Source of the DNA: Acidipropionibacterium jensenii DSM 20535
GTDB lineage: Bacteria > Actinomycetota > Actinomycetes > Propionibacteriales > Propionibacteriaceae
DNA length: 52,601 nt
Direction of reading: 5' to 3'
NCBI RefSeq assembly: GCF_000425285.1
Contig: NZ_AUDD01000019.1
Coordinates: forward strand, 1-52,601
Position 1 is the stretch's first letter, and each line of letters opens with the position of its first letter. Shown in pieces: positions 1-52,601 of the stretch. The position numbers were made by a program, and so were the translations under genes. The notes under the pieces were generated by a model. That model worked only from the letters and a program-made list of their open reading frames with translations. It searched no databases and had not been told where the DNA came from.

Positions 1-236
1 AGCCCGACGATCCGGTGCTCGGTGCTCCGCGACAACCGGTTGGGGCTGTGAGCCGGCCGGGAGGAGTGATCGATCAGCGGCTGGCCGGCACGATAGCGAT
101 CGGCCCAGCGTTTCGCGGTGGCCGGACTCACCTGGAAGCGCTCAGCAGCCCGTCTCAGGGGCCAGCCGTCGTCGACGATGCAGGCGGCCAGCCGGAGCCT
201 TCCAGCGGGGGTCAGGGGTGCGTTAGCGTGGGTCAC
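1..236 (-). CDS. IS481-family transposase, N-terminal part (cut by window edge)
   Basis: Reading from GTG at 236, the minus strand gives an N-terminus beginning VTHANAPLTPAGRLRLA, followed by a helix-turn-helix of the form RRAAERFQVSPATAKRWADRY and the segment SSRPAHSPNRLS. This is the typical start of IS481-family DDE transposases, whose HTH recognises the element ends. A GGAGG ribosome site lies 6 nt upstream of the GTG, which supports this start. Only about 78 residues are in the window; the DDE core would lie beyond the left edge, so it cannot be said whether the element is intact. Confidence 0.85.
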   Translation of the reverse strand, partial: MTHANAPLTPAGRLRLAACIVDDGWPLRRAAERFQVSPATAKRWADRYRAGQPLIDHSSRPAHSPNRLSRSTEHRIVG

Positions 237-308
237 AGAGGCCTCCGGTTCCTGGATGCGTGTGTGGTAACCCACATCCTGCCGGAGGCCTCCCCCCTCA
301 GCTCAACT

Positions 309-339
309 GTTCACAACGTCCCGGGGAAGTACACCTAGG
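309..339. mobile_element. Probable IS481-type terminal inverted repeat and CTAG target
   Basis: TGTTCACAACGTC begins at 309 and the run ends in TACA at 333, followed directly by CCTAGG (334-339). The TGTTCACAACGTC-type end and insertion at a CTAG core are known for IS481-family elements, so this is inferred to be the 5' end of the element whose transposase starts at 236. The other end is outside the window. Confidence 0.5.
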
Positions 340-360
340 CCAGCACGAGCTCCCTGGGCC

Positions 361-400
361 CACCAAGCCGCACCGGGCCTCACCAAGCCGCACCGGGCCG
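361..400. repeat. Two-copy 20-bp direct repeat
   Basis: CACCAAGCCGCACCGGGCC(T/G) occurs twice head to tail (361-380 and 381-400), differing only in the last base. It lies between the IS end and the mtlD terminator and may be a local duplication. Confidence 0.7.
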
Positions 401-408
401 GGAAGACA

Positions 409-440
409 GGGAGGACCGGGCTGGAAAGCCCGGTCCTCCC
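409..440 (-). terminator. Terminator hairpin of the mannitol operon
   Basis: A perfect 14-bp stem (409-422 pairing with 427-440) closes a GGAA-type tetraloop. It sits 22 bp beyond the mtlD stop codon, where a transcript from the minus-strand operon would end. There is no clear U tract, as is common in GC-rich actinobacteria. Confidence 0.75.
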
Positions 441-462
441 TCACATGCCGCTCGCAGAGCCG

Positions 463-1614
463 TTACAGGTTGGCCTGACGATCGGCGACGACCGCGGTCA
501 GCGCCCCGAACAGCGGGTGGTCGGAGCCAAGGCCGGTGACCTGGGTGACGAACTCACCGGGCTCGAGATCTGCCAGCAGCTTCTGCAGCTCGACGCTCTG
601 CGGATCCTCGGGCACATCGAACTGGAGAGCCTTCCCGACCGCCTCGACGAGGGCGTCGACCGGCAGGCCGGCCTCCGCCAGTGCCGCCGCGGGTCCGATG
701 AACCGCTCGGGGCCCGACAGCTTGCGCAGCGGCTGACGTCCCACCCGCTCGACGGTGTCGGGCAGGGCGGGCTCGGCGAACCGGTTCAGGATCTTCTCCC
801 GGTAGCGCGCCAGGTCATCGGGATCGAGCCCGTGGCGCCGGCTGAGAAGGGTCGACGTCTCGGCCTGGACCCGCTTGACGAGGTCGGCCACGGCCGGGTC
901 CGCGAGGGACTCGGCGATGCTGTGGTGACCCGCCGCGAAACCTGCGTAGGCGGCCGTCGCGTGGCCGGTGTTGACGGTGAAGAGCTTGCGCTCGATGTAG
1001 GGGGCCAGCGAGGGGACGAAGGTGGCACCGGGCAGATCCGGGACCTCGTCACCGAACGGAGGCTGCTCCACGGCCCACTCGAAGAACGGCTCGACGGCCA
1101 CATCCAGACCCGCATTGGGATCCTGGGCCGGGACGATGCGGTCCACGGCGGTGTTGGCGAACACCGCGCGACTCGCGATGGTCTGCCAGTCCCCGGCCGC
1201 CTTCTTCATCTCGCCGACCAGCACATCGGTGGCATTGATGGCGTTCTCGCAGGCCATCACCGCCAACGGTGCCGCCGACGGATCGCGGGACTCGATGCCG
1301 CGGTTGATGACCGGAGCCACGAACCGCAGGATCGTCGGGCCGACGGCGGTCGTCACGACGTCGGCCGTGGCGATCTCGTGGACCAGGTCGTCCTCGTGCT
1401 CGGCGCTGTTGATCCCCCGGTAGCCGGTGACCGTGTGGTCGTGGCCGGACTCTCCCACCTCGTGCACGCGGTAGCTCGGCTGCGCGTTGAGGGCGTCGAT
1501 GAGAGCCGCGCTGACGTCTGCGAAGACGACCTCGTAGCCCGCCTCGTGCTCCAGCAGACCGATGAATCCGCGCCCGATGTTTCCGGCTCCGAAGTGAACT
1601 GCCTTCTTGCTCAT
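463..1614 (-). CDS. mtlD: Mannitol-1-phosphate 5-dehydrogenase
   Basis: This cytoplasmic NAD-dependent enzyme oxidises mannitol-1-phosphate, the product of mannitol PTS uptake, to fructose-6-phosphate. The 383-residue protein opens with a Rossmann dinucleotide-binding motif, GAGNIGRG (residues 9-16). It carries the polyol-dehydrogenase catalytic signature K210-x4-N215-x2-H218 and the ACENAIN motif near residue 121. Length matches MtlD of other bacteria. It is the last gene of the operon and overlaps mtlF by 4 bp (ATGA), which implies translational coupling. A strong hairpin follows the stop codon. Assignment is firm from sequence and context. Confidence 0.95.
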
Positions 1615-2051
1615 TCTGCATTCACTCCCTCGAGGATGTGGTAGATCCCGTCGGCATCAGGGGCGTCCAGCAGCTTCTGCGCCTCGTCCTCGTCGGAGAA
1701 GATGATCGCGATCTTCGACAGGATGGTGAGGTGCTCGTTGTTGACCCCCGCGATGCCAGCGACGATCCGGACCGGATTGCCGTCTCCCCAGTCGATCGGG
1801 TTGGCGTAGCGCACCAGGGAGATCGCCGAGTGCGCGATCTTCTCCTTGGCCTCATTGGTGCCGTGCGGAATCGCGAGGTGGTTGCCCATGAAGGTGGACA
1901 CCGTGTGCTCACGCTCCACCATGGCATCGACGTACTCCTCGGACACGGCGCCCGCCCTGACGAGCAGGCCGCCGGCCTCACGGATGGCGTCCTCCTTCGT
2001 CGACGCGGTTCCGGACGCAATGATGAGGTCGCGCGAAAGGATCTCACTCAT
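1611..2051 (-). CDS. mtlF: Mannitol-specific PTS enzyme IIA
   Basis: A 146-residue cytoplasmic EIIA of the fructose/mannitol family. It accepts phosphate from HPr on His63 in the motif AIPHGT and passes it to the IIB domain of MtlA. The surrounding segment [12 protein letters not shown] is characteristic of EIIA-Mtl. The gene overlaps mtlA by 8 bp upstream and mtlD by 4 bp downstream, so it is part of one tightly packed transcript. The separation of EIIA from EIICB is common in Gram-positive bacteria, whereas E. coli fuses all three domains. Confidence 0.93.
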
Positions 2052-3672
2052 GGGACTCAGCCTCCTGGGCTTCCTTGATCTCCGTCACGACGGTCTCGTA
2101 GACGGGGCTGTTCATGAAATTGTCCACCGACAGATGCTTTGCACTGGGCGCCTTCTGCCTGGCCCGGTCTGTGAGCTCGCGCTGGGTGATGACCAGGTCG
2201 ACGTCATCGGAGAGGCTCGCCACCGCAAGGTTCGTGACCGTGACGCCCTCGACACCAGCCTTCTTGAGCCTACTGCGCAGCACGCTGGCACCCATCGCAC
2301 TCGAGCCCATGCCGGCGTCGCACGCGAAGATGATCTTGTGCACCGAGGCCATCGAGGGCTCTGCGGTTGCGACGGGACCGGCGGCCGCGGCGGCCGGGGA
2401 ACCGGTCTGCGCGTCCTCGGACTTCTGGTCTCCCAGGTTGCCCAGGACGGCGATGCTGCCGCCCTTGTTGGCCTCGGTCTGGGCGATGGCGGCGCTGAGG
2501 TCGCCCGTCTTGCCCGCGCCGAGGTCACGACGGCGGGAGGCCCGCAGGATGACCGACGCCACGATGAAGGACACGGCTGCGGCCAGCACGACCGAGAGGA
2601 TGACGCCGATGAAGCTGCCGCGCGGCGTCTGGGCGATGACGGCGATGATGCTGCCGGGGGCGGCAGGCGCCCTCAGGCCACTGCCGAACACCGCGTTGGT
2701 CGCGATGCCGGTGGCGCCACCGAGGATGGCCGCCAGGATGAGGGTCGGCTTCATGAGCACGTAGGGGAAGTACACCTCGTGAATGCCACCGATGAACTGA
2801 ATCACCGCTGCACCGGGGGCCGACGCCTTCGCGGCGCCGATTCCGAAGAAGGTGTAGGCCATCAGGATGCCGAGGCCGGGGCCGGGGTTCGACTCGACGA
2901 GGAAGAGCAGGGACTTGCCCGCCTCGATGGTCTGCTGGGTGGCCAGCGGGACGAGGACGCCGTTACCGATGGCGTTGTTGAGGAACAGCACCTTGGCGGG
3001 CTCGACGATGACCGCCAGGACGGGAAGCAGCTGGTGGCTGGCGAGCCATGCCGCACCAGATCCCAACCACGAGCTCACCTGGGTCACCAGCGGCGCGACA
3101 CCGAAGAATGCCGCCACCGACAGCCCGGCGGACACGATTCCGGCCGAGAACATGTTGACCAGCATTTCGAAGCCGGGCTTGATCTTGCCGTCCCAGATGC
3201 TGTCGATCTTCTTCATGATCCAGGCGGCCAGCGGACCGACGACCATGGCGCCCATGAACATCGGGATGGTGCTGCCGACGATGACGCCGACGGTCGCGAT
3301 GCTGCCGACCACACCGCCCCGCTCGCCGTAGACGATACGGCCGGCGGAGTTCGCGATGAGCAGCGGGAGCAGATAGGTGATCATGGGCTGGACGAGACCG
3401 ACGTACTGCGTGAAGGTCGCGCCGTTGGCGGCCTTGGCCAGCGTCGTCGCCGCGCCCTGCCAGCCGATCAGGTCGGCATTGCCGAATCCACCGAGGATCC
3501 CGTTCGGGGCCCATCCGGTGGCGATGAACAGGGCGGTGATGAGGCCCCAGGCGACGAAGGCCGGCAGGTTCGGCATGACCATGCCGGACAGGAAGGTGCC
3601 GAACTTCTGGGCGCCGACCTGGGCTCTCTTCAGGCCGGACTGGGCCGGCGGACTGACTTCTGTTGTCATCAT
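2044..3672 (-). CDS. mtlA: Mannitol-specific PTS enzyme IICB
   Basis: The membrane permease that imports and phosphorylates mannitol. The 542-residue protein has an N-terminal EIIC domain with multiple hydrophobic segments (residues about 25-345), an Ala/Pro/Gly-rich linker (about 375-435) and a C-terminal EIIB domain. The phosphorylated cysteine is Cys451 in the P-loop ACDAGMGSSAMGAS. No EIIA domain is fused; that function is supplied by mtlF. The start codon overlaps the stop of the small EIIB gene upstream by 4 bp, and the stop overlaps mtlF by 8 bp. Confidence 0.95.
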   Translation of the reverse strand: MMTTEVSPPAQSGLKRAQVGAQKFGTFLSGMVMPNLPAFVAWGLITALFIATGWAPNGILGGFGNADLIGWQGAATTLAKAANGATFTQYVGLVQPMITYLLPLLIANSAGRIVYGERGGVVGSIATVGVIVGSTIPMFMGAMVVGPLAAWIMKKIDSIWDGKIKPGFEMLVNMFSAGIVSAGLSVAAFFGVAPLVTQVSSWLGSGAAWLASHQLLPVLAVIVEPAKVLFLNNAIGNGVLVPLATQQTIEAGKSLLFLVESNPGPGLGILMAYTFFGIGAAKASAPGAAVIQFIGGIHEVYFPYVLMKPTLILAAILGGATGIATNAVFGSGLRAPAAPGSIIAVIAQTPRGSFIGVILSVVLAAAVSFIVASVILRASRRRDLGAGKTGDLSAAIAQTEANKGGSIAVLGNLGDQKSEDAQTGSPAAAAAGPVATAEPSMASVHKIIFACDAGMGSSAMGASVLRSRLKKAGVEGVTVTNLAVASLSDDVDLVITQRELTDRARQKAPSAKHLSVDNFMNSPVYETVVTEIKEAQEAESHE

Positions 3673-4034
3673 TGACTCGATTCCTGTGAGTGACGGTGTT
3701 CCTGATGGGAGTCGGCGGCAGCTATCAACGGCAGAACCTCGTGGCCGTCACCGCCGTGCATGGTGGACTCGGGCAGTACCGCGACCGTCGCGCCATGGCG
3801 GGCCGCGGCGTCCCGGATCTCATCCAGATGGGCCGACAGGTGAGTGGCGACCAGGACGACGTCGGCATCGACGACGCGATCCTCGAGCTCGGTCAGGGCG
3901 CACGGAGTCACGACCACCGCCAGGCCCGCCTCGCCTGCGGCGTGGCGCACCCGGTGTGCGACGAACGCACTGGAGGCGCCCAGACCGCACACGATCACGA
4001 TCCGGCGCGCACCATTCGTCGAAACCTTTGCCAT
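3669..4034 (-). CDS. Small PTS EIIB-like protein
   Basis: A 121-residue soluble protein and the first gene of the mannitol operon. The N-terminus has a IVIVCGLGASSAFVAHRV motif, in which Cys16 in a short P-loop resembles the phosphocysteine loop of the lactose/cellobiose-type IIB family. The start is supported by an AGGAGGG ribosome site. Its stop overlaps the mtlA start by 4 bp. Because MtlA already has its own IIB domain, this second IIB is surplus. It might phosphorylate the MtlR regulator or serve a second permease. The family is inferred from the motif and length; the role is unknown. Confidence 0.7.
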   Translation of the reverse strand: MAKVSTNGARRIVIVCGLGASSAFVAHRVRHAAGEAGLAVVVTPCALTELEDRVVDADVVLVATHLSAHLDEIRDAAARHGATVAVLPESTMHGGDGHEVLPLIAAADSHQEHRHSQESSQ

Positions 4035-4210
4035 CGATTCCCTCCTGATGACATATTGGCCTGCGACAAGAGGTCACGACCAACACGTCTCTTTCCGCAC
4101 CCGAGGAAGATCCGCTGCGTGGCCCATGGCACTATTGGAATGGCGACGGGCCAAGGAAGGTCCCACGAGATGGGCATCCGCCGAAGGTCGGCAACGACGG
4201 GGGCGCGGTC
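4035..4210. promoter_or_regulatory. Divergent promoter region of the mtl operon and mtlR
   Basis: This 176-bp gap separates the divergent mtl operon and mtlR and must hold both promoters and any MtlR site. No convincing pair of -35/-10 hexamers or inverted repeat was recognised by eye. The stretch ATTGG occurs twice (about 4056 and 4134). Confidence 0.5.
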
Positions 4211-6103
4211 GTGAACCAGGAACGGGAACAGCAACTGGTCGAGCGTCTCGGTCGTGCCGAGGCATGGACGACCAGCAGCTCTCTGGCCGATGCCCTGGGA
4301 GTCACCAGGCGTTCCATCAGGAACTATGTGGCGTCGATCAATCGGCACTCCCGCAACCACGAGATCATCGAGTCGAGCCCGCGCGGCTACCGGCTCAACG
4401 CCGCCGCCTACGCGGTCTACCGCGAGTCCTTGTCCGCCGGTGAGGCGGCGACCCCCCGTCAGCGGCTCTACGACCTGGTGCGCACGCTCGTCGACAGCGA
4501 CGACGGGGTCGATCTCTACGAGCTCGCGGGCGAGCTCGCCGTGAGTGACTCCACCGTCGAGTCCGATCTGGGCCGCGTCCGCCGCATCCTGCCCGAGGGC
4601 CTGGGGCTGTCGCGGTCCGGCAGCATCGTCGCCCTGGCGGGCGGGGAACGGGCCAAGCGCCGACTGCTGAGCCGGATGTTCCACGACGAGACCGAGCACG
4701 GCGTCGTGGGACTGGAGGCCATTCAGCGGGAGTTCGTGCCCGATCACCTCTCCGAGTTCAAGACGGATCTGGTCTCCGCGTTGCGCGAGGCCGGCTACTA
4801 CGTGAACGACTTCGGCATCGACAGCGCCCTGCTGCACATCGCGATCGCGGTCGACCGCACCAGGAAGGCTCCCGTCGCCGAGGAGGCCGAGGCCGTCCCG
4901 GATGACCCGGTGGCCAGGATCATCGCCGGGCTCACGGCGCAGCACTTCGACGTCGCCCTCAGCGGCGACGACCTCGAGTACCTGCCCTCCCTGCTCGCCG
5001 TGCACGCCATCACCCCCCTGCTCAATGACGCCGGGCGCTCCTACCTCGACCCGAAGATCGTGGCGGTCGTCCGCTCGGTCATCGAGGACGTCGGGCGGGA
5101 GTACCTCATCGACCTGTCGGATGACGAGTTCATCAACCGGTTCGCGCTGCACGTGCGCAGTCTGCTGCGTCGGGCCAGTCAGCGCGCCTACTCCCGCAAC
5201 CCGCTGGCCGGCTCCATCAAGACCTCCTACCCGATGACCTACGAGCTGAGCGTGTACGTGGCCCGAGGCCTGCAGAAGCGGCTCGGCGTGACCTTCAACG
5301 ACGACGAGATCGCCTACATCGCACTGCACATCGGCGCCTACCTGTCGGAGCGCGCCCAGGCCGAGGAGCGGGTCACCTGCACGATCGTCTGCCCGACCTA
5401 CTACGACCTGCAGACCACACTGCGAGACCGGGTGCAGGTGATGCTCGGGGACGTCCTCGACGTGAAGATGCTCATCGCCAGAACCGATGTGGACTGGGAC
5501 CGTCTGGGCACCGACCTCGTCCTGACGACCATCGAGCCGCCGGTGCCCTCGCCCTCGGCCCTGGTGATCAAACCCTTCTTCTCGCCGGCCGACGCGGACC
5601 GGGTGCGCGGCGCCCTCCCCCGGATCCGGACGACGCGACGCCGCCGGGCCATCAAGGAGAACCTGCTGGCCTACTTCGACGAGTCGCTGTTCGTCCGGGA
5701 CGCGCCGCTGACGGGCGCCGACGACACGATCCGGATGCTCGGGGACCGCATGGTGGCGGCCGGTGCCATCACCTCGCAGTACGTCGCGGGCGCCCTGGAG
5801 CGCGAACGGCTGTCCTCGACGGTGTTCGCCGACGGGCTGGCCGTCCCGCACGCCCTCGAGATGTCGGCCCGGCGGACCGTGATCGCGGTTGCCATCAACG
5901 GGTCCAGCATCCCGTGGGGCGGCAAGAGGGTGAATGTGGCTGCCTTCGTGGCCTTCAGCTCGGACTCCCGGTCCGACTTCCAGACCTTCTTCGACCAGTT
6001 CATCGCGGTGTTCTCAGACGGTTCGAACCTGCGGCGGATCGTGGAGCAGGCCACCTCGTTCCAGGCCTTCATCGCCGAGCTCACCGCGATCCTCGACTCC
6101 TGA
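4211..6103 (+). CDS. mtlR: PRD-containing transcriptional activator of the mannitol operon
   Basis: A 630-residue DNA-binding activator of the BglG/MtlR class, in which PTS phosphorylation sets activity according to mannitol supply. Domains in order are: an HTH (about 1-60, with SLADALGVTRRSIRNYVASI), a second winged helix (about 80-135), PRD1 (about 180-290), PRD2 (about 295-400, with ALHIGAYLSE), an EIIB-like domain with a cysteine in TIVCPTYYDL (about 400-490), and a C-terminal EIIA domain with His547 in LAVPHALEM. The GTG start follows a weak GGGGGC site; an in-frame stop lies shortly upstream. Divergence from the mannitol operon makes that operon the obvious target. Confidence 0.88.
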   Translation: MNQEREQQLVERLGRAEAWTTSSSLADALGVTRRSIRNYVASINRHSRNHEIIESSPRGYRLNAAAYAVYRESLSAGEAATPRQRLYDLVRTLVDSDDGVDLYELAGELAVSDSTVESDLGRVRRILPEGLGLSRSGSIVALAGGERAKRRLLSRMFHDETEHGVVGLEAIQREFVPDHLSEFKTDLVSALREAGYYVNDFGIDSALLHIAIAVDRTRKAPVAEEAEAVPDDPVARIIAGLTAQHFDVALSGDDLEYLPSLLAVHAITPLLNDAGRSYLDPKIVAVVRSVIEDVGREYLIDLSDDEFINRFALHVRSLLRRASQRAYSRNPLAGSIKTSYPMTYELSVYVARGLQKRLGVTFNDDEIAYIALHIGAYLSERAQAEERVTCTIVCPTYYDLQTTLRDRVQVMLGDVLDVKMLIARTDVDWDRLGTDLVLTTIEPPVPSPSALVIKPFFSPADADRVRGALPRIRTTRRRRAIKENLLAYFDESLFVRDAPLTGADDTIRMLGDRMVAAGAITSQYVAGALERERLSSTVFADGLAVPHALEMSARRTVIAVAINGSSIPWGGKRVNVAAFVAFSSDSRSDFQTFFDQFIAVFSDGSNLRRIVEQATSFQAFIAELTAILDS

Positions 6104-6135
6104 GTCCGAGGGCGCTGCGCCGGGGCCGCACACAG

Positions 6136-6179
6136 CGACGTCGGCCGGCCCCAGGCAGTCCCGGGGCCGGCCGACGTCG
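6136..6179. terminator. Bidirectional terminator between mtlR and the DUF3566 gene
   Basis: A perfect 17-bp inverted repeat (6136-6152 with 6163-6179) with a 10-nt loop lies between two convergent genes. It can end both transcripts. Confidence 0.85.
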
Positions 6180-6190
6180 AAGCGGGCCGA

Positions 6191-6853
6191 TCAGTCCTCC
6201 GCGAGGGTGACCTCCAGGCCCCCCATGACCTGGGCGGCCAGGTTGTACAGGAAGCTGAACAGGGTGGCCAGAGCGGTGAACAGCACCGCGTCGATCGCAC
6301 CGATGATCGCCGTCAGACCCAGCACCCGACCGGTGTTGAGGTAGTCGGACAGCTGGAACTGCTCCTGGGAGGTGGGCGAGGCGATGAGGTCGTTGACGGC
6401 CTTGTTCATCGAGTCGAAGGCACCGGAGGCGCCGATCACGCCCCACACCACCCACACCGCGATGAAGAAGATGATCGCTCCGGCGACGCCGAACAGCAGC
6501 GAGGTCTTCATCACCGACCACGGGTCGATCCGGGAGATCCTCAGCCGTGCCTTGCGGGTCCTGCGCAGTCCCGCGGCGGCGGTCCGGCCGGCAGGGGCCT
6601 GGACCGGACTGCTCGGGGCCGACTGGACGCCGGCGGCCGAGGCCCCGGAGACCGCGGCCTGATTCTGTCCAACCGAGCTCTGTGCGGCCGGGCCCTGCGC
6701 GCCCTGGTTCTGGGCCGGCGGAACCGGTCCGGACTGGTTCGAGGGGCCCGGTCCGAAGCTCTCCCGGGCGTCCTTGGCGGTCCAGTGCGTCGCGTCGAGG
6801 TCGTTCCCACCCGGGTCTTTTCGGGGGTTCACCCGCGTCCTGAAGTCACTCAC
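6191..6853 (-). CDS. DUF3566 membrane protein downstream of gyrA
   Basis: A 220-residue membrane protein of unknown function. The N-terminal half is a Pro/Gly/Gln/Ala-rich cytoplasmic region. The C-terminal DUF3566 domain (about 115-220) contains two hydrophobic segments, one around [17 protein letters not shown] and one around [19 protein letters not shown]. In actinobacteria this family is almost always placed directly after gyrA (Rv0007 in Mycobacterium tuberculosis), and here it is too. The GTG start at 6853 has a GAGAGG ribosome site and overlaps the gyrA stop by 8 bp. A longer frame runs upstream inside gyrA but has no such support. Confidence 0.85.
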
Positions 6854-9485
6854 CGTCGTCCTCTCCAGTTGCGACGCCGTCCTGGTCGGTGCCCACGCTA
6901 CCGTGATCCTGCTCGGAGTCGGGCACCGTGCCATCGGCGGGCGTGGTGTCGGTCTCCTCATCGTCCTCGCGCTCCGGGTTGAGCGCGATGAGGGAGACGG
7001 CGTCCTTGCCCTTGACGGAGACGAACTTCACACCCATCGTCGAGCGGCCCTTGACGGGAATCTCGGCCACCTGGGAACGGGTGACCTGTCCGGAGTTCTT
7101 GATCGCCATGACCTCGTCGGCCTCGCTGACCACCAGCCCGCCGACCAGCGAACCGCGGTCCTCCGACAGCGCCATCGCCTTGATGCCCAGGCCGCCGCGG
7201 CCCTGGCGCCGGTACTCCGAGACGGCCGTCCTCTTGGCGAACCCGCCGTCGGTGACGGTCACCACGAAGCGGTCGTCCTCGGGCATGTCGGCGGAGATGA
7301 TCGACATCGACAGCAGCTCGTCGTCGCCGCGGAACTTCATCCCGGTGACTCCCGAGGTGGCCCGCCCCATCGGCCTCAACTGGTCGTCGGAGGCGGCGAA
7401 CCGGATCGCCTGGCCCTTGCGGGAGATGAGCAGGACGTCGTCATCGGGTCCGCACAGCTCGGCGCCGATCAGCTCGTCGTCCTCGGTGCGGAAGTTGATC
7501 GCGATGACGCCGGCCGACCGCGGGGAGTCGTAGGCGGACAGGACGGTCTTCTTCACCAGTCCGCGCCGGGTGGCCAGCAGCAGGTAGGGCCGGTCGTCGT
7601 AGCCGCGCAGCGTCATCACCTGGGTGATGTGCTCCTCCGGCAGGAAGCTCAGCAGACCTGCGACGTGGCCGCCGCGGGCGTCCCGGCCGGCCTCGGGCAG
7701 CTGCCACACCTTGGTCCGGTAGACCCGGCCCATGTTGGTGAAGAACAGCAGCCACTGGTGGTTGGTGGTGGCGAACAGCTGGGCCACCTCGTCGTCGGCC
7801 TTGAGGGCAGCCCCCTTGACCCCCTTGCCGCCGCGCTTCTGGACCCGGTACAGGTCGGTGCGGGTGCGCTTGGCGTAGCCGCCGCGGGTGATGGTGACGA
7901 CGACGTCCTCGTCGGGGATGAAGTCCTCCTCGGAGAAGTCCCCGTCGGCGGCGATGATCCGGGTGCGCCGGTCGTCGCCGTACTTGTCGACGATCTCGGC
8001 GAGCTCGGTGGAGACGATCTCGCGCTGGCGGGCCTCGTGGGCGAGGATGTCCTTGAAGTCGGCGATCTGACGCTCCAGATCGGCCAGCCGGTCGATGATC
8101 TTCTGGCGCTCCAGGGCGGCCAGTCGACGCAGCTGCATGTCGAGAATGGCGCGCGCCTGCACCTCGTCGATGTCGAGCAGCTGCTGCAGTCCGGCCGAGG
8201 CCGTCTCGGTGTTGGGGGAGCGCCGGATGAGGGCGATCACCTCGTCCAGCATGTCGAGAGCCTTGACCAGGGCGCGCTGGATGTGGGCGTCCTTCTCGGC
8301 CTGGGAGAGCCGGTAGGCGGTCCGGCGCCGGATCACCTCGAGCTGGTGGGTGATCCAGTAGCTGATGAACTGGTCGAGTCGCAGGGTCCGGGGGACGTTG
8401 TCGACCAGGGCCAGCATGTTGCAGCCGAAGGTGTCCTGCAGAGCGGTATGCTTGTACAGGTTGTTCATCACCACCCGCGGCTGGGCGTCGCGCTTGAGGA
8501 TGATGACCAGCCGCTGGCCGGTACGGGCCGAGGAGTCGTCGCGGATGTTGGCGATCCCGTTGATCCGCCCGGAGTTCACCAGGTCGGCAATCTTCTGGGC
8601 CAGGTTATCCGGGTTGCACATGTAGGGCAACTGGGTGACCACCAGGCACTGGTGGCCGGCCTTGTCCTCCTCCATGTCGATGACCGCGCGCATGGTCACC
8701 GAGCCGCGCCCGGTGCGGTAGGCGTCCTCGATCCCCTGGCGGCCGACGATGAGCGCCCCGCCGGGGAAGTCGGGCCCCTTGATGCGGGCCATCGCGGCCT
8801 CCAGCAGCTCCTGCTGGCTCGCCTCGGGATGGGCCAGGGACCACTGGACGGCCTCGTTGACCTCGCGCAGGTTGTGGGTCGGGATGTTGGTGGCCATTCC
8901 GACCGCGATGCCGCTCGAGCCGTTGACCAGCAGGTTCGGGAACCGGGCCGGCAGGACGATCGGCTCGGTCTCCTTGTTGTCGTAGTTCGGCTGGAAGTCG
9001 ACGGTGTCCTGGTCGATGTCGCGGACCATCTCCATCGCCAGCGGCGCCATCTTGCACTCGGTGTACCGCATCGCCGCGGCCCCGTCGTTGCCCTGGGAGC
9101 CGAAGTTGCCCTGCCCCTGGACCAGCTTGTAGCGCATCGCCCAGGGCTGGGCCAGCCGCACCAGGGTGTCGTAGATCGCCGAGTCGCCGTGCGGGTGGTA
9201 CTTGCCCATCACGTCCCCGACGACGCGGGAGCACTTGTTCCAGCCGCGGTCGGGTCGGTAGCCGGAGTCGTACATGGCGTAGATGACGCGGCGGTGGACG
9301 GGCTTGAGGCCGTCGCGGACGTCGGGCAGGGCGCGCCCGACGATGACGCTCATCGCATAGTCGAGGTAGGCGTTCTGGATCTCGTCGCGGATCTCGACGG
9401 GCTGGACGCCGGTGTGGCGTCCGGTCACCAGGCCCTGGGTGTCGGCCTGGTTCTGCTCATCGGGACCGGTCTCGTCGTCAGCCAT
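6846..9485 (-). CDS. gyrA: DNA gyrase subunit A
   Basis: The breakage-reunion subunit of the type II topoisomerase that introduces negative supercoils; it works as an A2B2 complex with GyrB. The 879-residue protein carries the catalytic Tyr141 in [10 protein letters not shown] and the quinolone-resistance region [15 protein letters not shown] with wild-type Ser102 and Asp106. The beta-pinwheel domain has the GyrA-box-like QKRGGKG. The C-terminus ends in an acidic tail. The ATG is preceded by AAGGA. gyrB lies 114 bp upstream on the same strand, with a short 18-bp palindrome in the gap. Confidence 0.97.
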
Positions 9486-9555
9486 GGAATTCCTTGTCAG
9501 TGATCATGCATGAAGTTGTTGATAAAGGGCCGGCGACCCCTGCCCCCTGCCGCGG

Positions 9556-9573
9556 GCCCCCTCCGGAGGGGGC
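9556..9573. repeat. 18-bp perfect palindrome between gyrB and gyrA
   Basis: GCCCCCTCCGGAGGGGGC reads the same on both strands. It is in the gyrB-gyrA spacer and could tune read-through, although its tight centre makes a poor terminator. Confidence 0.6.
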
Positions 9574-9599
9574 GGGCGGCCTCGCGAGGGGCGTCCTCC

Positions 9600-11681
<2,082 letters not shown>

Positions 11682-11714
11682 CGCGCTCCTGTGTGATCGG
11701 GATGATCGGAGAGA

Positions 11715-11738
11715 GGATCTCTCGGCGTCGGGAGATCC
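11715..11738 (-). promoter_or_regulatory. Hairpin in the gyrB 5' leader
   Basis: GGATCTCTCG (11715-11724) pairs with CGGGAGATCC (11729-11738) around a 4-nt loop with one wobble pair. It lies 34 bp upstream of the gyrB start and could be an operator or a leader structure. Confidence 0.5.
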
Positions 11739-11881
11739 GCGCGAGCGGTTTCCCTGACATCGGCCCCACTCTACTCCTCCTCACCCCCGAAATCCCCTCG
11801 GCCCCGCCGCTCAGCGCGGCCCTTCGCGGGGTGGGCCCCACTTCAGGACGCCGTGAGTGCCGCTGAGAGTCGCGCGACCCC

Positions 11882-11920
11882 CGGTCTGGACTCCCGGGCC
11901 GACTCCGGGGGTCCAGACCG
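11882..11920 (-). terminator. Terminator hairpin after the BadF-family kinase gene
   Basis: A 16-bp stem (11882-11897 with 11905-11920, one wobble pair) with a 7-nt loop. It lies about 115 bp beyond the stop of the minus-strand kinase gene. Confidence 0.7.
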
Positions 11921-12035
11921 CGACACCGGGGATCGCGGGAGAGCCGGCCCGCGGTGAGGGGTCACCGGTCCGGTGCTCCTCCATCACCGGGTCTCCATTC
12001 ACCGGATCGCTGGTACCGGCTCGCTGGTGTGGCGC

Positions 12036-13043
12036 TCACCCGGTGATGGGTCGGATCCCGACCCGTCGCACCGCCGGGTACAGGGCCGAGGTGACCGGCA
12101 GACCGGCCAGCCGGCCGGCACCGTCCAGGGCGGTCCCGGGGTGCTCGACGATCCGCACCCCGGGAACGGTGCGGGTCAGGTGCTCGTCGAAGGCCTGGCG
12201 CACCACCTCGGAGCCGAAGACCTTGCCCACCCGGGCCACCGACGGGGTCCCGACCGCGCGGGTGACAGCTGGGGCCGGGGTCCGGGTTGCGCTCTGCTCG
12301 GTGAGCCCGACCACCCGCAGGGCGGCCAGCACCGAGTCCGCCAGGGTGTGCCCGGCGTCCCGGCAGATGCCGGCGGCCACCGGGTCCTCGGCGGCCAGCT
12401 CGGCGGTGATCCTGGCGTAGCGGGCCACCCGGCTCACCTTCCCGGGGTCGGCCTGGACCTGGAGGTAGAGGGTCGACAGGTCGGGGAACTCGCTGGTCAC
12501 CCGCTCGGTGAGGGCGGTCCGGGGGCCGCGTCCGTCGTAGGCCCTCAGGACCGCATCGATGGCGGCCCGGCCGATCCAGAACCCGGACCCGGCGTCTCCG
12601 AAGAGGTATCCCCATCCGTCCACCCGGGCGACCCGGTGCTCGCCGACGCCCAGGGTGACCACCCCGGTGCCCGAGGCCACCACCGCGCCCAGGCTGACGT
12701 CGCTGGCCCCGCCCTCGGCGTTCTGGGCCAGGGCTCCGAGGTAGCTCGTCACCGAGTCGTGGGCGAGGATCACCTCGCTCACCCGGTCGCTGTCGACCAG
12801 GCGGCCCACCTCGGCCGGCTCGGCGTCGTCGGACCATCCCGAGGAGCCCACCGCCACGGTGAGGTTCTCGGTGCCCTCCGGCAGGTCGCCTGCGGCCCGG
12901 CCGATGAGTTCGGCCAGCTGGGGTTCCAGCGCGCTCTGGGTGAACACCGGGCCGTACTCGGTCTCCGAGACCGTTCTCCCGGCACTCATCAGGCGCGCCC
13001 GCGAACCGCTCTGCCCGCAGTCGATGGCCAGTAGCTCACTCAT
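12036..13043 (-). CDS. BadF/BadG-family ATPase, probable N-acetylglucosamine kinase
   Basis: A 335-residue cytoplasmic kinase of the actin-like ATPase (ASKHA) superfamily. The N-terminal phosphate-1 motif LLAIDCGQSGSRARL and the internal VVASGTGVVTLGVGE and GWGYLFGDAGSGFWIG segments match the BadF/BadG/BcrA/BcrD family, which includes N-acetylglucosamine and N-acetylmuramic acid kinases. The sugar substrate is inferred, not shown. The gene is divergent from a beta-mannosidase, so a role in glycan salvage is likely. It stands alone between gyrB and the mannosidase and has its own hairpin terminator. Confidence 0.8.
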   Translation of the reverse strand: MSELLAIDCGQSGSRARLMSAGRTVSETEYGPVFTQSALEPQLAELIGRAAGDLPEGTENLTVAVGSSGWSDDAEPAEVGRLVDSDRVSEVILAHDSVTSYLGALAQNAEGGASDVSLGAVVASGTGVVTLGVGEHRVARVDGWGYLFGDAGSGFWIGRAAIDAVLRAYDGRGPRTALTERVTSEFPDLSTLYLQVQADPGKVSRVARYARITAELAAEDPVAAGICRDAGHTLADSVLAALRVVGLTEQSATRTPAPAVTRAVGTPSVARVGKVFGSEVVRQAFDEHLTRTVPGVRIVEHPGTALDGAGRLAGLPVTSALYPAVRRVGIRPITG

Positions 13044-13203
13044 CGTCGTTCACCTCTCCGTGTCCGATCCCGGCCCTCGTGTCGACGTCTCGTGTCGACG
13101 GCCGCATCCATTCTTCCGCCATCGCACGCCCGAGATGAGCATTCCTGGGATCTGGGAGCGGGATCTGCACGACTGGCGGTGCGGTGCGGCCATACTCGGT
13201 CCC
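13044..13203. promoter_or_regulatory. Divergent promoter region, kinase and beta-mannosidase
   Basis: This 160-bp gap contains a 12-bp direct repeat, CTCGTGTCGACG, at 13076-13087 and 13089-13100, one base apart. Such spacing could bind a regulator shared by the two sugar genes, but no regulator gene is adjacent. Confidence 0.45.
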
Positions 13204-15840
13204 ATGTCATCCGGCGATCTCCCTCATGTCACCGTTCTGGACAGCGGCTGGACCCTCAGCCATCTGGGCGGGGCTCCGGCCCCGTTCCCCATCGAGGAGA
13301 TCGACGCCCGGGTTCCCGGGTGCGTGCACACCGACCTGCTCGAGGCCGGGCTCATCGCCGATCCCTTCCACGGCACCAATGAGCACCTCACCGACTGGAT
13401 CGGGCTGTCCGATGTCCGCTACCGGTGCCGCTTCGCGACCCCTGCGGGAACCCCTCCTCGGACGCCGTCCGAACCATTCGAGCCGACCTCCGAGTCATCC
13501 GAGGCGTACGAGACGGCCGGGCCCTCCGAACGTGTCACGCTGCGGTTCGAGGGGGTCGACACGGTGGCCGACATCGTCCTCAACGGCACCCTGCTGGGCC
13601 GGGTCGCCGACATGCACCGCAGCTACGACTTCGACGTCACCGACCTGCTGCGTCCCGGCCTCCCGCAGGACGCCGGTGGCAGCCCTGCCGAGACCGGGGC
13701 CCCTGACTGCAATGTGCTGGACGTCGTCATCCATGCCCCGGTGACCGCGGCCCGGGAGGCGGCCCGGCGGATCGGCGACCGGCCCCAGACCGGTAACGCC
13801 CATCCCTTCAACGCGATCCGCAAGATGGCCTGCAACTTCGGCTGGGACTGGGGTCCCGACCTGGCCACCTCCGGGCTGTTCCGGCCGGTGCAGTTGATCC
13901 GCTGGCGCACCGCACGGCTGCGGGACCCGCTCAGCGTGGTGGCGGCTGTGGCACCCGGGGCCGGCGGTCAGGTCGGGACCGTCCGCGTCCAGCCGTTCGT
14001 CGACCTCGACCCGGCAGCCACCCTGGCAACGGCCGACCTGACTGTCGACGTCTGCCTCACCGACCCCCAGGGCCGGACCCTCGCCACCGCCCGCCACCGG
14101 CTGACCGGGGCCGACGACGTCACCCTCCAGGCCCCAGACCCCCGGCTGTGGTGGCCGGTCGGGGAGGGTGACCAGCCGCTCTACCGGGTCGACGTCTCCC
14201 TCATCTCTCCGGACGGCAGGGTGCTCGACCGGCGCAGCCGCCGGGTCGGCTTCCGCAGCGTCGAACTGATCACCCGGCCCGACGAGCACGGCACCAGCTT
14301 CACCGTCCGCGTCAACGGCCGCGACCTGTTCCTGCGCGGGGCCAACTGGATCCCCGACGACGTCTTCGTCTCCCGGATCGGCCACCAGAACTACCGGCGC
14401 GGCATCGCCGACGCCCTGGACGCCCACATGAACGTGCTGCGCATCTGGGGAGGCGGGCTGTTCGCCGACGAGTGGATGCTCGAGCGCTGCGACGAGGTCG
14501 GCCTGATGATCTGGCAGGACTTCCCGTTCGCCTGCGCCGCCTACGCCGAGGAGCCCGAGCTGTCCCGCCAGGTCGAGGCCGAGGCGGTCGAGAACGTCAT
14601 CCGGATGTCCGTCCACCCCAGCCTCATCCTGTGGAACGGGTCCAACGAGACCATCGAGGGGTACGTCCACTGGGGCTGGCAGGACCATCTGGCCCCCGAC
14701 CAGAGCTGGGGGCTGGACTACTACACGCGGCTGCTGCCCGAGATCGTGGCCCACTGGGACGGCACCCGTCCCTACACCCCGACCTCTCCCTTCAACCCGG
14801 TCGACCTGATGGACCCGCGGAATCCCGATCATGGATCGGTGCACTCCTGGCAGGTGTGGAACCAGCTGGATCAGACCCACTACCGCGACTCCGTGCCGCG
14901 GTTCTGCGCCGAGTTCGGCTTCCAGGGGCCGGCCGAGCGGGCCACCCTCGCCGAGTACCTGGACGACGACCCGCTCACTGCCAGCAGTCCGGGGATGGTC
15001 CTCCACGAGAAGGCCGCCGACGGGCTGCGGAAACTCGAGGACGGCTACGCCCCTCATCTGCCCCGACCGGTCGACTTCGAGGACTGGCACTTCACCACCT
15101 CGCTCAACCAGGCCCGGGCGATCGAGTGCGGGATCTCCTGGTTCCGATCATGGTGGCCGCGCTGCGCCGGATCGATCATCTGGCAGCTCAACGACTGCTG
15201 GCCGGTGAGCTCGTGGGCGGCGGTCGACTCCCGAGGACGCCGCAAACTGCTCTGGTACGCGCTGCGCGACCTCTACGACGACCACTTCCTCACCATCCAG
15301 CCGCGCACGACTGACGGCCTGGGCGGTGTGCCCACGGTGGTCGCCAGCAATCTGGCCGGATCTGCCTGGGAGCAGACGCTCAGCGTCCAACGGTGCGATC
15401 TGGGCGGGCGGGTGCTGGACTCACTGACCACCCCGGTGGTGGTCGGACCGCGCGACAATCTGACGATCGCCCTGCCTCAGAGCCTCATCACCCCCGCCGA
15501 CCCGAGCCGCGAGCTGATCGTCGCGCAGCTGGGCGACCGGCGAGCCCTGTGGTGGTTCGTCAGGGACATCGATCTGGCCCTGGAACCCGCAGATCTGGAC
15601 ATCATCCCTGGTGAGGCCATGATCACCGTGACGGCGCACAACCTCGTCAAGGATCTGTGCCTGCTGTGCGGTCCGGGCGACCCGGTGCTCACCTCCGGGC
15701 GACGACGTCTCACCCTGCTGCCCGGGCAGACCGCGGTCCTGCACCTCGATTCGGCGCGACCGGGTGATTCGACACGGCCGGCAGGGCCGCGGCTGCGCAG
15801 CGTCAACGACCTGTTGGAGGCCGCCCGCCGCAGGCGCTGA
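13204..15840 (+). CDS. Glycoside hydrolase family 2 beta-mannosidase
   Basis: An exo-acting enzyme that releases beta-linked mannose from mannan or glycan ends. The 878-residue protein has the GH2 jelly-roll N-terminal domain (about 1-185), immunoglobulin-like domains and a TIM barrel. The acid/base is Glu482 in LWNGSNETI and the nucleophile is Glu570 in FCAEFGFQG. The motif NFGWDWGPDL (about residue 212) is typical of beta-mannosidases. No signal peptide is seen, so the enzyme is probably cytoplasmic. I chose ATG 13204 because homologues begin near VLDSGWTL; an alternative ATG lies at 13135. Its product would feed manA, the convergent neighbour. Confidence 0.88.
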   Translation: MSSGDLPHVTVLDSGWTLSHLGGAPAPFPIEEIDARVPGCVHTDLLEAGLIADPFHGTNEHLTDWIGLSDVRYRCRFATPAGTPPRTPSEPFEPTSESSEAYETAGPSERVTLRFEGVDTVADIVLNGTLLGRVADMHRSYDFDVTDLLRPGLPQDAGGSPAETGAPDCNVLDVVIHAPVTAAREAARRIGDRPQTGNAHPFNAIRKMACNFGWDWGPDLATSGLFRPVQLIRWRTARLRDPLSVVAAVAPGAGGQVGTVRVQPFVDLDPAATLATADLTVDVCLTDPQGRTLATARHRLTGADDVTLQAPDPRLWWPVGEGDQPLYRVDVSLISPDGRVLDRRSRRVGFRSVELITRPDEHGTSFTVRVNGRDLFLRGANWIPDDVFVSRIGHQNYRRGIADALDAHMNVLRIWGGGLFADEWMLERCDEVGLMIWQDFPFACAAYAEEPELSRQVEAEAVENVIRMSVHPSLILWNGSNETIEGYVHWGWQDHLAPDQSWGLDYYTRLLPEIVAHWDGTRPYTPTSPFNPVDLMDPRNPDHGSVHSWQVWNQLDQTHYRDSVPRFCAEFGFQGPAERATLAEYLDDDPLTASSPGMVLHEKAADGLRKLEDGYAPHLPRPVDFEDWHFTTSLNQARAIECGISWFRSWWPRCAGSIIWQLNDCWPVSSWAAVDSRGRRKLLWYALRDLYDDHFLTIQPRTTDGLGGVPTVVASNLAGSAWEQTLSVQRCDLGGRVLDSLTTPVVVGPRDNLTIALPQSLITPADPSRELIVAQLGDRRALWWFVRDIDLALEPADLDIIPGEAMITVTAHNLVKDLCLLCGPGDPVLTSGRRRLTLLPGQTAVLHLDSARPGDSTRPAGPRLRSVNDLLEAARRRR

Positions 15841-15892
15841 AGCAGCGTTCCCGTGCCTCCCCGGTGCCTGCCGGGTGCGTCGCCACAGTGTT

Positions 15893-15928
15893 GAGTCGGT
15901 CGAGTCGGCTGAGTCGGTTGACTCGGCG
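15893..15928. repeat. Four-copy 9-bp tandem repeat between convergent genes
   Basis: GAGTCGGTC, GAGTCGGCT, GAGTCGGTT and GACTCGGCG follow one another, and a GCGACTC after them can pair back with a unit. The array lies between the mannosidase and manA stops and may serve as a weak bidirectional terminator. Confidence 0.6.
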
Positions 15929-15933
15929 GCGAC

Positions 15934-17145
15934 TCAGATGCCGGGGCCGGCGAGGAAGGCCAGCGTGTCGGGGGCCGCGCAGATGGCGACCTTCTCCCCG
16001 GCGGCCAGCCACGCCGATCCGCCCGCGGTCACGGTGAGGCTCTGGTTCCCGGCGCTGCAGTCCAGGGATCCCTCGATGACCAGCAGGATCCGGCCCCGTT
16101 CGGTGTCGGGCAGCTCCACCGGTTCGGACGGGGTGAGCCGCCACAGCCGGAACTCGGGGTAGGGGGTCTGGTACAGGGCGATGCCCGGGGCGCACGGCTG
16201 CGCCAGGGAGGGCACCACCGGATGCGGTTCCAGATCGGCGATCGTGAGCAGGGCGTCGATGTCGACGTGCTTGGCCGTCAGGCCGCCGCGCATCACATTG
16301 TCGGAGTTCGCCATGATCTCGATGCCGGTGCCCTGGAGGTAGGCGTGAATGGTGCCGGCCGGCTGGTGGATCTGCTCGCCCGGGCTGAGCCGGACACGGT
16401 TCATCAGCAGGGCGGCCAGGATGGACGGATCCCCCGGGTGGTCTGTGGCCAGGTCGACGGCGGTCCTGGCGAACTCCCCGGCGGGCCCGACGCCGTCTGC
16501 CCGGTAGCTGCGGGCGGCGTCGAGGAGCTGTGTGAGAGCGGCCCGGACCCGGTCCGATCCGGTGAGGCAGTCGCGGATCACGGCGGCCAGGCCGGTGGCC
16601 GGGTCGGACTGCCTCAGCGGCTCCAGGACCTGGTCGACCAGTGGCATCGGACCGAGGGCCGCCACCAGGGCCAGCGACTCGGCGGGGTCGCGGAATCCCG
16701 AGAGGGCGTCGAAGTCGGTGAGGGCGACGATCATCTCCGGCTTGGGCCAGTCGTCGCGGAACAGTCTCTCGGGGACGTCCAGGGGGATCCCGGCGGCATT
16801 CTCGGCGGCGAAACCGGCCTGGGCCTGGGCCCGGGAGGGGTGGGCCTGAAGGCTCAACGAGTGGGCTGCCGACAGGATCTTGACCAGGTAGGGGAGTCGC
16901 TCGCCGAAGGTGGCGCGCGAGACGTCACCGATCTCCTCGCCGTGCCGGGCCAGGTACTCGTCCAGGACGTCCCCCGAGCCGACCTCACCGGACTGCGGGT
17001 CGTCCAGGGCCGAGGGGGCCGAGGCGTGTGCGCCGAGCCAGTACTCCGCCCACGGGGCGCCGTCGGGGGGAGTGCCGAGGATCCGTGGAATGTCGTCGGT
17101 CGAACCCCACGCATAGTGCTGGACCCGTCCGGTCAGCGACCGCAT
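15934..17145 (-). CDS. manA: Mannose-6-phosphate isomerase, class I
   Basis: This cytoplasmic zinc enzyme interconverts mannose-6-phosphate and fructose-6-phosphate. The 403-residue protein starts MRSLTGRVQHYAWGS. It includes the zinc-site motif LSLQAHPSRAQA (Gln and His ligands), the segment PGEQIHQPAGTIHAYLQGTGIEIMANSDNVMRGG shortened here to its key residues Glu, His and the SDNV-RGG signature, and a C-terminal cupin. The ATG at 17145 has an AAGGAGG ribosome site; the frame runs further upstream without one. It lies 106 bp downstream of dciA and converges on the mannosidase gene, giving a small mannose-use island inside the replication cluster. Confidence 0.93.
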   Translation of the reverse strand: MRSLTGRVQHYAWGSTDDIPRILGTPPDGAPWAEYWLGAHASAPSALDDPQSGEVGSGDVLDEYLARHGEEIGDVSRATFGERLPYLVKILSAAHSLSLQAHPSRAQAQAGFAAENAAGIPLDVPERLFRDDWPKPEMIVALTDFDALSGFRDPAESLALVAALGPMPLVDQVLEPLRQSDPATGLAAVIRDCLTGSDRVRAALTQLLDAARSYRADGVGPAGEFARTAVDLATDHPGDPSILAALLMNRVRLSPGEQIHQPAGTIHAYLQGTGIEIMANSDNVMRGGLTAKHVDIDALLTIADLEPHPVVPSLAQPCAPGIALYQTPYPEFRLWRLTPSEPVELPDTERGRILLVIEGSLDCSAGNQSLTVTAGGSAWLAAGEKVAICAAPDTLAFLAGPGI

Positions 17146-17251
17146 TCCACCCCTCCTTGTCGACCGGTCCGTCCCGGTCCCAGACAGAGTCAACCACGAG
17201 TGCGCACCGGCTACACAGAAACGGCGATCTCACCGGTCGGGTCGGGGGCCG

Positions 17252-17950
17252 TCAGCCGTAGGTGTCGCGGGGACCCCGACCGGGCACGCTGCGGATCCCG
17301 TGCTTCCAGCTGGGTGCGGCGGGTCCCTCCACGACCACCCGGGTGACCGTTCCCTCCCCCAGCTGATGGTTGAGCTCGGCAACCAGATTCGCAGCGATCG
17401 ATCGCAGCGAGGTGGCCCACACCGTCGACTCCGCCTGGACTGTGAGCACGCTGTCCCGGTAGCCGATCGGATGGGAGTGATGGGCGTTGACCGGCCCCAC
17501 GAGATCGCTCCAGCGTTCCAGAACGACCCTCAGGCTGATCTGCCGGGACCATCCGCGGTCGGCGATGAGACGATCCATCGCCGTCCCGAGGGAGACCGGG
17601 TCGCGACCGTCGGGTCCCGATCCCGACCAGGGGGAGGAGCGACGACGACGCCGCTTGCGGGTGCGTCGGATGCCCATCGGCGGGGGCAGGATGACGTCGT
17701 GGTCGGCCCCTGACCGGGGGGTTCCGGCCGGATCGCCCCTGGCCGACAGGGCGATGATCCGAGCCAGGTCGACACCCTCGTCGTCGTGGTCGGCCAGGGC
17801 CTCCAGGTCGAACTCGTCGGGAGCCTGGTCGGGGTCTCCGGTGCTATCGGGGCCCCCGGACCGGTGCTCGCTGTGACTCTCGACGCGGCCCCCGCTGTGA
17901 CGAGGTGCGCTGGTGGACTGTGGATCCTCGGGCGTGGTCGGGTCAGTCAT
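17252..17950 (-). CDS. dciA: DciA-type helicase-loader family protein (DUF721)
   Basis: A 232-residue protein of the DciA family, which in bacteria without DnaC/DnaI loads or activates the replicative helicase DnaB. The first half is acidic and disordered, followed by a basic [12 protein letters not shown] stretch (about 95-105). The DUF721 domain is C-terminal (about 120-215; [20 protein letters not shown]). The ATG at 17950 has a GGAGGAGG site and overlaps the recF stop by 8 bp, so the two are coupled. Position after recF is the standard actinobacterial arrangement. Confidence 0.88.
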
Positions 17951-19268
17951 CCTGCCTCCTCCCGTCATCGTCGCTGTGCTGTCCATCCGGGTCGAGCTCG
18001 GCACCACTGGTGGTCGTGCTGCTGGGCTCGCTGCTGCTGGACTGGTCGCTGTGGGTCCCATTGTCGTCGGACCCACTGACAGTCTGGGACATCTGCTGGT
18101 CGGCGGGGTGCACCTCTCCTCCCCCGACGTGGAACCGCGCCCCGGCCAGCTGGGCCGGCACGTCCTGGGCGACCGCCGCGGTCACCAGAACCTGGTCGGC
18201 GTCAATGACGGCGGCGGCCAGCCGGTCGCGACGGGTGGCGTCGAGCTCGGAGAAGACGTCGTCGAGCACCAGCACCGGCTCGATGCCGTCGGCGCGCAGC
18301 AGCTGGAAGGAGGCCAGGCGCAGCGCCAGGGCGAGGGACCAGGACTCGCCGTGGGAGGCGTACCCCTTGGCGGGCAGGTCGCCGATGGACAGGATGACGT
18401 CGTCGCGGTGGGGTCCGACCAGGGTGACCCCGCGCACCAACTCGTCCGGACGGCGTCTTGCCAGGGCGTCGAGGAACTCCTCGACCAGCAGGGTGCGGTC
18501 GACCGGAGCACCGGGGTCCTGCCCGGCGACCGGGGGCTGCCACAGCCGGGAGAGGTCGAGGCTGGCCCGGTAGTCGGCGCTGGCCAGGTCGTTGACCGGC
18601 GCGATCTCGCGGTAGGCGGCCGAGGCCAGCGGCATCACCGCGGTGAGGGTGTCCAGCCTGGCCGACAGCAGTTCGGCGCCGATGGTGGCCAGCTGGTCGT
18701 CCCAGATGTCGAGGGTGGCGCCGATCTCGGACCCGGCGGAGGCGCCTCGTCCCGACACCGACTTCAGCAGCGCGTTGCGCTGGCGCAGCACCCGCTCGTA
18801 GTCGGCCTTCACCCCGGCCATCCGGGGCCAGCGGGTGATCACCAGGCTGTCCAGGAACTCGCGGCGGTCCGAGGGGTCCCCGCGCACGATGGCCAGGTCG
18901 CTGGGGGAGAAGACCACCGTCCTCAGTACCCCGAGCAGGTCACGGGTGCGGGGCAGGTTCGCCCGGTTGATGCGGGCCCGGTTGGCCCGGTGGGCGTTGA
19001 TCTCGATCTCCAGCAGCAGGGACCGGTCGTCGCCGTGACCGGCCCTCACCCGGCCGCGCACCACCGCCTGGTCGCAGCCCATCCGGACCAGCGGCAGATC
19101 CTGGCGGACCCGGTGGGAGGAGAGCCGGGAGAGATACTCCACGGCCTCGACGAGGTTGGTCTTGCCCTGGCCGTTGGAGCCGACGAAGGTCGTGACGCCG
19201 GGTGCCATGGGCACGTCGGCGCGGACATAGGACCGGAAGTCGGTGAGGGACAGATGCTCGACAAACAT
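17943..19268 (-). CDS. recF: DNA replication and repair protein RecF
   Basis: An SMC-like ATPase that helps load RecA at gaps. The N-terminus [14 protein letters not shown] precedes the Walker A motif GSNGQGKTN (about residues 30-38). The C-terminal Walker B region is [12 protein letters not shown]. The 441-residue protein is longer than the usual 360-400 because of a Ser/Asp/Gly-rich tail of about 60 residues that looks disordered. The tail ends inside the dciA start. dnaN lies upstream but is separated by the DUF6226-like gene. Confidence 0.94.
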
Positions 19269-19404
19269 CGGGACGATCCTAGAAGACGACGATCCCGGTG
19301 AGCCACGGGAGACCGACGGCCCGGGTGGTCGTGGCCCATGATCACCGGGTGCCGGACCGGCAGGCCCGGGTCCGTGAGAGGTCGGGACCGGGTGGTCTGA
19401 CTGG

Positions 19405-20100
19405 TCAGGCCCGGGACAGCCAGGACCTGCCGCAGTGGACGATCGATCCGACCGGCAGATGAGGGTCGTCCCCGGAGCGCACCGCGTCGACGATCTCGGC
19501 AGGCTCGGCGGGACCGTCCCCCTGGAGGCTCCAGTCCTCCTCGGTGGCCACGATGAGGAAGCGCGGCACCGGGCGGTCCGAGTCGTCGCGACTCACCGGT
19601 CCGATGACGACCACCAGGCTTCCGGTGACCGTGGCGACGAGCAGCGCGTCGAGCTCTGCCAGCAGGGCGTCCGAGCCCGTGTCGCAGGCGTCGCAGGCGC
19701 ACCCGGGAAGGAGTCCGAAGTCGACCGGGTCGTCGGCGATGCCCAGTGCGACGCAGGTGATGCCGCCGTCCTCCAGGACGGTGGTGCGCAGCGGGAGAGT
19801 GCCCTCCCGCGCACTTGTCCACAGGCTGGTGGTGGCTGTGGACAACTTCTCCTCCGGCGGGAGATCTCCCGCCGATGGTGTGTCCCCGGGCTCCGCGACG
19901 TCGACTCCCCAGGCCTCAGCGAGACACCTCCGCCACGCCTCCAGGCGCAGCCTCAGAGCTCGGAAACGGCCGGGATCTGTGACCCGTCCGTACTCCTCCT
20001 CCATGACTCGGCGACCCTCGTGCGGATCGGGCCAGGAAGGAGCGTCGAGCCGGCTGAATTCGGCATCGACGGAGGCCATGGCCTCGTCGATGATGCTCAT
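19405..20100 (-). CDS. DUF6226-like protein of unknown function
   Basis: A 231-residue soluble protein wedged between dnaN and recF. Visible features are the N-terminal helix-rich segment [15 protein letters not shown], the segment [20 protein letters not shown] (about 35-55), and a cysteine cluster, [12 protein letters not shown] (about 137-148). The cysteine cluster and the VTDPxRF start resemble actinobacterial DUF6226 proteins; this placement is from memory of the family and not tested. The ATG at 20100 is chosen over an upstream frame lacking support. Two perfect DnaA boxes in inverted order lie within the coding sequence (19815-19845). Confidence 0.65.
19815..19845. promoter_or_regulatory. 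Inverted pair of DnaA boxes inside the DUF6226-like gene
   Basis: TTGTCCACA at 19815-19823 and TGTGGACAA at 19837-19845 are both perfect matches to the actinobacterial DnaA box and face each other with a 13-bp spacer. They lie about 5.7 kb from oriC. Confidence 0.65.
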
Positions 20101-20233
20101 GTCCGAAGTCTGGCATGGGGTCCGGGGGCCACTGTCGTCACCCCGTCTCAACAGCTCCGGTCCCCCAGTGGTAAAAGACCCGGCGCCCCACCACCTGAAC
20201 CACCCACTACCCAGCCCGCCTTCTAACCCACCT

Positions 20234-20290
20234 CACGCGTCCACCCCCACCCCACGCGTCCACCCCCACCCCACGCGTCCACCCCCACCC
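20234..20290. repeat. Three-copy 19-bp tandem repeat
   Basis: CACGCGTCCACCCCCACCC is repeated exactly three times (20234-20252, 20253-20271, 20272-20290) and runs directly into the 72-bp palindrome. Confidence 0.9.
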
Positions 20291-20361
20291 CACGATGCTC
20301 GCGAAGTTCGACGATGCTCGCGCTATAGCGCGAGCATCGTCGAACTTCGCGAGCATCGTGG
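20290..20361. repeat. 72-bp perfect palindrome
   Basis: The two 36-bp arms are exact reverse complements with no spacer; the centre is CTATAG at 20323-20328. Within each arm ACGATGCTCGCG occurs twice, separated by AAGTTCG. It can form a cruciform in DNA or a very stable hairpin in RNA. Confidence 0.95.
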
Positions 20362-20451
20362 ACATTTCCGGGCCGGGACACTGCCGGGCCGGGACATGTC
20401 GAACCCCGGCATTTCAGACCTGGGCACTCCAGACGACCCCGGACATGGCGA

Positions 20452-20479
20452 CGGACCCCCGGTTGTGACCGGGGGTCCG
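20452..20479 (-). terminator. dnaN terminator
   Basis: An 11-bp perfect stem (20452-20462 with 20469-20479) with a 6-nt loop, about 30 bp beyond the dnaN stop. Confidence 0.8.
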
Positions 20480-20508
20480 CACACGACGGGGGGACTGAGT
20501 CCCTCAGG

Positions 20509-21669
20509 TCAGTTGGGCAGCCTCATGAGCATGATCACGTGGCGGTAGTCGACCTCCGGCTCCCCCTCCAGGGAGTCCAGGCCCATCACCAGACAGGGCT
20601 TGCCCGGGGCGGTGAAGGAGAAGTCGACGAAGGGGGTGTCCAGAGCCCCCAGCGCATCGGTGAGATAGTGCGGGTTGAACCCGGCGGCCAGGATCGACGG
20701 ATCCCCGTCGACATGGTCGGTGACCAAGGCCTGGATGGCCTCGGAGGCCTGGGCCTGGTCGCCGGTGGCCGCCGACAGGGCGATGTCGTCCTCGTTGATC
20801 TCCATCCGCAGCGAGGTGTTGCGCTCGGCGACCAGGGAGACGCGACGCACCGCAGCCATCAGCTCGTCGGTGCGCACCCGCACCGACCGGGTGGCCTTGA
20901 TGTCCATCAGGTGCCGGACCTTCGGGAACTCGCCGTCCAGCAGTCGGGTGGTCATCCGGCGGCTGCCCGCGGTGCCATGACCCTCGAAGCCGACCAGCCC
21001 GTCGCCGGTGGCTCCCGAGGACAGGTTCACCGTCACGCTGTCGCCGGCTGTCATCGACCGGGCGGTCTCGTTGAGCACCTTGGCCGGGACCAGGGCGGTG
21101 GCCTCCAGATCGGTGGCGGCGGGCTGCCAGGTGATCTCCTTGAGGGCCATCCGGTACCGGTCGGTCGCCAGCAGGGACAGGGTGTCGCCGTCGATCTCGA
21201 CGCGCACCCCGGTGAAGACGGGCAGCAGTTCGTCGCGTCCGGCGGCCACCACGACCTGGGCGACGGCCTTGGCGAAGACGTCGGCGGCCACCGTTCCGGT
21301 GGTTCCCGGCATCTCGGGCAGGGCCGGGTACTCCTCGACAGGCAGCCCCTGGAGGGTGAACCGGGCGGACCCGCAGACCAGCTCCATCCGGGAGGCGTCG
21401 GCGGTGATCTCGACCGGCTTGTCGGGGAGGGACTTGGCGATGTCGGCGAGCAGCTTGCCGGAGACCAGCGCCTGACCCGGCTCGTCGACCTGGGCGGTGA
21501 GGGTGATATGACCGGTGGTCTCGTTGTCGGAACCCGACATCGTCACGGTGTCGCCCTCGGCGCGCACCATCAGTCCGGCCAGGATCGGCACGGCCGGCCG
21601 GTTCGGCAGGGTACGGGCAACCCAGGAGACTGCATCGGCCATGACGTCGCGTTCCAGCCGGATCTTCAC
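20509..21669 (-). CDS. dnaN: DNA polymerase III beta subunit (sliding clamp)
   Basis: The ring-shaped processivity clamp that tethers DNA polymerase III and other partners to DNA. The 386-residue protein begins MKIRLERDVMADAVSWVARTLP and has the three-domain repeat of the family, including RPAVPILAGLMV (domain 1) and LLATDRYRMAL (domain 2). The C-terminus YRHVIMLMRLPN matches the conserved MPMRL-type end. The GTG at 21669 has an AGAGG site; the frame is open for kilobases upstream by chance of high GC. dnaN usually follows dnaA directly, but here a two-gene ABC system lies between. Confidence 0.96.
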   Translation of the reverse strand: MKIRLERDVMADAVSWVARTLPNRPAVPILAGLMVRAEGDTVTMSGSDNETTGHITLTAQVDEPGQALVSGKLLADIAKSLPDKPVEITADASRMELVCGSARFTLQGLPVEEYPALPEMPGTTGTVAADVFAKAVAQVVVAAGRDELLPVFTGVRVEIDGDTLSLLATDRYRMALKEITWQPAATDLEATALVPAKVLNETARSMTAGDSVTVNLSSGATGDGLVGFEGHGTAGSRRMTTRLLDGEFPKVRHLMDIKATRSVRVRTDELMAAVRRVSLVAERNTSLRMEINEDDIALSAATGDQAQASEAIQALVTDHVDGDPSILAAGFNPHYLTDALGALDTPFVDFSFTAPGKPCLVMGLDSLEGEPEVDYRHVIMLMRLPN

Positions 21670-21803
21670 GTGGATCGCCTCTTCTGGTTGTGGAACAAGT
21701 TCATCTCGCAGCACACGACTGCGCGCGCATCGATCATATCCAGCCCACCACCCCTCACGCGCCGACAGCAGCCGCGACCTGGAAGGCCCGGTTGAAGGTT
21801 GAG

Positions 21804-21958
21804 GTCCCGCCACTCGGTCCCACTCGGTCCCGCCACTCGGTCCCACTCGGTCCCGCCACTCGGTCCCACTCGGTCCCGCCACTCGGTCCCACTCGGTCCC
21901 GCCACTGGGTCGCACTGTCCCGCCACTGGGTCGCACTGTCCCGCTACTCTGCCCCACT
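21804..21958. repeat. 23-bp and 21-bp tandem repeat array upstream of dnaN
   Basis: Four exact 23-bp units that start GTCCCGCCACTCG occupy 21804-21895. Three shorter 21-bp variants (21896-21916, 21917-21937, 21938-21958) follow, the last diverged and overlapping the stop of the ABC permease gene. The internal sequence CACTCGGTCC repeats within each 23-bp unit. Confidence 0.92.
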
Positions 21959-24554
21959 ACTCGGTGGCGATGGCGGTGAGCACGTTGATCCGGGTCGCCC
22001 TCCTCGCCGGCCACACCGCCGCCAGCACCCCGACCGCCGCGGCCGCCACCAGGAAGACCAGCAGCTGGAGCCAGGGGATCGACAGCACGGTGATCCCGTC
22101 GTCGACCAGCAGACGCTGCAGGACGGCGCCGAAGATCACTCCCAGGATCAGGCCCACCACCGCTCCGAACAGGGCGATGAGCACGGACTCCAGGGTGATC
22201 ATCCGCCGCACGTCGCGGCGCTTCATGGCGATCGCGCGCAGCAGTCCGATCTCCCGGGTGCGCTCGATGATGGACAGCCCCAGGGTGTTGACGATGCCCA
22301 GGATGGCGATCACCACGCTCAGTCCGAGCAGGGCGTAGATGAACACCAGGATCTGATTGATCTGGGCCATCTGCTGGCCGGCGTACTCGTTGATGTCCAT
22401 CACCGAGACCAGCGGCATGTCGGCGGTGGCCCGCTCCAGTGCGGCACGGACGGCGTCCCGGTTGGCGCCCGGGGCGATGTTCACCGAGACGAAGGTGTCC
22501 TGGCGTCCCAGCCCGACCCGGGTGAGGGTCTGCTTGTCGGTCCAGATGCCGGCGCCGGCCTGACCCTCTCCCGAGCTGAAGACGCCGACCACGGTGAAGG
22601 TGACCTTCTTCTGCTTGGAGGCGTTGTAGCCGGCGAAGGTCGACCCGACGCGCATGCTGCGCATGGAGGCGGCGTCCTCGGAGATGATGACCTCCCCGGG
22701 GGCGCGGAACATCCTGCCCTGGACGATCTTCTGCGGGAACATCGTGTCCAGGTCGGAAGGCTTCATCCCGGCCACCGAGAAGTAGAGCAGCCGGTCGCCG
22801 CTGCCGCCGGGCAGGCGCTGCAGCTTCCCGTCCGGGCCGAGCAGCTGGAAGCCCGCGGTGGTCATGGTGTGCACGGACTCGACGCCGGGGACCTTCGCCG
22901 CGCTGGTGGCCACCTGGGTCGGGAAGTCGTCGAATCCCTGGCTGCCGATGAGGTAGTCCCCGCGCAGCCCCTGATGCACCTGGTCGGAGATCGAGGCCTT
23001 CGCCGAGGCACCGAAGACGGTCATCAGGGTGACCAGGGTGAGGCCGATCATCAGGGCCGAGGCGGTCGCGGCGGTGCGGCGCGGCTGACGGATGGAGTTG
23101 AGTTCGGCGATCCGCCCCACCTCGCCGAAGCCCGCGCGGTAGGCGCGCCCGACCAGCCAGACGACGGGCCGGCCGAGCAGCGGGGTCGCGATCGTCACCC
23201 CGATGGTGACCAGTCCCATCCCGATCCCGGCCCAGGCGGCGTCGTGTCCGGGATGGCCGAACAGGCCCATCAGGATTCCGATCGTCCCGACGCCGGCCAT
23301 CGACAGTCCGACGGCGGTGCGGGCGCCCAGCCCCTGGGGGTTCTCGGTGCGCGACCCGGTCATCGCCTCCACCGGGGGGACCCGGGTGGCGCGCTGGGCG
23401 GGCAGCAGGGCGGCGACCAGGGTGACGGTCATCCCCACCACGACCGAGATGGCCACCGCTCTGGCCGGCACCGACAGGTGGGAGACCCCCAGGTCGTAGC
23501 CGGCCATCGCCATGAAGGTCTTGATGGCGTAGGCGACGCCGATCCCGGCGACCACTCCCAGCGCGGAGCCCACCAGTCCCACCACCGCGGCCTCCACCAG
23601 GACCGAGTTGCGCAGCTGCTTGCGGCTGGCGCCGATCGCCCGGTACAGGGCCAGCTCGCTGGACCGCTGGGCGATGAGGATCGAGAAGGTGTTGAGGATC
23701 AGGAAGGCGGCCACCACCAGGGAGATCCCGGCGAAGATCAGCAGGAAGGTGTTGACGTACTTCAGCGCCTCGTTGATCTGGGAGGTGACCTCGGCGGCCA
23801 GTGTGGCGCCGTTGGTGGCCCGAATATTGGAGGGCAGGAAGGCGTTGATGGCGGCGGCGACGGCGTCCCGGTCGGCGCCCGGCTCGGTCTGGACCCGCAC
23901 CCCGGTCCAGGCGTCGCGGCCGGTGGTGAGCAGGGCCTGGGCGCGCGCCGGGGTGAAGAAGATGTAGGAGGCTCCGGCGGTGCCTCCCGACTCCCAGCCG
24001 GCGGTGCCGACGACGGTGACGCGCACGGTCCCCCTCTCGGGGGTGATGACGCGCATCGTGTCGCCGATCCGGTAGCCGGACTTCTCCAGGGTGGCGGGAT
24101 CGACGACGATCTGGTCGTCGGCCCTCGGGGCGTGCCCGGACTTCAGGACGACGCCGGGCTGTCCGCCGTAGACCGGCAGGGTGGTCCAGCTCATCCCGAG
24201 CTGGGGCGGTCCGAAGGCGGTGAGGGCCTTGCCGTCGGACCCGATGGCGTAGACCCCGGGGGTGCTCACCACCCCGACCGCCTTCGCGACGCCGGGGACC
24301 TCGCCGATCTTGGCGACCAGGTCGGAGCTGATGAGCGGGGCCTCGGCGCCCGCGGAGACGACGGCGACATCGGTGCGCGGGGACACCTCGACGTCGCTCG
24401 TGGTGCCCTTGACGATGGCATCGAAGGATCCCTGGAGCATCGCGGTGAAGATGAAGGAGCCGGCCACGAAGGCGACTCCCAGAACCACCGCGAGGGTGGA
24501 CATGAGCAGCCGCACCTTCCGCGCCCACAGCGACTTCCAGGTGGTCTTCCACAC
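21957..24554 (-). CDS. FtsX/MacB-type ABC transporter permease
   Basis: An 865-residue integral membrane protein with two FtsX-like permease modules. Each has an N-terminal helix, a large extracytoplasmic domain and a membrane core: the first core lies around residues 265-400, the second around 720-850. The C-terminus runs through the last helix to ARRATRINVLTAIATE, the typical FtsX-family end. It pairs with the ATPase encoded 28 bp upstream. Such systems act as mechanotransmission machines or exporters of lipids, lipoproteins or peptides; the substrate cannot be told. The pair sits between oriC and dnaN. Confidence 0.88.
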   Translation of the reverse strand: MWKTTWKSLWARKVRLLMSTLAVVLGVAFVAGSFIFTAMLQGSFDAIVKGTTSDVEVSPRTDVAVVSAGAEAPLISSDLVAKIGEVPGVAKAVGVVSTPGVYAIGSDGKALTAFGPPQLGMSWTTLPVYGGQPGVVLKSGHAPRADDQIVVDPATLEKSGYRIGDTMRVITPERGTVRVTVVGTAGWESGGTAGASYIFFTPARAQALLTTGRDAWTGVRVQTEPGADRDAVAAAINAFLPSNIRATNGATLAAEVTSQINEALKYVNTFLLIFAGISLVVAAFLILNTFSILIAQRSSELALYRAIGASRKQLRNSVLVEAAVVGLVGSALGVVAGIGVAYAIKTFMAMAGYDLGVSHLSVPARAVAISVVVGMTVTLVAALLPAQRATRVPPVEAMTGSRTENPQGLGARTAVGLSMAGVGTIGILMGLFGHPGHDAAWAGIGMGLVTIGVTIATPLLGRPVVWLVGRAYRAGFGEVGRIAELNSIRQPRRTAATASALMIGLTLVTLMTVFGASAKASISDQVHQGLRGDYLIGSQGFDDFPTQVATSAAKVPGVESVHTMTTAGFQLLGPDGKLQRLPGGSGDRLLYFSVAGMKPSDLDTMFPQKIVQGRMFRAPGEVIISEDAASMRSMRVGSTFAGYNASKQKKVTFTVVGVFSSGEGQAGAGIWTDKQTLTRVGLGRQDTFVSVNIAPGANRDAVRAALERATADMPLVSVMDINEYAGQQMAQINQILVFIYALLGLSVVIAILGIVNTLGLSIIERTREIGLLRAIAMKRRDVRRMITLESVLIALFGAVVGLILGVIFGAVLQRLLVDDGITVLSIPWLQLLVFLVAAAAVGVLAAVWPARRATRINVLTAIATE

Positions 24555-24582
24555 GGTTCTGCTCCTTCCTGCGTCCGGTTGA

Positions 24583-25422
24583 TCAGTTGGTCAGTTCGGC
24601 GACGCCGGAGACTCCCGAACCGGACGTCGGCGCGACGGGGCGGGCGGCCACCGGCCGGCGCGGGCGACGGGCGGGACGCGGTGCGGCCGGTGTCCGCTCG
24701 TCGAGACGGGCCATGGTGTCCAGGACGTGCTCCCGGGTGGGGTCGGCGAGGTCGTCGACGATCCGGCCGTCGGCCAGGAACAGGGCCCGGTCGGCGAAGG
24801 AGGCGGCGACCGGGTCGTGGCTGACCATCACGATGGTCTGGCCCATCGTCTCGACGCTGGATCGCAGGAAGTCCAGGACCTCGCCCGAGGAGGTTGAGTC
24901 CAGGTTGCCGGTGGGTTCGTCGGCGAAGATGATCTCGGGCTGGGAGACCAGGGCGCGAGCGCAGGCGACGCGCTGCTGCTGACCCCCCGACAGCTCGGAG
25001 GGCTTGTGGCTGAGGCGGTTGGCCAGTCCGACCGTCTCGATGACCTCGTCCCACCAGTGGGGGTCGGGTCTGCGACCGGCGATGGCCAGCGGGAGCAGGA
25101 TGTTCTCCTTGGCGGTCAGTGTCGGCACCAGGTTGAAGGACTGGAAGATGAATCCGATGCGATCGCGGCGGAGCTCGGTGAGGCCGTTGTCCGAGAGGGT
25201 GGCGACGTCGGTCTCCCCGATGAAGGCCTGTCCGGAGGTGGGCCGGTCCAGTGCGGCCATGCAGTGCATCAGGGTCGACTTGCCCGAACCGGAGGGTCCC
25301 ATCACGGCGGTGAAGTGTCCCTGCTCGAAGCCCACGTCGACACTGTCGAGGGCAACCACCAGGGTGTCGCCGCGACCGTAGGTCTTGGTGAGCGCGGCCG
25401 CGCGTGCAGCGGGTGCCGTCAT
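24583..25422 (-). CDS. ABC transporter ATP-binding protein (MacB/LolD type)
   Basis: The 279-residue ATPase partner of the FtsX-type permease. It has Walker A GPSGSGKST (residues 42-50), the Q-loop in IGFIFQSFNLVPTLTA, the signature LSGGQQQR and Walker B IIFADEPTGNLD. These are hallmarks of the MacB/LolD subfamily. The ATG at 25422 follows AGGAGGACAG. A C-terminal Arg/Pro/Ala-rich tail of about 50 residues has no visible domain. Upstream is oriC, so its promoter lies close to or within the origin. Confidence 0.9.
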   Translation of the reverse strand: MTAPAARAAALTKTYGRGDTLVVALDSVDVGFEQGHFTAVMGPSGSGKSTLMHCMAALDRPTSGQAFIGETDVATLSDNGLTELRRDRIGFIFQSFNLVPTLTAKENILLPLAIAGRRPDPHWWDEVIETVGLANRLSHKPSELSGGQQQRVACARALVSQPEIIFADEPTGNLDSTSSGEVLDFLRSSVETMGQTIVMVSHDPVAASFADRALFLADGRIVDDLADPTREHVLDTMARLDERTPAAPRPARRPRRPVAARPVAPTSGSGVSGVAELTN

Positions 25423-25978
25423 CTGTCCTCCTGGAACTGGTGTCGGGTGCGCGGACCGCGGTGCGCCGGTCCGGTGTCCCAGTGTGCTCTTGTCCACAGC
25501 CTGCATCGACCCAGGACCCGTGAAGGGTTGTCCACACGGTGCACCGCACTTACTTTGAAGACCTTTGGATGTATGTCCTTTCGCCGTAGTCATCACCACT
25601 GTGGAACCTGTGGAAAACTCGAGTATCCCCTAGTCAGAATGGGATTGAGGGTGTGCAGTGGGATGGGGATCGAGGTGGATCCCGAGGGCCTTGCTGTGGA
25701 CCTTTTCGGCTGTGAACAGGCGTCCCCCGGTTGTCCACCGGTTATCCACAGGCCCCTGGGGACAACCCCCACCCACCGAGTCTGGACCGGGATCACGACG
25801 ACGAGAACGGCGGTCGTCCCCGGTTCTGGGGACGACTGGACCCGACTGTGCAGAGGATGGGCGGCAGCCGACGACGGCGTGTCGCGAAGGGATGACGCTG
25901 GTACGGGAACGGGAGAAGGGACCAGGGCGTCCTGCACGGTCGGCACGAGTCTGGTTCCCGGAGTGCCTCGGGGACAGA
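25423..25978. other. oriC: Chromosomal replication origin region
   Basis: This 556-bp gap next to dnaA holds the densest DnaA-box cluster in the window. Perfect boxes are TTGTCCACA at 25490-25498 and 25528-25536, and TTATCCACA at 25742-25750. One-mismatch boxes include TTGTCCACC at 25731, TTTTCCACA (minus strand) at 25609 and TTGTCCCCA (minus strand) at 25758; weaker ones lie at 25600, 25695 and 25711. The most AT-rich run is around 25545-25580 and is a candidate unwinding element. Assignment follows from the boxes and the dnaA neighbour. Confidence 0.85.
25813..25836. terminator. Possible dnaA terminator hairpin
   Basis: GTCGTCCCC (25813-25821) pairs with GGGGACGAC (25828-25836) around a 6-nt loop, about 140 bp beyond the dnaA stop. 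Confidence 0.5.
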
Positions 25979-27586
25979 TCAGTTCTGCTTGATGCGGTTG
26001 GTGAGCTCGGAGACCTGGTTGAAGATCTGGCGCTTCTCACCCATCAGGGAGCGGATCTTGCGATCGGCGTGCATCACGGTGGTGTGATCCTTGCCGCCGA
26101 ACTCGGCCCCGATCTTCGGCAGCGACAGGTCGGTGAGCTCCCGGCACAGGTACATGGCGATCTGTCGGGCGGTGACCACGGTCTGGGTGCGCGAGGTGCC
26201 CATCAGGTCGTCTCGGGTGATCCCGAAGTAGCCGGCGGTCACGGTGATGATCCGGTCCACGGTGACCGGGGCCTCCTGGCCGTCGGGGATGAGATCCCTC
26301 AGGACCACCTCGGCCAGGGACATGTTGACGGGCTGCCGGTTGAGGCTGGCGAAGGCGGTGACGCGGATGAGGGCGCCCTCCAGCTCGCGGATATTGGTCT
26401 GGATCCGGCTGGCGATGAACTCGAGCACGTCGGGACTCACCGACAGCCGCTCGGAGGCCACCTTGCGTCGCAGGATCGCGATCCGGGTCTCCAGGTCGGG
26501 TGGCTGGATGTCGGTGAGCAGACCCCACTCGAACCGGCTTCGCAGCCGCGGCTCGAGGGCCTCCAGGAGCTTCGGGGGGCGGTCGGAGGTCATCACGATC
26601 TGCTTCTGCGCGTTGTGCAGGGTGTTGAAGGTGTGGAAGAACTCCTCCTGGGTCTGGATCTTGTTCTCCAGGAACTGGATGTCGTCGACCAGCAGGACGT
26701 CGACGTCGCGGTAGGCGCGTCGGAAGTCGTTGGCGGTGTTGGTGCCGATGGCATTGATGAAGTCGTTGGTGAGCTCCTCGGTGGAGACGTACCTCACCTT
26801 GACCTTGTCGTAGTAGTTGACGACGTAGTGGCCGATGGCGTGCAGCAGGTGGGTCTTGCCCAGTCCGGAGCCGCCGTAGATCAGCAGCGGGTTGTAGGAC
26901 TTGCCCGGTGACTCCGCGACCGCGACCGCGGCGGCGTGGGCGAACCGGTTCGAGGCGCCGATGACGAAGGTGTCGAAGGTGTACTTCGGGTTGAGGCGCA
27001 TCAGCCCGTTGGCCTCGCCGGCCAGTCGCTCATCGGCGCTCTGCGGCCGGTAGGGCAGGGCGTCGGGATCCCCGGGATTGACCTTGGGGACGAACTCGGC
27101 CGGGGGCAGCTCCTCCTCGGCCTCCTGCGGCGAGGAGTCGGGGGCGCCAAGGGCCAGCTCGATGTCCGGGTCGATGGTGATGGCCAGGTGGATGGGCCGC
27201 CGGAAGTGGTCGGACAGCAGTTCCTCGAGCTCGCTGCGCATCTTGGTCTCGATGCGGTCCCGGGTGAACTCGTTGTGGACGGCGATCATGGCGGTCGAGG
27301 TGTGCATCGTCACCGGGCGGCTGTTGGTCAGCCAGGCGCGGTTGGCCGGTGAGACCTTGCGGATGATCGAGGACCAGGCGACGACGAGGTCGGCGGTCGG
27401 ATCACCGGGTTCATGGGCGCTCATCGGTGGCGGCAGGATGGCATCGGGATGGGGGGAGGTCCCGACGGTGTTCGGACCGGGCTGTGAGGGCCCGGTCGAG
27501 TCGTGCTCGATGTGCTGGTGCCCGGCCTGCGGATCCTGTCCGGAGCCCGGGTAGGACGTGTCGCCCTCGGAACTGGCCTCCGTCAT
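25979..27586 (-). CDS. dnaA: Chromosomal replication initiator protein DnaA
   Basis: The AAA+ initiator that binds DnaA boxes and melts oriC. The 535-residue protein has domain I (about 45-125, WSSIIRKVSPANRAWL), an acidic linker (domain II), the AAA+ core with Walker A GGSGLGKTHL and Walker B VLLVDDIQFL, and domain IV with the DnaA signature GGKDHTTVMHADRKI. The ATG at 27586 has an AGGTGG site. It is transcribed toward oriC. Two perfect or near-perfect DnaA boxes lie 120-150 bp upstream of the start, consistent with autoregulation. Confidence 0.97.
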   Translation of the reverse strand: MTEASSEGDTSYPGSGQDPQAGHQHIEHDSTGPSQPGPNTVGTSPHPDAILPPPMSAHEPGDPTADLVVAWSSIIRKVSPANRAWLTNSRPVTMHTSTAMIAVHNEFTRDRIETKMRSELEELLSDHFRRPIHLAITIDPDIELALGAPDSSPQEAEEELPPAEFVPKVNPGDPDALPYRPQSADERLAGEANGLMRLNPKYTFDTFVIGASNRFAHAAAVAVAESPGKSYNPLLIYGGSGLGKTHLLHAIGHYVVNYYDKVKVRYVSTEELTNDFINAIGTNTANDFRRAYRDVDVLLVDDIQFLENKIQTQEEFFHTFNTLHNAQKQIVMTSDRPPKLLEALEPRLRSRFEWGLLTDIQPPDLETRIAILRRKVASERLSVSPDVLEFIASRIQTNIRELEGALIRVTAFASLNRQPVNMSLAEVVLRDLIPDGQEAPVTVDRIITVTAGYFGITRDDLMGTSRTQTVVTARQIAMYLCRELTDLSLPKIGAEFGGKDHTTVMHADRKIRSLMGEKRQIFNQVSELTNRIKQN

Positions 27587-28030
27587 ACTCGCCACCTGGT
27601 TCTGTCGCTCGCTCGTGCAGTGTCCATCCGGTCCCCCGTCGGCGTTGCCGTGGTCGGCGACCGGTTGTCGGCTGTGCCCCCGGCATCCCGAGCTCGTGCG
27701 GCCCGTTCCCAGTTGTTCACACCGTTGTCCACAGGACATGGTAGCGGCGGACGGTCGCGGCCTGTCTCCGAGGACCCGGGCTGCGATCGGGCGCCCGGAA
27801 CCACTCCTGCCATCATTGCTGTCCGGGATCGGCGTGTCGAGTGGACTACTCCGGTGTGATTCAATATGGGTTCTGTTCGAGTTGCCCCGGACGGGGTTGG
27901 ACTCGTATCGTTGACAAGTCGCCGTCCTTGGCGACTCTTTCCTCCGCGCCCGTCCGGGCGCCCCGGACACAGGGCTGCGGGTTCCGCCGTCACTTCCGGG
28001 TGATCCTCGAAACACAAGGGAGAATATCCC
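27587..28030. promoter_or_regulatory. Divergent dnaA / rpmH promoter region
   Basis: This 444-bp gap separates dnaA from rpmH. It contains DnaA boxes TTGTTCACA (27713-27721) and TTGTCCACA (27725-27733), spaced 3 bp apart in the same orientation. Nearer rpmH, a hairpin with a 7-bp stem (27917-27923 with 27930-27936) followed by CTTTCC could act as an attenuator in the rpmH leader. No gene is seen. Confidence 0.7.
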
Positions 28031-28165
28031 GTGAAGCGCACCTTCCAGCCCAGCAATCGTCGCCGTGCACGCAACCACGGTTTCCGTTCCCGGATGCGTA
28101 CCCGCTCGGGTCGCTCCATTTTGGCCGCCCGTCGCCGCAAGGGTCGCGCGAAGCTCTCCGCCTGA
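28031..28165 (+). CDS. rpmH: 50S ribosomal protein L34
   Basis: The 44-residue L34 protein reads [18 protein letters not shown] at its start, then [19 protein letters not shown], and ends KLSA; this is the universal L34 signature. The GTG start follows AAGGGAG. It is the first gene of a rightward operon with rnpA, yidD, yidC and khpB, the standard bacterial arrangement beside dnaA. Confidence 0.97.
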
Positions 28166-28173
28166 GATCTTCC

Positions 28174-28677
28174 ATGCTGCCTGCCCGCTGCCGGGTGCAT
28201 CGGCCCGGTGAGTTCCGTGCCGTGACGCACCGCGGCGTCCGGGCCGGTCGGTCCACGCTCGTCGTGCACGCCTCCCGGACCGGTGGTCCGGGCGTGCGCG
28301 ACGGCGTCACACACCCGGAGTTGTCCACAGATGCTGTGGACAACTCCGTTGACGCTGTGGACAGCCGGCCGCGTGTGGGCTTCATCGTCTCCAAGGCGGT
28401 CGGGAACGCGGTGACCCGCAACCGGGTCAAGCGGCGTCTGCGTCATCTCAGTCGCGACCTCCTCGGCGCAACCCCCGATCACACCCTGGTGGTGGTGAGG
28501 GCGCTTCCGGCGGCCTCGACCAGTCCGGAGTCCGTGCCCGGGGATCTGGCCGACGCATGGCGGTCGGCGATGCGCAAGGTCGAGCGGGATCGACGTCGCT
28601 CGGCCGACCGGTCCACCTCGGCGCGCCCCTCCGGCGCACCCGCCGGCGGCCCCGGTACCGCCGGGACACGAGGATGA
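28174..28677 (+). CDS. rnpA: Ribonuclease P protein component with an insertion
   Basis: The protein subunit of RNase P, which helps the RNA subunit mature tRNA 5' ends. The conserved core VGFIVSKAVGNAVTRNRVKRRLRH is present (split here as VGFIVSKAVGNAV and TRNRVKRRLRH). At 167 residues it is longer than the usual 110-125: a non-conserved stretch (about residues 36-68) interrupts the first strands, and a basic tail extends the C-terminus. The insertion is encoded by DNA that contains inverted DnaA boxes. ATG 28174 lies 8 bp after rpmH; the stop overlaps yidD by 4 bp. Confidence 0.92.
   Translation: MLPARCRVHRPGEFRAVTHRGVRAGRSTLVVHASRTGGPGVRDGVTHPELSTDAVDNSVDAVDSRPRVGFIVSKAVGNAVTRNRVKRRLRHLSRDLLGATPDHTLVVVRALPAASTSPESVPGDLADAWRSAMRKVERDRRRSADRSTSARPSGAPAGGPGTAGTRG
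28318..28346. promoter_or_regulatory. Inverted DnaA boxes inside rnpA
   Basis: A perfect 13-bp inverted repeat with a 3-bp spacer consists of TTGTCCACA (28321-28329) and TGTGGACAA (28335-28343) plus flanks. A further TGTGGACAG follows at 28356-28364. It lies 2.6 kb from oriC within the non-conserved part of rnpA. Confidence 0.75.
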
Positions 28678-29267
28678 TCCCGATGACTGGTCGACTGGCC
28701 GTTCGACGGTTTCGTCCGGTGACCTGGTTGGCGATCGGGTTCGTCAAGGTCTGGCGCCTGGTGATCTCCCCGATGTACGGCAATGTGTGCAAGTACAAGC
28801 CGAGTTGTTCGGCCTACGGCCTTCGGGCACTCCAGGTGCACGGGGTGCTGCGCGCCACCCCTCTCATCGTGTGGCGGATCCTGCGCTGCAACCCCTGGTC
28901 CAACGGCGGCTACGACCCGATTCCCGGAACACCCGAGGCCGACGAGTGGGCCGAGCGCCAGGCGGAGCGGGTTCGCGACGTCGCCTCCAGCCGTTCGGGG
29001 GTGTGCGGACCAGAGGGTGGTGCCAGCACCGACTCCTGCGCGGTGTCCGCGTCCCTGCGCGTCGATGAGGATGCACAATTGGACGAGATGACGACCGCTG
29101 ACGGTCGGCACCGCCCGGAGCCCTCCGGGCCCCACACAGTCCCCGGGTCGCACGATCCGGACGATTCCGCGGACAACACCGCGACCATGAACCATTCCCG
29201 GGCCGGCCGGCCCGGGAAGTACCTGCGGGACGGCGGTCTTCCGTCTCTCGCGGGGTACACCCGCTGA
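28674..29267 (+). CDS. yidD: Membrane protein insertion efficiency factor YidD
   Basis: YidD is a small membrane-associated protein that helps YidC insert proteins. The conserved region (about 17-85) includes WRLVISPMYGNVCKYKPSCS, the YGLRALQVHG helix and the RCNPWSNGGYDPIP motif. The 197-residue product is about twice the usual length because of an acidic, Ser/Asp-rich C-terminal extension (about 95-197) with no recognised domain. The ATG overlaps the rnpA stop by 4 bp. The stop is 21 bp before yidC. Confidence 0.9.
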   Translation: MIPMTGRLAVRRFRPVTWLAIGFVKVWRLVISPMYGNVCKYKPSCSAYGLRALQVHGVLRATPLIVWRILRCNPWSNGGYDPIPGTPEADEWAERQAERVRDVASSRSGVCGPEGGASTDSCAVSASLRVDEDAQLDEMTTADGRHRPEPSGPHTVPGSHDPDDSADNTATMNHSRAGRPGKYLRDGGLPSLAGYTR

Positions 29268-29288
29268 TACCTCTGAGGTGAAGAACTG

Positions 29289-30374
29289 ATGATGAGCCCG
29301 CTGGTCATTCTTGGCCTGTGGAGTGGACTCCAATCGCTTGGCCACGCCATCATGATCCCGCTGTACTGGGCGGTCTCCGGACTGCTGGTACTTTTCCACA
29401 AGATGTGGTCGCCGCTGCTCGGCGCAGACTCCGGATGGTCCTGGACCCTGGCGATTGTCTTTCTGACCATCTCCATCCGAATCATCCTCATTCCACTGTT
29501 CGTCAAGCAGATCAACACGTCTCGGCAGATGCAGCTCATCCAGCCGAAGATGAAGGCCATCCAGGAGAAGTACGGCGACGACCGTGAGCGCTCCGGTCAG
29601 GAGATGGCCAACCTCTACAAGGAGGAGGGGGTCAACCCGACCGCCTCCTGCCTGCCCCTGCTGCTCCAGATGCCGATCTTCCTGGCCCTGTTCCGGGTCC
29701 TCGACGGTGCGTCGAGGGGGATCGCGCGCGGCAAGTTCTTGGTGGAGAATCCCGATCTGCTGAACTCGCTGCGTCACTCCAAGATCTTCGGCGCGAATCT
29801 GTCGGGCCGGTTCCTGCCGTTGAATGATGGTTTCGGCGGCACTCAGATCGTGGCCATTGTCCTCATCATCATCATGGTGGTGACGCTGTTCTACACGCAG
29901 CTCCAGCTGATGCGGAAGAACATGCCGCCCGAGGCTCTCACCGGGCACATGGCCCAGCAGCAGAAGATGATGATCTACCTGTTCCCGCTGATGTATCTGT
30001 TCACCGGCGTGAGCTTCCCGATCGGCGTCATGCTCTACTGGTCGACCACCAACCTGTGGACGCTGGGACAGCAGGAGATCCTCATTCGGAGCAATCCGAC
30101 ACCGAACACTCCCGCCTTCGTCGACTGGCAGGAGCGGATGCGCGCCAAGGGCAAGGATCCCGACGAGATCGAGCGGCGTCGTCGCGAGAAGGGACGTCGC
30201 AAGTCCGTCAAGGCGACCACTGTCGCGGCCGGTTCCGATGAGTCCGGATCGGCCGTCGTGGCCCGCCAGGGGGGCGTGACCCGCCAGACCGTCCGCAAGG
30301 CCAGCGACGGCACGAAGCAGGTGGTGCGGCGACAGCAGCCCACCCGCAAGACTCGTGCCGACCGCAAGCATTGA
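29289..30374 (+). CDS. yidC: Membrane protein insertase YidC/Oxa1
   Basis: The 361-residue insertase integrates proteins into the cytoplasmic membrane with or without SecYEG. It has a first helix (about 15-35), the segment WSWTLAIVFLTISIRIILIP with the conserved arginine of the hydrophilic groove, the cytoplasmic hairpin (QINTSRQMQLIQPKMKAIQ), two central helices around PLLLQMPIFLALF and IVAIVLIIIMVVTLFYTQLQ, and a last helix at about 235-255. The C-terminal tail (about 290-361) is strongly basic, as in actinobacterial YidC, and probably contacts the ribosome. A GAGGTGAAG site precedes the ATG. Confidence 0.95.
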   Translation: MMSPLVILGLWSGLQSLGHAIMIPLYWAVSGLLVLFHKMWSPLLGADSGWSWTLAIVFLTISIRIILIPLFVKQINTSRQMQLIQPKMKAIQEKYGDDRERSGQEMANLYKEEGVNPTASCLPLLLQMPIFLALFRVLDGASRGIARGKFLVENPDLLNSLRHSKIFGANLSGRFLPLNDGFGGTQIVAIVLIIIMVVTLFYTQLQLMRKNMPPEALTGHMAQQQKMMIYLFPLMYLFTGVSFPIGVMLYWSTTNLWTLGQQEILIRSNPTPNTPAFVDWQERMRAKGKDPDEIERRRREKGRRKSVKATTVAAGSDESGSAVVARQGGVTRQTVRKASDGTKQVVRRQQPTRKTRADRKH

Positions 30375-30467
30375 GGTCGGGTCCCCCAGTCGCTGACGGT
30401 CATGGGATCGTCACCATTGTCACCAGGTTGCGGGCCCTACCGTCCGCTGGATGAAGGAACCAATTTC

Positions 30468-31271
30468 ATGAGTGAAGAGAGTGCACAGCCGCAGGCCGAC
30501 GTCCAGGTTGATGACGCGGTGGCAGAGGTGACGATCGAGTCGACCCAGGTGGGCGAGGAGCCCGTGGAGGTCGTCTCCGAGGTGGTCGTCGAGCCTGCCG
30601 ATGAGGCAGATGCCGATGCACAGGCGCCGGCTCCGGAGGAGGTGGACGTGGTCGAGGTCGTCGAGGAGGATGCCCCGGTGGTCGTGGTTGAGACTGCCGA
30701 GGCCGCCGAGCCTGCCGGGGATGTCGCCGGCGAGGCTGAGGATTCCGGGACCGACGACACCGAGGGTGCGCAGGCCGCCCCCAAAGATGCCGAGGAGTCC
30801 GAGGAGGGCGAGGAGGGCGACGTCGATCCTCTCGATGAGGAGGGCGATATCGCCGCCGACTACCTCGAGGAGCTCCTCGACATCGCCGATCTGGACGGTG
30901 ACATCGACACTTATGTGGAGGCCGGGCGTGCCCACGTCTCCATCGTGACCGATTCCCAGACCCTGGTCGGCAAGGACGGGAAGGTGCTGGAGGCCCTCCA
31001 GGAGCTGTCCCGACTCGCCGTGATGACCGAGGCCGGTCACCGCTCGCGGCTGATGCTCGACATTGCCGGGTACCGCGAGGTGCGCCGTAAGGAGCTGCTC
31101 ATCCTGGCCACCGAGGCGATCGCCTCGGTCAAGGAGAGCGGTGAGCCGGAGCACCTGGCCCCGATGAATCCGTTCGAGCGCAAGATCATTCACGACGCCG
31201 TGGCGGCAGCCGGACTCTCCAGCGAGTCGGAGGGTGTGGAGCCCCGCCGGCATGTGGTGATCTCGGCCTGA
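30468..31271 (+). CDS. khpB: KH-R3H RNA-binding protein KhpB (Jag)
   Basis: A cytoplasmic RNA-binding protein in the yidC operon, which in firmicutes influences cell division and elongation. The 267-residue protein starts with a long acidic, Glu/Val-rich region (about 1-125). A KH domain follows, with the GxxG-type loop VGKDGKVL (about 165-172), then an R3H domain (about 220-265; PFERKIIHDAVA). ATG 30468 is preceded by AAGGA at 9-nt spacing; an upstream frame to 30402 has no such signal. It closes the rpmH operon. Confidence 0.9.
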   Translation: MSEESAQPQADVQVDDAVAEVTIESTQVGEEPVEVVSEVVVEPADEADADAQAPAPEEVDVVEVVEEDAPVVVVETAEAAEPAGDVAGEAEDSGTDDTEGAQAAPKDAEESEEGEEGDVDPLDEEGDIAADYLEELLDIADLDGDIDTYVEAGRAHVSIVTDSQTLVGKDGKVLEALQELSRLAVMTEAGHRSRLMLDIAGYREVRRKELLILATEAIASVKESGEPEHLAPMNPFERKIIHDAVAAAGLSSESEGVEPRRHVVISA

Positions 31272-31452
31272 CCCTAGTTCGGCAGAGCCTGGTTTCTCCT
31301 GAGGCTGGTTTCCATTGAGGCTGGTTCAGGCAGAGCCTGTTGCGCGCTCCCCATCTGAACCTGCTGTGCGTTCTCGGTTGAGGGCGTGTGGGAGTGGCTG
31401 CCTGTAGGCCGAGGGTAGTGGGACGGAGGTATTCAGTCGAGGGTGTGCCCTT

Positions 31453-31501
31453 CACGGGGGACGTCGGGAGTCCGTTGATGCGGACCTCGACGTCCCCCGT
31501 G
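31453..31501 (+). terminator. Terminator candidate of the rpmH-khpB operon
   Basis: A 14-bp perfect outer stem (31453-31466 with 31488-31501) continues after a small bulge into TCCG/CGGA around a short loop. It is about 180 bp beyond the khpB stop. Confidence 0.6.
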
Positions 31502-31761
31502 GTGCATTTACCGTGCTGAGCGTTCTGTGGGGAGCTGTACGGGAGCTGTACCCGTGGTGCGTTCCCAAGGAGCGTGCCGTTGATGGTGCCTTCCACCGTG
31601 GCGTCTTCCGCTGCGGTGTGCTCCGATGTGTTCCGTCGGTGCTTTCGCAGAGTGGGGCCCGGGAGGCATGGCTTCCGCATCACTCGGGCCAACTGCATCA
31701 CCCCGCACATATGGGCATCGGATGAAAGCATGCGCACAGTCCGTCGATGAGCGGAAAGGGC

Positions 31762-31786
31762 ATTTGTCGATAAATAGACATGTCGG
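31762..31786. repeat. Dispersed ATTTGTCGA motif, copy A
   Basis: The 25-bp sequence starting ATTTGTCGATAAATAGAC matches the copy at 36695-36719 at 22 of 25 positions. It is AT-rich against a GC-rich background. Confidence 0.6.
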
Positions 31787-32458
31787 CGAAGCGATGGTGA
31801 ACCCGGCGGCCTCATGCGCTGGGGCCCAGCTCGCATCGGTGTCGCTGCGAGCGCTGTCTGCATCGTGAGCCTGTCCTGCTCAATCCTGGGGATGGTGTGC
31901 TGGTCACGAGCAGTGTCCCAAGAAGTGAGTCTGGTGGACTCAAGACTGAAGACTTCGACTCACGCACGGAGCCGGTGACAGCTGGGCCAGGGAGAGTGCG
32001 GGTTGAGTTGGATAGCTGCCGGTCGTGCCCCTCGGTGGGGGCTCGGTCTGGGGGTCTAGACGCATGAGTCCTTAAAAGTGTGCAGGGAGAAGTGATTGAA
32101 ACTGAGCCTAAATGGACTGGAGGCGTGCCCCGGGCAGCACTCCAACAGCTCTGGTGACCCCGTTCGGTACGGCATTGCAGCAAGTGGTGTGTGGGGTGTT
32201 GATCATGGTCCGGGTAGGAGCGTTGCCGGAAGCTGACGGGGCGCACCAGTGACCCCTGTCGGTCTGGTGATCATGGTTGGGCAGGCGAACCGGCGCTGGA
32301 TCCGCACGTGACCCGTCGCTCTGGCGGGAGCATGGTCCGGCTCCTCGGTCGTTCGAGGGGTGTGGGGTTGCGAGTGTTGCCGCGGCGCTTGGCACGAAGC
32401 GATGAGATGGGAGTCCTCGCACGTGCGAAGAGCGAAGATGTCGGGAAAGATGGAAGGC

Positions 32459-33085
32459 ATGGCAACAGAGGATTCCGAACTTCAGACTGCGGCTGAGGTG
32501 TTCGACACCGGACTCGCGCAGATAAAGCAATATGTCGACATATTGACATCGCGCGGTGTGGAGTGGGGCCTTCTGGGACCCAAGGAGGCTCCGAGGGTGT
32601 GGGAGCGGCACATTCTCAACAGTGCCGCTCTGACCTCTCTCATCCCGGAGGGATCGCGTGTTGCTGATGTGGGCAGTGGCGCTGGACTTCCTGGAGTCCC
32701 TCTGGCCATCCAGCGCCCCGACCTGCGGGTGACTCTCATGGAGCCCCTGCTCAGGCGGTTCAACTTCCTCAGCCAGGTGGTTGAGGAGCTGGGTCTTGGG
32801 GATCGCGTCGATGTTCTTCGCGCCCGGGCTGAGGACTGCGATGAGCTTTTCGACATCGTCACCGCCAGGGCAGTCGCGAAGCTGCCGACCCTCATTGGCT
32901 GGACGAAGAGCCTCTTCCTTCCCGATGGGTACCTGCTGGCATTGAAGGGAGTGTCGGCTGCCGACGAGGTGAAGGGGTCGGCCAAGGCGCTGAAGGCCGG
33001 GGGCCTGGAGGCTGAAGTCCTGGTTGTGCGTTCTCATCCACAGGCACAGGTGACACACGTCGTGCGAGTTGGCAGGAGCAACTGA
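32459..33085 (+). CDS. rsmG: 16S rRNA (guanine527-N7)-methyltransferase
   Basis: RsmG (GidB) methylates G527 of 16S rRNA using S-adenosylmethionine. The 208-residue protein has [20 protein letters not shown], the SAM-binding motif [17 protein letters not shown] (about 68-84) and [10 protein letters not shown] near residue 140. Start is uncertain: ATGs at 32438, 32450 and 32459 are all in frame. I chose 32459 because GGGAAAGA lies at workable distance. Location upstream of parA is the common actinobacterial order. Confidence 0.92.
32530..32554. repeat. Dispersed motif, copy C, inside rsmG
   Basis: The copy matches copy B at 18 of 25 positions and includes a perfect 16-bp palindrome, AATATGTCGACATATT (32529-32544). 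Codons for a conserved RsmG segment overlap it, so coincidence is possible. Confidence 0.4.
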
Positions 33086-33134
33086 CCCCGGGTTGTTGTC
33101 ACAACGCCCGGGCTAGTACAGCTAGTGGGCCGTT

Positions 33135-33377
33135 GTGACTGGAGGTCGCGACATCGTCGATGTCGTCCCGGAGTCCAGTAGCGGCGCACTGAGAGTGGCC
33201 TGCCAGCGGTGCGTCCTGGTGATCAAGGAGGCCCGCGTGGGACTGCGGCGACGGTCAGGGCTGTGTCCGTGCCGTTGTGAGTGCGGCGGACACGTGTTCC
33301 GGTTGGGCAGCGCGGAACTCCGCGAGCTCCCCACTGAGTGGCGCGAGAAGCGGTTGAACGAGAAGCGGCTGGGTTGA
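33135..33377 (+). CDS. Possible small cysteine-rich protein
   Basis: An 80-residue frame with a GTG start shows a CQRC pair (about residues 23-26) and a CPCRCECGGH cluster (about 44-53), followed by a charged helical tail (WREKRLNEKRLG). Five to six cysteines with a histidine suggest a zinc ribbon. Third codon positions are mostly G or C, in line with real genes here. No clear ribosome site precedes the GTG, and the family is not recognised. It may be a small metal-binding protein or a chance frame. Confidence 0.35.
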   Translation: MTGGRDIVDVVPESSSGALRVACQRCVLVIKEARVGLRRRSGLCPCRCECGGHVFRLGSAELRELPTEWREKRLNEKRLG

Positions 33378-33502
33378 GTTCGCCGTACATCCCGGCGCTC
33401 GGGTCGGGTTGGGAGGGGCTCAGCCGGAAGGCCTTCAACCGATGCAGCGACCTGCGGAGTGAGAATCAGATGGGTCCCCAGACATCTCCGAATGTATGTG
33501 GA

Positions 33503-33518
33503 TGTTTCACGTGAAACA
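33503..33518. promoter_or_regulatory. parS: parS site 1
   Basis: TGTTTCACGTGAAACA is a perfect 16-bp palindrome and the universal chromosomal ParB binding site. It lies in the rsmG-parA gap. Confidence 0.97.
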
Positions 33519-34077
33519 TTGAGGGGGACTCGTCGGTGACAGCGGCCGTCGGTCGGCGCACTGAGAGGGGGGGCCAGCGTCCGCTGAGTCACCGAACGGT
33601 TGTGAGGAGCACCTGATCAGGGTGTGCCGGGTGATCTTGGATAGTGTCGCCAACAGATGGAATGGGCGCCCGCACGGCGAGTGACTGGCTCGACGTCCCG
33701 GGGTCCACCAACACGCCATCCATCGTGAACACCACTTCATCGCGAACACACTGCGGGGAAAACACTGCGGTCCCAAGGCGAGTGGGCTGAACTCGGGTGT
33801 TGCCGATGATGAACTCGGGGTGAGCCTTGGGGCGGGCAGGTCAGGGTGTCGTGGCACGGCGTCGGGAGGCCGACTCTGAAGTCTGGGTCCGGAGTCCAGG
33901 GCGGGACGAAAGCCACAGCCGAGCAGCGTCGTGAGAGTGGTTGGGCTGACACAGCGGCGGGCAAAGTGGGCCGAGGTTAGCTGGTTGAACCGGGAGGTTG
34001 GCACACCGTCTTACGACGAGTCGCGGAGCTACGCCGACTAACCCTCGACGTGTGCGGGGCTCAAGCGGTGGACAGCC

Positions 34078-34094
34078 TGTGGATATGTGGATAA
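34078..34094. promoter_or_regulatory. DnaA boxes upstream of parA (first cluster)
   Basis: TGTGGATAA at 34086-34094 is a perfect TTATCCACA box on the minus strand; TGTGGATAT at 34078-34086 overlaps it by one base and has one mismatch. Confidence 0.65.
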
Positions 34095-34325
34095 GTCGAC
34101 ATCGGGGCCGGCGGTAGTCCCGCCGTCGATCACCTGGGGAAGAGAGCGTCAGGTGAAGACTCTCAGTGGGAGAGCGCAATGAGGACCATGTCGGTGCCAG
34201 GTGCCAGGTGCCAGGCGTTGCGAGCCCTGGCTGGTGCACCCGGTGCGGCCCGGAAGGCGAGAGGCAGCAATGATCCCTTCAAACCAGGTCTGCGATCCGT
34301 GGCGCTGCCTCGACGATGCAGCCTC

Positions 34326-34365
34326 CTGTGGATAACTGTTCTGAGTCAGGGGAAGTTATCCACAG
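34326..34365. promoter_or_regulatory. Inverted pair of perfect DnaA boxes upstream of parA
   Basis: CTGTGGATAACT (34326-34337) and AGTTATCCACAG (34354-34365) form a 12-bp inverted repeat with a 16-bp spacer. Each contains a perfect TTATCCACA box. They lie about 170 bp before the parA start. Confidence 0.75.
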
Positions 34366-34453
34366 CTGGACTGTGTCGTGATGAACCTGGGGTGACCCAC
34401 GGCTAGAGTGTCGTTGCGGCCCGCGGTCAGTCGGCAGAGTGTGGAACACGCGA

Positions 34454-34469
34454 TGTTTCACGTGAAACA
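34454..34469. promoter_or_regulatory. parS: parS site 2, at the parA promoter
   Basis: A second perfect TGTTTCACGTGAAACA lies 65 bp upstream of the parA start, so ParB binding here could also repress parAB. Confidence 0.97.
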
Positions 34470-34534
34470 TCGATGCTGCATGTGACTGCGATGGGCATGT
34501 ACATCCACTCCACGCATAGCCACGGAGGATATCC

Positions 34535-35530
34535 ATGAAGGACGAGGTCCCGGTCTACAAGGACGCTCCCAAACGCGCGGCCTTCGAGGTGTCAGACGTA
34601 CCGGAGCAGCAGAGCCACGAGGCCGACAAAGCAGATGAGGCCGAGCTGCGCACTCTTCCATTGACTCTCCCCCGGCCGACGACTCGGCGTGTGGTGGGAG
34701 TGGCGAACCAGAAGGGTGGAGTCGGGAAGACCACGACGGCGGTCAATCTCGCAGTCGGCCTGGCGATGGGTGGACTGAGGGTCCTGCTTATTGATGTCGA
34801 CCCGCAGGGGAATGCCTCAACGGCCCTGGGGATTCCGCATGAGATCGGAACACCCGGCACCTACGAGGTGCTGGTCGACCAGGAGAAGATCTCCCCACTG
34901 GCGCAGATGAGTCCCGAGACTCCGGGGCTGGAAGTGGTTCCCGCCACGATCGACCTGTCGGGTGCGGAGCTCCAGCTCGCCATGGCTCAGAATCGGGAGA
35001 GGCGGCTGAAGGACGCCATCGATGAGCACCTGAAGGACCATGACATCGACTACGTGATCCTCGACTGCCCGCCCTCTCTCGGACTGCTCACCATCAACGC
35101 CCTCGTCGCAGCTGACGAGGTCCTGCTCCCCATCCAGTGTGAGTACTACGCGCTTGAGGGGGTCACTCAGCTGCAGCGCACCATCACGGCTGTTCAGAAG
35201 GCGTTTAATCCGCAGCTGACACTGACCAGCATTCTCATGACGATGTTCGACAAGCGCACCCGTCTCTCGGCCGATGTGGTCGAAGAAGTGCGCCAGCACT
35301 TCCCAGGTGAGGTGATGACGACGCTGGTGCCACGATCCGTTCGTGTTGCCGAGGCACCCAGCTACCAGCGGTCCGTCCTGACCTATGAGCCACGATCAAC
35401 GGGAGCAGTGGCCTACCGGGCGGCCGCCGCCGAGTTTGCCAAGCGACACAGCAAGACCACGGTCAGTGCTGGTCAGACCGGGACGGCAGGGAAGTCAACA
35501 TCCAAGGGACAGCGGAAGAAGAGGGCATAA
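34535..35530 (+). CDS. parA: Chromosome partitioning ATPase ParA (Soj)
   Basis: ParA is the Walker-type ATPase that segregates ParB-parS complexes and can modulate DnaA. The 331-residue protein has a variable N-terminal extension (1-52), the deviant Walker A KGGVGKTTTAVNL (about 60-72), and the DVDPQGNAS and YVILDCPPSLGLLT motifs. A basic Lys/Ser/Thr-rich tail closes it. The ATG follows GGAGG at 6 nt. parB starts 3 bp after its stop. Confidence 0.96.
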   Translation: MKDEVPVYKDAPKRAAFEVSDVPEQQSHEADKADEAELRTLPLTLPRPTTRRVVGVANQKGGVGKTTTAVNLAVGLAMGGLRVLLIDVDPQGNASTALGIPHEIGTPGTYEVLVDQEKISPLAQMSPETPGLEVVPATIDLSGAELQLAMAQNRERRLKDAIDEHLKDHDIDYVILDCPPSLGLLTINALVAADEVLLPIQCEYYALEGVTQLQRTITAVQKAFNPQLTLTSILMTMFDKRTRLSADVVEEVRQHFPGEVMTTLVPRSVRVAEAPSYQRSVLTYEPRSTGAVAYRAAAAEFAKRHSKTTVSAGQTGTAGKSTSKGQRKKRA

Positions 35531-35533
35531 ACC

Positions 35534-36682
35534 ATGGCGAGCAAGCACCAGGGTGGGCTGGGACGAGGGTTCGGCGAGTTCTTCCAGCCATCGGCACCGG
35601 TCGACACCAAGCCCGTTGAACCCATCCCTGACAGCACCGTGACCAAGGCCGACACTGACGCAGCGACACTGACGCGGCCATCCGGACATGAGGATGCCGC
35701 GGGCCGGACTCCAGAGGAGACCGAGACGACCGGCTCCTCGACCGACAGTCACGCTGACCAGCAGAATGGCTCGCGGGCCTCAGAACTAGCACACGACCAG
35801 GCGGATGCCGCACTTGAGGAACCTCATCGTGACGGCGGGTCCGAGACCGAGGGCACGGAACTGGTGGATGGTTCTCGTCTTCAGTCGGTCGCTGTGAACA
35901 AGATCCATCCCAATCCACGGCAGCCCCGTCGTACCTTCGACGAGGAGGCACTCCTCGAGCTGTCTGAGTCGATCGCCGAGGTCGGTTTGCTGCAGCCCAT
36001 CGTGGTGCGTCCAGAGGGCGACAGCTATGAGTTGGTCATGGGCGAGCGCCGCTGGCGGGCTACCCGGCTGGCGGGACTCGAGAGGATTCCCGCAATCGTC
36101 AGGACCACTGAGTCCAAGGATCTACTGCGTGACGCCCTGCTGGAGAACCTTCACCGTGCTCAGCTCAATCCCCTCGAGGAGGCTGCTGCCTATCGGCAGC
36201 TGCTGGATGACTTCGAGTGCACCCAGGACGAGCTGTCCAGAAGGATCAAGAGGTCCCGATCGCAGATCGCCAACACTCTGCGGCTCATGAGGCTGCCGAG
36301 ACCCGTCCAACGGCACCTCATCGATGGATACCTCACAGCCGGCCACGCTCGCGCACTCCTCGGTGCCAAGGATGCGGAGGATCAGGTCAGCATCGCTGAG
36401 GAGATCGTCGATGAAGGGCTCAGCGTAAGAGCCACTGAAACCTTGGTGAAGTCCGTCAACGACTCGAAGACCACGGTGAAGCCGCATATCCGCCGCAAGC
36501 CCCGAAGCGACGAGGTCGCCCTTCAGCTGGCCACTAGGCTTGCCGATGTCTACGACACCGAGGTGAAGGTCAAGCGCAGGAAGGGTCGGGGGACCATTAC
36601 CCTGGGCTTCGAGGACGACAACGACCTTGATCGCCTCATGGGGATCTTGGAGCGAACCCAGGAGTCAGCGGCAGATCACTAG
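35534..36682 (+). CDS. parB: Chromosome partitioning protein ParB
   Basis: ParB is the CTP-dependent clamp that loads at parS and spreads. The 382-residue protein has a start RGLGRGFGEFF that is typical of ParA-interacting N-termini, then a long acidic linker (about 20-115). The N-domain follows, with NPRQPRRTFDEEALLELSES, the CTP-binding box GERRWRATRLAG (about 170-181), the HTH around RIKRSRSQIANTLRLMRLP, and a C-terminal dimerisation domain. The linker is unusually long. It forms an operon with parA and has three parS sites within 3 kb. Confidence 0.96.
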   Translation: MASKHQGGLGRGFGEFFQPSAPVDTKPVEPIPDSTVTKADTDAATLTRPSGHEDAAGRTPEETETTGSSTDSHADQQNGSRASELAHDQADAALEEPHRDGGSETEGTELVDGSRLQSVAVNKIHPNPRQPRRTFDEEALLELSESIAEVGLLQPIVVRPEGDSYELVMGERRWRATRLAGLERIPAIVRTTESKDLLRDALLENLHRAQLNPLEEAAAYRQLLDDFECTQDELSRRIKRSRSQIANTLRLMRLPRPVQRHLIDGYLTAGHARALLGAKDAEDQVSIAEEIVDEGLSVRATETLVKSVNDSKTTVKPHIRRKPRSDEVALQLATRLADVYDTEVKVKRRKGRGTITLGFEDDNDLDRLMGILERTQESAADH

Positions 36683-36684
36683 AT

Positions 36685-36719
36685 CTATATATCGATTTGT
36701 CGACATATAGACGTGTCGG
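36685..36719. repeat. AT-rich inverted repeat and dispersed motif copy B
   Basis: CTATATATCGA (36685-36695) and TCGACATATAG (36700-36710) form an 11-bp inverted repeat with one mismatch and a 4-nt spacer. The motif copy (36695-36719) overlaps its right half. It starts 3 bp after the parB stop. Confidence 0.65.
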
Positions 36720-36761
36720 TAGTGGTCCCGCTCAACGGGGGACGCGGTTGGCAAGCCTGCA

Positions 36762-36779
36762 CCCGCCTTGGCAGGCGGG
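36762..36779 (+). terminator. Possible parB terminator
   Basis: CCCGCCT pairs with AGGCGGG around a 4-nt loop, 80 bp beyond the parB stop. Confidence 0.55.
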
Positions 36780-37558
36780 CGTCACAGGACCCGGTGAGTG
36801 CCACGGGGCCCGGTTGTGCGCTGAAGGGTGACGAGTGGCGCAGTGTGAGAGCGGCAAACGGCACGGCGGGTTCAGGATGGGCACTGTGTCCATGATCACA
36901 AGCTCTCCCGGCAAGGCCCATGCCGAGCCTGACGAAGGTGCGACTTGTCCGGTCGCCGTGCGCGGGTAAGGGGCCAGCGACTCATCCACGCTGTGGTCGC
37001 CACGGTGCTGCCCTGGTGTCCATTCGCTTTGGGCGGCAGTGAGCCTTGTGGGTGGGCCCCGACGGCACGTCTGCGTGTTCAGAGTTGGTCGAGTGCCGGA
37101 AAAGAGCCTCTCAGTGCCGCTGCGAGAGAGCCGCAGAACAATCAGATCATGCTTCTAGCTGAGAACAATAGAAGATGATCATGCTGGCATGGAGATGTGG
37201 ATCATGATCGGCGCCGCTGTGGCCACCTGACTACTTAGCTTTGGTTCCCAGTGGGCCAGGCCACAGGAGTCCGCGTGCGTCAGCTCTTGCTGACAGCAGC
37301 ACAGTACCCCGACCGGCGCACATGCCTCTCCTACAGTCTGAGGGAGCTGGCTGTAAGTGGCTCGTCAGGCAGACAGTTTGGCGCTGCGTTGTCTTGGCGA
37401 CAGGTGGGACTGGTCGGTCAGGAGGAGAGTGTCACGGGCCTCGTCTTGGCGGCAGGTGACACCCACTCGCCTCGGCGAGGGGTAGAACTGGCGGCTCTTG
37501 GTAGCGGGCCGCCAGGCCCCCTCGTCAACCACGTGTGCCGACCGGGGGCGGTTGGTCC

Positions 37559-38050
37559 TCAGGCCTGTTCCGGAGAGTCGGAGTAGTAGGCGGTCGACTC
37601 CGCGATGCGGCGGTTCACATCGGTGCGCGCGTAGTGCTCTGCGACGAAGGACAGGAATGGCACGGTCCCGGCCAGGGCGATGATGGCCAGTCTCCACAGC
37701 GGCCAGCCCGCTCTCCTTCCCAGCATGTACGCGGTGATGAGCAGCAGTGCGTACAACCACCCATGGGCGACGCCGACCACACTGGTCATCTGGGGGATGT
37801 CGGCGAAGTACTTCAGGGGCATGGCGACGCAGACGAGCACGATGAGGAGAGTCCCCACGACGTAAGCCATCACCCGGTAGCGCAGCAGGGCGCTACGGAC
37901 CGCGGGAATGTCGTCTGGCAGGATCCAGGGCTCCTGATCGTCGGGGCCGGACTGTGTGGGTTCGGATCCATCGTCGGAGGCTCGTGGCTGGTCGGGGGTC
38001 TCATAGAACGCGTCATTGGTGACGTCGTCGACAGGATGCTGCTCGGGCAC
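37559..38050 (-). CDS. DUF3817-domain membrane protein
   Basis: A 163-residue protein with an acidic cytoplasmic N-terminus (about 1-50) and a DUF3817 domain (about 55-145). Hydrophobic segments lie around YVVGTLLIVLVCVAMPLKYF, VAHGWLYALLLITAYMLG and LAIIALAGTVPFLSFVAEH. DUF3817 proteins are small integral membrane proteins of unknown function found near chromosome-maintenance genes in actinobacteria. The GTG at 38050 begins 5 bp after the glutamine amidotransferase stop, with GAGGG just before it, so the two are probably cotranscribed. Confidence 0.8.
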   Translation of the reverse strand: MPEQHPVDDVTNDAFYETPDQPRASDDGSEPTQSGPDDQEPWILPDDIPAVRSALLRYRVMAYVVGTLLIVLVCVAMPLKYFADIPQMTSVVGVAHGWLYALLLITAYMLGRRAGWPLWRLAIIALAGTVPFLSFVAEHYARTDVNRRIAESTAYYSDSPEQA

Positions 38051-38055
38051 GTCCC

Positions 38056-38787
38056 TCAGGCTACTCGGACGCCGGTAGGGGCCTCGACCACTGCGAGGAA
38101 CCGCCTGCCGAGGTCGGCAGCGACATCTGCAAGGGCCGAGTCGGCCGCCCCGATCTGCTGGGAAGCAGTCAGCGCCGTCTCCCGTGACGCACGGACCTGC
38201 CATCCCGACGTCTCAGAGAGCCGCAGCCACCCGTCGAAGATGGACTGATCGGCCTCGGGGTGGAACTGGACTCCCCAGGCGCGCGGAGCGAACCGCACCG
38301 CCTGGGGCTGGCCGGTGGGGTCGCTGGCCAGCCGAGTCGCACCCGTGGGCAGGCTGACGGCGATGTCGTCATTGAAGTGAATGGCCTCCGATCCCGCGAG
38401 GCCGCCGACAAGAGGGTCCTCCCGGCCCTCGTCGAGCAGTCCGACTGGAGTCATTCCCAGCGTGACGTGATCGCTGCGGCCCACCTCCCCACCGAGTGCG
38501 ACGGTGGCGAGCTGAAGTCCGAGGCACACTCCGAGGAACGGTGTTTCACGTGAAACACTCGAGCGGATCAGTTGTCTGACAGCTGGCAACCAGCCCCAGA
38601 CATCGTCGTCCAGGCAGTTCTGCGTGCCACCCATCACGACCAGAGCGTCGGCGTCGTCGATCGACTCGGGTACTGGCTGGTGCCACGCCTCGATGACATC
38701 CAGGGTGCAGCCGAGATCGGTCCACACCCGCTGGAGGTGACCCAGCGGGCACTCAGGTTGGTGCACGATGACGCGGATCAGAGTCAT
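38056..38787 (-). CDS. Class I glutamine amidotransferase-like protein
   Basis: A 243-residue stand-alone GATase-1 domain of the GMP-synthase-like family. The nucleophile elbow is FLGVCLGLQLA (Cys about 89), and the catalytic His-Glu pair is in GVQFHPEAD (about 187-195). The substrate is unknown; members can hydrolyse glutamine or gamma-glutamyl compounds. A parS site is embedded in the codons for SVSRET just before the nucleophile. The gene runs on the minus strand with the DUF3817 gene downstream. Confidence 0.85.
   Translation of the reverse strand: MTLIRVIVHQPECPLGHLQRVWTDLGCTLDVIEAWHQPVPESIDDADALVVMGGTQNCLDDDVWGWLPAVRQLIRSSVSRETPFLGVCLGLQLATVALGGEVGRSDHVTLGMTPVGLLDEGREDPLVGGLAGSEAIHFNDDIAVSLPTGATRLASDPTGQPQAVRFAPRAWGVQFHPEADQSIFDGWLRLSETSGWQVRASRETALTASQQIGAADSALADVAADLGRRFLAVVEAPTGVRVA
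38542..38557. promoter_or_regulatory. parS: parS site 3, inside the amidotransferase gene
   Basis: A third perfect TGTTTCACGTGAAACA, within coding sequence, 13 kb from oriC. Confidence 0.97.
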
Positions 38788-38830
38788 GACGAGGATCCTA
38801 GGCAGATGCCCGTGTCGAGCGTGTTACCAC

Positions 38831-38880
38831 CCTGGACGCCCGGAATCGTCACCTGGACGCCTGGAATCGTCACCTGGACG
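38831..38880. repeat. 21-bp tandem repeat in the SURF1-amidotransferase gap
   Basis: CCTGGACGCC(C/T)GGAATCGTCA occurs twice (38831-38851, 38852-38872) followed by a partial third copy. The gap has no other feature. Confidence 0.8.
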
Positions 38881-38936
38881 GTATGACTCCAGCTGGGTGC
38901 CCTGCAGTGACTGGCCGGTTGACGCCGGAACCACGG

Positions 38937-39734
38937 TCAGTGCCGTGCGTTCCCACCGTTGCGGTTCTTGTCTGCCGCCCGGGCGAAGACGATCGACATC
39001 CCCAGGGCGAAGGCCGCGAAGGCCCACCACTGCAGCGCATAGCTGCGGTTGCGTGCCCCACCGTCGGTCTTCGGCAGCGGCAGGGTGGCCGCCTGCATGC
39101 CTCCGCGTGCGGCGTCGTCCTTCCCGAGGGTGATGTAGCCCGGCACCATCGGCTCCGGCCACGACTGGGCCAGCACCTCGAGACGCAGTGCCGGCAGGAT
39201 GGAGGCCGGCATGTGCACCGACGGGCTCTGTGCCTCGGTGGGTTGGGCATCGGATGCGAGCAGGACGCCGACGAGGGTCACGGTGCCGCTGGGTGGCGCG
39301 GTGACCTTGGAGACCTGGCTCACCTGCCCGCGGACCACCGGAATCACCTCACCCGAGGTCATCCTCAGTCCCGTCACGACACGCAACGGGTAGGAGGTGC
39401 CGACCAGGACCTGGGTGTCCTTGAGGTAGCTGCCCGTCACCTGGACGCGGCGTCCGTAGACGTCGCCGGCCTCACTGTGACGCTGCTGGTTTCCGGACCA
39501 CATGACCGGTTGCTGGCTCGCGCGAGCCTGGGCGGTACTCGCCCGCTGCGACTCGAAGACGTTCATCTGCCACAGTCCCAGCCCCGTCATCACCACGGCC
39601 AGCACCAGTCCGAGGGTGACCAGGAGGAACTGGGTGAGGCGAACCGAGACCTTGCCCGAGCGTCCACGACGTGCGGCCGACGGCGATGCACCTTCCCGGG
39701 AGGTCCGCGACACAGGTTCGGTGGGATCAGGCAT
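38937..39734 (-). CDS. SURF1-family protein
   Basis: SURF1 proteins are membrane-bound assembly factors of haem-copper cytochrome oxidase. The 265-residue product has an N-terminal helix (LVTLGLVLAVVMTGLGLWQM, about 36-55), the GRRVQVTGSY motif near residue 95, VIPVVRGQVS, and the closing motif RSYALQWWAFAAFALGMSIV that forms the second helix. The ATG at 39734 overlaps the upstream ligase stop by 8 bp (ATGCCTGA), which fixes the start and implies coupling. It is an unexpected partner for a peptidoglycan-type ligase. Confidence 0.88.
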   Translation of the reverse strand: MPDPTEPVSRTSREGASPSAARRGRSGKVSVRLTQFLLVTLGLVLAVVMTGLGLWQMNVFESQRASTAQARASQQPVMWSGNQQRHSEAGDVYGRRVQVTGSYLKDTQVLVGTSYPLRVVTGLRMTSGEVIPVVRGQVSQVSKVTAPPSGTVTLVGVLLASDAQPTEAQSPSVHMPASILPALRLEVLAQSWPEPMVPGYITLGKDDAARGGMQAATLPLPKTDGGARNRSYALQWWAFAAFALGMSIVFARAADKNRNGGNARH

Positions 39735-40671
39735 CGTGGGCGGCGTCGGAGACCAGACGGGAGCAGACCTCCGCCAGATCGACACCGGCGGCTCGCATCC
39801 CCACCGGCACCAGGGAGGTGCCGGTCATGCCGGGGGCGACCCCGGCCTCCAGGAAGACCGGTCGTCCGTGCTCATCGATGATGGCGTCCACCCGCGAGAT
39901 GCCGTTGAGATCGAGGGTCTGCTGGACGGTCCGGGCCATCTCGGCGGCGGCCCGGGCCTGGGTCTCGGTGATGTCCGCCGGCGCGGTGAGCCGGGTCTCC
40001 CCGGCGGTGTACATCGACGCGTAGTCGTAGACGCCACTGGCCGGCCTGATCTCCACGGCGGGCAGCACCTCGGTGCCCTCCCGGGTGGTGAGCATGCCGA
40101 TCGCGAGCTCGGTGCCGGTGATGAACTGCTCGATGACGACCATGTCGTCATAGGCGTAGGCGGTGGCCATCGCCTGCGGGAGGTCGGCGGCGTCGGTCAC
40201 CTTGGTCACCCCGAGGCTCGACCCGCCCCGTGCGGGCTTGACGATGAGAGGCAGCCCGATGCGCTCGGTGAGGGCCTTGACGAGCTCGACCGCCCCCAGC
40301 TCGCGGAAGATGTCATGTGGGAGTGCCGCCTGACGAGGCGTCGTCACCCCGGCCCCGGCCACGATCCTGGTGGCGATCGACTTGTCGAAGGACACCCGGC
40401 AGGTGGCCGGTCCCGAGCCCACATAGGGAATCCCCAGGAGTCGCAGCACCTCGGGCAGGGCGCCGTCCTCCCCGACCCCGCCGTGCAGCATCGGGAAGGC
40501 CACCAGCCCCTCGGTGCCGAGCAGGGTGGGGACCAGACCGGAGTCGACGTCGGTCTCCACCACCGTGTGACCGGCCCGGCGGAGAGCCTGGGCCACGGTG
40601 CGGCCGGACTTCAGGGACACATCTCGTTGGTGGCTCAGACCACCGGAAACGACGACGACGGGGTGCTTCAT
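39727..40671 (-). CDS. D-alanine--D-alanine ligase-family ATP-grasp enzyme
   Basis: The 314-residue ATP-grasp protein has PMLHGGVGEDGALPEVLRLL (substrate loop), IVKPARGGSSLGVTKV (ATP-grasp) and RVDAIIDEHG with FLEAGVAPGMTGTSLVP at the C-terminal metal site. It resembles Ddl in fold and length. In typical Ddl the metal-binding motif is E-x-N, but here it reads E-A-G, so a canonical Mg ligand is missing. It may be a paralogue with another dipeptide role. The ATG at 40671 is preferred to an ATG 3 codons upstream. Confidence 0.8.
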   Translation of the reverse strand: MKHPVVVVSGGLSHQRDVSLKSGRTVAQALRRAGHTVVETDVDSGLVPTLLGTEGLVAFPMLHGGVGEDGALPEVLRLLGIPYVGSGPATCRVSFDKSIATRIVAGAGVTTPRQAALPHDIFRELGAVELVKALTERIGLPLIVKPARGGSSLGVTKVTDAADLPQAMATAYAYDDMVVIEQFITGTELAIGMLTTREGTEVLPAVEIRPASGVYDYASMYTAGETRLTAPADITETQARAAAEMARTVQQTLDLNGISRVDAIIDEHGRPVFLEAGVAPGMTGTSLVPVGMRAAGVDLAEVCSRLVSDAAHDA

Positions 40672-40837
40672 GGGGCCCATTCTGTCAGGAGGTACCGACC
40701 GACGTCGGACCGACACCTCGCGAGCTTGTGACGGACCGCACCACGGCCCACATGACAGACCGCAACCAGCTCCCACCGGCGACCCGCACGACGTCCTGCA
40801 CGATGCCCCGCGCTGCAGCGGGAATCCCGGCCCACCG

Positions 40838-42334
40838 TCACAGTGAGTTGGGCCCGGGGCCGAGATCGCGGGAACGCGAGCCGACAGAGGGTCCGACACC
40901 GAAGGTCTCGCGGATGTCCAGCTCGCGTCGCATCACCCCGGCGAGCCGGTCGACACCCAACCGGATGCGCTCGGGAGTCGGGTAGCAGTACGACAGCCTC
41001 ATGTTCTGCTGTCCCCGCCCGTCGGCGTAGAAGGCCGTGCCGGGGGTGTAGGCGACCAGCTCGGTGACCGCCCGTGGCAGCATCGCGGTTGAGTCCAGCC
41101 CGTCGGGCATCGTCAACCACACGAAGAAGCCCCCCGAGGGGTGGGTCCAGGTGGTGCCCTCGGGCATCTGCTCGGCCAGCGACTCGAGCATGGCGTCGCG
41201 CCGCTGGCGGTACATGTCGATGAACACCCGAACCTGCTTGCGCCAGTCCCAGCTCCTGAGATAGGTCGCCACCGCGAACTGGCTGAACACCGGCGGGCAC
41301 AGGGTCGCCGACTCCTGGGCCAGCACCAGGCGTTCGCGCACGAAGGTCGGTGCCAGCGCCCAGCCCACCCGGAACCCGGGTGCGAAGGTCTTGGAGAAGG
41401 ATCCCAGGTAGACGACGTTCTCGGGAGTCATCGAACGTAGCGTCGGCAGCGGGTCACCGTCGAGGTTGAGCAGGCCGTAGGGGTTGTCCTCGACGACCAG
41501 CAGATCCAGTCGTCGGGCCTCCTCGGCCAGCGCATGGCGCCGCTCCAGGCTCTGCGAGATCCCCGACGGGTTCGAGTGGTTGGGGATCGTGTAGAGGAAC
41601 TTCACCCGCTTGCCGGCCCGACGGGCGGCGCTCACCTTGACCCTGAGGTCCTCTGGATCGATCCCCTCCTCGTCCATCCCCACGTGGACCACCTGAGCCT
41701 CGTAGGAGGCGAAGGTGTTGAGCGCCCCGACATAGCTCGGCGACTCGGCCATCACGACGTCCCCGGGATCGCAGAAGATCCTGGTGACGAGGTCCAGCGC
41801 CTGCTGGGAGCCACAGGTGACGGTGACGTCGTCCGGGTCGGCGTGGACCCCCTCGACCGCCATCACCTGACAGATCCCCTCGCGGATCTCGGGCTCCCCC
41901 TGCCCGGAGCCGTACTGCATCACCTGGGCGCCCCGGGCGCCGACGAGATCCTTGAGGACGTCGCCGACGACGTCGAGCGGGAGGTCGCTGATGTTGGGCA
42001 TGCCACCGGCCAGGGACACCACCTCGGGACGGTTGGCAACCGCGAACAGGGCGCGCACCGGGGAGGTCTTGAGGCCCAGGGTGCGGTTGGCGTACAGCCG
42101 GTGGAAGTGGTCGAAGGTGGTGTCGATGCGGGTCTGGTGGCGGGTGGGCTGCTGCTCGTGAGGTGTCATGTCGGTGCGCTCGCTGCTCGTGCTGAGGGTG
42201 GTGGGGGTGGGGTGCTGCGAACCGGCGCGGGCCGGCTCAGTAGCCGCTGCGGCCCCGGCAGCCTCGGCGGCGCCCGCAGCGGGAGCGATGAGGTGTGCGA
42301 GGTCGGGTGTGGTCTGGCTGAGTCGGTCTGTCAT
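40838..42334 (-). CDS. PLP-dependent aminotransferase (class I/II, KAT/AadA-type)
   Basis: A cytoplasmic fold-type I aminotransferase of the LysN/2-aminoadipate class. Signature segments are VSLAGGMPNISDLP, QYGSGQGEPEIRE, VTCGSQQALDLV, the VVEDNPYG (Asp-Asn pair) and GSFSKTFAPGFRVGW, in which the lysine binds PLP. The frame gives 498 residues from ATG 42334, which has a GGGTGAG site. ATG 42169 would give 443 residues, nearer the family length, and would drop an Ala-rich leader of 55. The substrate is not known. It diverges from the GNAT-like gene. Confidence 0.87.
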   Translation of the reverse strand: MTDRLSQTTPDLAHLIAPAAGAAEAAGAAAATEPARAGSQHPTPTTLSTSSERTDMTPHEQQPTRHQTRIDTTFDHFHRLYANRTLGLKTSPVRALFAVANRPEVVSLAGGMPNISDLPLDVVGDVLKDLVGARGAQVMQYGSGQGEPEIREGICQVMAVEGVHADPDDVTVTCGSQQALDLVTRIFCDPGDVVMAESPSYVGALNTFASYEAQVVHVGMDEEGIDPEDLRVKVSAARRAGKRVKFLYTIPNHSNPSGISQSLERRHALAEEARRLDLLVVEDNPYGLLNLDGDPLPTLRSMTPENVVYLGSFSKTFAPGFRVGWALAPTFVRERLVLAQESATLCPPVFSQFAVATYLRSWDWRKQVRVFIDMYRQRRDAMLESLAEQMPEGTTWTHPSGGFFVWLTMPDGLDSTAMLPRAVTELVAYTPGTAFYADGRGQQNMRLSYCYPTPERIRLGVDRLAGVMRRELDIRETFGVGPSVGSRSRDLGPGPNSL

Positions 42335-42583
42335 ACTCACCCGGCTACTGTGCCTCAGAATCCGGTCCGGTACATAGAATGACACGGCTGAAATTGTGCG
42401 GTTTCTCACTCCGCGAGCCTGTCCGGTGGCAGTGGGGTGCCCGCTCGAGTGGCCGCACCGGCACCCTGCGGGGACGAGGTCGACGCGGTTCTGGAGCCCG
42501 GCTGTCGGGGATGGCGGGTGTGCGGCAGGATGGGAGCACGGTCCGGGAACCACTCGGATGCTGCTCCAGGGCAGGAGGTCCGG

Positions 42584-43429
42584 ATGCCCCTCAGGCGATT
42601 GCGCCCCGTCACGCGGGATCTGGTGGATCGACTTCGCGGTCTCCCGGACGATCCGGCCGCTCATATGTGGGGGCTGGGCCATGGCGATCCGCTGCCCGAC
42701 TGGGCCGAGGCGGCACTGGAGACCTGGGGAATGATCGGCGTCAGCTACCACGGCCCCGATGGACTCGGATTCCTGCTGGTCGCACCGGGCGACGTCCTGC
42801 CCCCCGGCCATCAGATGGGGCGGATCCCTCGGGCGCGAGGAGCCGCCGTCGTGGTGGCCGCCCTTGCTCCCCAGCCCGGGCACAGCAGGGACGCCGGCTC
42901 CGGACACGGTCGCAATGGCGCGGCCGGACACGGTACTGGGCGCGGCAATGAGTCTGGTGGTGGCTCTGGGCACGGTGCGGCGGCTTTCGGCCGGCACGGT
43001 CGAGATGGCAAGAACGGACATGACCGCTGGCACAATGTCGACAAATCGACCAACCGACATGACGACTCGTCAGACTGCGGCTGGGGCGCGGCCGGCGGAG
43101 CCGCGGAGGATCGTGACCCCTTCCACTCGGTGGCCGGTGGCCATCAGCTCACCAGCTTCCTGGTGGGCCGACTCCATGGCAGCGTGACGGCGATCGAGGC
43201 CGGCGGGGTCGAGACGCTGTCGCGCGACCCACGGGTCGCCCCGACCACCTGGTGGGAGCGTCTGGGGTTCAGGCTGGTCGACCCGCTGGATGCCGCACCG
43301 GTGCGCAGACTGCAGCTGGACCTGCGGCACACCGTGGTCGCCGACGACTGGGGTCGCCGGATCCTGGGATGGGTGAGACGGTGGTCCCCCGAGGTCTCGC
43401 CCGAGCCCAACAGCGCCCAGAGGCAGTAG
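42584..43429 (+). CDS. GNAT-like protein with His/Gly-rich insertion
   Basis: A 281-residue protein with two parts of a GNAT-like fold. The first (1-95) holds a strand-rich segment ending RARGAAVVVAALAP. The second (about 179-270) holds the TTWWERLGFRLV turn typical of acetyltransferases. Residues 97-178 are a low-complexity, His/Gly/Arg/Asp-rich insertion. The usual acetyl-CoA-binding Arg/Gln-x2-Gly-x-Gly/Ala loop is not obvious, so activity is uncertain. ATG 42584 has AGGAGG at good spacing; an upstream frame to 42437 does not. Motif copy D lies inside the insertion. Confidence 0.65.
   Translation: MPLRRLRPVTRDLVDRLRGLPDDPAAHMWGLGHGDPLPDWAEAALETWGMIGVSYHGPDGLGFLLVAPGDVLPPGHQMGRIPRARGAAVVVAALAPQPGHSRDAGSGHGRNGAAGHGTGRGNESGGGSGHGAAAFGRHGRDGKNGHDRWHNVDKSTNRHDDSSDCGWGAAGGAAEDRDPFHSVAGGHQLTSFLVGRLHGSVTAIEAGGVETLSRDPRVAPTTWWERLGFRLVDPLDAAPVRRLQLDLRHTVVADDWGRRILGWVRRWSPEVSPEPNSAQRQ
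43035..43049. repeat. Dispersed motif, copy D (minus orientation)
   Basis: ATGTCGACAAATCGA is an exact 15-bp match, in reverse, to 36692-36706. It falls in the His/Gly-rich insertion of the GNAT-like gene. Confidence 0.5.
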
Positions 43430-43581
43430 CGCCCGCGGCGGTGGTGCTCAGAGTGGGCTGCGCGGAGACTGGGGGCCCGGAGCACGAAGCCTCCAACGCC
43501 GTGGCGCTCAGACCCGTGGTCCCGACTCGCGGCGTCCCTCCCGGCCCGGACTGACCACCTGCCGAGGATCCGTCCGGTGAC

Positions 43582-44361
43582 TCAGTTGGCGGTGAGGTTG
43601 AACTGGAAGGAGTACAGCGCCGCGTTGTACACGTGGGAGCCGTACTCGATGACCTGTTCCCTGGCGTCATAGGCGGTCCTCTGCATGGTGAGCAGGGCCG
43701 CTCCGGCGGAGATCGCCAGCCGGGAGGCGTCCGCGTCGTTGGCCGACCGTGCGCCGATCGCCTGCTCGGCGGCGACCGGACGCAGCCCGCGCTCATCGAG
43801 GCAGGCGTAGAGGCCGAACTGACTGAGCTGGGTGAGGGAGGGGGCGATGTCGGCTCTCAGCAGGTTGGACATGAAGGCCAGCGGGCGCTCGTCGATGAGT
43901 CGGAGTCGTTCGATCCGGACGATCTCGTGGCCCTCCTCGCAGTGCAGCAGGGCGGCCTCCTCGTCATTGGCGAGCCGCACCTGGTAGCTCATCACCTGGG
44001 TGTGCGGTTTGAACCCGGACTTCACCAGGTCGTCATTGAGTGAGGTCAGGGACAGCGAACGCCTGACATGGGAGGGGGTGACGCGGGTGCCGGCGCCGCG
44101 TCTGCGGGTGAGCAGTCCACGCGCGACCAGGTCCTGCAGGGCGCGCCTGGCGGTGGGCCGTGAGACGCTGAGGCGCTGGGCCATCGACACCTCGTCCTCG
44201 ATGAGCCGGCCGGCCTTGAGGGCCCCCGACAGGATCAACTCCTCGAGGGGTTGGGAGATCTGCCGGTAGAGCGGATCGGCGGAGTCGCGGTCCAGATCGA
44301 TCTGCGGGATGAAAGGCTGGTCTGCCTCACCGTCGGCAGCTGCGGTTGAAGTCGTCGTCAT
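43582..44361 (-). CDS. GntR-family regulator with UTRA sensor domain
   Basis: A 259-residue HutC-type repressor. The winged HTH (about 30-97) includes YRQISQPLEELILSG and LSVSRPTARRALQDLVARGL. The UTRA ligand domain (about 110-255) includes IVRIERLRLIDERPL and GAALLTMQRTAYD. Such proteins sense sugar phosphates or related metabolites. It lies 229 bp downstream of the iolE-like gene on the same strand but beyond two strong hairpins, so it has its own promoter. Its likely target is the iolE-like gene or alcohol dehydrogenase nearby; this is inference. Confidence 0.88.
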   Translation of the reverse strand: MTTTSTAAADGEADQPFIPQIDLDRDSADPLYRQISQPLEELILSGALKAGRLIEDEVSMAQRLSVSRPTARRALQDLVARGLLTRRRGAGTRVTPSHVRRSLSLTSLNDDLVKSGFKPHTQVMSYQVRLANDEEAALLHCEEGHEIVRIERLRLIDERPLAFMSNLLRADIAPSLTQLSQFGLYACLDERGLRPVAAEQAIGARSANDADASRLAISAGAALLTMQRTAYDAREQVIEYGSHVYNAALYSFQFNLTAN

Positions 44362-44507
44362 GGCCTTTGGATGGGGTTGGGAGGGCGGGCTCGCGGTCCA
44401 TGAGAGAACATAAAGCCAGTATCAGTCGAACGTCCCACAGTGTAGCGACGGGAGGTTCGTTCGGCAGTGAATTTGTGACATGACATGCGGAGCCCGGAAA
44501 AGGCCGC

Positions 44508-44543
44508 GGACGGCGGCCGGTTCCGACGAACCGGCCGCCGTCC
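44508..44543 (-). terminator. Terminator of the iolE-like gene
   Basis: A perfect 16-bp stem (44508-44523 with 44528-44543) with a 4-nt loop, 48 bp beyond the stop. A second perfect 10-bp hairpin lies between it and the gene. Confidence 0.88.
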
Positions 44544-44554
44544 GACGCCCCTGT

Positions 44555-44578
44555 GACCGACGCCGGGCGGCGTCGGTC
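44555..44578 (-). terminator. Second hairpin after the iolE-like gene
   Basis: GACCGACGCC (44555-44564) pairs with GGCGTCGGTC (44569-44578) around GGGC, 12 bp beyond the stop. Confidence 0.75.
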
Positions 44579-44590
44579 TGTCGAGTGAAC

Positions 44591-45478
44591 TCAGAGACCG
44601 AAGGTCTCGTGCAGGTACTTGCGGGCGTTGAGAGCCTGGACGAAGGGATCGGCCAGGGCCGGGTCCTGCTCGGCCTCGATCATGAACCAACCGTGGTACC
44701 CGGCGTCGATGACCGGCTTGAGGAGCGGGCCGTAGTCGGTGGCGCCGTCGCCGGGGATGGTGAACACCCCGGCCAGCACGGAGTCCAGGAAGCTCAGGTG
44801 CTCGTCGTGGGCCTTGGCGACCATCGCCGGGCGGACGTCCTTCATGTGCACGTGGCCGATCCGGTCCGCGTAGCGGGTGGCGATGTCTTGGGGGTCCTCG
44901 CCGGAGAACAGCAGGTGGCCGACGTCGAGCAGCAGCTTCACCTTGGAGGGATCGGTGTTGTCCATCAGCCGGTCGATCTCGGCGGTGGTCTGGACGCCGG
45001 TGCCCATGTGGTGGTGGTAGGCGATGATGAGGCCGGCCTCGGCGGCGCGGTCGCCCAGCTTGTCCAGCCCGGTGGTGAGGTTGTCCCACTCCTGGTCGGT
45101 GTAGGTCGGCTTGCCGTCGAAGATCGGGATGTCGCGGCTGCCCTGGATCGTGTGACCCTGCTCGGCGACATTGATGCAGTCGGCGCCGAGGGCCGCCATG
45201 TAGTCGCGGAAGGCGATGAACTCCTTCTCGACCTTCTTGTAGGGCTCGGTGGTGAGGTGGAGACCGCACCAGGCGGCGGCGATCCGGATGCCGCGCATCT
45301 CGAGCTGAGGCTTGAGGACGGCCGGGTCCTTGGGGTACTTGTTGCCGATCTCGGTGCCCTGGAACCCCGCCAGAGCCACCTCGGAGAGAATCTGCTGGTA
45401 GGTGGTGTCTCCTCCAAGCGATGGCATGTCATCGTTGGTCCAGCCGATCGGGGCGATACCCAGCTTGATGGTGCTCAT
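44591..45478 (-). CDS. iolE: Inosose dehydratase-like sugar isomerase (IolE family)
   Basis: A 295-residue TIM-barrel enzyme of the xylose-isomerase-like superfamily. IolE dehydrates scyllo-inosose in myo-inositol catabolism using a divalent metal. Matching segments are KLGIAPIGWTNDDMP at the start, LAGFQGTEIGNKYPKDPAVL, INVAEQGHTIQG, AYHHHMGTGVQTTAEIDRLM and LLLDVGHLLFSG, with metal-ligand type His, Asp and Glu residues. A GAGGAG site precedes the ATG. No other iol gene is in the window, so it is either an orphan or serves a related sugar-acid route. Confidence 0.85.
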   Translation of the reverse strand: MSTIKLGIAPIGWTNDDMPSLGGDTTYQQILSEVALAGFQGTEIGNKYPKDPAVLKPQLEMRGIRIAAAWCGLHLTTEPYKKVEKEFIAFRDYMAALGADCINVAEQGHTIQGSRDIPIFDGKPTYTDQEWDNLTTGLDKLGDRAAEAGLIIAYHHHMGTGVQTTAEIDRLMDNTDPSKVKLLLDVGHLLFSGEDPQDIATRYADRIGHVHMKDVRPAMVAKAHDEHLSFLDSVLAGVFTIPGDGATDYGPLLKPVIDAGYHGWFMIEAEQDPALADPFVQALNARKYLHETFGL

Positions 45479-45586
45479 GATCTCCTCGCAGTTGCCGGGG
45501 CGGATCGCGCGGACGCTCGTCGTCCGCCAACTCCGACCGCCCGGATGGGCGCAGCCGTCAGTCGTTGACGTCGGGACAAGTCTGCC

Positions 45587-45607
45587 TTGACATGCCGTCT
45601 ATGTCAA
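45587..45607. promoter_or_regulatory. Possible operator and -35 element of the iolE-like gene
   Basis: TTGACAT (45587-45593) and ATGTCAA (45601-45607) form a perfect 7-bp inverted repeat with a 7-bp spacer. Each arm also reads as a -35 TTGACA on one strand. Confidence 0.55.
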
Positions 45608-45745
45608 TACATTTACTCCCTGTCGGCGTACACCGGGGGTGGGAGAGGTGCCGAGATGATGCCGGGACCCTGCCGGCACGGCGTCGGGCTCGGTGTCCGT
45701 GGTGGATCTGGCGGCCAGGGACGGGGGCTCTCGGTGCACAGTCCC

Positions 45746-45763
45746 GCTTTGTGTGCACAAAGC
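45746..45763. promoter_or_regulatory. Palindrome upstream of the alcohol dehydrogenase
   Basis: GCTTTGTG-TG-CACAAAGC has 8-bp perfect arms and lies about 85 bp before the dehydrogenase start, near a TTAGGAT -10-like sequence. Confidence 0.55.
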
Positions 45764-45846
45764 CCTGCGGGATCGGTTAGGATGATCCCCGACACCGTGA
45801 ACGACCACGGTTCGAGTGAATTCTGGTTCCAATGAAGGACTCAAGA

Positions 45847-46980
45847 ATGTCGGTACAAATTCCTGAAACCATGCGCGCCGCTGTGCTGCGGAGCATCGAC
45901 AAGGGGTTGGAGGTGCAGACCATCCGGACCCCCCACCCGAAGGCCAGCGAGGTACTCGTCAAGGTCAGCGGATGCGGTCTGTGCCACTCCGACCTGCACG
46001 TGATCAGCGGGGCGATCGCCTTCCCGCTGCCCGCGGTGCTCGGCCACGAGGTGGCCGGCGAGATCGTCGAGGTCGGCCCCGGCAATGAGCACAATGCACT
46101 GGAGGTGGGACAGCGGGTGGCCGGCGCCTTCCTGATGCCCTGCGGCCAGTGCGAGGCCTGTTCCGAGGGACGCGACGACCTGTGCGCCCCGTTCTTCGAC
46201 CTCAACCGCATCCAGGGCAAGCTCTACGACGGCACCACCCGGCTGGCCGATCTGGACGGCACCCCGATCGCGATGTACTCGATGGGCGGCCTGGCGCAGT
46301 ACTGCGTCATCCCCTCCACCTCCGTGACACCGGTCCCCGACGCCATCGACCCGGTCTCCGGGGCCATCCTCGGCTGCGCGGCGATGACCGCCTACGGTGC
46401 GGTGCGCCGCGGCGCCGACCTGCGCTTCGGCGAGACGGTGGCGGTGGTCGCCACCGGCGGGGTGGGCTCCAACATCATCCAGATCTCCAAGGCCTTCGGA
46501 GCCAAGCAGATCATCGCCATCGACGTTGCCGACGACAAGCTGCAGGCCGCCCGCGCTCTGGGCGCCACCGACGTCGTCAACTCGATGACCGCCAATGTCC
46601 ACGACGCCGTGTTCGCCGCCACCGGCGGCCGCGGGGTCGACGTCGCCTTCGAGGCCCTGGGCCGCCCGCAGACCTGGGCCTCGGCCCTCGACGCGCTGCG
46701 CGACGGCGGCCGGATGGTCCCGATCGGGCTGGGTGCCGGGGTGCAGACCGCCGAGGTCGAGATCAACCGGACGGTGCGCCGCTCCCAGTCGATCCTGGGC
46801 AACTACGGCGCCCGGACCCGCCAGGACCTGCCCGAGGTGGTGCGGATGGCGGCCGCCGGAGCGATCAACTACCAGGAGATCGTCACCCGCCGGTTCTCCC
46901 TGGATGACGTCGCCCAGGGGTACGACCTGCTGCGGCAGGGCCACATCCAGGGCCGTGGAGTGGTCGACATGTCGCTCTGA
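45847..46980 (+). CDS. Zinc-dependent alcohol dehydrogenase
   Basis: A 377-residue medium-chain dehydrogenase. The catalytic zinc site is CGLCHSDLH with GHEVAGEIVEVG (His-Glu). The structural zinc site is a four-Cys lobe with MPCGQCEACSEGRDDLC (about 95-111). The nucleotide-binding Gly motif is VATGGVGSNIIQ (about 198-209). The overall form resembles Zn alcohol dehydrogenases active on simple alcohols or polyols; the substrate is unknown. The start chosen, ATG 45847, has AAGGAC at 7-nt spacing; ATG 45832 is 15 bp upstream. It diverges from the iolE-like gene. Confidence 0.88.
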   Translation: MSVQIPETMRAAVLRSIDKGLEVQTIRTPHPKASEVLVKVSGCGLCHSDLHVISGAIAFPLPAVLGHEVAGEIVEVGPGNEHNALEVGQRVAGAFLMPCGQCEACSEGRDDLCAPFFDLNRIQGKLYDGTTRLADLDGTPIAMYSMGGLAQYCVIPSTSVTPVPDAIDPVSGAILGCAAMTAYGAVRRGADLRFGETVAVVATGGVGSNIIQISKAFGAKQIIAIDVADDKLQAARALGATDVVNSMTANVHDAVFAATGGRGVDVAFEALGRPQTWASALDALRDGGRMVPIGLGAGVQTAEVEINRTVRRSQSILGNYGARTRQDLPEVVRMAAAGAINYQEIVTRRFSLDDVAQGYDLLRQGHIQGRGVVDMSL

Positions 46981-47315
46981 CCTCCTCGATGAGGGGTCCA
47001 CGGTCCAGCGGTGTGACCACCCGATGAGCCGTGCTGCCGGCACGATGCCGGCCGTGCGGATACTGGGAGCGGGATCGGCGTCGGGAGCGGGATCGGCGCC
47101 GGATCCCGGGACACGCTCAGGGCGATGACCGCAGCCGGGGCATGGGTTCGGTCGGGGCCATCAACACGCTCAGGGCACCGATCCCTGGGGTGTCCCCAAA
47201 GAGGGGATGGCGGCTCGCCAGGAGTGCCCATACGGTGGTGGCATGTCCGCACCTGGACCCGCACCTCGGATCGGCCACCCGATCCAACGCTCGTGGGGCC
47301 CGTGACGTGAGGTCC
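46981..47315. other. Region upstream of the histidine kinase with short repeats and operator
   Basis: No gene is seen. An 18-bp tandem duplication (47065-47082, 47083-47100), a 13-bp direct repeat ACACGCTCAGGGC (47111 and 47164) and the shared inverted repeat (47191-47210) are present. Confidence 0.6.
47191..47210. promoter_or_regulatory. Shared inverted repeat, copy 1, before the histidine kinase
   Basis: TGTCCCC-AAAG-AGGGGATGG lies 125 bp before the kinase start. Related copies precede the two other genes of the locus at 50097 and 51193. Confidence 0.65.
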
Positions 47316-49643
47316 ATGTCCTGGAGCCCGCTGCGGTGGGTGTCGCGTCCAGTGACCCCGCACCTGGACCGCACGGCCGATGTCATCGGCTGTTTCATGA
47401 ATGGCCTGGGTCTGCTCTGGGGAATCGGCGCCACCGGATTCCAGTGGTTCCACCACCAGTTGACGCCGCGCGACGGCGTCATCGTCGCCACCCTGCTGCC
47501 CCTCACCGCGATCACGACGGGATGGATCGCGACCGCGGTCGTCCGGAGGTGCAGCGCCCGCGTTCCCCTGGTGGTGCACACCGCGGTGTGCTTCCTCTCG
47601 GTGCTGGTCTTCCTGGGGTTCTGGGAGGCCTCCCCGGGGCAGTTCCTCTCCCCGATGACCTTCGCCGTCGAGCTCGGTGCCGCCGCGGCCTGGACCTGCC
47701 TCACCTGGCCGGTGGCCGTCGTCGACCAGCTGTTCACGGTGAGTCTCGGCGGCGTGGTGATGGCCCGGACCGGGGCGGTGGGCCAGATCGAGGCCGTCGT
47801 CCTCAATATCGGCAACTCGGCCTACTACGGTGCGATCGGGCTGGTGGCGACGATGGCGTGGACCGCCATCGTCTCGGCCGTCCAGATGGCCCAGCGCGCC
47901 AGCGACAGCTCCGCGGCAGCGGTCTCCCAGCTCGTCACTGCCCAGGAGGCCGCCGCGGCGTCGAGTCGGTGGGACGGCGTCATCCACGATCACGTGCTCA
48001 ACGCCCTGGCCACGGTGGCCCATCCGGGACTGGTCTGCGAGCAGGCCGCCCGGACACTGTCGCGCGAGGCTCTTGACGCCCTCAGTCAGGACCAGATCCA
48101 TCCCCCGGCGAGGGGCCTGTCCGCAAGACTGGTCGACGCCGCCCGGTTGCGCGGACTGGACGCCGACATCGACATCACCGGGGAACCGCCGTCGTCGATC
48201 GTCGGCGTTCTGGGACGAGCTGCCGAGGAGGCGCTCACCAACATCTCCCGACATGCCGGGACGGCGTCTGTGCGGGTGACAGGGCGGTTCACGCCGGAAC
48301 ATGCCGAACTCGTCATCAGGGACGACGGATGCGGATTCGACCCCGACCGGGTGCCCGATACCCGGCACGGCCTGCGGGGATCGATCGTCAGCGCGATGGA
48401 GGTCAGAGGGGGCCGGGCCCGGATCGACTCGGCCCGGGGCCGGGGCACGACCATCACCCTGCTGTGGGACGATCCCCGAACCGAACCGGTTCATCTGGCG
48501 CGGTTCTGGTCCTTCCGCGCGATGGTCGTCTTTCTGGCTCAGGCCCTGGCCATCAGCCTGTTTCTCGGCTGGTTCGTGAGCGAGGACGTCATCGAGACCA
48601 GAGTGCAGATCGGGTTGACGGTCGTGCTCATCGGCCTCGTGGTCGCCGCCTTCTGCTGGGGTCCACTCGGTCGCAACGCCAAGGTCGTCATCACGGTGCT
48701 GACGGTGTGCTGCCAGGTCGCGATGCTCGGGAATCTGCGCACCGGCACGGTCCAGTCCTGGCAGGAGTGGTTCATCGGATTCGGGCTGGGAGTGTTCGCC
48801 CCCCTCGCATGGCGGACCATGAGGAGATCCTGGGCGGTCGTGGTGGTGGCGAGCTGGCCGGTGGTGACAGTGGTCGGCACCCTGATCAACGGGGCGAGTC
48901 CCTTCTGGGTGATGCTGAGCAGGGGAAGCTCCTACACCTGGCCGTTGACCCTCACCATCGCCGCGGCCTGGGCGGGACGCAGCATGAGGAGCTCCCTGCG
49001 CGAGATCGCTCACAGCCACCAGGCGACCCTCGACACCCTCCGACGACGGGCCCGCGCCGATGCCACCCGACACGAGACCGAGCGGCGGCTGGCCACCATC
49101 AAGGGGGCGCCGATGGAGATGCTCGACTACCTGGCCTGCGGAGGAGCGATCACCGGATCGGTGAAGCAGCAGTGCAGCCTGTTGGAGGCCTCCACCCGCG
49201 ACCTCCTGGTGGCCCCCTTCATCCTCGACCACACCATGCAGGCCCAGTTCCAGCGGGCCCGACGCCGGGGAACCCGGGTCACCATCACCGGCGGCGAGGC
49301 GATCGAGGATGCGTCCCTGGACGCCGCCCAGGCCTTCCGGCGGGCCTGCGCGATCCTGGCGGAGGTGGCCGGAGCCGGCCAGCGGCTCACCTGCCGCTGG
49401 CATCCCGGCGCCGAGGGGGACGCCGCCACCGTGGCGCTGGTCAGTGAGAACGGTGCGACGGTCGGTGACGTCGTCGACTCCACGGGCGAGCAGGGTGGGC
49501 AGTCCTGGCGGCAGACCGTTCTCGCACGGCTTCGGGACGCCACCGGGAGGAGCACGCCGGGCACGGCGGGCACGGCGAGCCCGGTGCCCATCGAGATCAT
49601 CGACGCCGATGGGGATCTCCTGGTCCTGATCGGCGCCGTATGA
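47316..49643 (+). CDS. Double-module sensor histidine kinase (NarL/DesK type)
   Basis: A 775-residue membrane kinase. Module 1 has about five hydrophobic segments (20-195), an H-box with His224 in DGVIHDHVLNALATVAH, an N-box EEALTNISRHA, the G1 box RDDGCGFDP and G2 RHGLRGS, so it should be active. Module 2 (about 395-770) has further hydrophobic segments (400-555) and a cytoplasmic part with a helical SHQATLDTLRRRARADATRHE stretch. It lacks recognisable N- and G-boxes, so it looks like a degenerate kinase copy. Start ATG 47316 follows GTGAGG. The partner is probably the regulator at 51304. Confidence 0.82.
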   Translation: MSWSPLRWVSRPVTPHLDRTADVIGCFMNGLGLLWGIGATGFQWFHHQLTPRDGVIVATLLPLTAITTGWIATAVVRRCSARVPLVVHTAVCFLSVLVFLGFWEASPGQFLSPMTFAVELGAAAAWTCLTWPVAVVDQLFTVSLGGVVMARTGAVGQIEAVVLNIGNSAYYGAIGLVATMAWTAIVSAVQMAQRASDSSAAAVSQLVTAQEAAAASSRWDGVIHDHVLNALATVAHPGLVCEQAARTLSREALDALSQDQIHPPARGLSARLVDAARLRGLDADIDITGEPPSSIVGVLGRAAEEALTNISRHAGTASVRVTGRFTPEHAELVIRDDGCGFDPDRVPDTRHGLRGSIVSAMEVRGGRARIDSARGRGTTITLLWDDPRTEPVHLARFWSFRAMVVFLAQALAISLFLGWFVSEDVIETRVQIGLTVVLIGLVVAAFCWGPLGRNAKVVITVLTVCCQVAMLGNLRTGTVQSWQEWFIGFGLGVFAPLAWRTMRRSWAVVVVASWPVVTVVGTLINGASPFWVMLSRGSSYTWPLTLTIAAAWAGRSMRSSLREIAHSHQATLDTLRRRARADATRHETERRLATIKGAPMEMLDYLACGGAITGSVKQQCSLLEASTRDLLVAPFILDHTMQAQFQRARRRGTRVTITGGEAIEDASLDAAQAFRRACAILAEVAGAGQRLTCRWHPGAEGDAATVALVSENGATVGDVVDSTGEQGGQSWRQTVLARLRDATGRSTPGTAGTASPVPIEIIDADGDLLVLIGAV

Positions 49644-49653
49644 CGGCCGGGTC

Positions 49654-49890
49654 TCACAGGATCGTGCTGGCCACGAGGATCCCGGCAATGATGTCGACGA
49701 CTCCCAGAACCATCCAGCCGGTTGATCTCACGCTCAGGCTGCTGGCCTTGCCCGCCTGCCAGATCACCAGAACTCCGAAGACCGGGCCCGCCAGCAGGAA
49801 CCCGGTCACCGCGAGGATGCCCGCGTTGCGCCTGTGCTGGAGCCCCTCGCTCCGCTGAGCCGATCTCCTTGGGACAGTTCCTTGGAACAC
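49654..49890 (-). CDS. Small two-helix membrane protein
   Basis: A 78-residue protein with a basic, polar N-terminus (VFQGTVPRRSAQRSE) and two hydrophobic segments, GILAVTGFLLAGPVFGVLVI and GWMVLGVVDIIAGILVASTI, joined by a short polar loop with Lys/Ser/Arg. I chose GTG 49890 because a GGAG site lies 8 nt upstream; another in-frame GTG lies at 49917. No family recognised. It is convergent with the kinase and diverges from the anchored protein, sharing the intergenic region with the inverted repeat at 50097. Confidence 0.6.
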   Translation of the reverse strand: MFQGTVPRRSAQRSEGLQHRRNAGILAVTGFLLAGPVFGVLVIWQAGKASSLSVRSTGWMVLGVVDIIAGILVASTIL

Positions 49891-50096
49891 TGGTGATTCT
49901 CCATCTCCTGTGCACACCTGTCGGGGAGAGGATCCTGAACCCGAGGTGATTCCCGGAGAATCGGTCGAGTTATGATGTCAGGCGTCAATCGCCAGCCCCC
50001 GTGAAAAGGGTATGAATTGAGGGGATCCGTGGTCCAGAGACCATCCGTCCCCGATCCCGGGTACACGAGAAACAGGCGCACAGGCTTCTCCCGATC

Positions 50097-50117
50097 TGTC
50101 CCCTCAACAGGGGATGG
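50097..50117. promoter_or_regulatory. Shared inverted repeat, copy 2, before the membrane-anchored protein
   Basis: TGTCCCC-TCAAC-AGGGGATGG lies 54 bp before the start at 50151. A half-site-like CCATCCGTCCCC lies at 50041-50052. Confidence 0.65.
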
Positions 50118-50150
50118 TCGGGGGTGGGCACACCTCAGTAGCCTCGCCTC

Positions 50151-51146
50151 ATGTCGTCATATCGCCCCGCAGCCAGATTCGTTCCTGCGCCGGGTTGGCC
50201 GGCGTCACCGGAGCCGGGATATCTTCCCCCATTGGGCTGGATTCCTGACCCACAATGGCCGGATCCCCCGAAGGGATGGGTGTTCTATGTCGACAGTGCC
50301 GGACACCCGGCCGCACCGCCCGCAGGGGCATGGGTGCCTGCTCCTGGACGCACCCCGCTGCGAGAGAGGATCGGGCGCAGGTGGCTGGTCGCAGCCGGCG
50401 TCGGGGTGGTGGTTCTCGCACTGGCGCTCGGCGGCGGGTTCTGGTGGCTGAACAGGCAACCCACGATGGCTCCCGACGAGGCGGGCAACGTCTTCTCACC
50501 AGCGATCATGGGTCTCACCAACAACTCGTACTACGGCAGCATCGACGGCAATGGCCAGTACTCCGGTGACGAGGTCAGGGCGAACCTGAGTCGGACAAAG
50601 TTTCACGGCGACGCCCTCAACTCCTGCATCAGTGCTGTCAAGCAGAAGATGACTCATGTGGACATGCTGCAAGTGCTCGCATCATCTCAGCGGCCGACTG
50701 ATCATTATCTGTTCGGACCGGCCTGGGGTCATTCTCAGTCGAGAACCGTACTGGGTGCAGTACTCGCATTCGACTCGCCACGAGATGCGGAGGACGCCCT
50801 CGGCGATCTGGACTACTGGAAACCGTGTCTCACGATGAACACCGCGCAGAACAACTCCGGGGCGACCGATGAGACCCATGACCAGGGCAGGAAGAACGGG
50901 GCCGACTGGGTAGCTCTCGAGATGCGGACGACATTCTCCACCAATGGTGATGCACTGCCCACCGAGGGCTCGAGCTCCTCCTCTGGACTGGCGACAGGAG
51001 GGTGCCTCGTACGTTATGGAAATACCATCACTCTGGCGGCCAGGAAGGCCGAGGACAAGGGCGGCGCCGGCTCGCCATCGCTGTCCGACATCGACTGCGC
51101 CGGGTTCGCGCAGAGGGTCAGCAGTCGCATCGACCACCTGGCCTGA
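50151..51146 (+). CDS. Membrane-anchored protein of unknown function
   Basis: A 331-residue protein with a Pro/Trp-rich cytoplasmic N-terminus (about 1-70; PGYLPPLGWIPDPQWPDPPKGW resembles DUF2510-like PGWYPDP repeats). It has one hydrophobic segment (about 78-100) and an extracytoplasmic domain. The exterior part has two or three Cys pairs (around NSCISAVK, WKPCLTMN and GGCLVRYG) and a Ser-rich loop (GSSSSSGLATG). No enzymatic motif is visible. It lies between the kinase and the response regulator and has copy 2 of the inverted repeat upstream. Confidence 0.65.
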   Translation: MSSYRPAARFVPAPGWPASPEPGYLPPLGWIPDPQWPDPPKGWVFYVDSAGHPAAPPAGAWVPAPGRTPLRERIGRRWLVAAGVGVVVLALALGGGFWWLNRQPTMAPDEAGNVFSPAIMGLTNNSYYGSIDGNGQYSGDEVRANLSRTKFHGDALNSCISAVKQKMTHVDMLQVLASSQRPTDHYLFGPAWGHSQSRTVLGAVLAFDSPRDAEDALGDLDYWKPCLTMNTAQNNSGATDETHDQGRKNGADWVALEMRTTFSTNGDALPTEGSSSSSGLATGGCLVRYGNTITLAARKAEDKGGAGSPSLSDIDCAGFAQRVSSRIDHLA

Positions 51147-51185
51147 CAGACCCGCGTCACTCACGCCGCGCCGTACCGGCGGGGT

Positions 51186-51219
51186 CCGGACCTGTCCCCT
51201 GTTCAGGGGACAGGTCCGG
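51186..51219. promoter_or_regulatory. Shared inverted repeat, copy 3, before the response regulator
   Basis: A perfect 16-bp stem (51186-51201 with 51204-51219) with a TT centre contains TGTCCCC-TGTTC-AGGGGACAGG (51193-51214). It is 40 bp beyond the stop of the anchored-protein gene and 85-118 bp before the regulator start, so it may also end the former transcript. Confidence 0.75.
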
Positions 51220-51303
51220 CATCTCCCCTTGCCCGGCACGACCGGAGTGACCACTTTTCGCTCACTGCCACCGAGCGTTACCGTGTCGTGTCACCATGCT
51301 GGC

Positions 51304-52035
51304 GTGACAAGCATGATGCACGCTGATAACGGACCGTCTGCTGCTCGCCGTTCGGCCGCCGCGCCGTCGAGCAAGCCCCCGACCGGCTGTGAGCATTCGC
51401 TTGTCCTGGCTGCCGTCGACGACGTCCCGGTCCTGCTCGAGGGGGTGCGCGTCGTCCTGGCGACACGGATGCCGATCGCCGACTACACCTGCGCGGCCAC
51501 CGTCGACGAGCTGCTGGCCAGCGGCATCCGACCCGACGTCGTGCTGCTCGACATCCGTCTCAACGACGGCTCCCTGCCGCACCAGAACGTCACCCGGATC
51601 GTGAGGGATCTCGGTGCGCCGGTGCTGATGTTCTCCCAGGAGGCGCAGCCCAGCGTTCTGCAGGCCTGTCTTGCTGCCGGTGCGGCCGGGATGCTGGAGA
51701 AGAACGCCGACGCCGACACCCTCGCCGAGGCGGTGGCCACCGTCGCCGGTGGCGAGCCCTGGCTGTCCCAGGAGTGGGCCCAGGTGGTGTCCGACCCGAC
51801 CTGGATCATGCCGCACCTGGCAGAACGCGAGCAGGAGGCACTCAGGCTCTTCGCGGCCGGACTGAAGGCCGCCACCATCGCCCGCAGGATGGGCGTCCAG
51901 GGTGACACCGTCGGAACCTGGCTCAAGCGCATCCGGGGCAAGTACATCGCGGCGGGCAGGCCCGCCCCGACCCGGACCGATCTGTACATCAGGGCAGTGG
52001 AGGACGGGTACTGCGAGGGCCCCCAGCCTCACTGA
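51304..52035 (+). CDS. Two-component response regulator, LuxR type
   Basis: A 243-residue DNA-binding regulator. The receiver domain (about 31-150) has acidic residues at LAAVDDVPVLLEG, phosphoacceptor Asp83 in VVLLDIRLNDG, and the switch lysine in GMLEKNAD. The LuxR-type HTH (about 165-215) includes LAEREQEALRLFAAGLKAATIARRMGV and TWLKRIRGKY. Start is uncertain: GTG 51304 or ATG 51313/51316; none has a strong ribosome site. Copy 3 of the shared inverted repeat lies upstream, consistent with autoregulation. Confidence 0.85.
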   Translation: MTSMMHADNGPSAARRSAAAPSSKPPTGCEHSLVLAAVDDVPVLLEGVRVVLATRMPIADYTCAATVDELLASGIRPDVVLLDIRLNDGSLPHQNVTRIVRDLGAPVLMFSQEAQPSVLQACLAAGAAGMLEKNADADTLAEAVATVAGGEPWLSQEWAQVVSDPTWIMPHLAEREQEALRLFAAGLKAATIARRMGVQGDTVGTWLKRIRGKYIAAGRPAPTRTDLYIRAVEDGYCEGPQPH

Positions 52036-52111
52036 GGCGCACCCTCGTGCGCGCCGATGATCTGCCCGCGAGTGGTCCACGACGGCCACCGTGGCGTCTG
52101 TTGCGAGTCCT

Positions 52112-52128
52112 GGCCCCCAGTGGGGGCC
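52112..52128 (+). terminator. Terminator of the response regulator gene
   Basis: GGCCCCCA-G-TGGGGGCC, an 8-bp perfect stem with a very short centre, 76 bp beyond the regulator stop. Confidence 0.55.
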
Positions 52129-52169
52129 GGCGTCTGGACCGGACCTCCGACCTGACTTGTTGCATTGGC

Positions 52170-52601
52170 TTAGTGCCCCGCATCGGACTCGATCGCGTTG
52201 ATGATGGCGCGGGCCTCGGGTGTGGTCTGGGGCTTGATGGTGTGAAGCGAGCCGTTGATCTCCAGGGTCGCTGAGCGTAGTGGGGCGAGGGTATGGACGA
52301 TCCGTTTGACCGACAGGCCGGTGACCTGTCGTAGGTAACGCGAGACTGCCAGGGCGGCGAATGCCGTGGTCAGGTGGGCCTCGATGGAGTCAGAGAGCCG
52401 GTGGAAGATGGGCCGGGCCCGCAGGTCGGACTTGGCCATGCGGAAGGAGTCCTCGACGTGCCAGAGGTCGTGGTAGGCCCCGATCACCTGGACCGGAGTC
52501 ATCACCGATACTGGAATATTGGTCACGTATCCCTTCAACCCGACCAGTTGGCGGGCCCGGTCGATCGCCTTGTGATCCAAGGACAAGCCGTTCGCCGATG
52601 C
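52170..52601 (-). CDS. IS1634-family transposase, C-terminal part (cut by window edge)
   Basis: The minus strand is open from the right edge and gives 143 residues ending IINAIESDAGH. The segment YHDLWHVEDSFRMAKSDLRARPIFH is typical of IS1634 (IS1549-like) transposases and includes a catalytic-type Glu; the following SIEAHLTTAFAALAVSRYL helix fits the family. The N-terminal part is outside the window, so an intact or broken state cannot be judged. No inverted repeat was identified in the 134 bp before it. Confidence 0.85.
   Translation of the reverse strand, partial: ASANGLSLDHKAIDRARQLVGLKGYVTNIPVSVMTPVQVIGAYHDLWHVEDSFRMAKSDLRARPIFHRLSDSIEAHLTTAFAALAVSRYLRQVTGLSVKRIVHTLAPLRSATLEINGSLHTIKPQTTPEARAIINAIESDAGH

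Follow-up and report, generated by a model that had tools for sequence, protein, structure and literature searches.

What is the role of an inverted repeat that occurs three times around one two-component locus, and which protein would recognize it? A first-pass annotation of a 52,601-nucleotide stretch of Acidipropionibacterium jensenii DSM 20535 (the window) read the repeat as an operator shared by a histidine kinase, a membrane-anchored protein and a response regulator, and considered transcription terminators as the alternative.

A dyad in three copies at a two-component locus

We scanned the window for TGTCCCC-N(3,7)-AGGGGA and found matches at 47191-47207, 50097-50114 and 51193-51210, the last on both strands. 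Shuffled sequences are expected to hold 0.04 such matches, and none of 100 shuffles reached four; the three matching repeats are real. In the entire 3.03-Mb genome there are 8 strand matches to the pattern, at 7 places, three of which lie within this 4-kb stretch. A control with reversed arms has no match in the whole 3.03-Mb genome. The repeats share a 20-bp dyad, TGTCCCC-N6-GGGGACA, with one copy degraded. Copy 3 (51193-51212), before the regulator, is perfect, with 14/14 arm bases and a spacer of 6, and its center is 101.5 nt before the GTG at 51304. Copy 2 (50097-50116) has 12/14 arm bases and the same spacer, centered 44.5 nt before the anchored-protein ATG at 50151. Upstream of the kinase gene, copy 1 (47191-47209; 12/14) has lost one base, leaving a spacer of 5 and a right arm GGGGATG; its center is 116.0 nt before the ATG at 47316. 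A second, weaker dyad, CGTCCCCGATCCCGGGTACA (50046-50065; 12/14), is 51.0 bp upstream of copy 2. The longer form first described, TGTCCCC, 4-5 nt, AGGGGAYRG, holds as a pattern, except that copy 3 ends at 51213 and not at 51214. When spacers of 0-12 were allowed, 15 of 19 dyads had a spacer of 6. Pairing extends only 0-3 bases beyond TGT...ACA in 16 of 17 non-redundant dyads (spacers 3-8), the sole exception being copy 3, with 7 more paired bases outside the dyad.

The kinase HK1 (47316-49643, plus strand; start codon uncertain) has the H-box HDHVLN and one recognizable HATPase domain (Pfam HATPase_c, 38.4 bits against a cut-off of 26.4). The motifs HDxVL, ALxN (EEALTN in the window), RDxGxGF and a GLxxS-type motif align in seven kinases, and we take the H-box, N-box and ATP-binding motifs to have their kinase-core roles. 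A comparison of the two halves of the kinase gave an hhalign E value of 0.016, yet a probability of 2.8%, and an internal duplication is not claimed. On the minus strand, the ORF list has a small membrane protein (49654-49917) with no family match in a Pfam and NCBIfam profile search. The anchored protein (50151-51146, plus strand) is predicted to have a single membrane helix, and its extracellular part has no Pfam match; its predicted structure is unusable (mean pLDDT, 38.9). The response regulator (51304-52035, plus strand, GTG start) combines a receiver (Response_reg, 37.9 bits; cut-off, 30.2) with a LuxR-type helix-turn-helix (GerE, 26.0 bits; cut-off, 23.5), both by Pfam. Residue D82, in LLDIRLND of the receiver, is invariant in all five aligned rows and is presumably the phospho-acceptor aspartate. 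The 3′ part of an IS1634-family transposase (52170-52586, minus strand; NCBIfam NF033559, above cut-off) sits in the stretch from the regulator to the contig end, where three relatives carry a second kinase. Here, that kinase is truncated to its 3′ half and lies on another contig. HK1 is a paralogue adjoining an alcohol dehydrogenase, and its orthologue is beside the same dehydrogenase in genome G001. The first-pass picture of one self-regulated system is not supported on this point.

The sequence also suggests where transcription may start. A candidate -10 box, CACCAT (51292-51297, plus strand), would occupy -12 to -7 of a putative leaderless regulator start; in each of six upstream regions read from the genus, a NANNNT box directly precedes the regulator's start codon. 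For the anchored-protein gene, the candidate is TAGCCT (50139-50144, plus strand), again with a putative leaderless start. Propionibacterium acnes is documented to use the -10 consensus TAnnnT and to make leaderless mRNAs (PMC3848588).

Position of the dyad in related genomes

In four of five Acidipropionibacterium genomes, the same response regulator has the dyad upstream, centered 101.5-103.5 bp from its start codon: 101.5 here, 102.5 in G003, 103.5 in G002 and 103.5 in G001. Across these species, 10-14 of the 14 arm bases agree; the roughly 70 bp between dyad and regulator have an identity of 0.52-0.64, versus 0.59-0.61 for shuffles. The G001 copy, TGTCACCCATCCGGGTGACG, matches at 11/14, with 6 of 7 pairs symmetric. 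The HK1 orthologue in G001 also has a dyad (TGTCCCTCAAAAGGGGGACA; 13/14), whose center is 114.5 bp ahead of the aligned codon (116.0 in the window). Since the same palindrome is fixed before the same regulator in relatives, the repeats are most likely protein docking sites and not gene ends. Neither of the two regulator paralogues in G004 has a dyad upstream. In G001, the 14-kb stretch around the homologue of the anchored protein holds no dyad of at least 12/14. G002 has no exact dyad, and at up to 2 mismatches it shows no excess (27, versus 22 in the reversed-arm control). The proposed shared operator is supported for regulator and kinase, by position and sequence across species; the dyad is linked to the anchored-protein gene in this genome only. 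The small membrane protein had also been assigned to the system, which is not supported: a common intergenic region is all that ties it to the dyad.

In two other genera, the dyad recurs before the regulator's nearest homologues, and three further genomes have it before a kinase. In genus g11, the regulator homologues of G014 (45% identity; dyad, 12/14) and G143 (44%; 13/14) have it 51.5 and 52.5 bp before their proposed start codons, and a kinase homologue in each genome has a 13/14 dyad 96.5 and 95.5 bp before it. In genus g8, two dyads each precede the regulator homologues (44-45%) of G197 and G199. Overall, a dyad is found upstream of 8/16 regulator homologues with at least 43% identity versus 1/26 below (Fisher p, 0.0008), a comparison whose 43% cut was chosen with the data in view and whose related species are not independent. 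This set of 42 leaves out eight distant regulators (L021-L028), none with a dyad of at least 12/14. Among shuffled upstreams, 57 of 8,400 passed the dyad score. A 58% homologue in G078 and five homologues at 43-47% (genera g31 and g6) have no dyad upstream. In the regulator tree, 25 more distant homologues form a clade (support, 99/99) without the dyad; one distant homologue (37%, genome G025, row G018x) passes the dyad score and is not labeled as a dyad row. The predicted recognition helices differ between genera that have the same dyad, TWLKRIRxKY in g1 versus EYLLRARKKY and MYLLRVRSKY in g11 and g8, which is awkward if the regulator reads the dyad.

Exact dyads number 15 in the 5 Acidipropionibacterium genomes versus 8 in 112 other genomes of the family; the reversed-arm control has none in all 117. 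At up to 2 mismatches, G000, G001, G003 and G004 hold 36, 32, 25 and 21 dyads, and the controls hold 3, 8, 8 and 2. We dropped two-mismatch scans as a list of the regulon, given 2-22 matches per genome in the reversed-arm control as well. In g11, the two regulator-holding genomes have 10 and 2 dyads within one mismatch versus 1, 1, 0 and 0 in four of the other eleven, which are without the regulator. We also gave up the idea that the regulon is being lost in species whose kinases are broken; G003 does not bear it out.

Operator, terminator or another factor's site

If the repeats acted only as terminators or other RNA hairpins, they should be found mainly at the 3′ ends of genes. They mainly are not, although 5 of the 15 exact spacer-6 dyads of the genus are within 50 nt behind a stop codon. 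Four of these five are followed by a gene in the same direction as well, and one is between convergent genes beside a T-rich stretch. Another six are upstream of genes with no stop nearby, and four are inside called genes, three well inside ORFs and the fourth 47 nt after the called start. These intergenic counts are approximate, since the simple gene caller finds too few genes (it marks 75% of the window as coding and missed the anchored-protein gene). Two G004 dyads were set upstream of genes only by ORFs and Pfam matches; by the gene caller alone, one of them is between two gene ends. In the window, two copies had been placed after a stop codon. That fits copy 3, 46 nt after 51146; copy 1 follows the dehydrogenase stop at 210 nt, and copy 2 the kinase stop at 453 nt. 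Copy 3 is part of a 15-bp hairpin (51186-51219, plus strand; fold z-score, -5.9) that starts about 40 nt after the anchored-protein stop and might terminate that gene, and copy 2 folds well too (z, -3.2). However, copy 1 folds no better than shuffles (z, -0.25), the copy 3 hairpin has no T tract, and a scan for intrinsic terminators from 46900 to 51450 returned no terminator-like site. The G002 dyad sits between divergently transcribed genes. A spacer of 6 with a sharp 20-bp edge is unexpected for terminators, and they would give no reason for a fixed distance to the start codon. We therefore rejected termination as the main role on fold, edge, placement and the missing T run, and consider hairpins and nothing else an improbable account. 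Protein binding is favored, as first proposed, with a terminator role possible for copy 3 and some others. As a special case of the operator, copy 3 might have two functions, operator of the regulator gene and terminator of the anchored-protein gene. It alone among the 17 dyads has the seven extra pairs, close behind a stop, but its hairpin lacks the T tract and G003, G002 and G001 keep the dyad there without a long stem; this dual role is possible, and we would not bet on it.

That the dyad is a protein operator is, in our judgment, very probable. Who binds it is less certain. Another transcription factor could control the two-component system and other genes from outside, and the differing recognition helices would fit this. 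G011, G075 and G103 hold exact dyads as well; a regulator match at E ≤ 1e-33 was obtained in 23 genomes, and these three are not among them. By eye, some of these dyads are near secreted-protein genes. On the other hand, dyads are concentrated in the genomes carrying this regulator lineage. One alternative binder was tested, a TetR protein; in G014 and G143, its gene is preceded by a conserved dyad. We rejected it: a search of the five Acidipropionibacterium genomes gave no match at E ≤ 1e-6, and G092, where it is encoded (64%), holds no dyad within one mismatch. An outside factor seems rather unlikely to us. An interspersed palindromic repeat, or chance, is already disfavored. The four dyads inside called genes would suit it, as would a similar downstream flank of about 60 bp, seen by eye, in two G004 copies. 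The other flanks appear unrelated by eye, exact reversed-arm matches are absent from the 117 genomes, and dyad positions are fixed relative to one gene, which makes this account hardly credible.

We consider it reasonably likely that the dyad is an operator and the response regulator at 51304-52035 its binder. With conserved dyads before its own regulator and kinase genes, the locus would be a putative autoregulated NarL-type two-component system. A membrane kinase would phosphorylate the NarL/LuxR-type regulator, which, presumably as a dimeric DNA-binding protein, would then bind the 20-bp operator TGTCCCC-N6-GGGGACA. Relative to the regulator's own leaderless promoter the site may lie about 102 bp upstream, and relative to the kinase gene about 115 bp upstream; at the anchored-protein promoter it would sit at -44.5, a place where an activator would contact RNA polymerase. 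We infer activation rather than repression. Several other dyads of the genus stand before secreted or peptidoglycan-related genes, and this suggests a cell-envelope regulon. More tentatively, and with somewhat less than even confidence, we propose an undescribed two-component system in several Propionibacteriaceae genera that reads the dyad and controls its own regulator and kinase genes together with such a regulon. Candidate members are sortase, L,D-transpeptidase, CHAP-domain proteins, other secreted proteins and rhamnose genes. At some promoters, the system would read two dyads 51-59 bp apart.

Meaning and comparison with known systems

If true, this reading offers a testable operator and a candidate regulon for an uncharacterized sensor system of dairy and industrial propionibacteria, and links the sensor to surface proteins. 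The natural variants, with missing dyads, interrupted kinases and altered recognition helices, would make operator evolution approachable. Full-text literature searches found no published description of this system or motif.

Among described systems, MacRS of Streptomyces coelicolor (SCO2120/2121) is a NarL-type two-component system with a validated binding consensus, and its direct targets are membrane proteins and lipoproteins (PMC9739842, PMC10345050). The window locus resembles it in pairing a NarL-type regulator with a kinase; however, the NCBIfam MacS model gives only 25.4 bits against a cut-off of 300. The MacR consensus, TGAGTAC-N2-GTACTCA, also differs from TGTCCCC-N6-GGGGACA in both arms and spacing. 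By NCBIfam family models, the regulator is closest to MctR of MctR/MctS (best match, 63.1 bits), with MadR of MadR/MadS third (46.5 bits). Both scores are far below the cut-off of 300 bits, and the regulator is therefore not a member of either family. Within the same bacterial family, the pqs locus of P. acnes (PPA0945/PPA0947) is likewise a two-component locus, with at least one leaderless transcript (PMC3848588). It differs in its layout: the pqs kinase and regulator genes run in divergent directions, and a gene for a signal peptide has been proposed there (PMC3848588).

A 20-bp dyad in Acidipropionibacterium

The first-pass annotation had described three repeat copies in the window, before the kinase, anchored-protein and response regulator genes. 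They were found in those places, and chance expectation does not account for them. We searched the A. jensenii genome (3.03 Mb in 56 contigs, the window being contig C18) and four other Acidipropionibacterium genomes (G001 to G004) for TGTCCCC-N-GGGGACA, with spacers of 0 to 12 permitted. This gave 19 places, 15 of which have a spacer of 6 (3 in A. jensenii; 4, 0, 3 and 5 in G001 to G004). Among 112 other family genomes searched, there were 8 exact spacer-6 dyads, and a control with reversed arms gave 0 exact matches over the same 5 genus and 112 other genomes. With up to two mismatches, dyad counts were several-fold above the control in four of the five genus genomes; in G002, 27 dyads against 22 in the control amount to no genome-wide excess. 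Outside the dyad, the flanks pair over 0 to 3 bases in 16 of 17 non-redundant dyads and over 7 bases in window copy 3. Because spacer 6 dominates and flank pairing stops at 0 to 3 bases in 16 of 17, the unit is a sharp-edged 20-bp dyad, which suits a protein dimer better than an RNA stem. A relative with a spacer of 5 is found on the start side of a gene named by eye as a HAD-like hydrolase, in A. jensenii (C1:165451-165469) and in G003 (C3:250888-250906).

With a simple gene caller, 4 of the 15 exact dyads fall inside called genes, one of these 47 nt past the called start, and 11 fall outside; given 25% non-coding sequence by the same caller, the binomial probability of the latter is about 1e-4. 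Five of the 11 extragenic dyads lie at most 50 nt behind a stop. Window copy 3 is 46 nt behind one; G001 and G004 contribute a single dyad apiece, at 5 and 38 nt, and G003 contributes two, at 3 and 8 nt. The G003 dyad at 8 nt is between convergent genes. The other four also lie upstream of a same-direction gene, and the remaining six are upstream of genes with no stop nearby. Identical one-mismatch dyads with near-identical surroundings, possibly a shared mobile region, occur at C13:22576 in A. jensenii and C21:9500 in G003.

Genes preceded by the dyad

Pfam matches identified dyad-bearing genes for a CHAP-domain protein and a secreted-type protein with carboxypeptidase-regulatory-like domains (both G004), an L,D-transpeptidase with SH3 domains (G003), a von Willebrand-domain protein (A. 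jensenii, the copy scanned, and G003; one mismatch), Cas6 (G004, exact dyad) and a sortase in g11, another genus of the family. By eye only, we recognized dTDP-rhamnose genes (one mismatch), a fructose PTS gene and an MFS/LysR pair in G001, and a TetR/YbaK pair in G004. An NlpC/P60-like Pfam match in A. jensenii was under the cut-off. Our impression is of a cell-envelope theme, and the list also includes genes outside it. The exact G004 dyads at L132:6372-6391 and L033:15550-15569 precede, respectively, the Cas6 gene and an unidentified four-gene operon running towards a regulator paralogue.

Some dyads come in pairs. The anchored-protein gene has one centred at -44.5 and a second, matching at 12 of 14 arm bases, 51.0 bp further upstream. 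Pairs 54.5 to 59 bp apart precede the regulators of G143 (g11) and of G197 and G199 (genus g8), as well as the G143 sortase gene. Three successive dyads, with centres 56 and 23 bp apart, were seen upstream of this sortase gene (L158:45-144).

Regulator homologues and the binding protein

The closest g11 homologues of the regulator, in G014 (45% identity) and G143 (44%), have dyads with 12 and 13 of 14 arm bases at almost equal distances upstream. In the g11 kinase homologues, whose matched parts show 29 and 33% identity, 13/14 dyads lie 96.5 and 95.5 bp ahead of the called start, and the g8 regulators (44 to 45%) have two dyads apiece. The two regulator-bearing g11 genomes contain 10 and 2 dyads when at most one mismatch is allowed; in four of the eleven remaining g11 genomes the numbers are 1, 1, 0 and 0. 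Within the 310 bp scanned, a dyad precedes 8 of 16 homologues at or above 43% identity, a cut chosen post hoc with the data already seen, versus 1 of 26 below it; 57 of 8,400 shuffled upstreams passed the dyad score. No passing dyad was present in these 310 bp for eight of them: the two G004 paralogues, neither of which has a kinase match in the 16-kb stretch read around it, G078 (58%), and five from genera g31 and g6. The latter five (L162, L163, L164, L165 and L166) have related C-run/G-run dyads whose distances are similar inside a genus and which may represent an operator that has drifted. In a tree of 42 regulators, 25 more distant members group in a supported clade that has no dyad. The dyad label requires five changes on this tree, and equally few sufficed in 10 of 500 label shuffles, the lone distant regulator with a passing dyad (G025, on a very long branch) being left unlabelled.

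Taken together, these data strongly indicate that the dyads are a protein operator; which protein reads them, putatively the regulator, we infer. Several findings count against this picture. Recognition helices are unlike between genera with the same dyad, and the regulators of G004 and G078 are without one. Nor is there an excess in G002, and no dyad was found near the G001 homologue of the anchored protein. A TetR protein was tried as the binder and does not fit. The same dyad variant, TGTCCCCAAAAA(A/T)GGTGACA, precedes orthologous TetR genes in two species (L151 in G014, L154 in G143).

Locus organization and dyad position

A kinase follows the regulator in G001, G002 and G003. In A. jensenii, the stretch between the regulator (window 51304-52035) and the contig end holds the 3′ portion of an IS1634-family transposase (52170-52586). 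The only other kinase match in this assembly at E ≤ 1e-20 is the surviving 3′ half of a second kinase (C11:129-1226), adjoining another transposase tail recognized by eye, both within C11:1-1226. The regulator-adjacent kinase also looks interrupted in G002, where it is split over two frames, and in G003, where an in-frame stop occurs, but not in G001. The window kinase is a distinct paralogue that adjoins an alcohol dehydrogenase, likewise in G001; its second half (48500-49640), which follows a second membrane region, may, on weak support, duplicate the first half in degenerate form. Upstream of the G001 kinase is TGTCCCTCAAAAGGGGGACA, with its centre 114.5 bp ahead of the codon that aligns with the window ATG. 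The window copy is centred at 116.0; compared with G001, its spacer is shorter by one base and its right edge is altered.

Before the orthologous regulator, the distance from dyad centre to start codon is 101.5 bp in A. jensenii, 102.5 in G003 and 103.5 in both G002 and G001; the G001 dyad is the symmetric variant TGTCACC...GGTGACG. The arms here agree at 10 to 14 of 14 positions, and the interval between dyad and promoter is no more similar than shuffles. All six regulator upstreams from the five genus genomes have a NANNNT box at -12 to -7 of the start codon, which is consistent with leaderless regulator transcripts. In P. acnes such transcripts are described as common; 29% have GUG starts, and TAnnnT boxes are described as well (PMC3848588).
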